DNA of 48,192 bases from Verrucomicrobiia bacterium (GTDB lineage: Bacteria; Verrucomicrobiota; Verrucomicrobiia; Limisphaerales; UBA8199), in assembly GCA_035946615.1 (NCBI GenBank), contig DASYZB010000133.1, positions 1 to 48,192 of the forward strand, written 5' to 3'. Below the pieces are notes generated by a model that saw nothing but the letters and a program-made list of their open reading frames with translations, had not been told where the DNA came from and did no database searches. This document shows, one piece after another, positions 1 through 48,192 of this stretch. Within the stretch, counting starts at the first letter, position 1. Each line of letters opens with the position of its first letter. Made by a program: the position numbers and the translations under genes.

Positions 1-267
1 GCGCACCACTGATGCGGTGGCGACCCCGCGGTGGCGGATGCCGCGCATCTTATTGCTGTACCAGCCGTAGTAGCGGACCATTTGCACGCCTTTGTCGGGG
101 ATATGCTGCGTAATGGCCGCCAGGAAGTCGGTGGCGCTGAAAACCTCGAAGTTGCGGTTGATCTTGGCGTTGACCCGGGAGCAGTAGATAACGGTGTCTG
201 TGGGGGATTCCAGTGTCATCTTCTCGCTGCGGCGCATCATCGAGATGATCCGGGAAGGCGCTCTCTG
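1..267 (-). pseudogene. IS91-like (Y2) transposase remnant, C-terminal part
   Basis: Reading the minus strand leftwards from about 267 gives an open frame that runs off the window edge. It contains NRNFEVFSATDFLAAITQHI followed by PDKGVQMVRYYGWYSNKMRG, the strongly conserved C-terminal region of IS91/IS801-type rolling-circle transposases. The frame is closed upstream by a stop at 268-270, and the residues just before EKMTLESPTDTVIY look shortened compared with the family, so the N-terminal catalytic part is missing. It is therefore a relic or the truncated end of an element. A 42-base piece of the same sequence recurs at 43191-43232. Confidence 0.8.
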
Positions 268-547
268 TTATACCTTGGGGGGGAAAGTTACACTTCAAAG
301 TGTAACAGAAAATCCGCTGAATATAAGCGCCTTTATCGATAATGTTACATGTTACACTTCATTTTCACTTTCCCGCGCGCACAAGCTTTTTCCCCCTTTT
401 CCTCGCCGGCCGCCCACCGCCCACCGTCCAGCGGCAATCGCAAATTAAAAATCTAAAATCAAAATTCCCAACCTTTCGACTGTTGAGCGTTGGATGTTCG
501 CTCCCTGGATTCTTTTGTCTCCATCAAATCCTCATCGCGCTTTGATT

Positions 548-635
548 GGGACGGTTGGGACGCTCTGGGACGGCAGTGGGACGGTTGCAATAGTGAGAAT
601 CACCCGTGTTTACCGGCCTTGGGACGGTGGGACGG
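548..635. repeat. GGGACGG word cluster, spacing 9-11 bases
   Basis: GGGACG occurs at about 548, 557, 567 and 578, and again at 621 and 629. The spacing is close to one helical turn but not fixed. It lies in the same gene-free stretch as the exact 10-base arrays and may be an older version of the same process. Confidence 0.5.
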
Positions 636-770
636 CTGTACAGCCCCAAAGCACCCCCCTCTCCCCCTCCCCAGCCCCCAGCTCCGCGCCTCCCGATCCC
701 TTCGATGTTTGAATAGTTCGACGTTGAGCGTTCGATGTTCAGCCCGTGGAGTTTCTCCCTCCCTCATGAC

Positions 771-820
771 TTGCACTTAATTGCACCTGGTTGCACCTAA
801 TTTCACCAAATTTCAGTTCA
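771..820. repeat. 10-base-period array on TTGCACCTAA
   Basis: Five consecutive 10-base units start at 771, 781, 791, 801 and 811. The first three share TTGCAC and the last two share TTTCA. The register is exact, with substitutions and no indels. Confidence 0.75.
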
Positions 821-910
821 CTCTTCTTCAGGCAGCCCCCCTTCGATGTTGAATGTTCGACAGACCTGAGCCTTTCTTTGCGTTCTCTGCGTTCCTTCGC
901 GGCAACTTCC

Positions 911-970
911 TCGGATAGCCTAGGATAACCTCGCCTCCGGCCCTTAGTAGCCTCGGATAAGCCTGGATAA
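911..970. repeat. 10-base-period array on GGATAACC/GCCTGGATAA
   Basis: GGATA recurs at a 10-base interval in two pairs (units at 911 and 921, then at 951 and 961), with a diverged 20-base stretch between them that keeps the register. It is the same kind of array as at 771-820 but built on a different word. Confidence 0.65.
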
Positions 971-1000
971 TCTCGTTTTTGACTCCTCACGCTCCGCGCC

Positions 1001-1040
1001 TATCCGAAGTCATCCGAGCCCATCCGATTCTATCCGGGCA
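1001..1040. repeat. 10-base-period array on ATCCGA
   Basis: Four units start at 1001, 1011, 1021 and 1031, each carrying ATCCG in the same place with variable flanks. The word is close to the reverse complement of the GGAT word in the 911-970 array. Confidence 0.75.
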
Positions 1041-1110
1041 AAAATGGCACTTACGTAATCGTCCACCCGACCCTGCGCACTCCCACTCCTAACCCCGCTC
1101 CAACAGGCCA

Positions 1111-1150
1111 TCTGACCAAATCTGAGTAAATCCGAGTAATTCTTTCACTC
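1111..1150. repeat. 10-base-period array on TCTGAGTAAA
   Basis: Three clear units start at 1111, 1121 and 1131 (TCTGACCAAA, TCTGAGTAAA, TCCGAGTAAT), followed by a weaker one at 1141. Confidence 0.7.
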
Positions 1151-1251
1151 ATGAGGTTCGTACAACCGGCGTCGCTCAACTGGCCATTGGGACTGTGAAA
1201 AAGGTTAAAACCGCGCAATACGGGCCACCGCGCGCAACCCGAAAGCCAATC

Positions 1252-1280
1252 TTGACGCGTGATAGGGCTTTTCCTACCGT
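1252..1280 (+). promoter_or_regulatory. weak candidate promoter for trigger factor
   Basis: TTGACG at 1252-1257 is followed after 17 bases by TACCGT at 1275-1280. The -35 match is good and the -10 match poor. It sits about 70 bases upstream of the chosen trigger factor start. Confidence 0.25.
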
Positions 1281-1352
1281 CATCGACCCGCTGGACGGTG
1301 GCGGCCCCTTGGCCACTGGACTTTTTCAGCGTTTAACGGAAAGGTTTTGCTT

Positions 1353-2663
1353 GTGAATGTCACGGTAGAGAATCTTGCCCCATGTAAGAAACTTGTGCGG
1401 GTGGAAATTGAGACCGAGAAGGTGGACCAAACCTTCGACTCGGTCACCAAAGAGTTTCAGCGCGAGGCGCGATTGCCTGGGTTTCGCCCCGGCAAAGCCC
1501 CGCGCGAGATGGTCCTGCGCAAATTCAGCAAAGACATCGAGGACGAGGCCAAGCGCAAATTGATTTCCGAGGCATATAAAAAGGCCGTCGATGACAAAAA
1601 TCTCGATGTGCTTGGGCACCCGGACATCGAAGAAATCCAGTTCAGCCGGGGCCAGCCGCTGCAGTTTGCCGCCACGATTGAGACCGCGCCGGAATTCGAG
1701 CTGCCGGAATACAAAGGCATCCCGGTCCAGTTGGAAACCAAGGCCGTGAGCGAGGAGGACATCGCCCGGGCGATCGAGGCCCTGCGCCAGCCGCGCGCCG
1801 CATATAAGAATGTCGAGCGCCCTTCGCAGACGGGGGACATTGTCGTGGTCAATTACACCGGCACAACGGAGGGCAAACCGCTTACCGAAATTGCACCGAC
1901 AGCCAAGGGCCTCACACACCAGCAGAGTTTCTGGGTTGAGATTGGCGGCAGCTCGTTCATTCCCGGTTTTGCCGAGCAGTTGCTGGGCGCAAAAGCGGGT
2001 GAAAAGCGCACACTCAACATTGAGTTCCCTGCGGATTTCGTCACGCCACAATTGGCGGGCAAAAAGGCCGTCTATGAGGTCGATGTCAACGAAGTCAAAG
2101 AGAAAGGGTTGCCGGAGATTGATGATGCCTTTGCCAAAGCCTATGGGGCGGAAAATGTCGAGAAACTTCGGGAAGGGGTGCGGCGTGATCTGGAAAACGA
2201 GTTGAGTTACAAGAAGACCCGCAGCACCCGCAACCAGCTCGTCCGTTCGCTGCTCAACCGGGTGAATTTTGAACTGCCCGAAAGCGCCGTGGCAAACGAA
2301 ACCCGCAACGTGGTCTATGACATCGTGCAGGAAAACACCAAGCGCGGCGTCTCGCGCGAGGCCATCGAGCAGCAGAAAGAGCAGATTTATTCAGCCGCAG
2401 CCCAGGGCGCAAAAGAGCGGGTGAAGGTGGCGTTTCTGCTGCGAAAGGTAGCCGAAAAGGAAGACATCAAGGTTTCGCAGGAGGAGATCGCCCAACGCAT
2501 TAGCCATTTGGCGGCCATGTATCAGATTCCAGCCGATAAATTCCTCAAAGACCTTCAGAAACGCAATGGGCTCATCGAGATTTATGATCAGCTTATGAAT
2601 GAGAAGGTGATCGATTTCCTGCAGCAACATGCGCAGATGCAGGAGATGGCCCCTGGCGCGTAG
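1353..2663 (+). CDS. tig: trigger factor (ribosome-bound chaperone)
   Basis: Trigger factor docks at the ribosome exit tunnel and holds emerging proteins. The N-terminal domain carries the ribosome-binding signature GFRPGKAPREMV. A central FKBP-type peptidyl-prolyl isomerase domain follows (GDIVVVNYTGTTEGK through the AGEKRTLNIEFP stretch), then a long helical C-terminal domain. At 436 residues it has the usual length. I chose the GTG at 1353, which gives MNVTVENLAP, because the purine-rich AACGGAAAGG just upstream is spaced correctly for it; the in-frame TTG at 1347 lies too close to that site. It stands alone: clpP and clpX, its usual neighbours, do not follow, although a ClpP-like gene lies 20 kb away. 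Confidence 0.95.
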   Translation: MNVTVENLAPCKKLVRVEIETEKVDQTFDSVTKEFQREARLPGFRPGKAPREMVLRKFSKDIEDEAKRKLISEAYKKAVDDKNLDVLGHPDIEEIQFSRGQPLQFAATIETAPEFELPEYKGIPVQLETKAVSEEDIARAIEALRQPRAAYKNVERPSQTGDIVVVNYTGTTEGKPLTEIAPTAKGLTHQQSFWVEIGGSSFIPGFAEQLLGAKAGEKRTLNIEFPADFVTPQLAGKKAVYEVDVNEVKEKGLPEIDDAFAKAYGAENVEKLREGVRRDLENELSYKKTRSTRNQLVRSLLNRVNFELPESAVANETRNVVYDIVQENTKRGVSREAIEQQKEQIYSAAAQGAKERVKVAFLLRKVAEKEDIKVSQEEIAQRISHLAAMYQIPADKFLKDLQKRNGLIEIYDQLMNEKVIDFLQQHAQMQEMAPGA

Positions 2664-2727
2664 CCGGCAAAGGCCCGATAAGAGCCTGTTTGAAAAATAG
2701 AATCGCCGGCATCTGCCACGTCCTGGT

Positions 2728-2840
2728 CCGTAGCAGCCGACGCCAGGAGGCTCTGATCTCAGCCCTGAGTTTCACCGGGCCAAGCCAGCGGCCTGACCAA
2801 CAGAAGAAGGATCAGGGCCTCCTGGCGTCGCCTGCTACCG
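2728..2840. repeat. 31-base imperfect inverted repeat between convergent genes
   Basis: Arms at 2728-2758 and 2810-2840 match at 28 of 31 positions when one is reversed, with a 51-base spacer. The shared core is GACGCCAGGAGG. The structure lies between the 3' ends of trigger factor and the minus-strand membrane protein. It resembles a REP/MITE-type element and could also act as a transcript end for both genes. Confidence 0.7.
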
Positions 2841-2860
2841 ATTGGACGAGGAGGAGAGGA

Positions 2861-4744
2861 TCAATCCTGTTGCGGGTAATGCGGGCGGGCAGTCAGGAGC
2901 AATATGTCAGGAAATCCATACTGCCAGTATGGAAGAGGCAATGTCGTCATGGTCCCGTCGGCCAGGCGAATCGGGAAGGCGACCTTCTTGGGCCATGTCT
3001 TCCAACCCTGCTCGCGCGCGAGGGCCGGCATTTCCGCGAGGATTTCGAAGGGTAGGCTGTCCCAGGGCTGCTCACCGGTGATTCTCATCTGGTAGAGGGC
3101 CTCGGGCTGGAACTGGACTTTGGCCAGAAAGAGTTCCTGAACGGGTTTTTGATAATCATTGATGGCAAAGAAATCGGCGCGTGGATTGAGCGTGAGCCAA
3201 ACGCATTGAGATTGGCCGTACCAGGCCATGGCCCAGGGCACGTCACTCATGCTCAACTCATCTTCTTTGGTGTAGCCGGCGGCGGTTTGAATGGCCGGAG
3301 GGTAATAAGGGGGATAAGCGATGGGACTGGCCTTGGGCGGCAGGAATATCAGCAACAACGGCAGACATGCGACGATGGTGAATAGGCCAATGACCAGGTA
3401 TCGCAGTTCGCGGTAACGCAGCGACATCTGCTCGAACAGCAGGTAGAACAGGCTCACCCCATACACGATGAGCCAAGGCACCACCAGAATCAGAAGATTC
3501 TCCGAATTGATTTCAGGCGAGTCCTCCGAAAGCTGGGTGCGGCCCAGGGCTTGAACCACCAGCAGCACCGCCAGGCAGCCCAGCAAAAAATAGCGCACGC
3601 GCCGAACTGCCGGACTGCGGAAGCCGATCAGGATGCTGACCAGGAAGAAGGCCGAAAGCCACGTGCCGCCCAGGCGGGGGATGTCGTTCTGGACGAGCTG
3701 CCGCAGGTTGGGTATGAGTTTATACCAGAAGGCAACGACGGGCACCCCGGTGAGCGCCGGCTGCAGAGATCGCTCCAATTGATACGATGGAAAGGCAAAG
3801 GTGGTTTCAATCGGGGCGTAGGTCGCGGTTCCAAAAGGCGCGCCGCTCAGGACCACATTGCGCGCCACCCAAGGTGTCAGGACAATCAGAAACGCCACAA
3901 CCGTTGCGACCCCAGCCTGCACCCGGTCTTTGCCCGAGCACAAAAGGACAAAGCCCAGGACCGGCAGAATCAACCAGGCAAACGAATAGCGAGTTAGGCC
4001 GCCCAAGCCGGTCAGCAGACCCGCAAAGACCGCGAGCAACAAAAGCCAGTTGCGCCCGCGCTTGGGTTCGCGGGCCTCCTGCTCGAGCAGCACCAGGCAC
4101 CAGACCAACCCGGTGAAAACCAGCAGCAACAGCATCGTGGATAGCCCCGAAACACTGAAGCGCCACAGCACCTCCGTTCCCAGGAGAATCACCGCCGCCA
4201 GGCGCGCGACTCGCAAATCGAATAGGCGGCGGGCCAGCAAAAAGACGAGCGTAACCATCGCCAGAAGCAGTAACTGGTTGAACAAGGCGATGAGGAAATC
4301 CGGCTCATATCTATAGAATCTGCCGTTCTGGCTCCAAAACGGGCGAGACTTGCTCGAGATGGCGTAATTAAAGGGCAGGACCTTCATCAGCCCGGCGAGC
4401 ACCACCGGATAGACCGGCGGGTTGGCCAGGTCCGGATGATTGCCTTTGATGCGGGCGAGGTCGGGTGCTTTGGTGAGATCGAGTTGTTTTTGCCTGGCCT
4501 GGTTGCGCCGAGTCAGCAGGAACATGCTGAAGGGGCGGATGAACGAAGTGGTGTAGCCTCGGCCTTGGGCCAGGTTGCGCGCCAGTTGCGCTGAATCCAT
4601 CGCTTCTTGCGTCGCCATGTTCCGATACGCCCGCCAATCGTAACAAACCACCAACAGCAACAGCGCCAGCACCCCAAGGCCAGCCCGAATAAAACGGCTG
4701 CCCGTGCCGACTTCGAATCGATGAATAAGGCTTTGCAACTGCAT
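2861..4744 (-). CDS. GT-C family membrane glycosyltransferase (PMT/ArnT-like)
   Basis: A 627-residue polytopic membrane protein with roughly ten or more hydrophobic segments, starting with a transmembrane helix at about residues 21-36. The first external loop holds an acidic residue in MDSAQLARNLAQGRGYTT (D50), and a second loop reads NHPDLANPPVYPVVLAG; both resemble the first loops of PMT/ArnT enzymes, which move sugars from polyprenyl-phosphate donors onto proteins or lipids outside the membrane. The C-terminal 150 residues look soluble. It starts seven bases after the sigma-54 activator stops, so the two are probably co-transcribed. The donor could come from the mannose synthase at 35056. 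The exact substrate cannot be read from the sequence. Confidence 0.7.
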   Translation of the reverse strand: MQLQSLIHRFEVGTGSRFIRAGLGVLALLLLVVCYDWRAYRNMATQEAMDSAQLARNLAQGRGYTTSFIRPFSMFLLTRRNQARQKQLDLTKAPDLARIKGNHPDLANPPVYPVVLAGLMKVLPFNYAISSKSRPFWSQNGRFYRYEPDFLIALFNQLLLLAMVTLVFLLARRLFDLRVARLAAVILLGTEVLWRFSVSGLSTMLLLLVFTGLVWCLVLLEQEAREPKRGRNWLLLLAVFAGLLTGLGGLTRYSFAWLILPVLGFVLLCSGKDRVQAGVATVVAFLIVLTPWVARNVVLSGAPFGTATYAPIETTFAFPSYQLERSLQPALTGVPVVAFWYKLIPNLRQLVQNDIPRLGGTWLSAFFLVSILIGFRSPAVRRVRYFLLGCLAVLLVVQALGRTQLSEDSPEINSENLLILVVPWLIVYGVSLFYLLFEQMSLRYRELRYLVIGLFTIVACLPLLLIFLPPKASPIAYPPYYPPAIQTAAGYTKEDELSMSDVPWAMAWYGQSQCVWLTLNPRADFFAINDYQKPVQELFLAKVQFQPEALYQMRITGEQPWDSLPFEILAEMPALAREQGWKTWPKKVAFPIRLADGTMTTLPLPYWQYGFPDILLLTARPHYPQQD

Positions 4745-4751
4745 AATCGCG

Positions 4752-6116
4752 CTAAAATCCTTCCAAATGAAATTCGTGGAGCTTGCGATGAAGTGTGCGG
4801 CGGCTCATTCCCAGCTTTTGGGCTGCCAGGGTGCGGTTTCCATCGGTCTCCTGCAGGGTGCGGCTGATAAGCTGTTTCTCGGCTTCCTTGAGGGTCAGGT
4901 CGCCGCCCCCAGCCAAAGGCCGCGCCGCCGTGGCCGTTTGCGGGTTGGCCCGCACGCCCGCCGGCAAATCCCGCGCGGTTATTTTGTCGCCGCGACACAA
5001 AACTACCGCGTGTTCGATGGCCGTGCGGAGTTCGCGCACATTGCCAGGCCATGGATAACGCAGCAGCAATTCCATCGTTTCGGGGCCAAGGCTGCTGAGA
5101 GATTTTCCATATTCCTTGGCGAACTCGCGTAAAAAGGCCTCCGCCAAAAGCGGGATGTCCTCAAGCCTCTCACGCAAGGGGGGCAATTCGATTTCCACAA
5201 CGCGCAACCGGAAAAAAAGGTCTTCGCGGAATGAGCCGGCCTTGACGAGGTCCTCGAGGTGTTTGTTGGTGGCCGCTATGAGACGCACATCGGCCTTGAG
5301 TGTCTTATTCGAGCCGACCCGCTCGAAGGTGCGTTCACCCAGGAACCGCAGCAGCTTAACCTGAACGGAAGCATCGATCTCTCCGATTTCATCCAGGAAC
5401 AGCGTGCCCCCCTGAGCTTGTTCAAAGCGGCCAATGCGCCGTTCATGCGCGCCGGTGAAGGCGCCCTTCTCATGGCCGAACATCTCGCTTTCGAGCAAGG
5501 TGGGGGCCAGGGCGGCGCAGTTGAGAATGACCAGGGGCTGTTTGGTCCGGGGGCTGAGCTGATGAATGACTTTGGCCACCAGTTCCTTGCCGGTGCCGCT
5601 CTCGCCTTCCAGCAATACCGTAGCCGAAGTCGGGGCTACCTGCTGGACGACCTCGAAGACCTCGCGCATGGGCGATGATTGGCCGATGATGCTTTCCATG
5701 CGGAACTTCGCATCGAGCTGTTGGTGGAGCGAAACATTCTCGCTCTCGAGAGTCTGCTGGCGCAAGGCTCGCGCGATGCGCATCTCCAGCTCGTCAATCT
5801 GCAGCCGGCCCTTGGCGATATAATCGTCTGCACCGCGTTTCATGGCATCCACGGCCAGCTCCTCGGAGCCGTAAGCGGTCATCAGGATGCACACGGGTGG
5901 CTTGGAGAGCGATTTAGCCCGCCCGATCAGTTTCAGACCGTCTTCATTTGGCAATCGGAAATCAGTGAGCAGAACATCGAAGCTCTCCGCTTCGAGCAGG
6001 TCCATGGCCGTTTTGGTGTCGTCAGCCAGGTACACGTCGTAGCGCTCCTCCAGCGCGGCCCGGAGGCCCTCGCGGGTGGTCTTCTCGTCATCGACTATCA
6101 GAACTGTGGATCGCAT
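4752..6116 (-). CDS. NtrC-family sigma-54 response regulator
   Basis: 454 residues in the standard three-domain order. The receiver (1-120) has the acidic pair D9/D10, phospho-acceptor D52 in LLTDFRLP and K102. The AAA+ domain (about 145-385) has the Walker A motif GESGTGKE at 171-178 and the sigma-54 contact loop GAFTGA at 218-223. A Fis-type helix-turn-helix closes the protein (LAAQKLGMSRRTLHRKL). All key residues are intact, so it should activate RpoN promoters on phosphorylation. The partner kinase is encoded 148 bases upstream. The pair resembles the PrsK/PrsR regulators of exopolysaccharide/PEP-CTERM systems, but no exosortase is present here. I did not find a clear -24/-12 promoter in the window. 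Confidence 0.92.
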   Translation of the reverse strand: MRSTVLIVDDEKTTREGLRAALEERYDVYLADDTKTAMDLLEAESFDVLLTDFRLPNEDGLKLIGRAKSLSKPPVCILMTAYGSEELAVDAMKRGADDYIAKGRLQIDELEMRIARALRQQTLESENVSLHQQLDAKFRMESIIGQSSPMREVFEVVQQVAPTSATVLLEGESGTGKELVAKVIHQLSPRTKQPLVILNCAALAPTLLESEMFGHEKGAFTGAHERRIGRFEQAQGGTLFLDEIGEIDASVQVKLLRFLGERTFERVGSNKTLKADVRLIAATNKHLEDLVKAGSFREDLFFRLRVVEIELPPLRERLEDIPLLAEAFLREFAKEYGKSLSSLGPETMELLLRYPWPGNVRELRTAIEHAVVLCRGDKITARDLPAGVRANPQTATAARPLAGGGDLTLKEAEKQLISRTLQETDGNRTLAAQKLGMSRRTLHRKLHEFHLEGF

Positions 6117-6264
6117 CCCGGAACATTGCAGGTTTGCAATTAGCAGGGTGGAGGGTAATCACCGCGAAAAAGTTAAACAATGGCAAAACAGGACGAATGG
6201 CTCCAATTCGATTTTTAAAACAGGCGCTCAGTCCAGACGCGGTTTCGAAGGGGCCGCCGCAGGC

Positions 6265-7518
6265 TCAATCGTGCATGGGGGCTTCGAGCAAGCGCGGCTT
6301 GCGTTCTTGCATCGGCAGCCAAATACGGAAGGAGGTGCCGCGCCCGACCTGGCTTTCCAACTCAATTCGGCCTCCATGCGCCTGCACGATGCGCTGGACG
6401 ATCATTAATCCCAGGCCCGAGCCTTTCTTCTTCGTAGTATAAAACGGTTCAAAGATTCGATTGATCTGCTCTTGTTGGATTCCTCCGCCGGTGTCGGAAA
6501 CGCTGACCCACACCCCCTCGGAGCCTTCGCCCGTTTGTAACGTGAGCGCGCCTTCCTTGGTCATCGCCTGCATGGCGTTACGGATAAGATTGACCAGGAC
6601 CTGTTGTATCTGGGTGGGGTCGATGGGTGTGATGGGCAATTGGCGCGCCAGGCGGGTACGCACGCGCAGGCCGCGGCTTTCGAGTTCCGGCCTCAGCAGT
6701 TCAAGTGTCCGAAGCACCACTTCATTGAGGGGAGCCGGCTTGAGCTGTGGCGGGGTAGGGCGGATGGCCTGCAGAAACTGCGTCACGATATAGTCGAGCC
6801 GGTTGATCTCGCCTTTTGCCACCCCAAGGAACTGCTCGAGCTTTGCGACGATCTCTCCAGTTTCGTTCTCGGGGTCCGGTCTTGGCGCCGCGCGGCGGCC
6901 CTCCGTTCGCGCAGTGCCGCGCGCAACAGCAGCCGGCAGTTTTTTGAGCTCGCGCTCCATCAGTTGCAAGTGGATATGAAGCGCGTTGAGCGGATTACCG
7001 ATTTCGTGGGCGACGCTGGCAGCCAGTAGTGTCAGGGCTTGAATCCTCTCGCTTTCAATGGCGGCGAAGGTCTCCTGCCGCGCCTCGGTTGAATCGTGGA
7101 GGATCAACGCGACGCCGGTGCTGCGGCCCGGGACGCTCTCCGGATCGAGCGGGGCGGCATAGAGTCGCAGGAAACGATGTCTGGGAAAATGGACCTCGAA
7201 CTCGTGGCGCACGACGCGCGGCCCATCGCCTGGCGCGAAATGCGCGAGCTTCTCCCAATCCAGTTCCGGGATGAACTCCGCCACCGGCTGGCCCTCGACA
7301 TTGTCCTGCAATCCCAGCAGCCGGGTGACTGCGTGGTTGAAATAGAGAATGCGACCGTTTTCGTCGACCACCAGCACGCCATCCTCAATGGTATTGAAGA
7401 GGGTCTCGAGGAATGATCGCTCCCGGGCCAGGCGTTGGACTACCGTTTGCAGTCCATGAGTATCCAGCCGGCTAATACGGCCCAGGACCTTGTCAAGGAA
7501 GCTCGATTTGGAGGCCAT
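6265..7518 (-). CDS. PAS-domain sensor histidine kinase (NtrB-like)
   Basis: 417 residues with no clear membrane segment, so it is probably a cytoplasmic sensor. An N-terminal helical stretch leads into a PAS domain (about 38-145, VLVVDENGRILYFNHAVTRL). The phospho-acceptor H-box is AASVAHEIGNPLNAL with H171, and the ATPase part has the N-box VLVNLIRNAMQAM, the G1 box VSDTGGGI and the G2 box KKGSGLGL. The region between H-box and N-box holds an Arg-rich insert (about residues 196-215). The start codon directly abuts the stop of the upstream zinc-ribbon gene (TGA then ATG), so the two are coupled. It very likely phosphorylates the NtrC-type regulator downstream. Confidence 0.92.
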   Translation of the reverse strand: MASKSSFLDKVLGRISRLDTHGLQTVVQRLARERSFLETLFNTIEDGVLVVDENGRILYFNHAVTRLLGLQDNVEGQPVAEFIPELDWEKLAHFAPGDGPRVVRHEFEVHFPRHRFLRLYAAPLDPESVPGRSTGVALILHDSTEARQETFAAIESERIQALTLLAASVAHEIGNPLNALHIHLQLMERELKKLPAAVARGTARTEGRRAAPRPDPENETGEIVAKLEQFLGVAKGEINRLDYIVTQFLQAIRPTPPQLKPAPLNEVVLRTLELLRPELESRGLRVRTRLARQLPITPIDPTQIQQVLVNLIRNAMQAMTKEGALTLQTGEGSEGVWVSVSDTGGGIQQEQINRIFEPFYTTKKKGSGLGLMIVQRIVQAHGGRIELESQVGRGTSFRIWLPMQERKPRLLEAPMHD

Positions 7519-8688
7519 TCACCGGCGAATCCCGTAACGCGCATCCAGGGCGCTGTTGCCATAACGGGACATCGGCGCAGCAGCCGGTGCGGTGGGGGTT
7601 GCAACCGGGCCTGCCTGGACGACGCCTCCGGCCAGGCTGGTTGCGGCCTTAAATGTGCCCGCGACCACGGTCTGCTCTGAGTCCGGCAAAGCCAGGTAAA
7701 TCTTTCCCGGAACGATATCATTGGTGAACTCACCCAGATCGAGTTTCATCGCGTAGCCGCTATAAAAGGGCTTTATTGAGGGCCCATAGAGCGGATTGGT
7801 CTTCCAACGTTTGGCCACCTCCGAGACCGCGCCGCTTTTGGTGTCTTGGGTTATGGAGAGGTTTTGCCCGCCGATTTTCTCTCCCGGCCTGAGATGGAGA
7901 TAAATCAGGACCTCCCGGTCGGGCGACATGATTTGGCCCTGAGTCAAGCGTAACACCTGGGCAGCACCGACCTGGTCTATCCGCACCGTTTCGGCGACAA
8001 AATTTGAGCCGGAGATTGTCCCGCCGACGCGGTCCTGGGGGATTTTGGCGGCAGCCAAATCGAGGGTCCAAACTATGGGAGCGCTTGGAGCGGTGTTATC
8101 GGGGGCGGCAGGCGAGGCGGCTTCGCCCCCCTGGCCCGCAGAGGCGGCGTTCGCAGAGGCAACTGCTCCGCGGGCACGTCGATCGCCCGGAAAATGCCCG
8201 GGTTCAGTGGCATCCAGCGCATTGTAGAGATTGGCTATGTGGCCCACTTGGCCGCCATCCGAGTTCTTGGCTTCGGCATTGCTTTTGGCATTGGCTTTTT
8301 GTTGCAGGCCTCTGAGCCAAACGAAGCCGAAATAACCTCCTACACCCAGAACCGCCACGACGGCTGCGATCTTGAGGGACTTGATAATGCGATTTGACTT
8401 CGGCGGAGGAGGCGGGGCGAGGTTTCGGATGGGAATCACCCGTTGCTGCGCCGCTGCGGCGGCTTCGGCTTGGCGCCCCTGCGAGTGGCTGATGGAAAGC
8501 CTTGCGCCTCCAACCGGGGGTGCAGGCGCCAAAGAATCGGGTGGTGGCTCGGCCGCCGCCGTGGGGGCAATGCCAGGCACTGTAAGAGACCCCTGGCAGC
8601 TTGGGCATTGAAGTTCGTGGCCGGCCCAAAGTTCGTCACAAGTGATGTGCTGCCGGCAATGCGGACAGGTGATTCGTATATCAGCCAT
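7519..8688 (-). CDS. zinc-ribbon single-pass membrane protein
   Basis: 389 residues from the ATG at 8688, chosen because it places MADIRITCPHC at the N-terminus and has AAAGG upstream. Residues 8-31 form a zinc ribbon with CPHC and CPSC pairs. A low-complexity Ala/Pro stretch follows, then one membrane helix (IIKSLKIAAVVAVLGVGGYF, about residues 121-140). The external part has an Ala-rich linker and a soluble domain of about 170 residues that I do not recognise. The gene is the first of the cluster with the kinase and regulator, so it may be a membrane partner or sensor for them; that is inference from position. Proteins of this layout are common in Verrucomicrobia without assigned function. 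Confidence 0.75.
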   Translation of the reverse strand: MADIRITCPHCRQHITCDELWAGHELQCPSCQGSLTVPGIAPTAAAEPPPDSLAPAPPVGGARLSISHSQGRQAEAAAAAQQRVIPIRNLAPPPPPKSNRIIKSLKIAAVVAVLGVGGYFGFVWLRGLQQKANAKSNAEAKNSDGGQVGHIANLYNALDATEPGHFPGDRRARGAVASANAASAGQGGEAASPAAPDNTAPSAPIVWTLDLAAAKIPQDRVGGTISGSNFVAETVRIDQVGAAQVLRLTQGQIMSPDREVLIYLHLRPGEKIGGQNLSITQDTKSGAVSEVAKRWKTNPLYGPSIKPFYSGYAMKLDLGEFTNDIVPGKIYLALPDSEQTVVAGTFKAATSLAGGVVQAGPVATPTAPAAAPMSRYGNSALDARYGIRR

Positions 8689-8822
8689 AACTCGGTCGCC
8701 TTTCAGTAGTGCCTGTTGCTTCACTATATTCAACTCTCAAAAGAACAGCCGTCAAGCAGGGAAGAAGGTTGCGCGTTGAGTGAAAATGGGGAAGAGTAAG
8801 TGCATTCAACCGAAAAAAGCTT

Positions 8823-9857
8823 ATGAAACGACGAACGTTCCTGAAGACTGTGGGTGGCGCTGCCGGCGCGGCGGCATTGGTCGGCCCGAATATTTTTGCG
8901 GCCGAGGAAACCGAGGAGAGAGTTCAAGGCATGCCCCGGCGCGTGCTGGGGCGCACGGGGCGCAAAGTATCGGTAGTGTGCTTTCCGGGCCTGTCTCTGT
9001 TCCATTGCGACCAGGAGAAGGGGACCGCGGCGCTGCACAACGCGTTCGAGCGCGGCGTAAACTACTTTGATGTGGCCCCGAATTACGGCAACGGCGACGC
9101 CGAAATCAAGATGGGGATTGGCCTCCAGGGCATCGAGCGCAGCGACTATTTCCTGGCATGCAAGACCCATAAGCGCGACAAGGCCGGGGCTCAAATGGAG
9201 CTGGACAGATCGTTGCAACGCCTCAAGGCAGACCATTTCGACCTCTACCAGTTGCACCACCTGGTCCGCCCTTCGGAGGTCAAGCAGGTGTTTGGACCCG
9301 ATGGAGCCATGGAGCCCATCCTCAAAGCCCGCGAACAGGGCAAGGTCCGGCACATCGGCTTCTCCGCCCATACGACCAAGGCCGCCCTCGAGGCCATGAA
9401 AACCTTCCAGTTCGACACCGTCATGTTTCCGATCAATTTCGTCGAGTACTACAATCGAGATTTCGGAAAGGAAATCCTGGCGCTGGCCAATGAACAAGGG
9501 GCTGGGGTCATCGCGATAAAGCCGCTTTCCTGGGGCACTTGGCCTAAAGGGGCCAAGAGAAACCGTGAATGGTGGTACAGCTCCGTGGAAGAGCCGCCCC
9601 AGGTGGAATTGGCCGTGCGCTTCAGCCTCTCTCAAAAGGGGGTCGCGGCCGCTGTTCCAACCTCATTCGTCGAGCTTTTGGACAAAACCATCGAAGCAGC
9701 CAAGGCCTACACGCCGCTGGATGCGGCAGGCACGGCCCAATTGCAGCAAATGGCCCAAAACCGCGAATCCATTTTCCTCGCCGAAGAAAAGCAGGTCGCG
9801 CTCAATCTGCCGCACTGGACGCCGGTTTATCCCGGCAGCCCGCACGAGTGTTGCTGA
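8823..9857 (+). CDS. Tat-exported aldo/keto reductase
   Basis: 344 residues. The N-terminus MKRRTFLKTVGGAAGAAALV is a twin-arginine signal, so the folded, cofactor-loaded enzyme should be exported. The rest is an aldo/keto reductase TIM barrel with the catalytic tetrad visible: D83 and Y88 in NYFDVAPNYGNG, K114 in LACKTHKR and H145 in LYQLHHL. Such enzymes reduce or oxidise carbonyl/alcohol groups with NADP(H); exported members in Verrucomicrobia and Planctomycetes often sit with sugar-degrading genes. The C-terminus ends in HECC. It is divergent from the zinc-ribbon gene, and its 3' end almost touches that of the sugar isomerase pseudogene. Confidence 0.9.
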   Translation: MKRRTFLKTVGGAAGAAALVGPNIFAAEETEERVQGMPRRVLGRTGRKVSVVCFPGLSLFHCDQEKGTAALHNAFERGVNYFDVAPNYGNGDAEIKMGIGLQGIERSDYFLACKTHKRDKAGAQMELDRSLQRLKADHFDLYQLHHLVRPSEVKQVFGPDGAMEPILKAREQGKVRHIGFSAHTTKAALEAMKTFQFDTVMFPINFVEYYNRDFGKEILALANEQGAGVIAIKPLSWGTWPKGAKRNREWWYSSVEEPPQVELAVRFSLSQKGVAAAVPTSFVELLDKTIEAAKAYTPLDAAGTAQLQQMAQNRESIFLAEEKQVALNLPHWTPVYPGSPHECC

Positions 9858-9862
9858 AGGCG

Positions 9863-10358
9863 TTACGCCTTTGCCAGCGCCTTGAGCGCCTCATGGCTGC
9901 GCGTAACCGCGGTCACGGGGTCTTTGCTGCTCTCGTGCTCCAGCACGTACCATTGCGTTCCGCCCTGGCTCTCACACCACGCAAAAACCGCCGGCCAATT
10001 CACACTCGATCGTTTCGCCCAGCTTATCGGCCAGCACCGATTCATACGGCGTATGGGTGCCGCAGGCGACCAGGCCGTTATCATCCAGCAGCGTGCGCAG
10101 TTCTTTGGCCGAGCGCCCATGATAGCCTGCAAACTCGACACCTTTGTAACCGATCTTCGAGACGGTCACCAGCATCCCCGGCAGGTCGGTTTTGCATTGT
10201 TCGCGTATCGAGTAGAGCTGCAGGCCAAACGGGATTTTTTTGGATGCCGCTGTGGCAGACTGGCCCAGGCCGGAGCCGATGCTCAACGCGGTGGCGCTCA
10301 GGGCGCTCCGCCGCAGGAACTCACGGCGATTTATTTCAGATTTGGAGGAATGGTTCAT
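9863..10358 (-). pseudogene. Tat-exported sugar phosphate isomerase/epimerase, internally deleted and frameshifted
   Basis: The first frame (10358 to 9972) begins with a Tat signal (NRREFLRRSALSATALS) and continues as a xylose-isomerase-like TIM barrel: FGLQLYSIREQCKTDLPG, IGYKGVEFAGYHG, GLVACGTHTPYESVL. It stops soon after ETIECELAG. A second frame continues with VFAWCESQGGTQWYVLEHES and ends at 9863; this matches the last strand of the same family. Intact members are about 280-300 residues, so roughly 120-130 central residues, including the metal-binding core, have been lost and the remaining ends are out of frame. The junction lies near 9985-10000. The gene must be non-functional. Confidence 0.85.
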
Positions 10359-10518
10359 AGGATTCTAATGGTTAAAATGACAAGCAACATGGCGTAACGA
10401 GCCTAAGCAGACGCGCACAACTGTCAAGAGATTCGGAGGGCTGAGTCCCCAGCGTCGAAACAGTAATTTCCATTTTTTCGGTATTGCGCGCTGTTGCAGA
10501 AGGTATTACTTTTTCTTT

Positions 10519-10791
10519 GTGACGACAATGACTTTCAAGTTGCCTGAAGCCCTTCGACGCGGGATCGAAGACGAAGCCCGGCGCCGGGGAGTGGCTAAAT
10601 CCGCGCTGGTCCGCGGGTGTGTCGAAACCATGCTGCGCCAGAAGCGGCGTCGAAAAGCAATGACTTGTCTGGATTTAATTTCGGACCTCGTGGGTTCGCA
10701 GCCTGGCCCCCCGGACGCATCAGCCAACGAGGAGTATCTGAAAGGCGCTGTTCTGGCGGATTATGCCGGAGGCGGAAAGAACACTCGTTGA
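10519..10791 (+). CDS. ribbon-helix-helix antitoxin, VapB/CopG-like
   Basis: 90 residues from GTG at 10519, or 87 from ATG at 10528. The N-terminus MTFKLPEALRRGIEDEARRR followed by GVAKSALVRGCVETML fits a ribbon-helix-helix DNA-binding fold: a short strand, then two helices. The C-terminal 40 residues would wrap the toxin. It overlaps the PIN-domain gene downstream by 29 bases, the usual arrangement for a toxin-antitoxin pair. It likely represses its own promoter in the 120-base gap upstream. Confidence 0.8.
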   Translation: MTTMTFKLPEALRRGIEDEARRRGVAKSALVRGCVETMLRQKRRRKAMTCLDLISDLVGSQPGPPDASANEEYLKGAVLADYAGGGKNTR

Positions 10792-11212
10792 TACAGGCCC
10801 GATCGTCGCCCTCCTGATAGCCAGGGACAGGCACCACCTCTGGGCGCGTCGTGTTTGGGGAAGATTCGAACCCCCTTTGTTTACGTGCGAAGCGGTTCTT
10901 TCGGAGGCGCAATTTCTGGTATGTCGTTTTGGCGGCAATCCGTCCGGCGTGCTGGAATTCGTATCGCGAGGCGTCCTGCGCATTGAATTCGAGGTGCAGG
11001 AAAAGGTGAACCGTTTGTTGCAGCTCCAGCAGACCTATCGCACCTTGCCGATGTCACTGGCCGACGCCTGCCTGGTCTGTATGGCAGAGATAGAAAAGAG
11101 GTGCCGGGTCATGACTACCGATTCGCATTTTTGCGTGTACCGCCGCAACGGCCGACAACTCATTCCGGTGCTGATGCCGGAATCACAAGCCGCATGGCCC
11201 AGGTGCAAATAG
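10763..11212 (+). CDS. PIN-domain ribonuclease toxin, VapC-like
   Basis: 149 residues of PIN fold. The acidic residues expected at the active site are present: D10 in LVDTGPIVALL, a glutamate in TCEAVLSEA, an aspartate in SLADACLVCMAE and one in MTTDSHFCVYRR. PIN toxins cut RNA with bound Mg/Mn ions, often tRNA or rRNA. The start lies inside the antitoxin gene, implying translational coupling. The domain looks intact, in contrast to the VapC relic at 24592-24669. Confidence 0.85.
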   Translation: MPEAERTLVDTGPIVALLIARDRHHLWARRVWGRFEPPLFTCEAVLSEAQFLVCRFGGNPSGVLEFVSRGVLRIEFEVQEKVNRLLQLQQTYRTLPMSLADACLVCMAEIEKRCRVMTTDSHFCVYRRNGRQLIPVLMPESQAAWPRCK

Positions 11213-11257
11213 CCCGTTGGCGAAGGCGCCAGGCGGCCACGATAGATCATCGCTTTA

Positions 11258-13132
11258 TTACGTTGGGATGGATTCGCCGGGCGCAGCCTGCACCAGGGTT
11301 GTTGAGTCAGGTTCATCGACCGATATGCCGCTCCAAAGCTGGTTGATGACATAGAGCAGGGCTAGCCCGCCGACAACAAAGATTCCCGAAAGCAGCAGGG
11401 CCAACGCGGTTCGGCCATAAAGGATGCTGCCAACGGCGAACAAACCCGACCAAATCACGGAGCAGCCTGCGGCCCAGCCCAGAAGGGCGAGGGGAATGTT
11501 TTCGTGGCGCGCTTTAGCCTCCTGCTCGGTGATGCCGGCATCGAGACGAATCCGGCGCCAACCGGGTCCGAATGGGCGCACCTTTCGGTAGAAACTAATG
11601 AGTGTTTGGCGGTCTGTTTCAGGACCAAGAAAAGCGGTCAGGACCCAGCAAGCGGTAGTGACAGCAATCGTGATGGGCAGGTCCAGGCTCAGGACCCCGC
11701 CATAGAGGGATGTGCTCACGGCATTTTTGTGGAGCACCAGAAGCACCAACGAAGTTGCAAACGAGCTGATCATGGCAGCGACTTCGCACCAGGCATTGAT
11801 ACGCCACCAAAACCAGCGCAGCAGGTACAGCAGCCCTGTTCCAGCGCCAATTTGCAGAATGATGTCGAAGGCATCCTTTGCCGTATCCAGCAGGTAGGTG
11901 GTCAAGCCGGCGCAGATGAACAACCCGACAGTAGCCAGGCGGCCCATCCAAACGTAATGCTTTTCGGTGCCGGTTGGGTTGATGAACCGGCGGTAGAAAT
12001 CATGCACCAGGTAGGAGGCGCCCCAATTCAAATGCGTCAGAATGGTCGATGAGTTGGCGGCGATCAGGCCGCCGACCATCAGGCCGATAAACCCGGTTGG
12101 CAGGAATTTGAGCATTGCGGGATAGGCGATGTCGTGGCCCAGGAGTTTTGGGTCGAGATGGGGAAAGGCCTTCTGGATATCGGAAAGCTGGGGGTAAACC
12201 AGGAGCGAGGCCAGGCCGACGAGTATCCAAGGCCAGGGGCGCATGACGTAATGGGCGATATTGAAAAAGAGGACAGCGCCGAGGGAGTCCTTTTCGGACT
12301 TGGACGCCAGCATGCGTTGGGCGATGTAACTGCCGCCTCCTGGTTCGGCGCCCGGGTACCACACCGCCCACCATTGCACCGCGATGGGCATGATGAACAC
12401 CGTTACGGCCACATCCCAGTTGCTCGAGAAGCTGGGCAGAAAATTCAGGTAGTTAATTCCGTTGGGGCCTGCCTTATGCGACAGGGCCGTCAGGAGCGTA
12501 TGCATGCCGCCGACATGTTTAACGGCGAACCAGGCGGCGGCAATGACGGCGGTCATTTTGACGAAAAACTGGATCATGTCGATGACCAGCACTCCCCAGA
12601 GCCCGGAATGGGCGGCAAAGATGACGTTGAGCACGCCGCAGATAAGCAGGGTTTGCCACCGCGACAACCCAAAGAGGATGGCGGCAATTTTGCAGGCCGC
12701 CAGGGTGACGGTCGCCATGATAAAGCAGTTGAAGAAAAAGCCGAGATAGACTGACCGAAAGCCGCGCACGACTCCGGCCGCTTTGCCGGAGTATCGGATT
12801 TCATAGAATTCGAGGTCGGTCAGGACGCGTGAGCGGCGCCAAAGGCGGGCATAGAAGAAGACGGTTGCCACCCCGGTCAGAGTGAAAGCCCACCAGCACC
12901 AGTTGCCGGCGACGCCTTGGCGGCGGACGATGTCGGTGACGAGGTTTGGGGTGTCGCTGCTGAAGGTGGTGGCCACCATCGAGAGGCCGGCTAGCCACCA
13001 GGGGACCGAGCGGCCCGAGGCGAAGAATTCGGCGGTGTTTTTGCCAGCGCGTTTTGCCAGGAAGAGGGCTGGACCAAAGCAGATGATCAATGTGACCAAG
13101 ACGATGATCCAATCGAGAAGCTCCAGATGCAT
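11258..13132 (-). CDS. sodium:solute symporter (SSS family)
   Basis: 624 residues with about 14 hydrophobic segments, starting LELLDWIIVLVTLIICFGPA. Family features include the early FASGRSVPWWLAGLSMVATT region, where SSS proteins bind sodium and substrate, and the middle stretch IGLMVGGLIAANSSTILTHL. SSS carriers use the sodium gradient to import sugars, amino acids, vitamins or ions. The start is three bases after the stop of the GH125 mannosidase, so the natural guess is uptake of a sugar released by that enzyme. The terminal helix pair is separated from the core by a long soluble loop (about residues 495-555). Confidence 0.9.
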   Translation of the reverse strand: MHLELLDWIIVLVTLIICFGPALFLAKRAGKNTAEFFASGRSVPWWLAGLSMVATTFSSDTPNLVTDIVRRQGVAGNWCWWAFTLTGVATVFFYARLWRRSRVLTDLEFYEIRYSGKAAGVVRGFRSVYLGFFFNCFIMATVTLAACKIAAILFGLSRWQTLLICGVLNVIFAAHSGLWGVLVIDMIQFFVKMTAVIAAAWFAVKHVGGMHTLLTALSHKAGPNGINYLNFLPSFSSNWDVAVTVFIMPIAVQWWAVWYPGAEPGGGSYIAQRMLASKSEKDSLGAVLFFNIAHYVMRPWPWILVGLASLLVYPQLSDIQKAFPHLDPKLLGHDIAYPAMLKFLPTGFIGLMVGGLIAANSSTILTHLNWGASYLVHDFYRRFINPTGTEKHYVWMGRLATVGLFICAGLTTYLLDTAKDAFDIILQIGAGTGLLYLLRWFWWRINAWCEVAAMISSFATSLVLLVLHKNAVSTSLYGGVLSLDLPITIAVTTACWVLTAFLGPETDRQTLISFYRKVRPFGPGWRRIRLDAGITEQEAKARHENIPLALLGWAAGCSVIWSGLFAVGSILYGRTALALLLSGIFVVGGLALLYVINQLWSGISVDEPDSTTLVQAAPGESIPT

Positions 13133-13135
13133 GGT

Positions 13136-14557
13136 TCAGGAAAGCAATTTGGGCCGTTCCTTTGCTGTTTTGAGAACAAATTCGCCGAAAATGGTGTTGG
13201 CCCAGGCGAACCACGAACGCGTGAATTTATTCGGGTCGTCCTTATTGAAGGCTTCGTGTATAAAGCCGGTTCCGGCGTGGGTGCGGCGCAGGGTGTCCAG
13301 GCAGTGGCGAATCTCGCGGTCATCGGTGCTGGTCAAACCTTCAACGATGAGGCCCAGCGGCCAGATCATGTTCAGGCCGACATGAGGTCCGCCCGGGCCG
13401 TTGGCGGCTTTGCCGTGGCAATAATAGGGGTTGGCATCCGAAAGGATGAATCGCCGCGTGTTGAGATAGAGTTTATCGCGCGGTTTGACGGCATCAATAT
13501 AGGGCAGGGAAAGCAGGCTGGGCACGTTACCGTCGTCGATGCAATAGAAGTTGCCGAAGGCATCCACCTCGTAGGCATAGATCGGGCCGAGCTTTGGATG
13601 ATGGACCGTGGCGTACTGCCGGAGGGCGCCCTCCACTTCACTAGCCAGGTCGCGGCAATGCGCGGCAGCTTGTGGATCGCGGGAAACCTGGTCCAACAGC
13701 TCGGCGGCCTGGCGCAGGCTCACAACGGCAAAGAAATTAGAGGGCACCAGAAATGGGAAGATGGTTGCATCATCACTGGGCCGGAAGATAGAACAGATGA
13801 GGCCGACCGGGTTGACTGGATTTCCGTAACCACTGAGCGGCACGGTGTCGGTCTGAACTTCGGTGCGGCGCTGGAAATGGTATGGGCCGTGGTCGTGCTT
13901 GCGCTGCTGTTCCCTGAAGGTCCGCAAGGTGGCGAGGATGGCATCGTGCCAGGCGCCGTCCAGTGGGGCGGAGTCCTGGGTGTGTTTCCAATAATGATAG
14001 GCCAGGCGAATGGGGTAGCAGAGGGAATCGACCTCCCATTTGCGTTCGTGGACGCCTGGTTTCATTTCGGTGAGATCGCTTTTCCACTGGCTAACCTTGT
14101 TTTCGTCTTTGTAAAAGGCGTTGGCGTAGGGGTCCTTGAGGATGCAGCGGGTTTGGCGGTTAATGACCCCGGCGATGAGCTGCTGCAAATTGTCGTCTTG
14201 CTTTATCAGCGGGAGGTAAGGCCAGACCTGCGCGGTGCTGTCGCGCAGCCACATCGCGTCGATGTCGCCGGTGATGACGTAGGTATCAGGGCGGCCATCA
14301 ATCACCTCGAAATCGACGGTGGTGTCCAGGGTGTTGGGAAAACAATTCCCGAACATCCAGGCGATTTCTTTATTGGGACACGAGGATTGGATTTGCTCGA
14401 TAGCGCCTTCGACGGCAGGGCTTTTAAACTTTCGCTTTGCTTCCGGAGTCCGCACAACCGGGAATTCTGAGGCGGACCTTTCCGCCCAACTGTGCGATGC
14501 GAGCATAATGCCTGAAGTGACCAGTGAGCTGCTGCGGATGAATTCTCTTCGATTCAT
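13136..14557 (-). CDS. GH125 exo-alpha-1,6-mannosidase, Tat-exported
   Basis: 473 residues. I chose the ATG at 14557 because MNRREFIRSSSLVTSGIMLA is a clear Tat signal; it overlaps the fmt stop in ATGA. The mature part is glycoside hydrolase family 125 (formerly DUF1237): NCFPNTLDTTVDF, DTYVITGDIDAMWLRDSTAQ, DDGNVPSLLSLPYIDAV, GGPHVGLNMIWPLGLI and GTGFIHEAFNKDDPNKFTRS match family blocks, including the aspartate and glutamate stretches used for inverting, metal-independent cleavage of terminal alpha-1,6-mannose. It would act outside the cytoplasm on mannans or glycoproteins. The symporter three bases downstream may take up the product. Its linkage to fmt and adk is odd and probably reflects co-expression only. 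Confidence 0.92.
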   Translation of the reverse strand: MNRREFIRSSSLVTSGIMLASHSWAERSASEFPVVRTPEAKRKFKSPAVEGAIEQIQSSCPNKEIAWMFGNCFPNTLDTTVDFEVIDGRPDTYVITGDIDAMWLRDSTAQVWPYLPLIKQDDNLQQLIAGVINRQTRCILKDPYANAFYKDENKVSQWKSDLTEMKPGVHERKWEVDSLCYPIRLAYHYWKHTQDSAPLDGAWHDAILATLRTFREQQRKHDHGPYHFQRRTEVQTDTVPLSGYGNPVNPVGLICSIFRPSDDATIFPFLVPSNFFAVVSLRQAAELLDQVSRDPQAAAHCRDLASEVEGALRQYATVHHPKLGPIYAYEVDAFGNFYCIDDGNVPSLLSLPYIDAVKPRDKLYLNTRRFILSDANPYYCHGKAANGPGGPHVGLNMIWPLGLIVEGLTSTDDREIRHCLDTLRRTHAGTGFIHEAFNKDDPNKFTRSWFAWANTIFGEFVLKTAKERPKLLS

Positions 14558-15513
14558 AATCTGTCTCTGACCAGATGCTGCCCGTGTTCCAGGCTGTGTC
14601 CAGCCAGGAATTGACCGGCGCTGAGGCGGCGGCCCCCTTCGAGTTGAAGGATTAAGACGCGCAGGGCGCGCTGGCCGCAGCCGATTACAATCCCCGAATG
14701 TTCTGCGCGAAGGACCTCGCCCGGTGTTCCCTGCACATCGACGACATCGGCCTGCCAGATTTTCAGCAGGTGCGGAGTCGGTGCGGCAGGGATAAACGTG
14801 AATGTGCCGGGCCAAGGAGTCAGCCCGCGGACTCGATTCCAAATCACGCGCGCGGGCTGGTTCCAATCGATGCAGCCGTCTTCCTTTTTGATCTTCGGCG
14901 CGAAGGTGGCCCCCTCAGCGGATTGAGGGTGCGGCTGGCATTTGCCAGCCACGTAATCGGGAATGGTTCGGACCAACAGGTCCGCTCCAAGTTGTGCCAG
15001 CCTATCATGGAGAGTCTCGGCGGTATCGTGAGGGTAAATGGGAGTGGCGGCCTGGGCAAGGATAGCCCCAGTGTCCAGTCCGGCATCCATCTTCATAATG
15101 GTGGCGCCGGTTTGGGGTTCGTCGTTGAGAATGGCCCATTGAATCGGGGCGGCGCCTCTGTATTTCGGCAATAACGAGGTGTGTACGTTCACGCAGCCGT
15201 GCGGAGGCAAGTCCAGAATTGTTTGTGGGAGTATCTGGCCATACGCAGCAACCGCAATCAGATCGGGCCGAAGCTGGGAAAGCTCAACACCGAACCTCGG
15301 GTCGCGCGCGCGTTGGGGTTGCAGGACAGGAAGGCCAGCGGAGGCGGCAAGTTCTTTGACAGGGGAGGCATGGAGTTTGAGATCGCGGCCCTTAGGTCGA
15401 TCAGGTTGGGTAATTGCAGCGACCACTTGGACACCCGGCGCGCTGAGCAGGGCTTGTAGGCTGGCGCAGGATAGTGAGGCCGAGCCCATAAAGATGATGC
15501 GCAGCGCGGGCAC
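14554..15513 (-). CDS. fmt: methionyl-tRNA formyltransferase
   Basis: 319 residues. The enzyme formylates Met-tRNA(fMet) with 10-formyl-THF for initiation. The catalytic block NVHTSLLPKYRGAAPIQWAI carries the conserved Asn and His, and the conserved Asp lies in MDAGLDTGAIL. A C-terminal OB-like domain follows (CIDWNQPARVIWNRVRGLTPWPGTF). The N-terminal loop reads FMGSASLSCASLQAL instead of the usual FMGTPDFAVPSLEAL, a small departure in the substrate-side loop. It is fourth in the six-gene minus-strand run. The usual partner def (deformylase) is not in the window. Confidence 0.95.
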   Translation of the reverse strand: MPALRIIFMGSASLSCASLQALLSAPGVQVVAAITQPDRPKGRDLKLHASPVKELAASAGLPVLQPQRARDPRFGVELSQLRPDLIAVAAYGQILPQTILDLPPHGCVNVHTSLLPKYRGAAPIQWAILNDEPQTGATIMKMDAGLDTGAILAQAATPIYPHDTAETLHDRLAQLGADLLVRTIPDYVAGKCQPHPQSAEGATFAPKIKKEDGCIDWNQPARVIWNRVRGLTPWPGTFTFIPAAPTPHLLKIWQADVVDVQGTPGEVLRAEHSGIVIGCGQRALRVLILQLEGGRRLSAGQFLAGHSLEHGQHLVRDRL

Positions 15514-15529
15514 AGTTTGGTCTCCCAGA

Positions 15530-15766
15530 CTAGCGCAGGAGCTTGCGAACGGGAGGCGGGGGCCGCCGGCGCGCCTGTTGGGGCGGGCTAACGGCAGGAC
15601 CGGTCACGGTGCGTTTGCCAAGCGAAGTCGCGCATTGAGAACAAAGGAATTCGTGCAATTCGCCTGTAGGCAAAACCAGGAGCAGCCGTTCACGGACCGG
15701 TTGGGCGCGGCCACATTTAGGACAATAAAGCTCGCTTGCGGTAAACTCGCCGAATTGCTGCGCCAT
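15530..15766 (-). CDS. small zinc-ribbon protein
   Basis: 78 residues. CPKCGRAQPVRERLLLVLPT is followed by GELHEFLCSQCATSLG, giving two CxxC pairs that should hold one zinc ion. The tail is Pro/Arg-rich (PPQQARRRPPPPVRKLLR), suggesting nucleic-acid or protein contact. It lies 5 bases after adk and 16 before fmt. No function can be assigned, but its place in the run and its clean motif argue for a real gene. Confidence 0.75.
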   Translation of the reverse strand: MAQQFGEFTASELYCPKCGRAQPVRERLLLVLPTGELHEFLCSQCATSLGKRTVTGPAVSPPQQARRRPPPPVRKLLR

Positions 15767-15771
15767 ATCGG

Positions 15772-16353
15772 CTAAACTTTCACGACGTGCCGCAAAATAT
15801 CAAACAGGACTTTAACCGGGGCCTGGCCGGCATCAATGCGGTGAACGAGTTTTTTATCGTAGAAATCGAGGACCGGCTTGCTCTCCCGGTCGTAGGTGGC
15901 GAGGCGGTTGCGGATGACATCGAGGTTAGCGTCATCGAGCCGGTTTTCCTTCAAGGCGCGGCGTTGGAGCCGGTGGACCAGCACATCGGGCTTGGCACAA
16001 CGAAGGTTAAACAGTGCCACAACGTCGAGCTTGTCCTGGAGCATTTCAGCCTGCGAGACATTGCGCGGGATGCCGTCCAGCACCAGGGCATCTTCCTGCG
16101 GGTGAAAGCGCCCGGCCTGGATGCTCGCCTCGATGAAATGATGCCAAAGCTGCACCGTCGTGGCGTCCGGGACCAACTCGCCGCGGCTGGAGAATTCGAG
16201 GAATATCTGGCCCACCGGGCTGTCGGTTTTGAGGCTGCGAAACACATCGCCGCAAGCGCAATGGAAGAAAGTCGGCACAGAACCCAGGATTTTTCCCTGG
16301 GTGCCCTTTCCAGCGCCGGGCGCGCCGAATAACAGAATAGTGCGGTACTTCAC
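15772..16353 (-). CDS. adk: adenylate kinase / nucleoside monophosphate kinase, short-LID form
   Basis: 193 residues starting with GTG at 16353. The P-loop is FGAPGAGKGTQ. NMP-binding residues lie in GDVFRSL and LDGIPRN (usually LDGFPRT). The LID is the short form: RRALKENRLDDANLDVIRNR replaces the long bacterial lid, as in eukaryotic AK1 and UMP/CMP kinases. It would interconvert AMP, ATP and ADP; a CMP/UMP preference cannot be excluded. The start overlaps the upstream gene's stop in GTGA, implying translational coupling. The lid has Asn where short-form kinases often have Gly. Confidence 0.88.
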   Translation of the reverse strand: MKYRTILLFGAPGAGKGTQGKILGSVPTFFHCACGDVFRSLKTDSPVGQIFLEFSSRGELVPDATTVQLWHHFIEASIQAGRFHPQEDALVLDGIPRNVSQAEMLQDKLDVVALFNLRCAKPDVLVHRLQRRALKENRLDDANLDVIRNRLATYDRESKPVLDFYDKKLVHRIDAGQAPVKVLFDILRHVVKV

Positions 16354-17420
16354 GCGTCCTTATGTTTCAAACGTATTTCCTGGATTTCCTGGAAAGGGAT
16401 CAGAACCTCCTCAGTCGCATGCCCGCGTGGGACCTGCAGGTGGATGTCATTGGCCGCGATGCGGCTGATGCGGTCCCCGGCATATTCGCCCCGGGACGAT
16501 TTGATAACGAGCAGCAGGTCCTTTTCCGCGTCGCGCCGCACGACGCTAAAAAAGCCGGGGAACTTCGTCTCAAAAAAGCGGCGGTTGAAGGTGAACTGGC
16601 CGCGCTGATAGGTGATGGTCTCGGGCAGCTTGGGTTTGTGGGTGGTTTCGGTATCCGAATGCGCCAACTTGAGGCCCGAAGGATGCGCGGCGCCGTCGGC
16701 GTGCATCGGATTGACCTCATCCTCGCCGGCGGCCACAGCGGTCGCGTCGTTAGCGGCGGTTTCGCCAGAGGCAGGTTCGGGCACTTCCATCGCAGGGGCC
16801 GTTTTGGTAATCCGAGTGGGGAGCGAAAGGAAGACGATAGGCGCTAAAAAGCCGAGCACCGGGACGGCGGCGAGGCCACAGACCAACATCGGCGGTTTCG
16901 CTCGGAAGATGGCTATTTCAAAGGCGGCATAGATATTGGTGGCATAGAGAACGAGCAGGACGAACACGCCCACACTCGAAGAAAGCAGGGCGCTGAAAAG
17001 GGCTTGCTTGGGGGGCCGCTCGAGCCGCGGCGGGGGCTTAAGGTTGACCTCGGTCTTTTGAATTTTCTCCGCTGGATTGACTTCGATGAACGGCTCGACA
17101 AAGGGGTCCATTCTCTGGTTTTTGGCGAACGTCTTGAGGTCATCCTGAGAAAAGTTCGACCAGGGGACCCGTTGATATTGGCCCTCGGCTATTTTGACCT
17201 CGACCCCTTGATCATTAGCCGATGTGGGCAATACCTCGCCGGTGAGGGTCTGGCCGTTCGTCAGTTTGAATTCGTCCGCCCAGGCCAGAGGGCCCAGCAG
17301 GCAGCAGAGACTCAAACCGATAACTAAAGATAATGCGCGCACGCAGACATGGGATAACAAATGAAACTGTGAATGGGAAACAAAAAAGGAGCAATCTCCC
17401 AAAAGGCCGCAGGAAATCAT
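16350..17420 (-). CDS. secreted/membrane protein of unknown function, first gene of the adk-fmt run
   Basis: Up to 356 residues from ATG at 17420. A hydrophobic segment (ALSLVIGLSLCCLLGPLAWA) ends at a likely signal-peptidase site, so a shorter start at the GTG just before RALSLV is possible. The first mature domain (EFKLTNGQTLTGEVLPTSAN) looks like a small beta-barrel seen in Verrucomicrobia and Planctomycetes secreted proteins. Two to three membrane segments follow (ALLSSSVGVFVLLVLYATNI; PMLVCGLAAVPVLGFLAPIV), then an acidic Ala-rich linker and a soluble C-terminal domain of about 90 residues (FNRRFFETKFPGFFSVVRRD). I do not recognise a function. It overlaps adk by four bases. Confidence 0.7.
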   Translation of the reverse strand: MISCGLLGDCSFFVSHSQFHLLSHVCVRALSLVIGLSLCCLLGPLAWADEFKLTNGQTLTGEVLPTSANDQGVEVKIAEGQYQRVPWSNFSQDDLKTFAKNQRMDPFVEPFIEVNPAEKIQKTEVNLKPPPRLERPPKQALFSALLSSSVGVFVLLVLYATNIYAAFEIAIFRAKPPMLVCGLAAVPVLGFLAPIVFLSLPTRITKTAPAMEVPEPASGETAANDATAVAAGEDEVNPMHADGAAHPSGLKLAHSDTETTHKPKLPETITYQRGQFTFNRRFFETKFPGFFSVVRRDAEKDLLLVIKSSRGEYAGDRISRIAANDIHLQVPRGHATEEVLIPFQEIQEIRLKHKDA

Positions 17421-17610
17421 CTGAAACGATATTACCTTGTCTCCGGTAAGTCATGCGGTAAGGTTTCGATTATGGCAACACCTGCCACACCAACCGTTCA
17501 ACCAGGGCATTCTGGGCCAAGCGCGGGCCAAAGCCTAAATTCGTGCAAATGGAATCTGGAATCTTTATACAAATCCAGCGACTCTTGGTGTCTATCAGGT
17601 AAAGCTTTGA

Positions 17611-18159
17611 ATGGCCGACGAGCCTAAACAATGTAATTGGTGCGAGGCGCTCTACGAAGCGAAGGCGTCGGAGTTAATCCTTTATGGGCGGGCTCTTGGG
17701 CTCAGTCATGGCGAGGCCGAAGACGTTGTGCAGGAGACTTTTATGTCCCTGATCCAGCGGACCGAGCCGCCGCTTAGGCCCGAGCATTACTGCATCCGCA
17801 GCTTTCGCAACAGGGCTTTGAACTATCGCCGCAGTTTATGGCGGCGGCTGGCGCGGGAATGGGAGTCGCAACGCTGGTTCGAGCAATCCCCTTCCGAAAG
17901 CCCTGCCGAGCGCGAGGCGATGAAAGCCCTTCGCGAGCTGCCGCCCGAGCAGCGCGAGGTGATTGTCCTCAAAATATGGCATGAATATACCTTCGAAGAG
18001 ATAGGAGAGTTGCTGGGTCTCTCGCCCAATACCGCTGCTGGTCGCTACCGCTATGGCCTGCAAAAGCTGAGGGCCTCACTGAAAGGACCATCGTATGAAC
18101 GAACTGAACGAACAACACTTGCGCTCCTGGGCGCCACGCCGCCCTTCCGCGGGGCTTAA
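17611..18159 (+). CDS. ECF-type RNA polymerase sigma factor
   Basis: 182 residues with sigma region 2 (GEAEDVVQETFMSLIQR; IRSFRNRALNYRRSLWRRLA) and region 4 (LRELPPEQREVIVLKIWHEY, then TFEEIGELLGLSPNTAAGRY). It lacks regions 1 and 3, as ECF factors do. AGGTAAAG upstream of the ATG supports the start. The downstream gene begins inside this one, the usual layout of sigma and anti-sigma pairs. The DUF2723 protein that follows may belong to its regulon. Confidence 0.9.
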   Translation: MADEPKQCNWCEALYEAKASELILYGRALGLSHGEAEDVVQETFMSLIQRTEPPLRPEHYCIRSFRNRALNYRRSLWRRLAREWESQRWFEQSPSESPAEREAMKALRELPPEQREVIVLKIWHEYTFEEIGELLGLSPNTAAGRYRYGLQKLRASLKGPSYERTERTTLALLGATPPFRGA

Positions 18160-18502
18160 GGCGCGCATTTTTGGCCGACAAAATCGAACGGCAACAGGCC
18201 AGGATTCACCAGAGCCGGTTGTGGTCGAGCCCACATTCCGCTTTGCCTGGCTGGTGCCGGTGACGGCGGCATTGCTGCTGGTTTGCGTCTTCTTTGGCCA
18301 GCGCAACAGCGCCACGATCTCCAGCACGCATGCTTCGCCCGAGATGATCGCCGTGGCCCTGAGCAACCAAAGCGCCGCCGCCTGGCTGCCTCGCAGCTTT
18401 GCCTGTGCCCAGAACAGTTTGCCGAAAGAGACTTTTGAGTGGACGAACGGGAACGGTTCGACTCCCGGTTACGGGCCTTCGGCTTCTGCGGGGACAAATT
18501 AA
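18095..18502 (+). CDS. putative anti-sigma membrane protein
   Basis: 135 residues overlapping the sigma gene by 65 bases, with GAAAGGA well placed before its ATG. The N-terminal 48 residues are hydrophilic and could bind the sigma factor. One membrane helix follows (FAWLVPVTAALLLVCVFFG, about 50-68), and the rest should be external. No zinc-binding HxxxCxxC motif is seen, so it is not a ZAS-type anti-sigma factor. The role is inferred from position and topology only. Confidence 0.6.
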   Translation: MNELNEQHLRSWAPRRPSAGLKARIFGRQNRTATGQDSPEPVVVEPTFRFAWLVPVTAALLLVCVFFGQRNSATISSTHASPEMIAVALSNQSAAAWLPRSFACAQNSLPKETFEWTNGNGSTPGYGPSASAGTN

Positions 18503-18655
18503 AACCGCTGCTCTTCGCTAATCGAACGCTAAAAATGGCTCCCGCTAGCGTCCGGGGCATAGCGAGATCACGTTCAGTGAACTGCCTGGGTGTTCGATAG
18601 CTGCTGTCATATTTCACCTTTCTCATTAGCGATCATCAGCGCAGATTAGCGGTAC
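18503..18655. repeat. 10-base-period word ATTAGCG upstream of DUF2723 gene
   Basis: Units starting at 18621, 18631 and 18641 (TCTCATTAGC, GATCATCAGC, GCAGATTAGC) are in exact 10-base register. CGCTA, the inverse word, occurs at 18516 and 18527. This is the same kind of array as in the first kilobase. Confidence 0.6.
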
Positions 18656-18661
18656 AATTGA

Positions 18662-21600
18662 ATGGCCACGGCTAAATCCAACCCGCTCACACCTGGCCGG
18701 ACCGGTAACGTCCCGCCGGGCCGGGGTTTCGCCCCTCCCATCCCGAGGACTCCCCCGTTGTTTCGCCGGATAGATTGGCTGGCATTTCTCATCACCTTCG
18801 CCGCCGTTTGGATTGGCTATTATCTGACGCTAGCCCCGGAGTTGACCCTGGAAGATTCCGGGGAATTGGCGACCGGTTCGTTCTACGCAGGCATTCCCCA
18901 TCCGCCCGGTTACCCGGTTTGGACGATATACACGTGGTTATGGACCGTGCTGGTTCCGATCAAGAACGCGGCCTGGCGCGTGGCCCTGGGGGAAGCAACG
19001 GGCGGGGCTTTGGCGGCCGGCCTGCTGGCCTTCATTGTATCACGCGGCAGCAGCCTGCTCATGGAAGGCATCGATGAACTCAAAGCCATGGCTGGCCGAT
19101 GGGAAAGCGCCATTTGCGTGGTCTCCGGGTTTGTGGCGGGGATGTTGATCGGTTTCAACGGATTCATGTGGAGCCAATCGGTTATCGTCGAGGTTTACTC
19201 GTTCAGCATTGCCTCGTTGATGATCGTGCTGCTCTGCATTTTGCGGTGGGTTTATGCTCCGCATCAAAAGCGCTATTTGTATCTTGCCCTGTTCTTCCAT
19301 GGCATCTGCTTCACAAACCACCAAACGCTGATTGTCGCCGCCATGGGCATCGAGGTCGCTATCGCGGCCGCCCACCTCCGCATGGGCCGCTATCTTTGGC
19401 TGGGCAACATCATTATCTATTTCGGCGCCTGGATTCTCGCGGGAGAAAACATCCTCACCGCCCTCGAATCCAATCATGCTGTTTTCATCATTTTCCACGT
19501 CGTCGGGGCGGCCTCCATCGCCCTGTACCTCTGGTTTGCAGTTCTGACAAAAATCACGGCCAAAGAGATTGGTTTTGACGCATCATTGGCCCTCTTTTTC
19601 CTCGCCCTTCCCGCGGCGCCGGCTCTCGGTTTTTTCGGCTGGGCTCTCGCGGTGGCGGGCGTGGCCGGCGGCATCAAATTCGGGGCGGATACCTGGCGGC
19701 TAGGGCATGAATGGCTGGCGGTGATGGTGTGCGGCTTTTGCTGGATCGCCGGCGCGTCCTTTTATTTCTACATGCCCCTGGCCGGCATGACCAATCCGCC
19801 CATGGAATGGGGCTACCCAAGGACCGTCGAGGGGTTTTTTCACGCCTTTACCAGGGGTCAGTACGAGAAAACCAATCCGACCGATATCATCCATGATCCG
19901 CTGCGATTTCTCACTCAACTCACCATGCTCGGTACGGGGATCATCGAAGAATTCAACTGGGTCTATGCCTTTCTGGCTCTGGTCCCGTTTGTTTTCTTTT
20001 TTAAGCTGCATCGACGCGAGCGGGCGTGGTTAATCGGTATCACGGCCATTTACCTCTGCCTGGGTGTCCTGCTGCTGATTCTTCTCAATCCGCCTCCGGA
20101 CCGCGCGGCGCAGGAATTGGTGCGCGTGTTTTTCACCGCTTCACACACGTTGATCGCTCTCCTGATCGGCTATGGCCTCACTCTGATTGCGGCATTTATG
20201 GCGACCCAATACCAACGCTTTCGCGCCTGGGGGCTGACCTGCGGAGCGGTGGCCTTGGCCTTGGCCCTTTACTCTTTTACAGACCTGACCGGGCGCACCT
20301 TTTTTGGAGAAACGGCTAATGTGCCGCTTTCACAACTTTTATCATTTGTTGGCCAAACCTTTACGAACAAGGATCAATACGGGCTGCCGGTTTATGCCGG
20401 GTTAATCCTCGTCGCAATGGCGCTGACATTCCTTTGCGCTCTGGTCATTTACCGCAAACGCGCTCCGCTGGCCGTTACCCTGGGCTTGTTCGCCTTGATG
20501 CCGCTGTATTCCATCCTGACTCACTGGTCCGACAATGAAGAGCGCAACCACTGGTTCGGATATTACTTTGGCCATGACATGTTCCATCCGCCATTCAAGG
20601 CAGCCGGCGGCAAAGGGCTTTACCCGGAGATGGCAAAAAACGCCGTCTTGTTCGGTGGAACCGATCCTGGCCGGTTCTGTCCGACCTACATGATTTTCTG
20701 TGACAGCTTTATTCCCCACAACTGCCAACCCGCGGCCGATCAGTCCTTCGATCGACGGGATGTTTATATCATCACTCAAAACGCCCTGGCTGATGGGACC
20801 TACCTCGATTACATCAGGGCCCAGTACAATCGGAGCGCTCAAATCGATCCACCGTTTTTCCAAGAGCTGTTTCGCTCGGAGAAAGAGCGGACTTATAAGT
20901 ACACAAACTTCCTGGCACGCGCTGTGCGCCCGCTGGATGTGGCCTTTGAAGGCTTCGGCGCCCGTGTGGAAAAGCGGCGGCGCACCTATACCTCCTGGTT
21001 TTCTGAGAGTGATTTCATCGACCTGCCGCGTTTGGCGGGCCTTTTAAGGGCGCAGCAAGACCCGGTTTCAAGTTATATTTACCAGAACCTTCTCCCCGAG
21101 ACTCGAGCGCTGCTCACCTCGAGTGTGGGAGGCGCTGCCCTGCGCCGGGGTCTGGCCACGGACTTGAATGCTTTGATCGACCGTGAACTGGAGGTGAAGA
21201 AGCAACTCCTGGAAAAGAAGGCGGCTTTGGGTTCTTTGCAACAGGCAGGGCCCGCGGGCCGTCTTTCGGAGACAGACCACCGCCGCGTTCAAACCCTGGA
21301 AACCCAGATCGAGGCGCTGCAGAAGCTCGGCCCCTTATACGCGCCAGCGCGTTTCCAGCAAGTCCATCTTTCCGAGTATCTGCAGGATTTTATCAGGCAA
21401 AACCCGCAGAGCGACACGCGGGTCCGCCTCAACCGGCTGCTCATCGAGGCGGCATATCCGCAGGAAATCGCCAAGAGCCTGGGTGGGGTTTATCCCGATC
21501 GGGAGATTTACTGTCCGACCGCCGAAGACTCGGCGCGCTGTTTTAGTGAGTACATGGCAGATGCCCAGCACCGCCTTCAATTGAACGAAATTAAACCGGG

Positions 21601-22981
21601 CGAAGATGTCCATTACGACCCTCGAAGCGGCAGGATACAAATCTCGGGGCATGTCGCCGTTATGGAAATCAATGGCCTGCTGACCAAAGTCATTTTCGAT
21701 CACAATCCGAAGAACGAATTCTACGTCGAGGAGAGCTTTCCATTGGATTGGATGTATCCTTACCTGACACCCTTCGGGATCATCATGGAGCTCAATCGGC
21801 AGCCGCTGCCCGAGTTGACCGACGAGATAGTCAGAAGAGATCACGAATTCTGGACAAAATACTCCGATCGGCTTATCGGCAACTGGATCACGTACGATAC
21901 CCCGATCAAAGACATCGCTGGCTGGGTCGAGAAGGTCTATCTGCGCCGCGATTTCGCCGGCTACACGGGCGACCGCAAATTCATTCGGGATGACCAGGCG
22001 CAAAAGTCCTTCTCGAAACTCCGCAGCGCCATTGCGGGGGTCTATGCATGGCGTTTGAGCAAATCCAAACCAGGGACGCCCGAGCATCAGCGGATGAGCA
22101 AGGAGGCCGATTTTGCCTTTCGCCAGGCCTTTGGGTTCTGCCCGTATAGCCCCGAGGTCCTGTTTCGTTATGTGAACCTTCTGTTAGGGGAGCAACGCCT
22201 CGATGAGGCGCTGATCATCGCCACGACGTGCCTCGAACTGGACCCTTACAATGGCGGCGTGATTGATCTGGTTAAGCGGCTCCGGGATTGGAAGGCCCAA
22301 CACAGCGGGCTCAACTCCACCCAACTCGAAACCGAGGTCGCGCAGAACCCGGATAATTTTCAGCTCGCGTTCAATTTGGCCAGCGTCTATTTGCAGACCG
22401 GGCAGACCGGCCACGCGGTTCAAACTTTGGCTCGGGTCCTGAACAATCCTCATGCCGATGCGGATGTTCTGCGGGCTTTGGTTCCGGCATTTGCCAGTCT
22501 GGTCAGCCCCGCTGAACTCAAGGCGGCTGTCAACCGGTTAGCGGGTCAGTTTCAGACCTATCCGACCAACCTCCAAGCCGGAATCGGCCTGGCCGAGGGC
22601 TATCGCGACCTCCAAGAGACGGGGCTCGCCGCGCAAACTTTACAACACATCCTCGACAGCACCAATCTCGACCCCAACACGGCTTTATTACTTGCCCAGC
22701 AATACGCCGCCTCTGGAAATTACTCGAAGCTGAAACAAACGCTGCAAAAACTCGCAAAGCTTACCCCCGGCACACCGGAAGTATGGTATGACCTGGCGGC
22801 GTTGAAGGCGACTTTGGGAAAAATGGCCCAAGCTTTGCCTGCCTTGCGCCAGGCCATCACTCTGAGCAACCAGCGACTAAAGCAGGACCCCAAAGCCCGC
22901 GATCTTCGCGCCGAAGCCGCCAAAGACCCGCGCTTTGCCGCACTTCGGGATAATCCACAGTTTAAGGAATTGACCAAGTAA
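18662..22981 (+). CDS. DUF2723 (TMEM260-like) GT-C membrane protein with TPR tail
   Basis: 1439 residues. After a Pro-rich N-terminal tail comes a large multi-spanning domain beginning FRRIDWLAFLITFAAVWIGY. The first external loop has the DUF2723 signature LTLEDSGELATG and GIPHPPGYPVW, with E64/D65 as the likely catalytic acid. The human member of this family, TMEM260, is an O-mannosyltransferase, so transfer of a sugar (plausibly mannose from polyprenyl-phosphate) to exported proteins is likely. A long soluble middle part (about 640-1110) follows, and TPR-like helical repeats fill about 1130-1430 (AFNLASVYLQTGQTGHAVQT). No frameshift is apparent. Expression may be linked to the ECF sigma factor upstream. 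Confidence 0.85.
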   Translation: MATAKSNPLTPGRTGNVPPGRGFAPPIPRTPPLFRRIDWLAFLITFAAVWIGYYLTLAPELTLEDSGELATGSFYAGIPHPPGYPVWTIYTWLWTVLVPIKNAAWRVALGEATGGALAAGLLAFIVSRGSSLLMEGIDELKAMAGRWESAICVVSGFVAGMLIGFNGFMWSQSVIVEVYSFSIASLMIVLLCILRWVYAPHQKRYLYLALFFHGICFTNHQTLIVAAMGIEVAIAAAHLRMGRYLWLGNIIIYFGAWILAGENILTALESNHAVFIIFHVVGAASIALYLWFAVLTKITAKEIGFDASLALFFLALPAAPALGFFGWALAVAGVAGGIKFGADTWRLGHEWLAVMVCGFCWIAGASFYFYMPLAGMTNPPMEWGYPRTVEGFFHAFTRGQYEKTNPTDIIHDPLRFLTQLTMLGTGIIEEFNWVYAFLALVPFVFFFKLHRRERAWLIGITAIYLCLGVLLLILLNPPPDRAAQELVRVFFTASHTLIALLIGYGLTLIAAFMATQYQRFRAWGLTCGAVALALALYSFTDLTGRTFFGETANVPLSQLLSFVGQTFTNKDQYGLPVYAGLILVAMALTFLCALVIYRKRAPLAVTLGLFALMPLYSILTHWSDNEERNHWFGYYFGHDMFHPPFKAAGGKGLYPEMAKNAVLFGGTDPGRFCPTYMIFCDSFIPHNCQPAADQSFDRRDVYIITQNALADGTYLDYIRAQYNRSAQIDPPFFQELFRSEKERTYKYTNFLARAVRPLDVAFEGFGARVEKRRRTYTSWFSESDFIDLPRLAGLLRAQQDPVSSYIYQNLLPETRALLTSSVGGAALRRGLATDLNALIDRELEVKKQLLEKKAALGSLQQAGPAGRLSETDHRRVQTLETQIEALQKLGPLYAPARFQQVHLSEYLQDFIRQNPQSDTRVRLNRLLIEAAYPQEIAKSLGGVYPDREIYCPTAEDSARCFSEYMADAQHRLQLNEIKPGEDVHYDPRSGRIQISGHVAVMEINGLLTKVIFDHNPKNEFYVEESFPLDWMYPYLTPFGIIMELNRQPLPELTDEIVRRDHEFWTKYSDRLIGNWITYDTPIKDIAGWVEKVYLRRDFAGYTGDRKFIRDDQAQKSFSKLRSAIAGVYAWRLSKSKPGTPEHQRMSKEADFAFRQAFGFCPYSPEVLFRYVNLLLGEQRLDEALIIATTCLELDPYNGGVIDLVKRLRDWKAQHSGLNSTQLETEVAQNPDNFQLAFNLASVYLQTGQTGHAVQTLARVLNNPHADADVLRALVPAFASLVSPAELKAAVNRLAGQFQTYPTNLQAGIGLAEGYRDLQETGLAAQTLQHILDSTNLDPNTALLLAQQYAASGNYSKLKQTLQKLAKLTPGTPEVWYDLAALKATLGKMAQALPALRQAITLSNQRLKQDPKARDLRAEAAKDPRFAALRDNPQFKELTK

Positions 22982-23000
22982 CGAAGTAACGGGAATCCGT

Positions 23001-23567
23001 TCATCCCTTTTCAGTAGTCGTTTGCCCGCTCTCAGGCAACAGCGGTTGAGTTCCAATCGCATCAATGAGTCCCTGTTCGAGCGCCTCCTGGGCGCTAAAC
23101 TCTGTCCCTGCTCGAAACCATTCCAACACATCGGCTGGTTGCTTTTGCGCATCCTCAGCAAGCGTATCGGCCAAGAGCCGCAGAGTGGACTCGATGCCGC
23201 CCGCTTTCCGCCCTCTGCTCGTCTCGGCCAGAAGCTTGAAGGAAAACCGGGCGCCCGGCGCCGCAACGCGGAAGCCCTTCAGGCCGTGAGCGGCGATAAC
23301 CAGGGCAGGACCCGCGGCTTGCCCGTTGCAAAACGTAATGACAGGACAACGGATGCCATTCATGGTAGAAAGGATCCCGAGGGTTTCTGATGCCAAACCT
23401 CCGCCAGAATCGATATAAGCGATAATAGGTTGGCGATGGTCCTCGGTTGCCAGAACCAGCAGGCGCGCGATACAGCAGGCCGCAATGGGTTTGGTGAGCC
23501 GCCCGCGCAATGTCAGCCGCCGCTCCAGGGCGGTGGACGTTAGCAACCCGGTCGATATTCGTGCCAT
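23001..23567 (-). CDS. ClpP-like protein lacking catalytic Ser and His (ClpR-type)
   Basis: 188 residues with the ClpP/crotonase fold: PIIAYIDSGGGLASETLGIL and GIRCPVITFCNGQAAGPALV align with ClpP. In ClpP the nucleophile is in GQAAS and the histidine in MIHQP. Here the serine position is Gly86 (codon GGT) and the histidine position is Lys111 in ARFSFKLL. The third residue, Asp168 in GLIDAIG, is kept. It should thus be a non-cleaving subunit, like plastid and cyanobacterial ClpR, that joins an active ClpP ring encoded elsewhere, or it has another role. It is convergent with the DUF2723 gene (19-base gap). The frame is intact, so this is unlikely to be simple decay. Confidence 0.85.
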   Translation of the reverse strand: MARISTGLLTSTALERRLTLRGRLTKPIAACCIARLLVLATEDHRQPIIAYIDSGGGLASETLGILSTMNGIRCPVITFCNGQAAGPALVIAAHGLKGFRVAAPGARFSFKLLAETSRGRKAGGIESTLRLLADTLAEDAQKQPADVLEWFRAGTEFSAQEALEQGLIDAIGTQPLLPESGQTTTEKG

Positions 23568-23826
23568 ATCCAGATTCCCGGGACCGGCCTGGTTGAACTC
23601 TCAGTGGGTTCAACGACCTCGATTGGGGAATTACCGCCAATTCACAGCAGGCCGATCCGTCAAAGCCCGGATTTTACAATGACTTTGGGCGGGAGTTGCA
23701 AGCGTTTTAATCAACAAAACGCGAAATGGGCAAAATGGGCAGCATCTTGCCTCTGGCCCTCCGATGCTGGCGAACGGTTCGCGAGGCGCGCCGAATAGCG
23801 CTTAAGGCGGGCGCGCTTCCCGCTGG

Positions 23827-24489
23827 CTACCGTCCTGTTGGGGTGTAGGATCGATTAAAAAGGTTGGTTGGTGTGGACGAGATGACTTGGGAGGGTGCCG
23901 CAGAAAAGTTGCTGCCGATATTCAAATCCTGCAACAGTGCCGGGACGGGCTGCAAATCGCGTTGGAGCGTCTGAAGGTCCGTTATCATGTTAGCGGTCAC
24001 CGGTGTGGCGCCATTATTATTCTTTGAAAGCAGATTTCGCAACGCGTCCTCCACTTTAGTTAACTCCGAAGCGTTCTGTCCATTGGCAGGGGTCGGCGAA
24101 GAACCCGATACGATACTTGAAAGACGGCTGGCCAGAGATTGGCTTCCAGCGGCGGACGACCCGTACTGCTTGTTAAAGGCGGTCAGCGCCGGCATGGTCT
24201 GGTCAATCGCCGCTCGCAGGTTCTGCAGTTGCGACGCCAATTGCCCTACGGAGAAGACCTGGCCGGTTTGGTTGGTAAAGTTTAAATTGCTGGCCCCCAA
24301 TGCTGTCGTATTATTCGTGTAGCCCTGGGCCTGATAATTGTAATCTGGTCTGGGAGCGCCGTAGCCCTGGGCAGGCGCCGTATAGCCTGGAGCTGTTTGC
24401 TGATTTTGGCCTGAGTAGGGTTGTTGCGTCTGGGCTTGTGCGCAGGAAATCCCCAGAACTCCGATAAAGAGGACAACTTTCATTTTCAT
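23827..24489 (-). CDS. secreted Gln/Asn/Ser-rich protein of unknown function
   Basis: 220 residues with a signal peptide MKMKVVLFIGVLGISCAQAQ. A Gln/Tyr/Pro/Gly-rich stretch follows (residues 21-60), then a mostly helical domain (VGQLASQLQNLRAAIDQTMP; ELTKVEDALRNLLS; MITDLQTLQRDLQPVPALLQ) and a Ser/Thr/Asn-rich end. The Ser/Thr content would make it a plausible glycosylation target. I do not recognise a family. Confidence 0.7.
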   Translation of the reverse strand: MKMKVVLFIGVLGISCAQAQTQQPYSGQNQQTAPGYTAPAQGYGAPRPDYNYQAQGYTNNTTALGASNLNFTNQTGQVFSVGQLASQLQNLRAAIDQTMPALTAFNKQYGSSAAGSQSLASRLSSIVSGSSPTPANGQNASELTKVEDALRNLLSKNNNGATPVTANMITDLQTLQRDLQPVPALLQDLNIGSNFSAAPSQVISSTPTNLFNRSYTPTGR

Positions 24490-24591
24490 AAGATGGCTGC
24501 ATCCTTGGATACGTTCTAATCCTTAACAATATTGAGCCGAGGCTTGCTCCGGCACTATGGGGTCTTCCCCGATTAAGCCGTGGAACTGCTT

Positions 24592-24669
24592 TCAGGCCAT
24601 TGGGTCCAATATCTGCACGCCTGCCGGCTCGAAATGGCGTGTATTGTGGGTGGCAATAATGTGTCCCCG
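24592..24669 (-). pseudogene. VapC-type PIN toxin relic, last 25 residues
   Basis: The minus strand reads RGHIIATHNTRHFEPAGVQI followed by LDPMA and a stop. This is the closing strand-helix-strand of VapC-like PIN toxins (typical form: GxxIATRNTxDFExLGVxxxNPW). An in-frame TAG lies directly before it and no upstream part is seen, so only a fragment remains. Confidence 0.55.
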
Positions 24670-24701
24670 CTATTTGAAATGCGCAGGCATATGAACTTTT
24701 A

Positions 24702-24739
24702 CAAAACGGGCCGGGAAGCCGTAGTACCTTCCCGGCCCG
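24702..24739 (-). terminator. Rho-independent terminator after nrdJ
   Basis: A perfect 12-bp stem (arms 24707-24718 and 24728-24739, CTTCCCGGCCCG on the plus strand) with a 9-base loop is followed on the minus strand by TTTTGT. It lies 19 bases beyond the nrdJ stop. Confidence 0.8.
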
Positions 24740-24757
24740 CAGGAGTCTTCCGTATGG

Positions 24758-27700
24758 TCAGGAACAACCGAGGCTTTCGCCGCAGTTGAGACACTTATAG
24801 CAGGCGCCATTGCGCACGGCGACGTGGCCGCAATTGGGGCAGGTTGGGGCATCCTGCTGGAAATGGGCAACGGCATCGCTCAGGGATTTTACCGAATAAG
24901 CGCCCAAAGAGGCATGTGTTGCGCCATTGCCCGCAGTCCCGTTCTTAAGGTCTGCTTCGCTATCTTCCGCCAGCGCCAGTTCGGGCACTGGACGATTCAC
25001 TTTTTTTTTGAGTTCCTCCGCCAGGCCCGGGATGGCCAACTCGGGCTGGTGCCGGTTAGGCGAATATTCCTCGCGGTAACCCGGAATGAACTGGAAGCCC
25101 ATCCAGCGGAAGACATAATCGGTTATGGAGGCTGCGTTGCGGATTTCCGGGTTCTTGGTGAAGCCGGATGGCTCGAAACGGACGTGGGCGAACTTGCGCA
25201 CCAGGGCCTCCAGCGGGACGCCATATTGCAGGGCCAGGCTTGTGAGTGTGCCAATGCCATCCATCAACCCGCCGATGGTCGAGCCTTCCTTGGCCATCGT
25301 GATGAACAGCTCGCCCGGCTCGTTGTTATCGAACAAACCCACGGTGAGGTAACCCTCGTGGCCGGCGATATCGAATTTGTGTGTGATGGCGGTTCGGGTG
25401 TCCGGCAGGCGCCGCCGCAACGGTTTGCCGTTTTGCTCACGCAAATGCGTGACTTCCGTCTCGAGATCTTTGAGCCGGCCTTCCAGGGGAACACCCTCAG
25501 CGCCTTTCTCCCCTTCATTGGTTCGTTTCGTATTGAGCGGCTGTGAGCGCTTCGAGCCGTCGCGGTAGATGGCGACACATTTGAGTCCCATCTTCCAGGC
25601 CTGCACATAGGCATCGCGGACATCTTCGGCCGTGCTTTCCCTGGGCATGTTCACCGTCTTGGAGATTGCTCCGCTGATGAACGGCTGGGCCGCAGCCATC
25701 ATCTTCAAATGCGCCAGGTACTGAATGCTCCTGCGGCCCCGATAAGGCTTGAAAGCGCAATCAAACACCGGCAGATGCTCGGGCCTTAACCCGCTGCAGA
25801 GTGGGTGGCTGTTCTCCTCAACGTCTTCAATCGTGTCGTGTTTCTCGATATGCCCAACGATCTCTTCGACCTGTTTCGGGTTGTAGCCAAGCCGATGCAA
25901 CCCTTCGGGAACAGTGCGGTTCACAATCTTCAGCAAGCCGCCCCCGGCGAGCAGCTTGTATTTCACCAATGCAATATCCGGCTCGATGCCGGTCGTATCA
26001 CAATCCATCAGGAAGGCGATGGTGCCGGTCGGGGCCAGCACCGTAACTTGCGCGTTGCGGTAGCCCACGGCGCGCCCGCGCTCGATAGCCCCGTCCCAGG
26101 TCCGGCGCGCTTCATCTTTGAGGTAATTGAAGTCCTCACTGGGCTGGATGGCTTCAACGGCGTCGCGGTGCTGTTGGATCACCTCCAGCATTGAATGGAC
26201 GTTGTCGGGCGCGGCCGGCTTGGTCACGTGCGCGCAACGGGCGTCGCGGTAGCCTTTGAAGGGCCCCATGACTTGAGCCAGTTCAGCCGATTGTTCATAA
26301 GCATGGCCGGTCATGATAGCCGTCAGCGCGCCGGCCAAGGCCCGCCCTTCATCTGAGTCGTACGGCAGGCCGTAACTCATGATCAACGAACCAAGATTGG
26401 CATAGCCCAGCCCCAGGGTGCGGAAGATGTGCGAATTTTCTGCGATTTCGGCGGTTGGATAGCTGGCATTATCGACAAGAATCTCCTGGGCGGTGATGAA
26501 AACACGCACAGCGGCTTTGAACCGCTCCACCGCGAATGTGCCATCCTCGCGTTTGAACTTCATCAGGTTCAGCGAGGCCAGGTTGCACGCCGTGTTGTTC
26601 AGAAACACATATTCGGAGCACGGATTGGTGGAATGGATGGGTTCGGTGCCTTTGCACGTGTGCCATTTTTGAATCGCCCCGTCATATTGCAGGCCCGGGT
26701 CGCCACAGATCCAAGTGCCTTCGGCTATCTTGGCCAGCAATGCCGCCGCGTCTTTCTTATGGAGGGGTTTGCCGCTGGTGATCGAGCGGGTCCACCATTC
26801 TCTGCCTTCCAGGGCAGCCTGCATGAACTCATCGCTCACGCGCACGGAAAGGTTTTCGTTCTGGTACATCACGCTCCCATAGGCCTCGCCATTGTAAGAG
26901 CCGTCGTAGCCCTGCTCGATAAGCGCCCAGGCCTTTTTTTCTTCCTTTTGCTTGGCATCGATGAACTCTTCGATATCACCATGCCAATCGCGCAGGGTGT
27001 TCATCTTGGCCGCGCGCCGGGTTTTGCCTCCCGACTTGACCACATTGGCGACTTGGTCATAGACCTTGAGAAACGACAAGGGTCCGCTCGGGCGTCCGCC
27101 ACCGCTGAGCTTTTCCTTGCTCGAACGGATAGGAGTCAGGTCCGTGCCGGTGCCAGACCCGAATTTAAAGAGCATTGCCTCGCTGTGGGCCAGGCGCATG
27201 ATGGATTCCATGTTGTCCTCGACCGACTGAATAAAGCACGCGCTGCACTGTGGGAATTCGTATTGCGTGCTGGCCCGCTCAGCCTGGCTGGTCTTGCGGT
27301 TATAGCACCAATTGCCGCGGCTGGATTTGTTGCCGACATTGTATTCATGATACAATCCCACATTGAACCAGACCGGCGAATTAAAAGCCCCATACTGGTT
27401 GAGGCAGAGCCAGGTCAGTTCATCATAAAAGACCTCGCCGGTCTCCTTGGTGAAGTACCCATCGCGCACGCCCCAATCCGCTATCGTTCGGCAAATCCGC
27501 TGGATAAGCTGGCGCACCGAAGTCTCCCGTTCGGAAGTCCCTTGCTCGCCGTAAAAGTACTTTGAAACAACAACCTTGGTCGCAAGCAATGACCAGGATT
27601 TGGGGACATCGACATCTTCCTGTTTGAAAATGACCTTGCCGGCGTCATCCGCGATTTCTGCTGTGCGCCGCTCCCATTCAACCTGATCGAAGGGGGCTAT

Positions 27701-27850
27701 TTTAGGATCGCTGAAGACGCGCTCGATTTTGATGTTGTTTTTCGCTGCCACTCCATTTCGCCTGGGGGCACGTCCCGCGCTCACGCCATTGGCACGCCGC
27801 CCCGCGGCGTGGGGAGCCGACGCTAAGGTCTCCGAACTTGTATCCATCAT
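24758..27850 (-). CDS. nrdJ: adenosylcobalamin-dependent (class II) ribonucleotide reductase
   Basis: 1030 residues. The enzyme reduces ribonucleotides to deoxyribonucleotides with a B12-derived thiyl radical and needs no oxygen. Core motifs include STNPCSEYVFLNNTACNLAS with the active-site Cys/Asn/Glu region, the ATDLTPIRSS-like substrate loop (here SGTGTDLTPIRSSKEKLSGG) and DCDTTGIEPDIALVKYKLLA. The C-terminus carries a zinc ribbon, CPNCGHVAVRNGACYKCLNC, and ends with a Cys pair region (GESLGCS) suited to shuttling reducing equivalents. The N-terminal 40 residues are a poorly conserved basic leader. A ribosome site AAAGGA precedes the ATG. Probable NrdR boxes lie upstream and a strong terminator downstream, so it is a single-gene unit. 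Confidence 0.95.
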   Translation of the reverse strand: MMDTSSETLASAPHAAGRRANGVSAGRAPRRNGVAAKNNIKIERVFSDPKIAPFDQVEWERRTAEIADDAGKVIFKQEDVDVPKSWSLLATKVVVSKYFYGEQGTSERETSVRQLIQRICRTIADWGVRDGYFTKETGEVFYDELTWLCLNQYGAFNSPVWFNVGLYHEYNVGNKSSRGNWCYNRKTSQAERASTQYEFPQCSACFIQSVEDNMESIMRLAHSEAMLFKFGSGTGTDLTPIRSSKEKLSGGGRPSGPLSFLKVYDQVANVVKSGGKTRRAAKMNTLRDWHGDIEEFIDAKQKEEKKAWALIEQGYDGSYNGEAYGSVMYQNENLSVRVSDEFMQAALEGREWWTRSITSGKPLHKKDAAALLAKIAEGTWICGDPGLQYDGAIQKWHTCKGTEPIHSTNPCSEYVFLNNTACNLASLNLMKFKREDGTFAVERFKAAVRVFITAQEILVDNASYPTAEIAENSHIFRTLGLGYANLGSLIMSYGLPYDSDEGRALAGALTAIMTGHAYEQSAELAQVMGPFKGYRDARCAHVTKPAAPDNVHSMLEVIQQHRDAVEAIQPSEDFNYLKDEARRTWDGAIERGRAVGYRNAQVTVLAPTGTIAFLMDCDTTGIEPDIALVKYKLLAGGGLLKIVNRTVPEGLHRLGYNPKQVEEIVGHIEKHDTIEDVEENSHPLCSGLRPEHLPVFDCAFKPYRGRRSIQYLAHLKMMAAAQPFISGAISKTVNMPRESTAEDVRDAYVQAWKMGLKCVAIYRDGSKRSQPLNTKRTNEGEKGAEGVPLEGRLKDLETEVTHLREQNGKPLRRRLPDTRTAITHKFDIAGHEGYLTVGLFDNNEPGELFITMAKEGSTIGGLMDGIGTLTSLALQYGVPLEALVRKFAHVRFEPSGFTKNPEIRNAASITDYVFRWMGFQFIPGYREEYSPNRHQPELAIPGLAEELKKKVNRPVPELALAEDSEADLKNGTAGNGATHASLGAYSVKSLSDAVAHFQQDAPTCPNCGHVAVRNGACYKCLNCGESLGCS

Positions 27851-27971
27851 GGTATTCCTTTGTTATTGTTGCTGCTGGAGGGCCCGCTGACCAGCCTTCA
27901 ACGGAAGCCGCACTGGATTGAAGTTAAGTTGCCGATTTTCGACGACATTTGAGCCCCGGTTCGAGGCTGAA

Positions 27972-28018
27972 CCCCATTAGTGGGGGAACGATTGAAGCTT
28001 ACACCCCATATATTGGGG
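27972..28018 (-). promoter_or_regulatory. two probable NrdR boxes upstream of nrdJ
   Basis: Palindromes CCCCATTAGTGGGG at 27972-27985 and CCCCATATATTGGGG at 28004-28018 start 32 bases apart, three helical turns. NrdR, the ribonucleotide reductase repressor, binds tandem palindromic boxes with an AT-rich centre at this spacing. The G/C arms differ from the ACAC...GTGT consensus best known from other phyla. They sit 122-168 bases before the nrdJ start. No cobalamin riboswitch (B12 box) was found in this leader. Confidence 0.7.
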
Positions 28019-28085
28019 GGCAAGGAAAATTTCTAAGAATTTACGCAAACGTTATTCCCAACCTCTTTTATCAGGAACTCGCTCC

Positions 28086-28146
28086 CCGAAAGTCACTTTC
28101 GGACAATTTCCCGGCCTGGGAATAACACCCTGTGAATAAGGTGTTA
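28086..28146. other. two perfect hairpins between der and nrdJ
   Basis: A 17-base odd palindrome (arms CCGAAAGT/ACTTTCGG, 28086-28102) and a 7-bp stem with 10-base loop (TAACACC at 28123-28129, GGTGTTA at 28140-28146) lie in the 332-base gap. The second is 37 bases past the der stop but has only a weak U tract, so it is at best a poor terminator. The rest of the gap holds only the NrdR boxes and the nrdJ leader. Confidence 0.5.
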
Positions 28147-28182
28147 ATCAGTCGTAAAGTTAAAAGGAATCATAAACGCTTC

Positions 28183-29739
28183 TTATCTCTCTGCCTCCAT
28201 CTTTCTGCCTTTCACCCTTGCGCCTGATTTGTTGTGTCGTTTCCGCACAGGCTCGATGGTCTTCGGACGGGCTTTGGGGACCAACAGAATGGGGCAACCT
28301 TCGTACCCAAAAGCCCTGCGGAGTTGGTCCGCCAAGTACTTTTTGTATTGAGCGGAAAACAACTCCTCGCGATTGATAAAAAGAAGAAAGGTCGGTGGCG
28401 CTTCTTTCACCTGGGTAGCGTAAAAGAATTTAAGGCGGTGTCCATGTGCGCTGACGGGTTGGCGGCGTTCCACTGCGTCCTGGAGCGTTCTATTGAGAAT
28501 CGCAGTGGGGATCTTCTGCTGGAGTTGGGCGGCGATGTACCGCACTGCCTCGAGCAAGCGGTCGAGATTGAACCCTGATTTTGCAGAGGTGAAAATCACC
28601 GGGGCGTAGTCGAGGAAGAACAGGTGTTGCTGGACCCATCCGCCGAACTCAGCCAACGTGGTCATCAATTTTTGGCTGTCGCGGTCCTTCCGGCGCCGGC
28701 GTTCCATTTCCTCCTCGCGCGCCTGGCGGACGCCGGACTCCATGAGGTCCCATTTGTTCACCACGACGATACAGCCCTTGCGTTCCTCGACAATTCGATC
28801 CGCTACTTTCTTATCCTGCTCGGTAATTCCGGCCTCGGCGTCCAGCACCAGGATGGCAATATCACAGCGAGCGATGGATTCCTCCGCGCGTTTGACGCTA
28901 AAAAACTCCACCGAATCGTTGACGCGCCGTGTTTTGCGCATCCCTGCGGTATCGATCAGCAGGTAAGACTCGCACGCGCCATTGGTCTCGACGACGAATG
29001 GCACATCCACCGCGTCGCGCGTGGTGCCCGGGGTCGGGCTTACGATGACGCGCTCGGAGCGTGTCAGGGCGTTAATGATCGAAGATTTTCCAACATTTGG
29101 CCTGCCGACAATCGCGAGTTTTAGCGGCAACGGTGCGCCGCTGCCGGCATGTTCGATGAGTGGCGTCCCCTCGCCGGGCTGTTCGTTTTGCATCGACGGT
29201 GGCTGCGCGAGCAAAGACACCTGCGGGGCTGCCGGCAAAAAAGCGAGGGCCGCCTTCATGAGCGCTTCAATGCCTTCCCCATGAATGGCACTGACGGGGA
29301 ACAGTTGTTCAAAGCCGAGTTGGGCGAATTCGGGGAGGCCTGCCTCGCGTTGGAGCGTATCGACTTTGTTCACAGCCACCAGGACCGGTTTGCCGCTGCG
29401 GCGCAATCGCGCGACGGCTTCGCGGTCCAAGGGCACAACGCCCTCCTGGACATTGGTCACCAGAATGATGAGAGTGGCCGATTCAATCGCCAACTCCACC
29501 TGTTCGAGGGCGGCCCGGCTGATGGCGTCTGAGGCCTTCTCGCCGCGCAGCAGGCCAATGCCCCCGGTGTCAATAAGCGTAAAGGCCCGCCCATCCCACT
29601 CCGCTTCGGCACTTATCCGGTCGCGCGTCACGCCTGGTTGATCGTGCACAATAGCGATACGCCGTCCGGCGATACGGTTGAACAAGGCGGACTTTCCCAC
29701 GTTGGGCCGCCCGACAATGGCAATAAGACCCGGCATCAT
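28183..29739 (-). CDS. der: ribosome biogenesis GTPase Der (EngA)
   Basis: 518 residues with two tandem GTPase domains and a C-terminal KH-like domain, the Der layout. Domain 1 has the P-loop GRPNVGKSALF, DTGG and NKVD; domain 2 has GRPNVGKSSI, PGTTRDAVDV, DTAGM and NKWD. The enzyme helps assemble the 50S subunit. The linker between the G domains (QPPSMQNEQPGEGTPLIE) and a charged insert (REEEMERRRRKDRDSQKL) make it a little longer than most relatives. The tail is basic. Confidence 0.95.
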   Translation of the reverse strand: MMPGLIAIVGRPNVGKSALFNRIAGRRIAIVHDQPGVTRDRISAEAEWDGRAFTLIDTGGIGLLRGEKASDAISRAALEQVELAIESATLIILVTNVQEGVVPLDREAVARLRRSGKPVLVAVNKVDTLQREAGLPEFAQLGFEQLFPVSAIHGEGIEALMKAALAFLPAAPQVSLLAQPPSMQNEQPGEGTPLIEHAGSGAPLPLKLAIVGRPNVGKSSIINALTRSERVIVSPTPGTTRDAVDVPFVVETNGACESYLLIDTAGMRKTRRVNDSVEFFSVKRAEESIARCDIAILVLDAEAGITEQDKKVADRIVEERKGCIVVVNKWDLMESGVRQAREEEMERRRRKDRDSQKLMTTLAEFGGWVQQHLFFLDYAPVIFTSAKSGFNLDRLLEAVRYIAAQLQQKIPTAILNRTLQDAVERRQPVSAHGHRLKFFYATQVKEAPPTFLLFINREELFSAQYKKYLADQLRRAFGYEGCPILLVPKARPKTIEPVRKRHNKSGARVKGRKMEAER

Positions 29740-29800
29740 TAGAGCATGCAGCTTTTAGACTGCGCCCGCAAGTAAACCAAAAGAGGCTACCCCCTCAGAC

Positions 29801-29834
29801 CTAGACACGAATTTCACGAATTAGTACGAATTTG
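29801..29834. repeat. 10-base-period array on ACGAATT
   Basis: Units at 29801, 29811 and 29821 each end in ACGA(A), giving three copies of ACGAATT-like words in exact 10-base register upstream of der. Confidence 0.65.
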
Positions 29835-29836
29835 GA

Positions 29837-30004
29837 GCTGGCGCGCTCTCTTGTACAAATCCTCGCGAAGCGTCGTGGACTGCGCCAGCCCTTATAGCCT
29901 TTTGGGGTATGGAAATGCTCAACTGCGTGGCATGACTGGAGGCGTTCTTGGGAAAAGCGGTAGAGGACTACCGCAGTCCAAGACCCTGGCGCGCTCTCTT
30001 GTAC
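29837..30004. repeat. 19-base direct repeat and hairpin element
   Basis: CTGGCGCGCTCTCTTGTAC occurs at 29838-29856 and again at 29986-30004, 148 bases apart. Between them lies a perfect 7-bp hairpin (GCGGTAG, AGGA loop, CTACCGC; 29957-29974). The composition and layout suggest a dispersed REP-like element with two partial copies. Confidence 0.6.
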
Positions 30005-30031
30005 CGGTCTGCGCGAAGGGTTGGATTCTTC

Positions 30032-31291
30032 CTAACTTGTGCAAAATTCCTCGAAAGCCCCCCCAAACAAGCCGGCTACATCGCGTTCGATCTCTTTCTG
30101 GCTCACCTGCCAGCCGGTATTTGCCAGTTCCGAATACTTATCCACCAACGCGTCAGCGATGATACGGCGCGAGTGGCGCCATTTATAGACAATTTGGTCC
30201 AGAACGCGCGCATCCGAATGCTGCGGGGTGAAGCTCAGGCCCAGCAACTCGATGCGCATCCGGGTCAACTCGTTTACGAGATAAGGAATATTATTAAACC
30301 ACCAGCAGCCAAAAAGATGGAGGTTGCGGAATTTGCGAGCTAGCACGCAGGCTTCATGCTGATTCTCGCGCGCGAGAATCGTTGCCATGAACTTATTATC
30401 GGGGTACTGGGCGCATAAGGTTTGCAGCACCTCCATGTTGCTTAATCCGACCCCATCGCCCGCGAGTCTCAATTGTGGATTTGCAGCCCGCCTGACGCCG
30501 GGCATCAGGGCAAAGGGCAGTCCGAATTCGCGGCAATGGGGCAGCACGGCTTTCTCGATGAGCTGGGTCGTCATGGCTTTTGCCGGCAATTGGAAATCCG
30601 CCTGTAAAGAAACCATGACGTAGCGCGCTTCCATCCGTTTTGTCCAGTTGGCAAGAAAGCGCCGCACCTGGTCGAAGGTCTTTTGAGAGGACGCGCTGGA
30701 GGTCACTTTATAGCCCCAAGCCGCCAGGCGCCGGGCGGTTTCGGTCCAGTTCAGCAGCAACGGGTCGATGCGCAATCCTGCGATAAAACGCGCATCACGC
30801 CGGAAACCCTTTTCCCAAATTGGCCGTTCCAGCTCATCAAAAGGAGAATTAGTCATATAAATCCGGCTGACGCCCGCCAACTCCATGCAGCGCGTCAAAT
30901 GAGCCCCGACCCGCTGTTGCGCAAACCAGTGGCGCAAGGCCGGCAAGTCGCGCTTCTTCACATCCAATCCCAGCAAATGCAGGGTGGTTAGAACGCCGCG
31001 GCAGGCCTCTGAAATCGGTGAATGCTTTAGAAAAAGCTCCTGCCAGATCAGGTCTGCCTGGGCCGTCTTGGACATCTCCCAGAATTGGGTGAACGGGATG
31101 GTGATATAGCGGAAGACCTCCGCCACCAGGTAATGATAAACGAGCAGATCATCCAGGCCCCAGAGCAGCAACTCCTTAAACGCAGGGTCGTACAGGTGCG
31201 TGTGGATATCGACCACAGGGGTGGACATGACCACCTCTTCAATCTGCTGAGCGAGTGGGACGCGATTTGCCTCTGCCAGAAGGGTTTTCAT
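30032..31291 (-). CDS. uronate isomerase-like amidohydrolase
   Basis: 419 residues from ATG at 31291, which gives MKTLLAEANRVPLAQQIEEV. Metal-binding HxH is present as H30/H32 in VVDIHTHLYDP, and LLLWGLDDLLVYHYLVAEVF matches the UxaC (glucuronate isomerase) family. Further family blocks are FIAGLRIDPLL, LPFALMPGVRRAANPQLRLAG and HLFGCWWFNNIP. UxaC converts uronates to keto-uronates, but this copy is about 50 residues shorter than typical UxaC, and other uronate genes are absent here, so the substrate is uncertain. It is divergent from the S53 peptidase. Confidence 0.8.
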   Translation of the reverse strand: MKTLLAEANRVPLAQQIEEVVMSTPVVDIHTHLYDPAFKELLLWGLDDLLVYHYLVAEVFRYITIPFTQFWEMSKTAQADLIWQELFLKHSPISEACRGVLTTLHLLGLDVKKRDLPALRHWFAQQRVGAHLTRCMELAGVSRIYMTNSPFDELERPIWEKGFRRDARFIAGLRIDPLLLNWTETARRLAAWGYKVTSSASSQKTFDQVRRFLANWTKRMEARYVMVSLQADFQLPAKAMTTQLIEKAVLPHCREFGLPFALMPGVRRAANPQLRLAGDGVGLSNMEVLQTLCAQYPDNKFMATILARENQHEACVLARKFRNLHLFGCWWFNNIPYLVNELTRMRIELLGLSFTPQHSDARVLDQIVYKWRHSRRIIADALVDKYSELANTGWQVSQKEIERDVAGLFGGAFEEFCTS

Positions 31292-31292
31292 A

Positions 31293-34169
31293 ATGTTTTT
31301 GCAATTCGGTTTGCGCTTGCGCGCAATGTTCGTTAGTCTGGTAAACTCTTGGAATAGAAAAAGCGAGAATTCTGTGGATACAATCTCCCCATGCAGACCC
31401 CTGAGGCCGCGATCCCTATTGCGGAGAGGTAAAAGTTTTGAACTAAGCAAAAGAGCGAATAGGCCAATAGCAGTTCTCTGGAGCGCTTGGCGCTTGTGCT
31501 GGGTCACTTGCCTGGTGCTGAGCGGGCGGGGCTACGGAAATTCCTTGCATGCCTCAACCTCGGGCATGAAAACGTTGCATGGTTATGTCCCTCGAGCGAT
31601 TGCGCGCCTGGCCCCCCTCGGCACCCTGCCACCCGAAAGCCGATTGAATCTGGCTATTGGCCTTCAATTGTCCGACTCCAAAGGCTTGGACGGCTTTCTG
31701 CAGCAGCTCTATGATCCAAATGACCCGAATTATCGCCAATACCTGACTCCCGAACAGTTTGCCCAAAAGTTTGGGCCCACCCAGGCGCAATATGAGCAGG
31801 TGGTTGCTTTTGCACAGCGGTTTGGCCTTGCCGTTACAGCCAGACACGGCAACCGGCTGTTGCTGGATGTGAATGGCTCAGTGGCGGAAATCCAGCGCGC
31901 CTTTCATATTACTTTGCGCACTTACCGGCACCCGACTGAGCCGCGCGATTTTTTTGCTCCTGATTCTGAGCCGACTGTGGAGGCGCAGTTGCCGATCCTG
32001 GACGTGAGCGGCTTGAACAATTTCGTGTTGCCGCATCCCAATGTTCACATTCAATCCCCCACCGGCACTACCGGGGCCACGCCCAAGACCGGTTCGGGTT
32101 CAGGCGGCACTTACATGGGCAATGACTTTCGTGCCGCCTATGCTCCCGGCCTGTCCCTGACCGGCGCCGGCCAGCAGGTCGGTTTGCTCCAATTCGATGG
32201 CTATTATCAGGCAGATATTTCTGCATATGAAGTGGCCGCAGGATTGCCGGCCATTCCGCTGCAAACGGTGCTGCTGGACGGCTATAACGGGGTGCCGACC
32301 ACTGGCCCGCAGAGCGGTAATACGGAGGTGTCTCTCGACATCGAAATGGCCGTGTCGATGGCGCCCGGGCTTGCGAAGATTATCGTATTTGAGGGCGGCC
32401 CAAATGGACTGCCCAATGATGTGTTGAGCGCGATGGCCTCCAGCAACCAGGTAAAGCAGTTGAGTTGCTCCTGGGGTTGGGGTGGGGGACCGAGCGCGAC
32501 TACCGATAATATTTTCAAGCAAATGGCTGCCCAAGGCCAATCCTTTTTTGCCGCATCAGGGGACAGCGACGCCTTCACCCCAGGGCAGGTGGATGATCCC
32601 TCGCAAACGGATGCCCCAGCCAGTTGCCCTTTCATTACCGTGGTGGGAGGAACAACGCTCACGACGAGTGGCTCGGGGGGGGCGTGGGCATCAGAAAAGG
32701 TGTGGAATGCAGGCGGAGGCGCCGGCAGCAGCGGGGGCATCAGTTCCTATTACTCAATTCCAAGTTGGCAGACAGGAATTGATATGAGCTCCAACTCCGG
32801 TTCGACGACTCACCGCAACATCCCGGATGTGGCCCTAACGGCCGATAACATCTATGTACGCTATGGCAACGGGACCAGCACAACGGTGGAGGGCACAAGC
32901 TGCGCCACGCCGTTGTGGGCCGCATTTACCGCCTTGATCAACCAGCAAGCCGCTCTGGGTGGCCAGGCTGCTGTGGGTTTTGTGAACCCCGCGGTTTACG
33001 CGCTTGCCAAGAGCGCTAGCTACACCTCTGCCTTTCACGATGTAACGGCGGGCAACAATGCCTGGTCCAGCAGCCCCACCAATTTTTATGCTGTATCCGG
33101 GTACGACCTGTGCACCGGCTGGGGCACACCTGCTGGCAAAAACCTGATCGATGCCCTCGCAGGTCCGCCAGATTCATTGGCAGTGGCGCCTTCGAGCGGT
33201 TTTATCGCCAGCGGACCTGCAGGTGGCCCCTTCATCCCCGTTTCGGCCGTTTTAACGCTGACCAATCGCAGTGCAGCCTCATTCGGTTGGTCTCTGAGTG
33301 TCCCAACCTGGCTTAGTGCCGCTCCAACTAATGGCGGCTTGGCGCCCGGAACGGCAGCCCAAATCACTGTTGAATTGGCGCCAGCCGCCGCCGCCCTCGT
33401 CGCGGGAAACTACAATGGCAATGTAGCCTTCACGAATCAGACCTCGCATGCCGTCCAAACCGTTCCCTTCACTCTCCAGGTCGGCCAATCCATCGTGCAG
33501 AATGGCGGCTTCGAAAGCGGTGATTTCAGCGGCTGGACACTAATCGGCAATATCGTCACCGGAACGACCGTTTACAATGCAGTCGAGACCAGTTCCTTCA
33601 GTTCCATCGTCCATTCCGGCAATTACGGCGCGTTCCTCGGCGATACCTTATTGGCAACTCTGTCCCAGAACCTGGCCACTATCCCGGGCCAGGATTATCT
33701 GGTGTCCTTCTGGGTCAATAATCAAACCACCGGCGCCGGCCAGCAATTCCTGTTCAATTGGAACACCAACAAACTTTCAACCTCCAATACGATCTACAGC
33801 CTGCTCAATCCACCCGTTCTCCCATGGACGAATCCCCAGTTTATCCTAACCGCGGCCAGCACCAACACCGTCCTGCAATTCGCCGCTGAGAATCCCCCGG
33901 GCGGCTTTGGCCTGGATGATGTCAGCGTCACGCCAATTCCCTCTTTGGCGATCCAAACCGCCACCGTACTGCCATCGGGTTTCCGCCTGGGTTGGCGTAC
34001 AACCACTGGCTTGGTTTATCAGGTCCAATACACGACCAACCTGCTCAAGGCCTCCTGGAGCAATCTCGGTCCGCCCATCTCCGCCACAAGCAATAGCCTC
34101 ACCGTGGTAGATAGCGCGGCGGTTGGGTCCCCTGGACCGAGATTCTATCGGCTCATGAGCGCTCCATAA
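31293..34169 (+). CDS. secreted sedolisin/kumamolisin-type serine peptidase (S53)
   Basis: Up to 958 residues. The 5' end is uncertain: the first ATG abuts the divergent gene's start, so GTG at 31374 or TTG at 31419, just before a signal-like stretch (AVLWSAWRLCWVTCLVLSG), is more likely. A pro-kumamolisin domain follows (GLQLSDSKGLDGFLQQLYDP; LTPEQFAQKFGPTQAQYEQV). The catalytic domain has the Glu/Asp pair in NTEVSLDIEMA (codons at 32325 and 32337), the oxyanion Asp in ASGDSDAF and the nucleophile in GTSCATP (Ser codon at 32898). The calcium site near DLCTGWGTPAG is present. The C-terminal 300 residues hold an Ig-like domain and a jelly-roll-like module (NGGFESGDFSGWTLIG). It should degrade proteins outside the cell, best at acidic pH. 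Confidence 0.9.
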   Translation: MFLQFGLRLRAMFVSLVNSWNRKSENSVDTISPCRPLRPRSLLRRGKSFELSKRANRPIAVLWSAWRLCWVTCLVLSGRGYGNSLHASTSGMKTLHGYVPRAIARLAPLGTLPPESRLNLAIGLQLSDSKGLDGFLQQLYDPNDPNYRQYLTPEQFAQKFGPTQAQYEQVVAFAQRFGLAVTARHGNRLLLDVNGSVAEIQRAFHITLRTYRHPTEPRDFFAPDSEPTVEAQLPILDVSGLNNFVLPHPNVHIQSPTGTTGATPKTGSGSGGTYMGNDFRAAYAPGLSLTGAGQQVGLLQFDGYYQADISAYEVAAGLPAIPLQTVLLDGYNGVPTTGPQSGNTEVSLDIEMAVSMAPGLAKIIVFEGGPNGLPNDVLSAMASSNQVKQLSCSWGWGGGPSATTDNIFKQMAAQGQSFFAASGDSDAFTPGQVDDPSQTDAPASCPFITVVGGTTLTTSGSGGAWASEKVWNAGGGAGSSGGISSYYSIPSWQTGIDMSSNSGSTTHRNIPDVALTADNIYVRYGNGTSTTVEGTSCATPLWAAFTALINQQAALGGQAAVGFVNPAVYALAKSASYTSAFHDVTAGNNAWSSSPTNFYAVSGYDLCTGWGTPAGKNLIDALAGPPDSLAVAPSSGFIASGPAGGPFIPVSAVLTLTNRSAASFGWSLSVPTWLSAAPTNGGLAPGTAAQITVELAPAAAALVAGNYNGNVAFTNQTSHAVQTVPFTLQVGQSIVQNGGFESGDFSGWTLIGNIVTGTTVYNAVETSSFSSIVHSGNYGAFLGDTLLATLSQNLATIPGQDYLVSFWVNNQTTGAGQQFLFNWNTNKLSTSNTIYSLLNPPVLPWTNPQFILTAASTNTVLQFAAENPPGGFGLDDVSVTPIPSLAIQTATVLPSGFRLGWRTTTGLVYQVQYTTNLLKASWSNLGPPISATSNSLTVVDSAAVGSPGPRFYRLMSAP

Positions 34170-34287
34170 AGTCACAAACGGCAGTGAATCGGATCGAACT
34201 TAACGAGCGTGCTACTGGTTTTCAGGAGCAGGAGGAACGGAGCAATTCCAAGGCTGGCCTGTCCACTGTTTAACCAGGGTTGGAGCG

Positions 34288-34995
34288 ATGAAGAAAACTC
34301 CCCTCCAACGCGATCGAGTCCGCGCCTTGCGCACTGCCTACCGCCTGCTGCGGCGCCATTTTGGGCATCAACATTGGTGGCCCGGCGAAACGCCCTTCGA
34401 GGTGTGTGTGGGTGCGATTCTGGCTCAAAACACCAGTTGGACCAACGTGGAACGCGCCATCGCCAATCTCAAGTCAGCCGGCCTGCTGACGCCACAGAAG
34501 CTCTTTCAAACCAGCGAAGCGCACCTGGCGCAACTCATCCGACCTGCCGGTTATTTCAACGTGAAGGCGCGCCGGTTGCGCAGTTTCCTGCGGATTCTGG
34601 TGGAACAATTTGGCGGCGACCTCGAACGGTTCTTTGCCGGGGAAACTTCCGTGATACGTGAGCGGCTGCTCGATACGCATGGTATCGGACCCGAGACAGC
34701 GGACAGCATGTTGCTTTACGCAGGCGGACACCACCGGTTTGTCATAGACGCCTACACCAAACGTATCTTCCAGCGGCACGGGTGGAGCACTGCGCTTGCG
34801 GATTACCACGATTTGCAACAGCTCTGCGAAGGCGCCCTCAACCAGAAGCGCCGATGCAATCGGCTGGATTATTGGCAGGACTTCCACGCCCAGTTGGTCA
34901 TGGTCGGAAAACACTTTTGTCGCACAAAGAACCCTGCATGCGGTTCCTGCCCGTTGCGTCCGCTGCTGCCCCCGGCCCTGAGAGACGTTAGTTAG
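34288..34995 (+). CDS. endonuclease III-related DNA glycosylase (COG2231/MagIII-like)
   Basis: 235 residues with a helix-hairpin-helix-GPD fold. LDTHGIGPETADSMLLYAGG followed by FVIDAYTKRI provides the hairpin and catalytic Asp154. The lysine used by Nth for beta-lyase chemistry is replaced by Glu136, as in COG2231 proteins such as H. pylori MagIII, so it is probably a monofunctional glycosylase for damaged (alkylated?) bases. The C-terminus has three of the four [4Fe-4S] cysteines (C211, C218, C221); the fourth position is Leu227, so cluster binding is doubtful. It lies between the S53 peptidase and the mannose synthase with no obvious link. Confidence 0.85.
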   Translation: MKKTPLQRDRVRALRTAYRLLRRHFGHQHWWPGETPFEVCVGAILAQNTSWTNVERAIANLKSAGLLTPQKLFQTSEAHLAQLIRPAGYFNVKARRLRSFLRILVEQFGGDLERFFAGETSVIRERLLDTHGIGPETADSMLLYAGGHHRFVIDAYTKRIFQRHGWSTALADYHDLQQLCEGALNQKRRCNRLDYWQDFHAQLVMVGKHFCRTKNPACGSCPLRPLLPPALRDVS

Positions 34996-35055
34996 GAATC
35001 TTGGCTTGTTTTCGGAAAGGATGTCGCCTATCTAATCATTGGGCCTGCGCATCCC

Positions 35056-35823
35056 ATGAACAAGACCCTCGTCGTCGTACCGACTTTCAACGAACGGGAG
35101 AACCTCCCGCCGCTGACCCAGCGGCTGCTGGCGTTGCCGGTCGCGGTGGACATTCTCGTAGTCGATGACAATTCGCCCGACGACACCGGCAAGCTGGCTG
35201 CCCAGTTGGCCTCGCGGCATCCCTCCATTCACGTCCTGCACCGGACGGAAAAGAATGGTCTGGGTCGCGCCTACATTGCAGGCTTTAAGTGGGCGCTCGA
35301 ACAGGGATATGAATTTGTCTTCGAACTGGATGGGGACCTCTCTCATAATCCAGACGACATTCCCATGTTTTTGGAAGCGGCTCGTGAAGCCGATCTCGTA
35401 CTGGGCTCTCGCTACCTCAACGGCATCCGAATTATCAACTGGCCCCTCAGCCGCCTGATGTTGAGCAAATGCGCGGCCAAATACGTCCAGATTGTGACGG
35501 GGATGCCTTTTACCGACCCGACCGGCGGGTATAAATGCTTTCGCCGCCGCGCCCTGCAAGCCATCGATCTGGCGGCGATTAATTCAAATGGCTACAGCTT
35601 CCAAATCGAGATGACCCATCGGCTCTGGCGCCAGCGAATGCGCGTGGTCGAAGTGCCCATCATCTTCACAGACCGTTACCAGGGCCATTCCAAAATGACC
35701 GGCCACATCATTCGCGAAGCGTTTCTGATGGTGTGGCGGCTCTGGATTCAAAACCGCCTGCGCCGCCGCCCGCTCGGTCCACCAGACAAAGCCGACATGC
35801 CTGCGCCTTCAAGGGCTGGTTAA
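35056..35823 (+). CDS. polyprenol-phosphate mannosyltransferase (DPM1-like, GT2)
   Basis: 255 residues. The GT-A fold of family 2 is evident: VVVPTFNERENLP at the start, ILVVDDNSPDDTG for nucleotide-sugar binding, ELDGDLSHNPDDIP as the metal-binding acidic motif, and DPTGGYKCFRRRAL plus YSFQIEMTHRLW in the acceptor half. DPM1-like enzymes move mannose from GDP-mannose to polyprenyl phosphate on the inner membrane face. There is no C-terminal membrane domain, so this is the soluble type. It would supply the lipid donor for the GT-C proteins at 2861, 18662 and 37700. Glucose as the donor sugar cannot be excluded. Confidence 0.88.
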   Translation: MNKTLVVVPTFNERENLPPLTQRLLALPVAVDILVVDDNSPDDTGKLAAQLASRHPSIHVLHRTEKNGLGRAYIAGFKWALEQGYEFVFELDGDLSHNPDDIPMFLEAAREADLVLGSRYLNGIRIINWPLSRLMLSKCAAKYVQIVTGMPFTDPTGGYKCFRRRALQAIDLAAINSNGYSFQIEMTHRLWRQRMRVVEVPIIFTDRYQGHSKMTGHIIREAFLMVWRLWIQNRLRRRPLGPPDKADMPAPSRAG

Positions 35824-35859
35824 TCGCGGCTGTTTTGGAGGGTTCCCTTCAACACCATT

Positions 35860-36636
35860 TTACCGGTGTCCACCGCCGTGGCCCCCTGAAAACCCGCCGC
35901 CGCGGCCACCGAAGTGACCGCCGCCGAAATGACCGCCCCCAAAATGGCCGAAATCGCCGTAATGATGGAACCCACCGTAGAACCCGCCAAAGCCGAATGT
36001 AACGACCGGCCCTCCATAATACCCTCCCCAATAGGGGTACGAATAGCCGTAATCATAATACGGATAATAAGGGTTTACTGGTGTGTAAGGAATCACGTAC
36101 GTGGTCGAAGGGGCCGGGGCAGGCTCAACTGGCTGAGGGGCAGTTTGATCATAGCCGGGAGGCGGGCCTGAGTAGTAAGGGGCTGGTGGGACCGTATTGG
36201 CATCCGGGACAGGGGGCGCGTTGGGGACACCTGGCGCGACACCAGGCGGCATGGGTTGGGGCGTGACGCTCTCCACAGCTCTTCGACGCTGATCGAGCAT
36301 AGCACTCACGACACGGTCAGAAACACCTTGGTCGCGAAGATAAACAATATCGCCTGGGCTCAGATTATAAATAGTGCCTGTGCTTCGAATGTAGTTGATG
36401 ATGACATCATCACTGACCTGTGCGCGGGCCAGTTTTACGACATCAGCAAGACCATAGGGCAGGGTCTGGGTTTGGGGCGCGCTCACTGCCGGAAGCCCCG
36501 CAGACGGTGCGGCGGTTGTAGCCCCGGCCATATCGGCAACTGGGGCGTTGGTGTCGGCTGCCATGGCGGTGGATAGAATGCAGATGGCGCTTATCACAGG
36601 GAGGCAGCGGCGAGGAAAGAGCATCGAGGTTTTCAT
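35860..36636 (-). CDS. secreted Pro/Tyr/Gly-rich protein
   Basis: 258 residues with a signal peptide ending at about STAMAAD. A short helical domain (residues 62-116; LADVVKLARAQVSDDVIINY, VYLRDQGVSDRVVSAMLDQ) is of a type common in Verrucomicrobia and Planctomycetes. It is followed by a Pro-rich linker, a Tyr-rich stretch (PYYPYYDYGYSYPYWGGYYG) and a Gly/His/Phe-rich tail (GHFGGGHFGG repeats). The tail may bind metal or self-associate. Function unknown; it is probably a surface or matrix protein. Confidence 0.75.
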   Translation of the reverse strand: MKTSMLFPRRCLPVISAICILSTAMAADTNAPVADMAGATTAAPSAGLPAVSAPQTQTLPYGLADVVKLARAQVSDDVIINYIRSTGTIYNLSPGDIVYLRDQGVSDRVVSAMLDQRRRAVESVTPQPMPPGVAPGVPNAPPVPDANTVPPAPYYSGPPPGYDQTAPQPVEPAPAPSTTYVIPYTPVNPYYPYYDYGYSYPYWGGYYGGPVVTFGFGGFYGGFHHYGDFGHFGGGHFGGGHFGGRGGGFSGGHGGGHR

Positions 36637-36729
36637 AACTGCGGAAAACTATTTTCGTTCTGAAAGTACAGTGGACCGAGCCATCGCTGGTGTCAAGCAC
36701 AGGAACTCCTATCGAAGGCACTACCGGCA

Positions 36730-37575
36730 CTACTGAACCGGGGCTGAGCTGCGCTGCTGCAGCCAAAGAATATCAGGATTGTCAGGATTGCTCTGTATGC
36801 TGTTGGCCCCGGAAGCATCGAGACGGCGACTGCGTGGGTCGAGCCATCGATGCAGTTCATCGTGACCGTCGGCAAAGGCCAGCATGGTGCTCAGACCGTG
36901 ATCGGTGCCGGGCCAATCCAACCAGCGGGTGGGGTTGGTCGTCATGTTGAGCCGGAACGTCAGGCTATAAAGGTCAAATTTGTCTTTGTGCATGATGACC
37001 CAAAGACCGGGCGGCCCCGGCTGGGTAATGTCGGTCAACCGGCCATAGGTGCGCCAGGGGCCGGCGACAGCGCGGTTGCGATTATTGCCATCCATCCAGG
37101 GGGCATCGACGGCTCCCACCGATAAGGGCTGGCTGCCTACGGCGCCATTCACGTCGTAGCTGCGCATCCGAGGATAACTATAGCCGCCCGAGTCGGTCCA
37201 AAGTGTCTTGTCCGCCGGGCATTTCCATGTGCCGGCTGAGTGGATATAGGCACCCAATTTGGCGCGTTGCGGATCGATGAGCCACAGGATATTGGTTGCT
37301 TCCGGGAACTTGATGCCGCCCATGACAAAGCCGCGTGGATTGTCGATACTATTGGGAGGGAACCAGTCGTTGCAGTCGTTGGCATACAAGTGGACCGCCA
37401 CCATGATCTGCCGGCCATTGCCCAGGCAGTAGGCGCTATAGGACTTTTCCCTTGCTTTGGACAGTACCGGAAGGAGCAAGGCGGCCAGAATGGCAATGAT
37501 AGCAATCACCACCAGCAACTCTATAAGAGTAAAGCCGGGTGGCACTCTAACTGTGATTTTGCGCGGCTGGCCCAT
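36730..37575 (-). CDS. prepilin-like protein with H-X9-DG tail
   Basis: 281 residues. [20 protein letters not shown] followed by [14 protein letters not shown] is a type IV prepilin/pseudopilin leader: cleavage after the Gly of PPG, then methylated Phe and a hydrophobic assembly helix. The C-terminal part has [12 protein letters not shown], the H-X9-DG motif that marks the large pseudopilin family of Planctomycetes and Verrucomicrobia. Such proteins number dozens per genome and their roles are mostly unknown. No secretion or pilus machinery is nearby. Confidence 0.9.
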
Positions 37576-37699
37576 ATGCCTGGATTAAAAACGGCTGCGC
37601 CGCACTTTGCATCAAAACATCAAAACAAGCGGTCGATTCTCAATGATCCGTGTTTTTCGGATTTTTGTCAAATCACACGAACCATGAAGCTATTGTTGG

Positions 37700-39604
37700 C
37701 TATGGGTTTGTGCTGTTAAAGCGCGCCGAGCAGAAATCAACTTGCTGTTCGAGAGCGCGCGCCAAGCCGGGGTTGCCTTGCTCCCGGGCCAGCGACAGAC
37801 CGCGCCGCGCGGCGGCCAAGGCCTCGGGGTAGCGCCCCTCGTCGGCGTAAGCCCTGGAAAGGGTTCGGAGGACCATCGGATTGGTCCCTCCGCAAAGCTG
37901 GTTGACCTGCTCTGCCAAATGAATTGCCTGGAAAACGTTGCGCACTGAGGGGTCTTTGCTGGTCGCCAGCACCCAGGCCGCCAAGCCCAGGTTGTTCTGG
38001 GCATCCGCAAAATCGGGACGGACGGCCAGAGCTTGTTGGAACTCGGAGATGGCCTCCTGGATACGGCCCTTCTGGAAGAGGGCATTGCCCAAATTGCAGT
38101 GGCTCTCAGGGTCGCGGGGCTTGAGTTGGAGCGCGGCCTGATACTGCGTGATGGCTTCATCGACGCGTCCTGCGCGAAGCAAGGCATTGGCCAGGTTATA
38201 GTGCACATCCTCGTCTGCGGGATCAATCTGGAGGACACGCCGATAGAGCGTGACCGCCTCCTCCAGATGCCCCTGATGGAGAAGCGCATTGCCAAGCTGG
38301 TAGAGGGCGAGGACGCTGCTCGGGTTGCGTTCAAGGGTCGTGCGCCAGAGGGTTTCGGCGTCCTTGTACATCCCGCTCTGCTGCCAGGTGAGCGTTCCCA
38401 AAACCAGCAACAACCCGCCGTAGCAGCCTGGTTTCAGGAAGGCGCTGCTGGGCCTGATTCGATCCAGCAGGAGAGTGATGCCCGCTCCTGCCAGGGCCAG
38501 CGGGCCAATGCTGGCGATGTATTGGTAATGGTCAGCCACAAAACTGTATCGAAAGGTGTAAAGCATGATGAACCCCAGCAGCGGGCTTAAGGTTGCTACG
38601 TAAAACAAGGCAGTCACTTCGAGACAGCGCCCAATCCATCGCCGTAGAGCCAGGAGCACCCCCGCCGCCCCCGCGCAGGCCACCAGCCAGCCATAGGCCA
38701 GCGGGTCAGCAGGATTGATTGTCCATCGCGGATAGCTGAACGTGAGGTGACTTGGCCAGATCAATTTGGCCGCGTAAAACCAAATCGCCCGGCTCGCAAT
38801 CAATACCCGCTCCAAGAAACTAATATCAAAGGTCTTGCCCTGTGTGCCCTGGTGGTGGCGTTCCCACCACATCGCCACAAGCCCCATCCCAAGCCCCAAA
38901 ACGATGAAAGGGAGGATGCTCACCCACTGTCGTCTTTCCATCGGCTTGCCCCGTAACCACAGGATGAGCATCATTGCCGCCGGTAAAGTGCAGGCCGTTG
39001 TCTTGCTGGAGAGGGCCAGGGCAAAAAGCGCTAACGCCAAGGCACACCAGGGCCAGATTACTTTTGTGGCTGCTTGCCCGATAAATTCGAGCCAACACAG
39101 CAGACTCAGTAATTGGAAAAACAAGCACAGGACGTTTTTGCGTTCCGTAATCCACGCCACGGATTCTACCTGCACGGGGTGCAGGACAAATAGCGCCGCG
39201 GCGAGCCATGCTCCGGGGACATCCAGCCGCCGCAGCAAACGCCACAAAAGCAGCGCGTTGGCCGCATGCAGAAGAATATTAACCAGATGATAGCCGGTCG
39301 GGTTCAACCCCCAAATTCGCCGCTCAACCCAAAAAGTCGTGTAGGTGAGTGGAAAGTACTGTGACGGTGATTCCAGCGAGAACCAAGTCCGCCACAAACC
39401 TCCAGGTTCGGTCAGCAGCTTGTTCTGGGTGATATAGGCGTCATCGTCCCAAACAAAGCCGCCATTCCAGGCCCGATGGTAAACGAGCAGCGTAGCGGCC
39501 ACCAGAATGAGGCCCATCAACCAACCGCGCCTGCCTTGCCACATGAGGAACGAATACCGCAATTGGGCGCCAGCGACAATTGATTTTGATGCGGGCCCGT
39601 TCAT
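37700..39604 (-). CDS. TMTC-like GT-C membrane protein with TPR repeats
   Basis: 634 residues. About ten membrane segments fill residues 30-410. The first loop has the acidic motif GGFVWDDDAYITQNKLL (D53-D55), the mark of GT-C sugar transferases using polyprenyl-phosphate donors, and ALFVLHPVQVESVAWITERK corresponds to the HPxxxEAVxxxxGRxD block of animal TMTC1-4 O-mannosyltransferases. Five to six TPR units fill residues about 415-600 (LALYQLGNALLHQGHLEEAV; VHYNLANALLRAGRVDEAIT), again as in TMTC. It likely transfers mannose to secreted proteins; the mannose synthase at 35056 would make the donor. The ATG at 39604 lacks a strong ribosome site; Met at 39544 is an alternative start. Confidence 0.88.
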   Translation of the reverse strand: MNGPASKSIVAGAQLRYSFLMWQGRRGWLMGLILVAATLLVYHRAWNGGFVWDDDAYITQNKLLTEPGGLWRTWFSLESPSQYFPLTYTTFWVERRIWGLNPTGYHLVNILLHAANALLLWRLLRRLDVPGAWLAAALFVLHPVQVESVAWITERKNVLCLFFQLLSLLCWLEFIGQAATKVIWPWCALALALFALALSSKTTACTLPAAMMLILWLRGKPMERRQWVSILPFIVLGLGMGLVAMWWERHHQGTQGKTFDISFLERVLIASRAIWFYAAKLIWPSHLTFSYPRWTINPADPLAYGWLVACAGAAGVLLALRRWIGRCLEVTALFYVATLSPLLGFIMLYTFRYSFVADHYQYIASIGPLALAGAGITLLLDRIRPSSAFLKPGCYGGLLLVLGTLTWQQSGMYKDAETLWRTTLERNPSSVLALYQLGNALLHQGHLEEAVTLYRRVLQIDPADEDVHYNLANALLRAGRVDEAITQYQAALQLKPRDPESHCNLGNALFQKGRIQEAISEFQQALAVRPDFADAQNNLGLAAWVLATSKDPSVRNVFQAIHLAEQVNQLCGGTNPMVLRTLSRAYADEGRYPEALAAARRGLSLAREQGNPGLARALEQQVDFCSARFNSTNP

Positions 39605-39653
39605 GCAGGCAGTTCATGCTTGATTTGAAGCGAGCGCTCCTTACTTTCCACAG

Positions 39654-42596
39654 ATGCTAGTTACGGAAGCTCCAGATAAAGTTTCGACCAACGGCTCAGA
39701 GCCTGGCGCGGCGCGGGCCAGTGCCCGGGCCCCCGATGTTTGGTTGTCACATCCTGATTCATTTGCGCGGCGGCATATCGGCCCCAGCGCGGAGGAAACC
39801 TGCCAGATGCTCGAGTTGCTCGGCTACAGCAGCCTTGGGGCAATGATGGACGAGGCAATTCCAGCGGGCATTCGTCTCAACAGGCCGCTCCAATTACCCG
39901 CCGGGCGGAGCGAGCACGAAGTCCTGGACGAATTAAAGGCCATTGCCGGGCAGAACCAGGTGTTCCGATCCTACATCGGAATGGGTTATTCGGATTGCAT
40001 CACTCCGGCCGTTATCCAGCGCAACCTGCTGGAAAACCCCGGCTGGTACACCCAATACACCCCTTACCAGGCCGAGATATCTCAAGGGCGCCTGGAAGGG
40101 CTTCTGGCCTTTCAAACAATGATCATTGATTTGACAGGGCTCGATGTAGCCAATGCCTCGTTGCTGGATGAGGGGACGGCAGCCGCTGAGGCGATGTCAA
40201 TGTGCCATGGGCTAAAGGCGGAGCGGAACATTTTTTTTGTCTCGGCAGAATGCCATCCCCAGACGATCGATGTGGTTAACACGCGCGCTAAGGCATTGGG
40301 AATCGAAGTGCTGGTTGGTGATCATCGCCTGTTCCAATTTGACCAGCGCGTCTTTGGCGCTTTAGTCCAGTACCCGGACACCTACGGGGAGGTGCACGAT
40401 TATGCGGGTTTTGTGGAGCAGGCGCACGCGGCGGGCGCGTTGGTGGCCGTGGCAGCAGACCTATTAAGCCTCACTTTGCTGCGCGCCCCCGGCGAGTTTG
40501 GAGCAGACATCGCCTTGGGCAGCGCGCAACGTTTTGGAGTGCCCCTGGGATACGGCGGGCCGCATGCGGCGTTTTTCGCGACACGCGAAGTTTTCAAACG
40601 GCATATGCCCGGGCGCATTGTCGGGGCATCCAAGGATGCAACCGGGCGGCCCGGGCTGCGGTTGGCGCTCCAGACGCGCGAGCAGCATATCCGCCGCGAG
40701 AAGGCCACCAGCAATATCTGCACCGCCCAAGCACTGCTGGCCAACATCGCCGCCATGTACGCTTGTTATCATGGGCCAGTCGGATTGAAACGGATTGCGT
40801 CGCGCACACGATTGCTGGCGCAGATACTGGCCAAGGGCCTCGAGCGCCTGGGTTACAAGACCGGGCCCGCAATCTTTTTCGACACCGTCCGCGTGGACAT
40901 CGGAAACCAAAGCAGCGAACGCATCATCAAGCTGGCTGAAGGCCACAAAATGAATTTCCGCAACCTGGATGAACGGGCGTTTGGGCTCTCGCTGGATGAG
41001 ACAACCAACGAGACGGACCTAGCGGAGATATGGCGCGTGTTCAATGCGGATCGCGCTCCGGGTTTTACGCCGGAGGAGCTGGCTGCCGATGTGGAGTTCG
41101 AGTATCCCGCCAAGCTGGCTCGCACGAGCCCCTATCTGGCGCATCCATTGTTCAACCGCCACCATTCGGAGACCGAGATGATGCGCTACCTGAAACGGTT
41201 GGAGGCGCGCGATTTATCTCTGACAACCTCGATGATTCCACTCGGTTCCTGCACGATGAAGCTCAATGCGGCTTTCGAAATGCTCCCCGTCACATGGCCC
41301 GAACTGAACCGGTTGCATCCTTTTTCCCCGCTGCGGCAGGCCCGAGGTTACCAGGTGTTGTTTCAGCAATTGGAGGAGTGGCTGGCTGAGGTGACCGGGT
41401 TTGAAGGCATCTCGCTGCAGCCCAATGCGGGGTCGCAGGGTGAGTATTCGGGGTTGCTGGTCATCCGTGCCTGGCACCAGAGCCGGGGCGAGGGTCATCG
41501 CAACGTCTGCTTGATCCCTGCCTCCGCCCATGGGACCAACCCGGCCAGCGCCGTGATGGCGGGCTTGCGGGTCGTGCCGGTCGCTTGCGATGCCCAGGGC
41601 AACATCGACCTTGCCGACCTCAAGGCCAAAGCCGAGGCGCACCGGGCCTCTCTGGCGGCTCTCATGGTCACCTATCCATCGACTCATGGTGTCTTTGAGG
41701 AAGGAATCCGGGAGCTTTGTGAGATCGTTCACGCCAGTGGAGGGCAGGTGTACATGGATGGAGCCAACCTCAATGCCCAAGTCGGCCTGTGCCGTCCCGG
41801 CGATATCGGGGCTGATGTTTGCCATCTCAACCTGCACAAGACCTTTTGCATCCCGCACGGCGGTGGCGGGCCGGGCATGGGCCCCATTGGAGTGGCGGGG
41901 CACCTGGTCGATTTTCTGCCAGGCCATTCCGTTGTGAACCTGGGCGGCGAGAATCCGGTTGGCGCGGTCGCCTCCGCCCCGTGGGGGAGCGCGAGCATCC
42001 TGCCCATCTCCTGGGCCTATATCGCCGCCATGGGAGCAAAGGGCCTGACCGAGGCCAGCCAATATGCAATTCTCAATGCCAACTATATCGCGCGCCGTTT
42101 GCAAAGTTTTTACCCGGTGCTTTATCGCGGAGCAGCCGGTTTGGTGGCGCACGAGTGCATCCTGGATATGCGCCAATTCCGAAACGTGACGGTCGAGGAT
42201 GTGGCAAAGCGGCTGATGGATTATGGCTTTCATGCGCCAACGATTTCCTGGCCCGTGCCCGGCACCATGATGGTCGAGCCAACCGAAAGCGAGTCGAAGG
42301 AAGAGTTGGACCGCTTTTGCGATGCCTTAATCAGCATTCACGCCGAAATCCAGGCCATCGAGTTGGGCCAGGTGGACCGTCAGAATAACCTGCTCAAGAA
42401 CGCGCCGCACACGGCAGAGGTTTTGGCGGCAGAAACCTGGGAGCGGCCCTATACCCGCCAGCAGGCCTGTTTCCCGGCGCCCTGGCTGCGAGAGTCCAAG
42501 TTCTGGCCGCCGGTCGGGCGAATCGATAACGTATACGGCGACAGAAATCTCGTCTGCACTTGCGGGGGCATGGAAGATTACAAAGAACAACGATGA
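39654..42596 (+). CDS. gcvP: glycine dehydrogenase (decarboxylating), P-protein
   Basis: 980 residues, a full-length fused P-protein. It takes glycine, releases CO2 and passes the aminomethyl group to the lipoyl arm of GcvH. The PLP-binding lysine is K729 in [21 protein letters not shown]-terminal blocks include [16 protein letters not shown] and [20 protein letters not shown]. An N-terminal extension of about 30 residues precedes these. Its usual partners gcvT and gcvH are not beside it. Instead it overlaps a hemerythrin gene by ATGA, so these two are translated together. Confidence 0.95.
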
Positions 42597-43057
42597 AAAT
42601 CACCGAAGCCCTCTTTGCAGAACACCTGGTGTTTCACAATATGTTCGACCATATCGAAGACGCGACGCCGGGTTTCAAGACCTTGGGCGAAGTCAAAGCC
42701 ATTGCGGCAGTTATGGAATCGATGTTGAAGTCCCACTCGGATTCGGAAGACGATCTCTTTCTCGGGCCATTGGAACATTGTTTCGAGCAAATCGGGCAGC
42801 GAGATGCGTTTCTGGAAGAGCACCTGGAGATGGACGGCAACCTCCAACGCGTCTTGCACGCCACCCGCCTTAAAGACGCGCAGCAACTGCTGCTCCGAGC
42901 CGTCAGGCACTCCCGGCAGCATTTCGATCGGGAGGAGCGCATCGTTTTTCCCATGGCCGAACAGGTCCTCAAGCAAAAGACGCTCACCGAGTTGGGCCGG
43001 AGCTGGATGGACCAACGGGCACAAAGCCCGCTCCTGGTCGCCGCAGCATTGGAATAG
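42593..43057 (+). CDS. hemerythrin-domain protein
   Basis: 154 residues from ATG at 42593, overlapping the gcvP stop. The four-helix bundle has the expected di-iron ligands: H11/H15/H20 in [16 protein letters not shown]48/E52 in [12 protein letters not shown]77 in EEHLEMD and H110/E114 in [13 protein letters not shown]. Such domains bind oxygen or nitric oxide or serve as iron or redox sensors. Its coupling to gcvP suggests that glycine cleavage in this organism is tied to oxygen or iron status, but that is inference. Confidence 0.85.
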
Positions 43058-43190
43058 TGGGTCGAAGTGAAATTAGGTTAACTGCAAGCATTCTTGAATC
43101 CCGAACCGTCTGTATTTACGGTGAAGATTCCAGCGAACCACCCGCGCGTCGTGCCGTAAAGCGTATCACCCGAAATAATTAACGAGTTCC

Positions 43191-43232
43191 GGTGGCGCTG
43201 AAGACCTCGAAGTTGCGGTTGATCTTGGCGTT
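43191..43232 (-). mobile_element. 42-base IS91-like transposase remnant
   Basis: The sequence matches 130-171 at 41 of 42 bases. On the minus strand it encodes NAKINRNFEVFSAT of the Y2-type transposase. Nothing recognisable of the rest of the gene remains on either side. Confidence 0.75.
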
Positions 43233-43249
43233 AAGGGCCGTCAGCCCAT

Positions 43250-43318
43250 GGGTCAGAACAACTTATTTTCCGCCGGGAGAAAACCCCTCGCCTGAAAATA
43301 AATAAGTTGTTCTGACCC
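43250..43318. repeat. 18-bp perfect inverted repeat (REP/MITE-like)
   Basis: GGGTCAGAACAACTTATT at 43250-43267 is repeated in reverse at 43301-43318, with a 33-base loop. A GGGTCAG start is a feature I associate with REP elements mobilised by Y1-type TnpA-REP transposases. It lies 17 bases from the IS91 remnant. A 14-base perfect palindrome (CCAAGGATCCTTGG) follows at 43326-43339. Confidence 0.7.
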
Positions 43319-43344
43319 AAAGGATCCAAGGATCCTTGGAAGGA

Positions 43345-43551
43345 TCAGAGGGGCGTCTCCGAAGACAGATTCATCGTATCCAGGTCCTGGGCTCGGATTA
43401 TCGCCTGGCAGATTTGAGGCTTTTCGCCAGGAATGACATAAGGGCTGCCGTGGGGCTCGTAACCTTGCTGGATAGAGGAGTCAACCTGCTTGTCCAAGGC
43501 CTTTATGTCTGTGTCAACGGCTGTGAAATATTCCAGTATTCTTCTGCTCAT
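43345..43551 (-). CDS. DUF1737-domain small protein
   Basis: 68 residues from ATG at 43551, chosen because GACGGAG stands six bases before it; an in-frame TTG at 43566 would add five residues. The sequence ILEYFTAVDTDIKALDKQVD, then SSIQQGYEPHGSPYVI, fits DUF1737, a small domain of unknown function with a conserved G(W/Y)xPxGxP core. It lies alone among mobile-element debris, so it may have been brought in by transfer. Confidence 0.65.
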   Translation of the reverse strand: MSRRILEYFTAVDTDIKALDKQVDSSIQQGYEPHGSPYVIPGEKPQICQAIIRAQDLDTMNLSSETPL

Positions 43552-43683
43552 AGATGGCTCCGTCAATCAGACCGCACCAGCATGCCGTGAAGGCGCAAAA
43601 TTCACAAGTTTCGATTGGCTCGTGAGGACTGCTGCATCCTCTGCGGACTCGACACGCCCCTGCCGTCATCGTAGGATAAACCC

Positions 43684-44265
43684 ATGAGTATTGCGGCCGA
43701 AACGCAGGCGAGAGTCTGGACCGAGGCGGAGCTGCAGGCCCTGCCGGAGGACGGTTTCGTACATGAAGTGATCAACGGCGAGTTGGTTATGAGTCCCAAG
43801 AATGATTTCTTCCACGGCGACATCTGTTCGGAGTTGCTGACGGTTCTGCGGACGTTTGTGCGCGCGAATCGCTTGGGGGCGGTGCTGGACTCCAGCACCG
43901 GTCTTTGGTTGAAAAACCGAAATTGCCGAGCGCCGGACATCTCCTTCGTCAGCCGCGCGCGTCTGACTGCACTGGGCTTCAAGCGCTCCACCCGGAGCTT
44001 CTTCCCCGGCGCGCCCGACCTGGCGGTCGAGGTCCTTTCACCCAATAACACCCGCTCTGAACTCGATCAACGCCGGCGGGACTTTTTCGAAAGCGGCACG
44101 CTGGTGGCATGGGTGATCGATCCCGAGGCGCAACGGGTCGAAATCTGTCACTCCCTGATCCGGCGGAAACTAATGGGCAGCGGAGGTTTGCTCGAAGGCG
44201 AGGACCTGTTGCCGGGCTTTGCATATCCCATTGCCGACCTGTTTCGGGAGTGGGATTGGGAATAG
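43684..44265 (+). CDS. Uma2-family putative restriction endonuclease-like protein (DUF820)
   Basis: 193 residues. The Uma2/DUF820 fold is seen from WTEAELQALPEDGFVHEVIN (acidic N-terminal helix), through CRAPDISFVSRARL (the PD of PD-(D/E)XK) and GAPDLAVEVLSPNNTRSELD, to LVAWVIDPEAQRVEI. Uma2 proteins are numerous in cyanobacteria and Verrucomicrobia; nuclease activity is predicted but their role is unproven. It sits in a mobile-element-rich stretch. Confidence 0.88.
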   Translation: MSIAAETQARVWTEAELQALPEDGFVHEVINGELVMSPKNDFFHGDICSELLTVLRTFVRANRLGAVLDSSTGLWLKNRNCRAPDISFVSRARLTALGFKRSTRSFFPGAPDLAVEVLSPNNTRSELDQRRRDFFESGTLVAWVIDPEAQRVEICHSLIRRKLMGSGGLLEGEDLLPGFAYPIADLFREWDWE

Positions 44266-44273
44266 CGGGTTCA

Positions 44274-44408
44274 ATGGCCAAATGGTGCGAGTTCGCCCGC
44301 GGCGGTATACCAATGATCCTGAGAATGGCCAAGACCGGTAAGCATGTGGGCCAACAGTTCTGGGATTGCTCCACCTATCCCGAATCCAAAGGGGCCATCA
44401 CGGTATGA
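44274..44408 (+). pseudogene. topoisomerase-type C4 zinc-finger relic
   Basis: A 44-residue frame reads CEFARGGIPMILRMAKTGKH and then VGQQFWDCSTYPESKGAI. The pattern matches the topoisomerase C-terminal zinc finger (CPxCGxPMxLRxAKxGxxxGxxFWGCSxYPxCxG), but two of the four cysteines are replaced (GGIPM; YPESKG). It is either a decayed finger or a very short stand-alone remnant. Confidence 0.5.
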
Positions 44409-44446
44409 CTCACCAGATTAGGCGGTTCGGAAATCGCCCTCCGAGA

Positions 44447-45298
44447 CTACGGCTTCAGGAACTCACCCAATGCGGCGTTCACAGCGGTAACCAGGGCCGC
44501 CACACGGGCCGAAAGAGGAAAATCTGACGGCGCTTCCAACGTCTGGGAGAGGGGCGTTTTGTAGGTGAGCAGGAAGAATGATTCCGGCCAGTCTGGCCGA
44601 GACCTGGGGTCAACGCTGGGGCGAATGATGCCATTTGACGCCGGCCGTCCTTCGATTGTTTCCGAGTGGTCAACCGGACAGACCCCGGCCACGCGCGCCA
44701 CAATGGTTTCGGCGAGCGAGGGGCGGTTTTGCGGGTTCAATTCATAAACGTAGAAGCCGGAGGATTCCCAATCCTCGTGCAAGCAGAGGCACAGATCGAA
44801 CGAGGGCTGACGGCGCAGCCAGTCGATATGGGCCAAGGTCTCGGCAGCCTGCGGATTGAGGTACTGCCGATTCAGGTCCAGGCCCTGGGCGTTCTCGCGC
44901 CGATTGAGAAGGAATCCGCCGGGGTTCAAGCAGGGGCACAACCACAGGCTGGCGCCGCCGGGCCATTGGTTTTCGTGCAGTAATTGCCGCACGGCCAATG
45001 GGCCGGCGGGTTCGTCTCCATGTATCCCCGTGCTGATGTAGATTCTGCGGGCGGAGTCGCTGGTCTGTAACCCTCGGTTTGCGACAGCCGGCCGCGTCAA
45101 GGTCAGCAGAGACAATTGGGAGCCGGCGGGGAGCTCTTCAGCCGACCATCCATGGGCGCGGGCGGCTGCGGCGCAATCGGTCAGGACGGCTGCAATGTCG
45201 ATGGTCTCGCCAAAGTAGCCGTTGATGTTCTTGCCCAACCGCCGGAGTTCCCGCAGACCGGGCAAAGGCTCGGGGCCGGGTTGTTGCCGGTTTGACAC
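44447..45298 (-). CDS. M14-family metallopeptidase (MpaA-like)
   Basis: 283 residues. Zinc ligands are H93 and E96 in ISTGIHGDEPAG and H174 in LCLHEDWES; substrate-binding blocks LNPGGFLLNRRENAQGLDLN are present, and the late EAPSDFPLSAR supplies the catalytic glutamate. MpaA-type enzymes cleave the gamma-D-Glu-diaminopimelate bond in recycled peptidoglycan peptides; succinylglutamate desuccinylase-like roles are the alternative. There is no signal peptide, consistent with cytoplasmic recycling. It begins 16 bases after bioB and is likely co-transcribed. Confidence 0.85.
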   Translation of the reverse strand: MSNRQQPGPEPLPGLRELRRLGKNINGYFGETIDIAAVLTDCAAAARAHGWSAEELPAGSQLSLLTLTRPAVANRGLQTSDSARRIYISTGIHGDEPAGPLAVRQLLHENQWPGGASLWLCPCLNPGGFLLNRRENAQGLDLNRQYLNPQAAETLAHIDWLRRQPSFDLCLCLHEDWESSGFYVYELNPQNRPSLAETIVARVAGVCPVDHSETIEGRPASNGIIRPSVDPRSRPDWPESFFLLTYKTPLSQTLEAPSDFPLSARVAALVTAVNAALGEFLKP

Positions 45299-45314
45299 AG
45301 CCCTAATTTACTCA

Positions 45315-46370
45315 CTATTGCTCCTGGTCGGCAAAGTCGTGTTTATCCCAAGCGGGATCGAGGCCAAGGTCCTTGAGCATCTGGAGGTCTTTCTCGACGG
45401 GTTGATTGAGCGTGGTGAGATAGTTGCCCACCATCAGGGCGCTGGCGCCGGCCATGAATATCAAGCTCTGCAGGTCTCGCAGGTTCACTGTGCGCCCGCC
45501 GGCCACTTTGATCTCCTTTTTGGGCAGGATAAAGCGGAAACAAGCGATTGATTTCAAAATTTCAAGCGGGGCCAACGGCTCATTGTGCTCAAACGGGGTT
45601 CCAGGAATAGGGTTGAGAATATTTATGGGCACGACGTGTGCGCCCAGTTCCTTGAGGGCGAAGGCCAATTCGCACCGGTCTTCCCGCGTCTCGCCCATGC
45701 CAAGAATTCCGCCCGAGCAGATTTTAATGCCGGCTTGCTTCAAATGCCGGATGGTTTCGAGGCGCTCTTCGTAAGTATGGGTGATGCAAACCTGCGGAAA
45801 AAACCGGCGCGAACTCTCGAGATTATGATTATAGCATTTCAGGCCGGCCTGCTTGAGGCGGTCCGCCACTTTTTGGCTTTTAATAATTCCAAGCGAAGCG
45901 TCCGGGCGCGCCTGCCCGCTCTGTTTGAGTTCTTCTAACTGGCTGCAGATTTGGTCCAGCACTGGTCCCTCTTGAAGGCCGCGCCAGGCCGCCACGAGCC
46001 CCAGGGCGGTGACTCCATTGCCCTGGGCCTCCGCAGCGGCCATTTGTATCGGTGGCAAATCCACAAGGCCGTAACGTGGAGCGTCGGTTTGGTAGGCAGC
46101 GGATTGCGCGCAAAAGCTGCAATTCTCCGAGCAACTCCCGGCCTTGATATTAACAATCGAACAGAGATGGATTTTATTTCCCTTAAAGTGTTCGCGGATC
46201 CGGTTGGCCCAGGACAGCAGGTCGAAGATGTCCGCCCGCTCTTCCAGATGAAAAAGCCGGAGGGCTTCCTCGCGGGAGATTTCACCTCCCGCCAGCACAC
46301 GCGCGCCCAAACGGGCGATTGTTTGGCGAACGGGTACATCGAGGGTTGCGTCAACGGTTGCGGCGATCAT
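45315..46370 (-). CDS. bioB: biotin synthase
   Basis: 351 residues from ATG at 46370 (MIAATVDATLDVPVRQ); an upstream Met at 46382 is possible, and neither has a strong ribosome site. BioB is a radical-SAM enzyme that inserts sulphur into dethiobiotin. The [4Fe-4S] cluster motif is GSCSENCSFCAQSA (CxxxCxxC). Later blocks CITHTYEERLETIRHLKQAG, CSGGILGMGETREDR and VPINILNPIPGTPFE are family hallmarks, and TVNLRDLQSLIFMAGASALM closes the barrel. The other bio genes are not here. Confidence 0.95.
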   Translation of the reverse strand: MIAATVDATLDVPVRQTIARLGARVLAGGEISREEALRLFHLEERADIFDLLSWANRIREHFKGNKIHLCSIVNIKAGSCSENCSFCAQSAAYQTDAPRYGLVDLPPIQMAAAEAQGNGVTALGLVAAWRGLQEGPVLDQICSQLEELKQSGQARPDASLGIIKSQKVADRLKQAGLKCYNHNLESSRRFFPQVCITHTYEERLETIRHLKQAGIKICSGGILGMGETREDRCELAFALKELGAHVVPINILNPIPGTPFEHNEPLAPLEILKSIACFRFILPKKEIKVAGGRTVNLRDLQSLIFMAGASALMVGNYLTTLNQPVEKDLQMLKDLGLDPAWDKHDFADQEQ

Positions 46371-46461
46371 GATTGACAGCATAATGCGCGCGGAGGGCAG
46401 CGCAAGAAGAAGCGTTGCTGAAACAAAGGTCAACGCCATCGGACAGAAAGCTGGGAAGGAA

Positions 46462-46821
46462 TCAGGCGCGCCCGCCGGATTGATGGGCGGGTTGATCCTT
46501 CATCGGCAAGACCGGCATCACGATATCGTATTTCTGCTCGTCAAATTTGAGAACCAATTGCACCCCGTTCAGTTTGTTCAAAACGCAAAAATCAATGGCA
46601 GCAGTGGAGCTGACGAAATCCATCGCGTCCGAACCGCTGCGCACCCAGGCATCGATGTCTTTGAAGTAAAGACCGGTATCTTTTTGCTGCAGCAGTATTC
46701 GCATAGGCTCGGTGACGGTCAGTTGAACTACCCATTGCCCCCACTCGCGGTAATTTACCACGCGCTCCGGCAAATAGCCCAGGTGACATGTGTAGTCTAT
46801 CGGCTTGGCGCCTGGGATCAA
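46462..46821 (-). CDS. conserved-looking small protein, function unknown
   Basis: 119 residues between signal peptidase I (13 bases upstream) and bioB. It has no signal or membrane segment and alternates predicted strands and helices (VVQLTVTEPMRILLQQKDTG; VLNKLNGVQLVLKFDEQKYD). The tight spacing to lepB suggests co-transcription. No motif was recognised. Confidence 0.6.
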   Translation of the reverse strand: MIPGAKPIDYTCHLGYLPERVVNYREWGQWVVQLTVTEPMRILLQQKDTGLYFKDIDAWVRSGSDAMDFVSSTAAIDFCVLNKLNGVQLVLKFDEQKYDIVMPVLPMKDQPAHQSGGRA

Positions 46822-46834
46822 TGCAAAAATGAGG

Positions 46835-47413
46835 TTAGCGGATGATCAGGCCCAGCACGTTCCCCCTGGGGACAGGCCCATAGGCACGGCTATCGACGGA
46901 GTTGTTCCGGTTGTCCCCCAATACAAAAAATGCATCTTTGGGGCATTTGTACACGCCATCAATCGAGGCAGAAGCGAACGTGCGTATTCCAGGAGGAAGA
47001 TAGGGCTCGCTCAGAAGGCGTCCATTGATATAAACCCGCCCATCCTTAAGCGCGATGGAATCTCCTCCCACAGCAATGATGCGTTTGACTGACAGACCGT
47101 GGTCGGCTGGGTCGCGCAGGACGATCACATCCTCCGGTTTGGGCGCGCGGACATAATAAACCCAGCGATTCAGAAGGTAGTGCTCCGAATTGTGCAGGGT
47201 GGGCACCATGCTAACACCGACGACGGTGACCGATTCGACCAGAAAATGGCTGACCAGGAAATAACTGCCCGTCGCCAACAAGAGTATGAGAAAGGTCTGG
47301 CCAATCGTCTGAAAAACCGCGCGCGCGCGCCCGCCGGTTGCTGCGGAGTTGGCAATCACAGGGTCGGCGGTGGAAAACATCTCAGAATCAGCCATAAGCA
47401 AATCCGGGCTCAT
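46835..47413 (-). CDS. lepB: signal peptidase I
   Basis: 192 residues. One membrane anchor (TFLILLLATGSYFLVSHFLV, about 40-59) is followed by the catalytic Ser68 in VVGVSMVPTL and the general base Lys110 in LSVKRIIAVGGDSI. Box E, VLGDNRNNSVDSR, is present. It removes signal peptides from exported proteins such as the secreted ones encoded here. Only one N-terminal helix is present, and Met7 is an alternative start. Confidence 0.93.
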   Translation of the reverse strand: MSPDLLMADSEMFSTADPVIANSAATGGRARAVFQTIGQTFLILLLATGSYFLVSHFLVESVTVVGVSMVPTLHNSEHYLLNRWVYYVRAPKPEDVIVLRDPADHGLSVKRIIAVGGDSIALKDGRVYINGRLLSEPYLPPGIRTFASASIDGVYKCPKDAFFVLGDNRNNSVDSRAYGPVPRGNVLGLIIR

Positions 47414-47497
47414 TAATGATTAAAAAGTATCTCCTGTAACAAATTCGTCAACAAGCCAGAAAAATACCTAAACTGTGACCGGCAAAGTACGGGCGAA

Positions 47498-47929
47498 TTA
47501 ATCGCAAGGCCGGCGGGAATCGGGCGGGTTGGTTTTGGGTTTGCCCGCCGGAGCAGGGCTCACCTTGGCGATGGCGGCGCGAAGGTTCTCCAGTAGAAAA
47601 GGTTTACCGATGACCAAATCGACTCCTGAGAGGGGATTGCCTGAGGCCCTCAGCATTTCTGCATAGGCGGTGACCATGACAACGGGTTGCTCTGGCCGGC
47701 GCGCCTTGATCGCAGCCGCCAGTTTGTCTCCTTTCATCAGCGGCATCTCGAAATCCGTGAACACAACATCGAATGTTCCCCGCTCAAATTGTCTAAGGGC
47801 CTCTTCTCCGTTGCCAGCCGTTTCGACGGTGTGGCCGTCGAAGGCGAGCATCATCCTGAGGGCGTCGCAAACCAGGGGCTCATCATCGACGACCAGGATG
47901 TGCCGAAAAGGCGAACGGGATTTGCTCAT
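47498..47929 (-). CDS. stand-alone CheY-like response regulator
   Basis: 143 residues, a single receiver domain. The acidic pair is in ILVVDDEPLV, the phospho-acceptor D59 in VVFTDFEMP, the Thr in VMVTAY and Lys109 in LVIGKPF. There is no output domain; the C-terminal tail is Pro/Lys-rich. It must act through a partner. No kinase is adjacent. Confidence 0.9.
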   Translation of the reverse strand: MSKSRSPFRHILVVDDEPLVCDALRMMLAFDGHTVETAGNGEEALRQFERGTFDVVFTDFEMPLMKGDKLAAAIKARRPEQPVVMVTAYAEMLRASGNPLSGVDLVIGKPFLLENLRAAIAKVSPAPAGKPKTNPPDSRRPCD

Positions 47930-48053
47930 CGCTGGAACTGGGCCGGAGAGTAACGGCCAGGGGCCAAAACGGCCAGCTTTATTGACGAAAACACCCCGAT
48001 CCTTAGCCAGGTGAGGAAAAATGCACAGGTAGGTGAAAAATCTGTTGACATAA

Positions 48054-48072
48054 CATCACCATTATGGTGATG
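48054..48072. repeat. 9-bp perfect hairpin before the IS1380-like transposase
   Basis: CATCACCAT at 48054-48062 and ATGGTGATG at 48064-48072 flank a single base. It ends seven bases before the transposase start and could limit transposase expression or be an element end feature. Confidence 0.6.
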
Positions 48073-48079
48073 TATAGCC

Positions 48080-48192
48080 ATGCCCGCATTCACCAAGCGA
48101 AAAACCAAACTCCACCTCCAACTGACCAACTCCGACCAGGCCACTGCCCATGGCGGCCAAGTGCTGGTTGATGCCCTCTGCCGTCGTGCCGG
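48080..48192 (+). mobile_element. IS1380-family transposase, N-terminal 37 residues, cut by window end
   Basis: From ATG at 48080 the frame reads MPAFTKRKTKLHLQLTNSDQ, then ATAHGGQVLVDALCRR, the conserved opening of IS1380-type DDE transposases. The frame is open to the window edge. The left end of the element probably lies near 48000-48010 (CCTTAGCCAGGTGAGG), by comparison with typical IS1380 ends; this boundary is a guess. Confidence 0.75.

Follow-up and report, generated by a model that had tools for sequence, protein, structure and literature searches.

The window analysed here, a stretch of 48,192 nucleotides from a Verrucomicrobiia bacterium taken at its full length, is contig C133 of a 5.6-Mb genome in 161 contigs. 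The contig starts with a fragment of a Y2_Tnp (IS91-type) transposase gene (positions 1 to 240, minus strand; Pfam PF04986, E 1e-7), and an ordinary neighbour, the trigger factor gene (Pfam Trigger_N/C), occupies positions 1347 to 2663 of the plus strand. The island between the two (241 to 1346) contains 0 called genes according to our own hexamer-based gene calls, in agreement with the preliminary description of a gene-free kilobase, and neither Rfam families nor tRNA genes were found in the window. A second, short Y2_Tnp fragment match (15 residues, E 5e-4) lies at positions 43191 to 43235. Four partial matches to this family are present in the genome (C51, C99, C108 and the window), with relics at C18 and C32; the ends of an IS91-type transposon were considered as the origin of the arrays described below and rejected, since Y2_Tnp is not a general array neighbour.

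The island is pieced together from dispersed modules, which turn up again in other islands, many of which are located at contig ends. Its features, all given on the plus strand, include two origin-like modules, followed by a dispersed TTCGATGTTGA-type repeat with a period of about 14 (698 to 743), a first array with a period of 10, in which the word TTGCAC is joined to a variable 4-bp spacer (771 to 815), and a TTTGCGTTC-type sequence with a period of about 9 bp (872 to 903). The latter has matches in 7 of 39 relatives' genomes (8 of 40 with our own); no other part of the island gave a match to relatives in the DNA search. Two 10-spaced pairs of GGATA (913/923 and 955/965, within 911 to 970) are inverted relative to the period-10 array that comes next, which has the word ATCCGA and the spacers AGTC, GCCC and TTCT (1002 to 1036). 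An RNA structure formed by this inverted TCGGATA/ATCCGA pair was considered and set aside (fold z-score of -0.91, not notable). The third period-10 array, with the word AATCTGA (1110 to 1142), is followed by TTCTTTCACTCATG, which resembles the TTTTTTCACCCAGATG preceding a TerS-like relic at C40. Between the arrays and the trigger factor gene there is a dispersed segment (1180 to 1262), of which copies 98-99% identical were found at C19 and C111.

Period-10 arrays and their unit structure

A period-10 array was defined by a lag-10 score of at least 10, a threshold reached at 771 to 815 (17.5), 1002 to 1036 (10.0) and 1110 to 1142 (13.0, scored with the word as ATCTGA), in all three cases without indels. 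Among 500 dinucleotide-preserving shuffles of the island, 499 held no period-10 array and one held a single array. The preliminary description had counted four main arrays with exact 10-base spacing, and three of them stand; in the fourth (911 to 970), GGATA occurs at 913, 923, 955 and 965, with spacings of 10, 32 and 10, and the lag-10 matches come to 24 of 50, so that it does not qualify as a 10-base array. Two distant arrays that it had added fail as well (18621 to 18650 with a score of 6.5, and 29801 to 29830 with 8 lag-10 matches out of 20). Its observation that each array uses a different word was confirmed.

In 79,357 bases of intergenic sequence, 57,279 of which came from stretches picked for matching the window (L009-L028), we counted 44 period-10 arrays, against 0.0 in five dinucleotide-preserving shuffles and 0.0 when scaled from genes. 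This is the largest excess among the intergenic periods tested. The same bases gave 22 arrays at lag 20 and 14 at lag 30, and the periods 7, 8, 14 and 9 were in weaker excess (18, 14, 12 and 8 arrays, respectively). The remaining 22,078 bases contained one array, located in L044, a stretch that itself matches the window and was added outside the regular series. That series (L029-L043, with 4 of the 19 requested stretches unavailable and several very short) had 0 period-10 arrays, and the arrays are therefore concentrated in islands. Shuffled intergenic sequence, which had been named in advance as the comparison that could refute the arrays, does not match the period-10 excess; chance as their source is ruled out by the dinucleotide shuffles, both for the island and for the 79,357 intergenic bases.

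The unit of these arrays is composed of a fixed word of 6-7 bp and a spacer of 3-4 bp taken from a small set of sequences; AATCTGA, for instance, occurs with CCA, GTA or CTA, and AATCGGA with GGT or ACC. Where neighbouring units disagree, the mismatches are concentrated in about four of the phases. In our genome, the best 6-phase block holds 42 mismatches against a null of 71.4 ± 4.1 (42 arrays, many of which duplicate one another), and in the relatives it holds 10 against 19.4 ± 2.2 (13 arrays); neither value was attained in 2000 draws from the null.

A TerS-like gene family beside the arrays

Next to the arrays at C46, C52, C23 and C143 there are copies or relics of a single gene family, referred to here as TerS-like, which was found at six places in this genome by protein search and at nine by profile. 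An array lies at the start or the stop of all nine profile matches, with six words between them: ATAACG at C46, AATCTGA at the C40 relic, ATTACGG at C38 (read by eye), CCAATAGACA at C74, TTTCCGC at C105, and ACGGTAA at C52, C23, C143 and C6. The PHROG 426 family (terminase small subunit) matches four of the six own members and, among the 24 that were aligned, 16 at E up to 0.01; the best match is at 7.8e-8, those of several members are weak, and no Pfam terminase match was obtained for the two members scanned. At C38 the gene is directly followed by TerL (Pfam E 1e-4, PHROG 5e-13), as it is at C105 (Pfam 2e-9, PHROG 1e-22), where a portal gene comes next (PHROG 1e-29) and where the array sits in the gap between TerS and TerL. 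With TerS, TerL and portal in a row, at least one copy therefore lies in a packaging cluster. The TerS-like protein of C105 had no match in the phage collection.

The predicted structure of the TerS-like protein is all-helical (pLDDT 82.7, pTM 0.52). Compared with the PDB, the predicted fold gave no significant match, the best being a phage TerS at E 1.9; none was found in the viral library at E 0.001, nor was there a sequence match in the PDB. Among the ACGGTAA copies, homology spans the gene and stops about 10-20 bp beyond the array, so that gene and array look like one travelling unit. At C23, a TerS relic and its array are followed by a DUF3631 relic and then by a copy of the first origin-like module of the window (module A, below). 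TerS-linked words also recur as orphans in islands (AATCTGA, ATAACG, ACGGTAA and ATTACGG, as well as GCGGAAA at C148, where the arrays were read by eye only). For eight array families of this genome, no TerS-like gene turned up next to the array (TTGCAC/AATTGC, AACCGGA, AATTAAG, ATCCGA, CGAGAG, CCGGAG, CACCGGT and AATGTA), and two of the window's three words are among these.

A profile search (E up to 1e-6) found the TerS-like family in 12 of 116 genomes of the order, including our own. The relatives' matches numbered 37, of which 26 loci were fetched and scanned and 11 left out. A period-10 array is present in the gene or in the 200 bp around it at 17 of these 26 loci in other genera (16 at a stricter score), and nine have none at the threshold. 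Altogether, these loci hold 21 period-10 arrays, against 0.7 expected from the flanks and 0.25 from shuffles in which letters were moved only within 60-base blocks; the next most frequent periods were 20 (10 arrays), 6 and 21 (6 each) and 12 (5). Thirteen of the 21 arrays are at or just past the 3′ end of the gene, six on its 5′ side and two between these positions. As a period of 10 is not a codon multiple, the arrays inside gene 3′ ends are a feature of the DNA level. The words differ among the relatives' loci, and the window's word ATCCGA was found at TerS-like genes in three of them (L249, L240 and L235). Six downstream genes were scanned in relatives, and no terminase was found among them.

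Among viral contigs with a related TerS, a period-10 array was found at 1 of 45 loci, with 1.8 expected from the flanks, and among those with a related TerL at 2 of 29, with 0.4 expected; two of these three loci belong to the same contig. Related phages thus do not generally carry an array at the TerS gene, as would be looked for in a pac or cos site, and the arrays go with chromosomal, mostly solitary TerS-like genes. Phages were searched for evidence of a packaging role, and none emerged.

Origin-like modules and DUF3631 genes

Module A (287 to 360, plus strand) consists of inverted GTTACAC words, a framework and a tandem ATGTTACATGTTACACTT, and has blast matches at C103, C18, C23 and C131. 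Its word is GTTACAC in the window and GTTGCAC at C131 and C23. When C131:6457-6723 is compared with positions 287 to 360 of the window, the word is changed at the direct and inverted sites alike, as if the recognising protein had changed. Module B (546 to 635, plus strand), which was recovered by a layout scan, has four GGGACG words 9-11 bp apart, a framework with CGTGTTTACCGGCCT and a tandem TGGGACGG pair 8 bp apart, and its framework has six copies in this genome. The framework pattern CGTRTTTACCGGCCT was tried as a marker of the module and rejected: it matches in 20 of 293 genomes of the order, and the true module was seen only at the six own places and at one in G009 (by eye), the rest looking protein-coding.

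The layout of module B, with words about 42, 53, 64 and 75 bp ahead of a pair 8-9 bp apart and the framework between, gave 17 hits in 1.31 Mb (overlapping stretches included) against 0 in 2.62 Mb of sequence shuffled by letters within 200-base blocks. Two of the 17 hits are the two strands of one place in L192, that of L044 falls on a TerS-type word, and those of L187, L192 and L044 deviate from the usual distances. Module A was not picked up by this strict scan. Besides islands of this genome, hits lie at DUF3631 loci in three further genomes (L172 and L180, and L175, where the hit adjoins a duplicated fragment of DUF3631). In a Streptomyces plasmid (L183) the hit is at the end of the DUF3631 gene, and in the viral contigs L187 and L192 hits come just past it. 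A strict hit lies near 9 of 29 DUF3631 loci (3 of 4 own, 3 of 11 in relatives, 3 of 14 in phages, plasmids and viral contigs), and the words vary (TGGGAC, TGACGG, TGTAAC, TTAACG, TGTAGC, GGTAGC, GTTTCG and GTCACG). By eye, looser word clusters follow DUF3631 in a Pseudomonas phage and several viral contigs (L181, L182, L184, L186, L188, L189, L191 and L193), and none were seen in L190 and L195; a second TTAACG module of L175 and the CACGGCT and GGACGGAT modules of L171 and L177 were likewise read by eye only. In our genome DUF3631 occurs at four places, with array islands upstream at C62, C136 and C148 and module A downstream at C131. A search of the relatives' contigs with six DUF3631 peptide patterns found one relative and was uninformative on the spread of the gene.

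The DUF3631 family is that of RepAM, the replication initiator of actinomycete integrative conjugative elements, and the likeness to our case lies in the same Pfam family and in an initiator of integrated mobile elements (passages of PMC3218068). Those passages of the paper contain no word layout beside the gene, whereas here the layout is found beside DUF3631 in relatives, an actinomycete plasmid and viral contigs, and also as gene-less relics; no description of it was found in the titles and abstract openings searched on DUF3631. Modules A and B of the window have no initiator gene beside them, and they are best read as putative origins of the kind found beside DUF3631 (RepAM) initiator genes.

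A few further observations were made around these genes. Within the DUF3631 coding sequence of L175 (2215-2279; G009:C15), a period-7 repeat encodes a charged insert (SKVQSPRSEVRSPKSE), and period-7 arrays were common in the sampled stretches of relatives (25). At about 730-1190 of L175, between two copies of the TTAACG origin-like module, there is a HicA/HicB-like pair that we take to be a toxin-antitoxin system. In one relative, three DUF3631 genes (L171, L175 and L177) are closely preceded by a conserved operator-like palindrome, GGTGGGACAAAAACTGTCC. Upstream of DUF3631 at C62:54602-55496 and C148:38611-39845, a GC-rich hairpin (CCGGGC..GCCCGG and CCAGGC..GCCTGG, respectively) is followed by similar sequence.

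Possible readers and roles of the arrays

In TerS oligomers, neighbouring helix-turn-helix motifs are about one turn of B-DNA apart (passages of PMC4737164), and for this reason the 10-bp arrays are taken as TerS-like recognition arrays. We consider it probable that the exact 10-bp arrays are recognised by the TerS-like helix-turn-helix family, that word and protein diverge as a unit, and that the arrays of the window are orphans. The three of them are best read as having been left in a relic island from which the TerS-like genes are gone. Each helix-turn-helix of a TerS-like oligomer would read one word of 6-7 bp per helical turn, on one face of the DNA, and since the word changes from one gene lineage to another and stands at either end of the gene (5′ or 3′), word and protein would diverge together. 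The islands look like the remains of phage-satellite-like or prophage-derived elements, which may have had an initiator with iterons and a TerS with its recognition array. Arrays with a word-and-spacer phase structure often accompany the TerS-like genes, TerL stands beside two copies and a portal gene beside one; we infer that the protein binds the array, as a ring, for DNA packaging, and the role of the array is perhaps packaging (perhaps in satellites), autoregulation, or both.

This reading bears on what the preliminary description had proposed about the origin of the arrays. The best-supported of its proposals, albeit indirectly, is that a protein reads one face of the DNA, given the conserved word phases, the unconserved spacer phases and the way in which arrays track TerS-like genes. 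The statement that the arrays are not one transposable repeat is correct for the whole set, although each word family is in turn a dispersed repeat whose copies have flanks in common. A process that keeps the phase while changing the word is, in our reading, better replaced by divergence of the gene-plus-array unit than attributed to DNA copying. Very old decay of several repeats agrees with the islands being relics, but random decay would not place the variation in the spacer phases.

As a special case of TerS-like recognition, the arrays could be the packaging signals of full phages that are absent from the collections searched, a possibility that we regard as tentative. It draws on the TerS, array, TerL and portal in a row at C105 and on the pac site of SPP1, which contains direct repeats and extends across the beginning of the TerS gene (passages of PMC4737164); however, the 45 TerS and 29 TerL viral loci hold just one and two period-10 arrays where such signals would be expected. 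It is unlikely that the arrays are helically phased operators at a promoter, where the TerS-like protein or a different helix-turn-helix regulator would bind and so repress the gene that encodes it. The array does end few to some tens of bases before a start codon or relic start at C46, C38, C74 and the C40 relic, and the six 5′-side arrays of the relatives would fit, but at C105, C52, C23, C143 and C6, as in 13 of the 21 relatives' arrays, it coincides with the 3′ end of the gene, lies within that end or follows it, and an array in that position cannot control the gene's own promoter.

Two other explanations appear very improbable to us. Neutral tandem slippage would have the repeats arise by replication slippage in gene-free DNA and now decay, and the periods 7, 8, 9 and 14 are indeed above the shuffles in this genome, period-7 and period-14 arrays are common in the relatives' stretches, and the islands are relics. 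However, slippage would not favour a period of 10 with many words, would not place the mismatches in a fixed four-phase spacer, and would not track one gene family, with 21 arrays seen where 0.7 were expected from the flanks. Nor do we give much credit to all arrays being origin iterons of DUF3631-type or other initiators instead of TerS sites: the layout in which words stand about 42, 53 and 64 bp ahead of a pair spaced by 8-9 bp has its 17 hits in 1.31 Mb against 0 in 2.62 Mb of shuffled sequence, and several hits adjoin DUF3631 genes. However, neither that layout nor its framework is present in the strict 10-bp arrays, whose neighbours are TerS-like genes instead, and one layout hit (L044) itself falls on a TerS-type word.

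A more speculative idea, and in our opinion quite an unlikely one, is that the islands are cis-only parasites that hold arrays for many TerS-like proteins and origins for several initiators, and are kept because any passing helper would replicate and package them. The word of the ladder, read once per turn by a TerS-like ring, would then be a specificity code that differs between packaging systems. Phage-inducible chromosomal islands such as SaPI and P4 combine in one element an initiator with an iteron origin and their own TerS with a packaging site, a combination of initiator/origin and TerS/site that the C23 relic resembles. Unlike them, the islands described here are gene-free relics, and no integrase, capsid-size or induction gene was recognised by eye among the genes that flank them.

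A close likeness is to the pac site and TerS of SPP1 and SF6, where direct repeats also lie at the TerS gene, and where the helix-turn-helix motifs are displayed around the oligomer about one helical turn apart, with DNA wrapping proposed. In contrast, the passages of PMC4737164 describe three sets of direct repeats (boxes A-C) and not a ladder, together with a domain of SF6 TerS that binds with little sequence specificity; in our case the words are exactly 10 bp apart and differ between gene lineages. The TAACTGA repeats of Beggiatoaceae are likewise intergenic direct repeats, often found just before start codons, but they are heptamers of one word, as described in passages of PMC4679880, compared with a period of 10, many words and one gene family in our case. 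In the titles and abstract openings searched on TerS repeats and periodicity, on Verrucomicrobia intergenic repeats and terminase, and on satellites with TerS and pac, no description of phased word ladders at TerS-like genes was found.

A ladder of equal words one helical turn apart is what a ring of DNA-reading domains could use, and the TerS-like genes with their arrays offer natural protein-site pairs for specificity swaps. Reading by TerS-like proteins would also explain a class of puzzling intergenic repeats.
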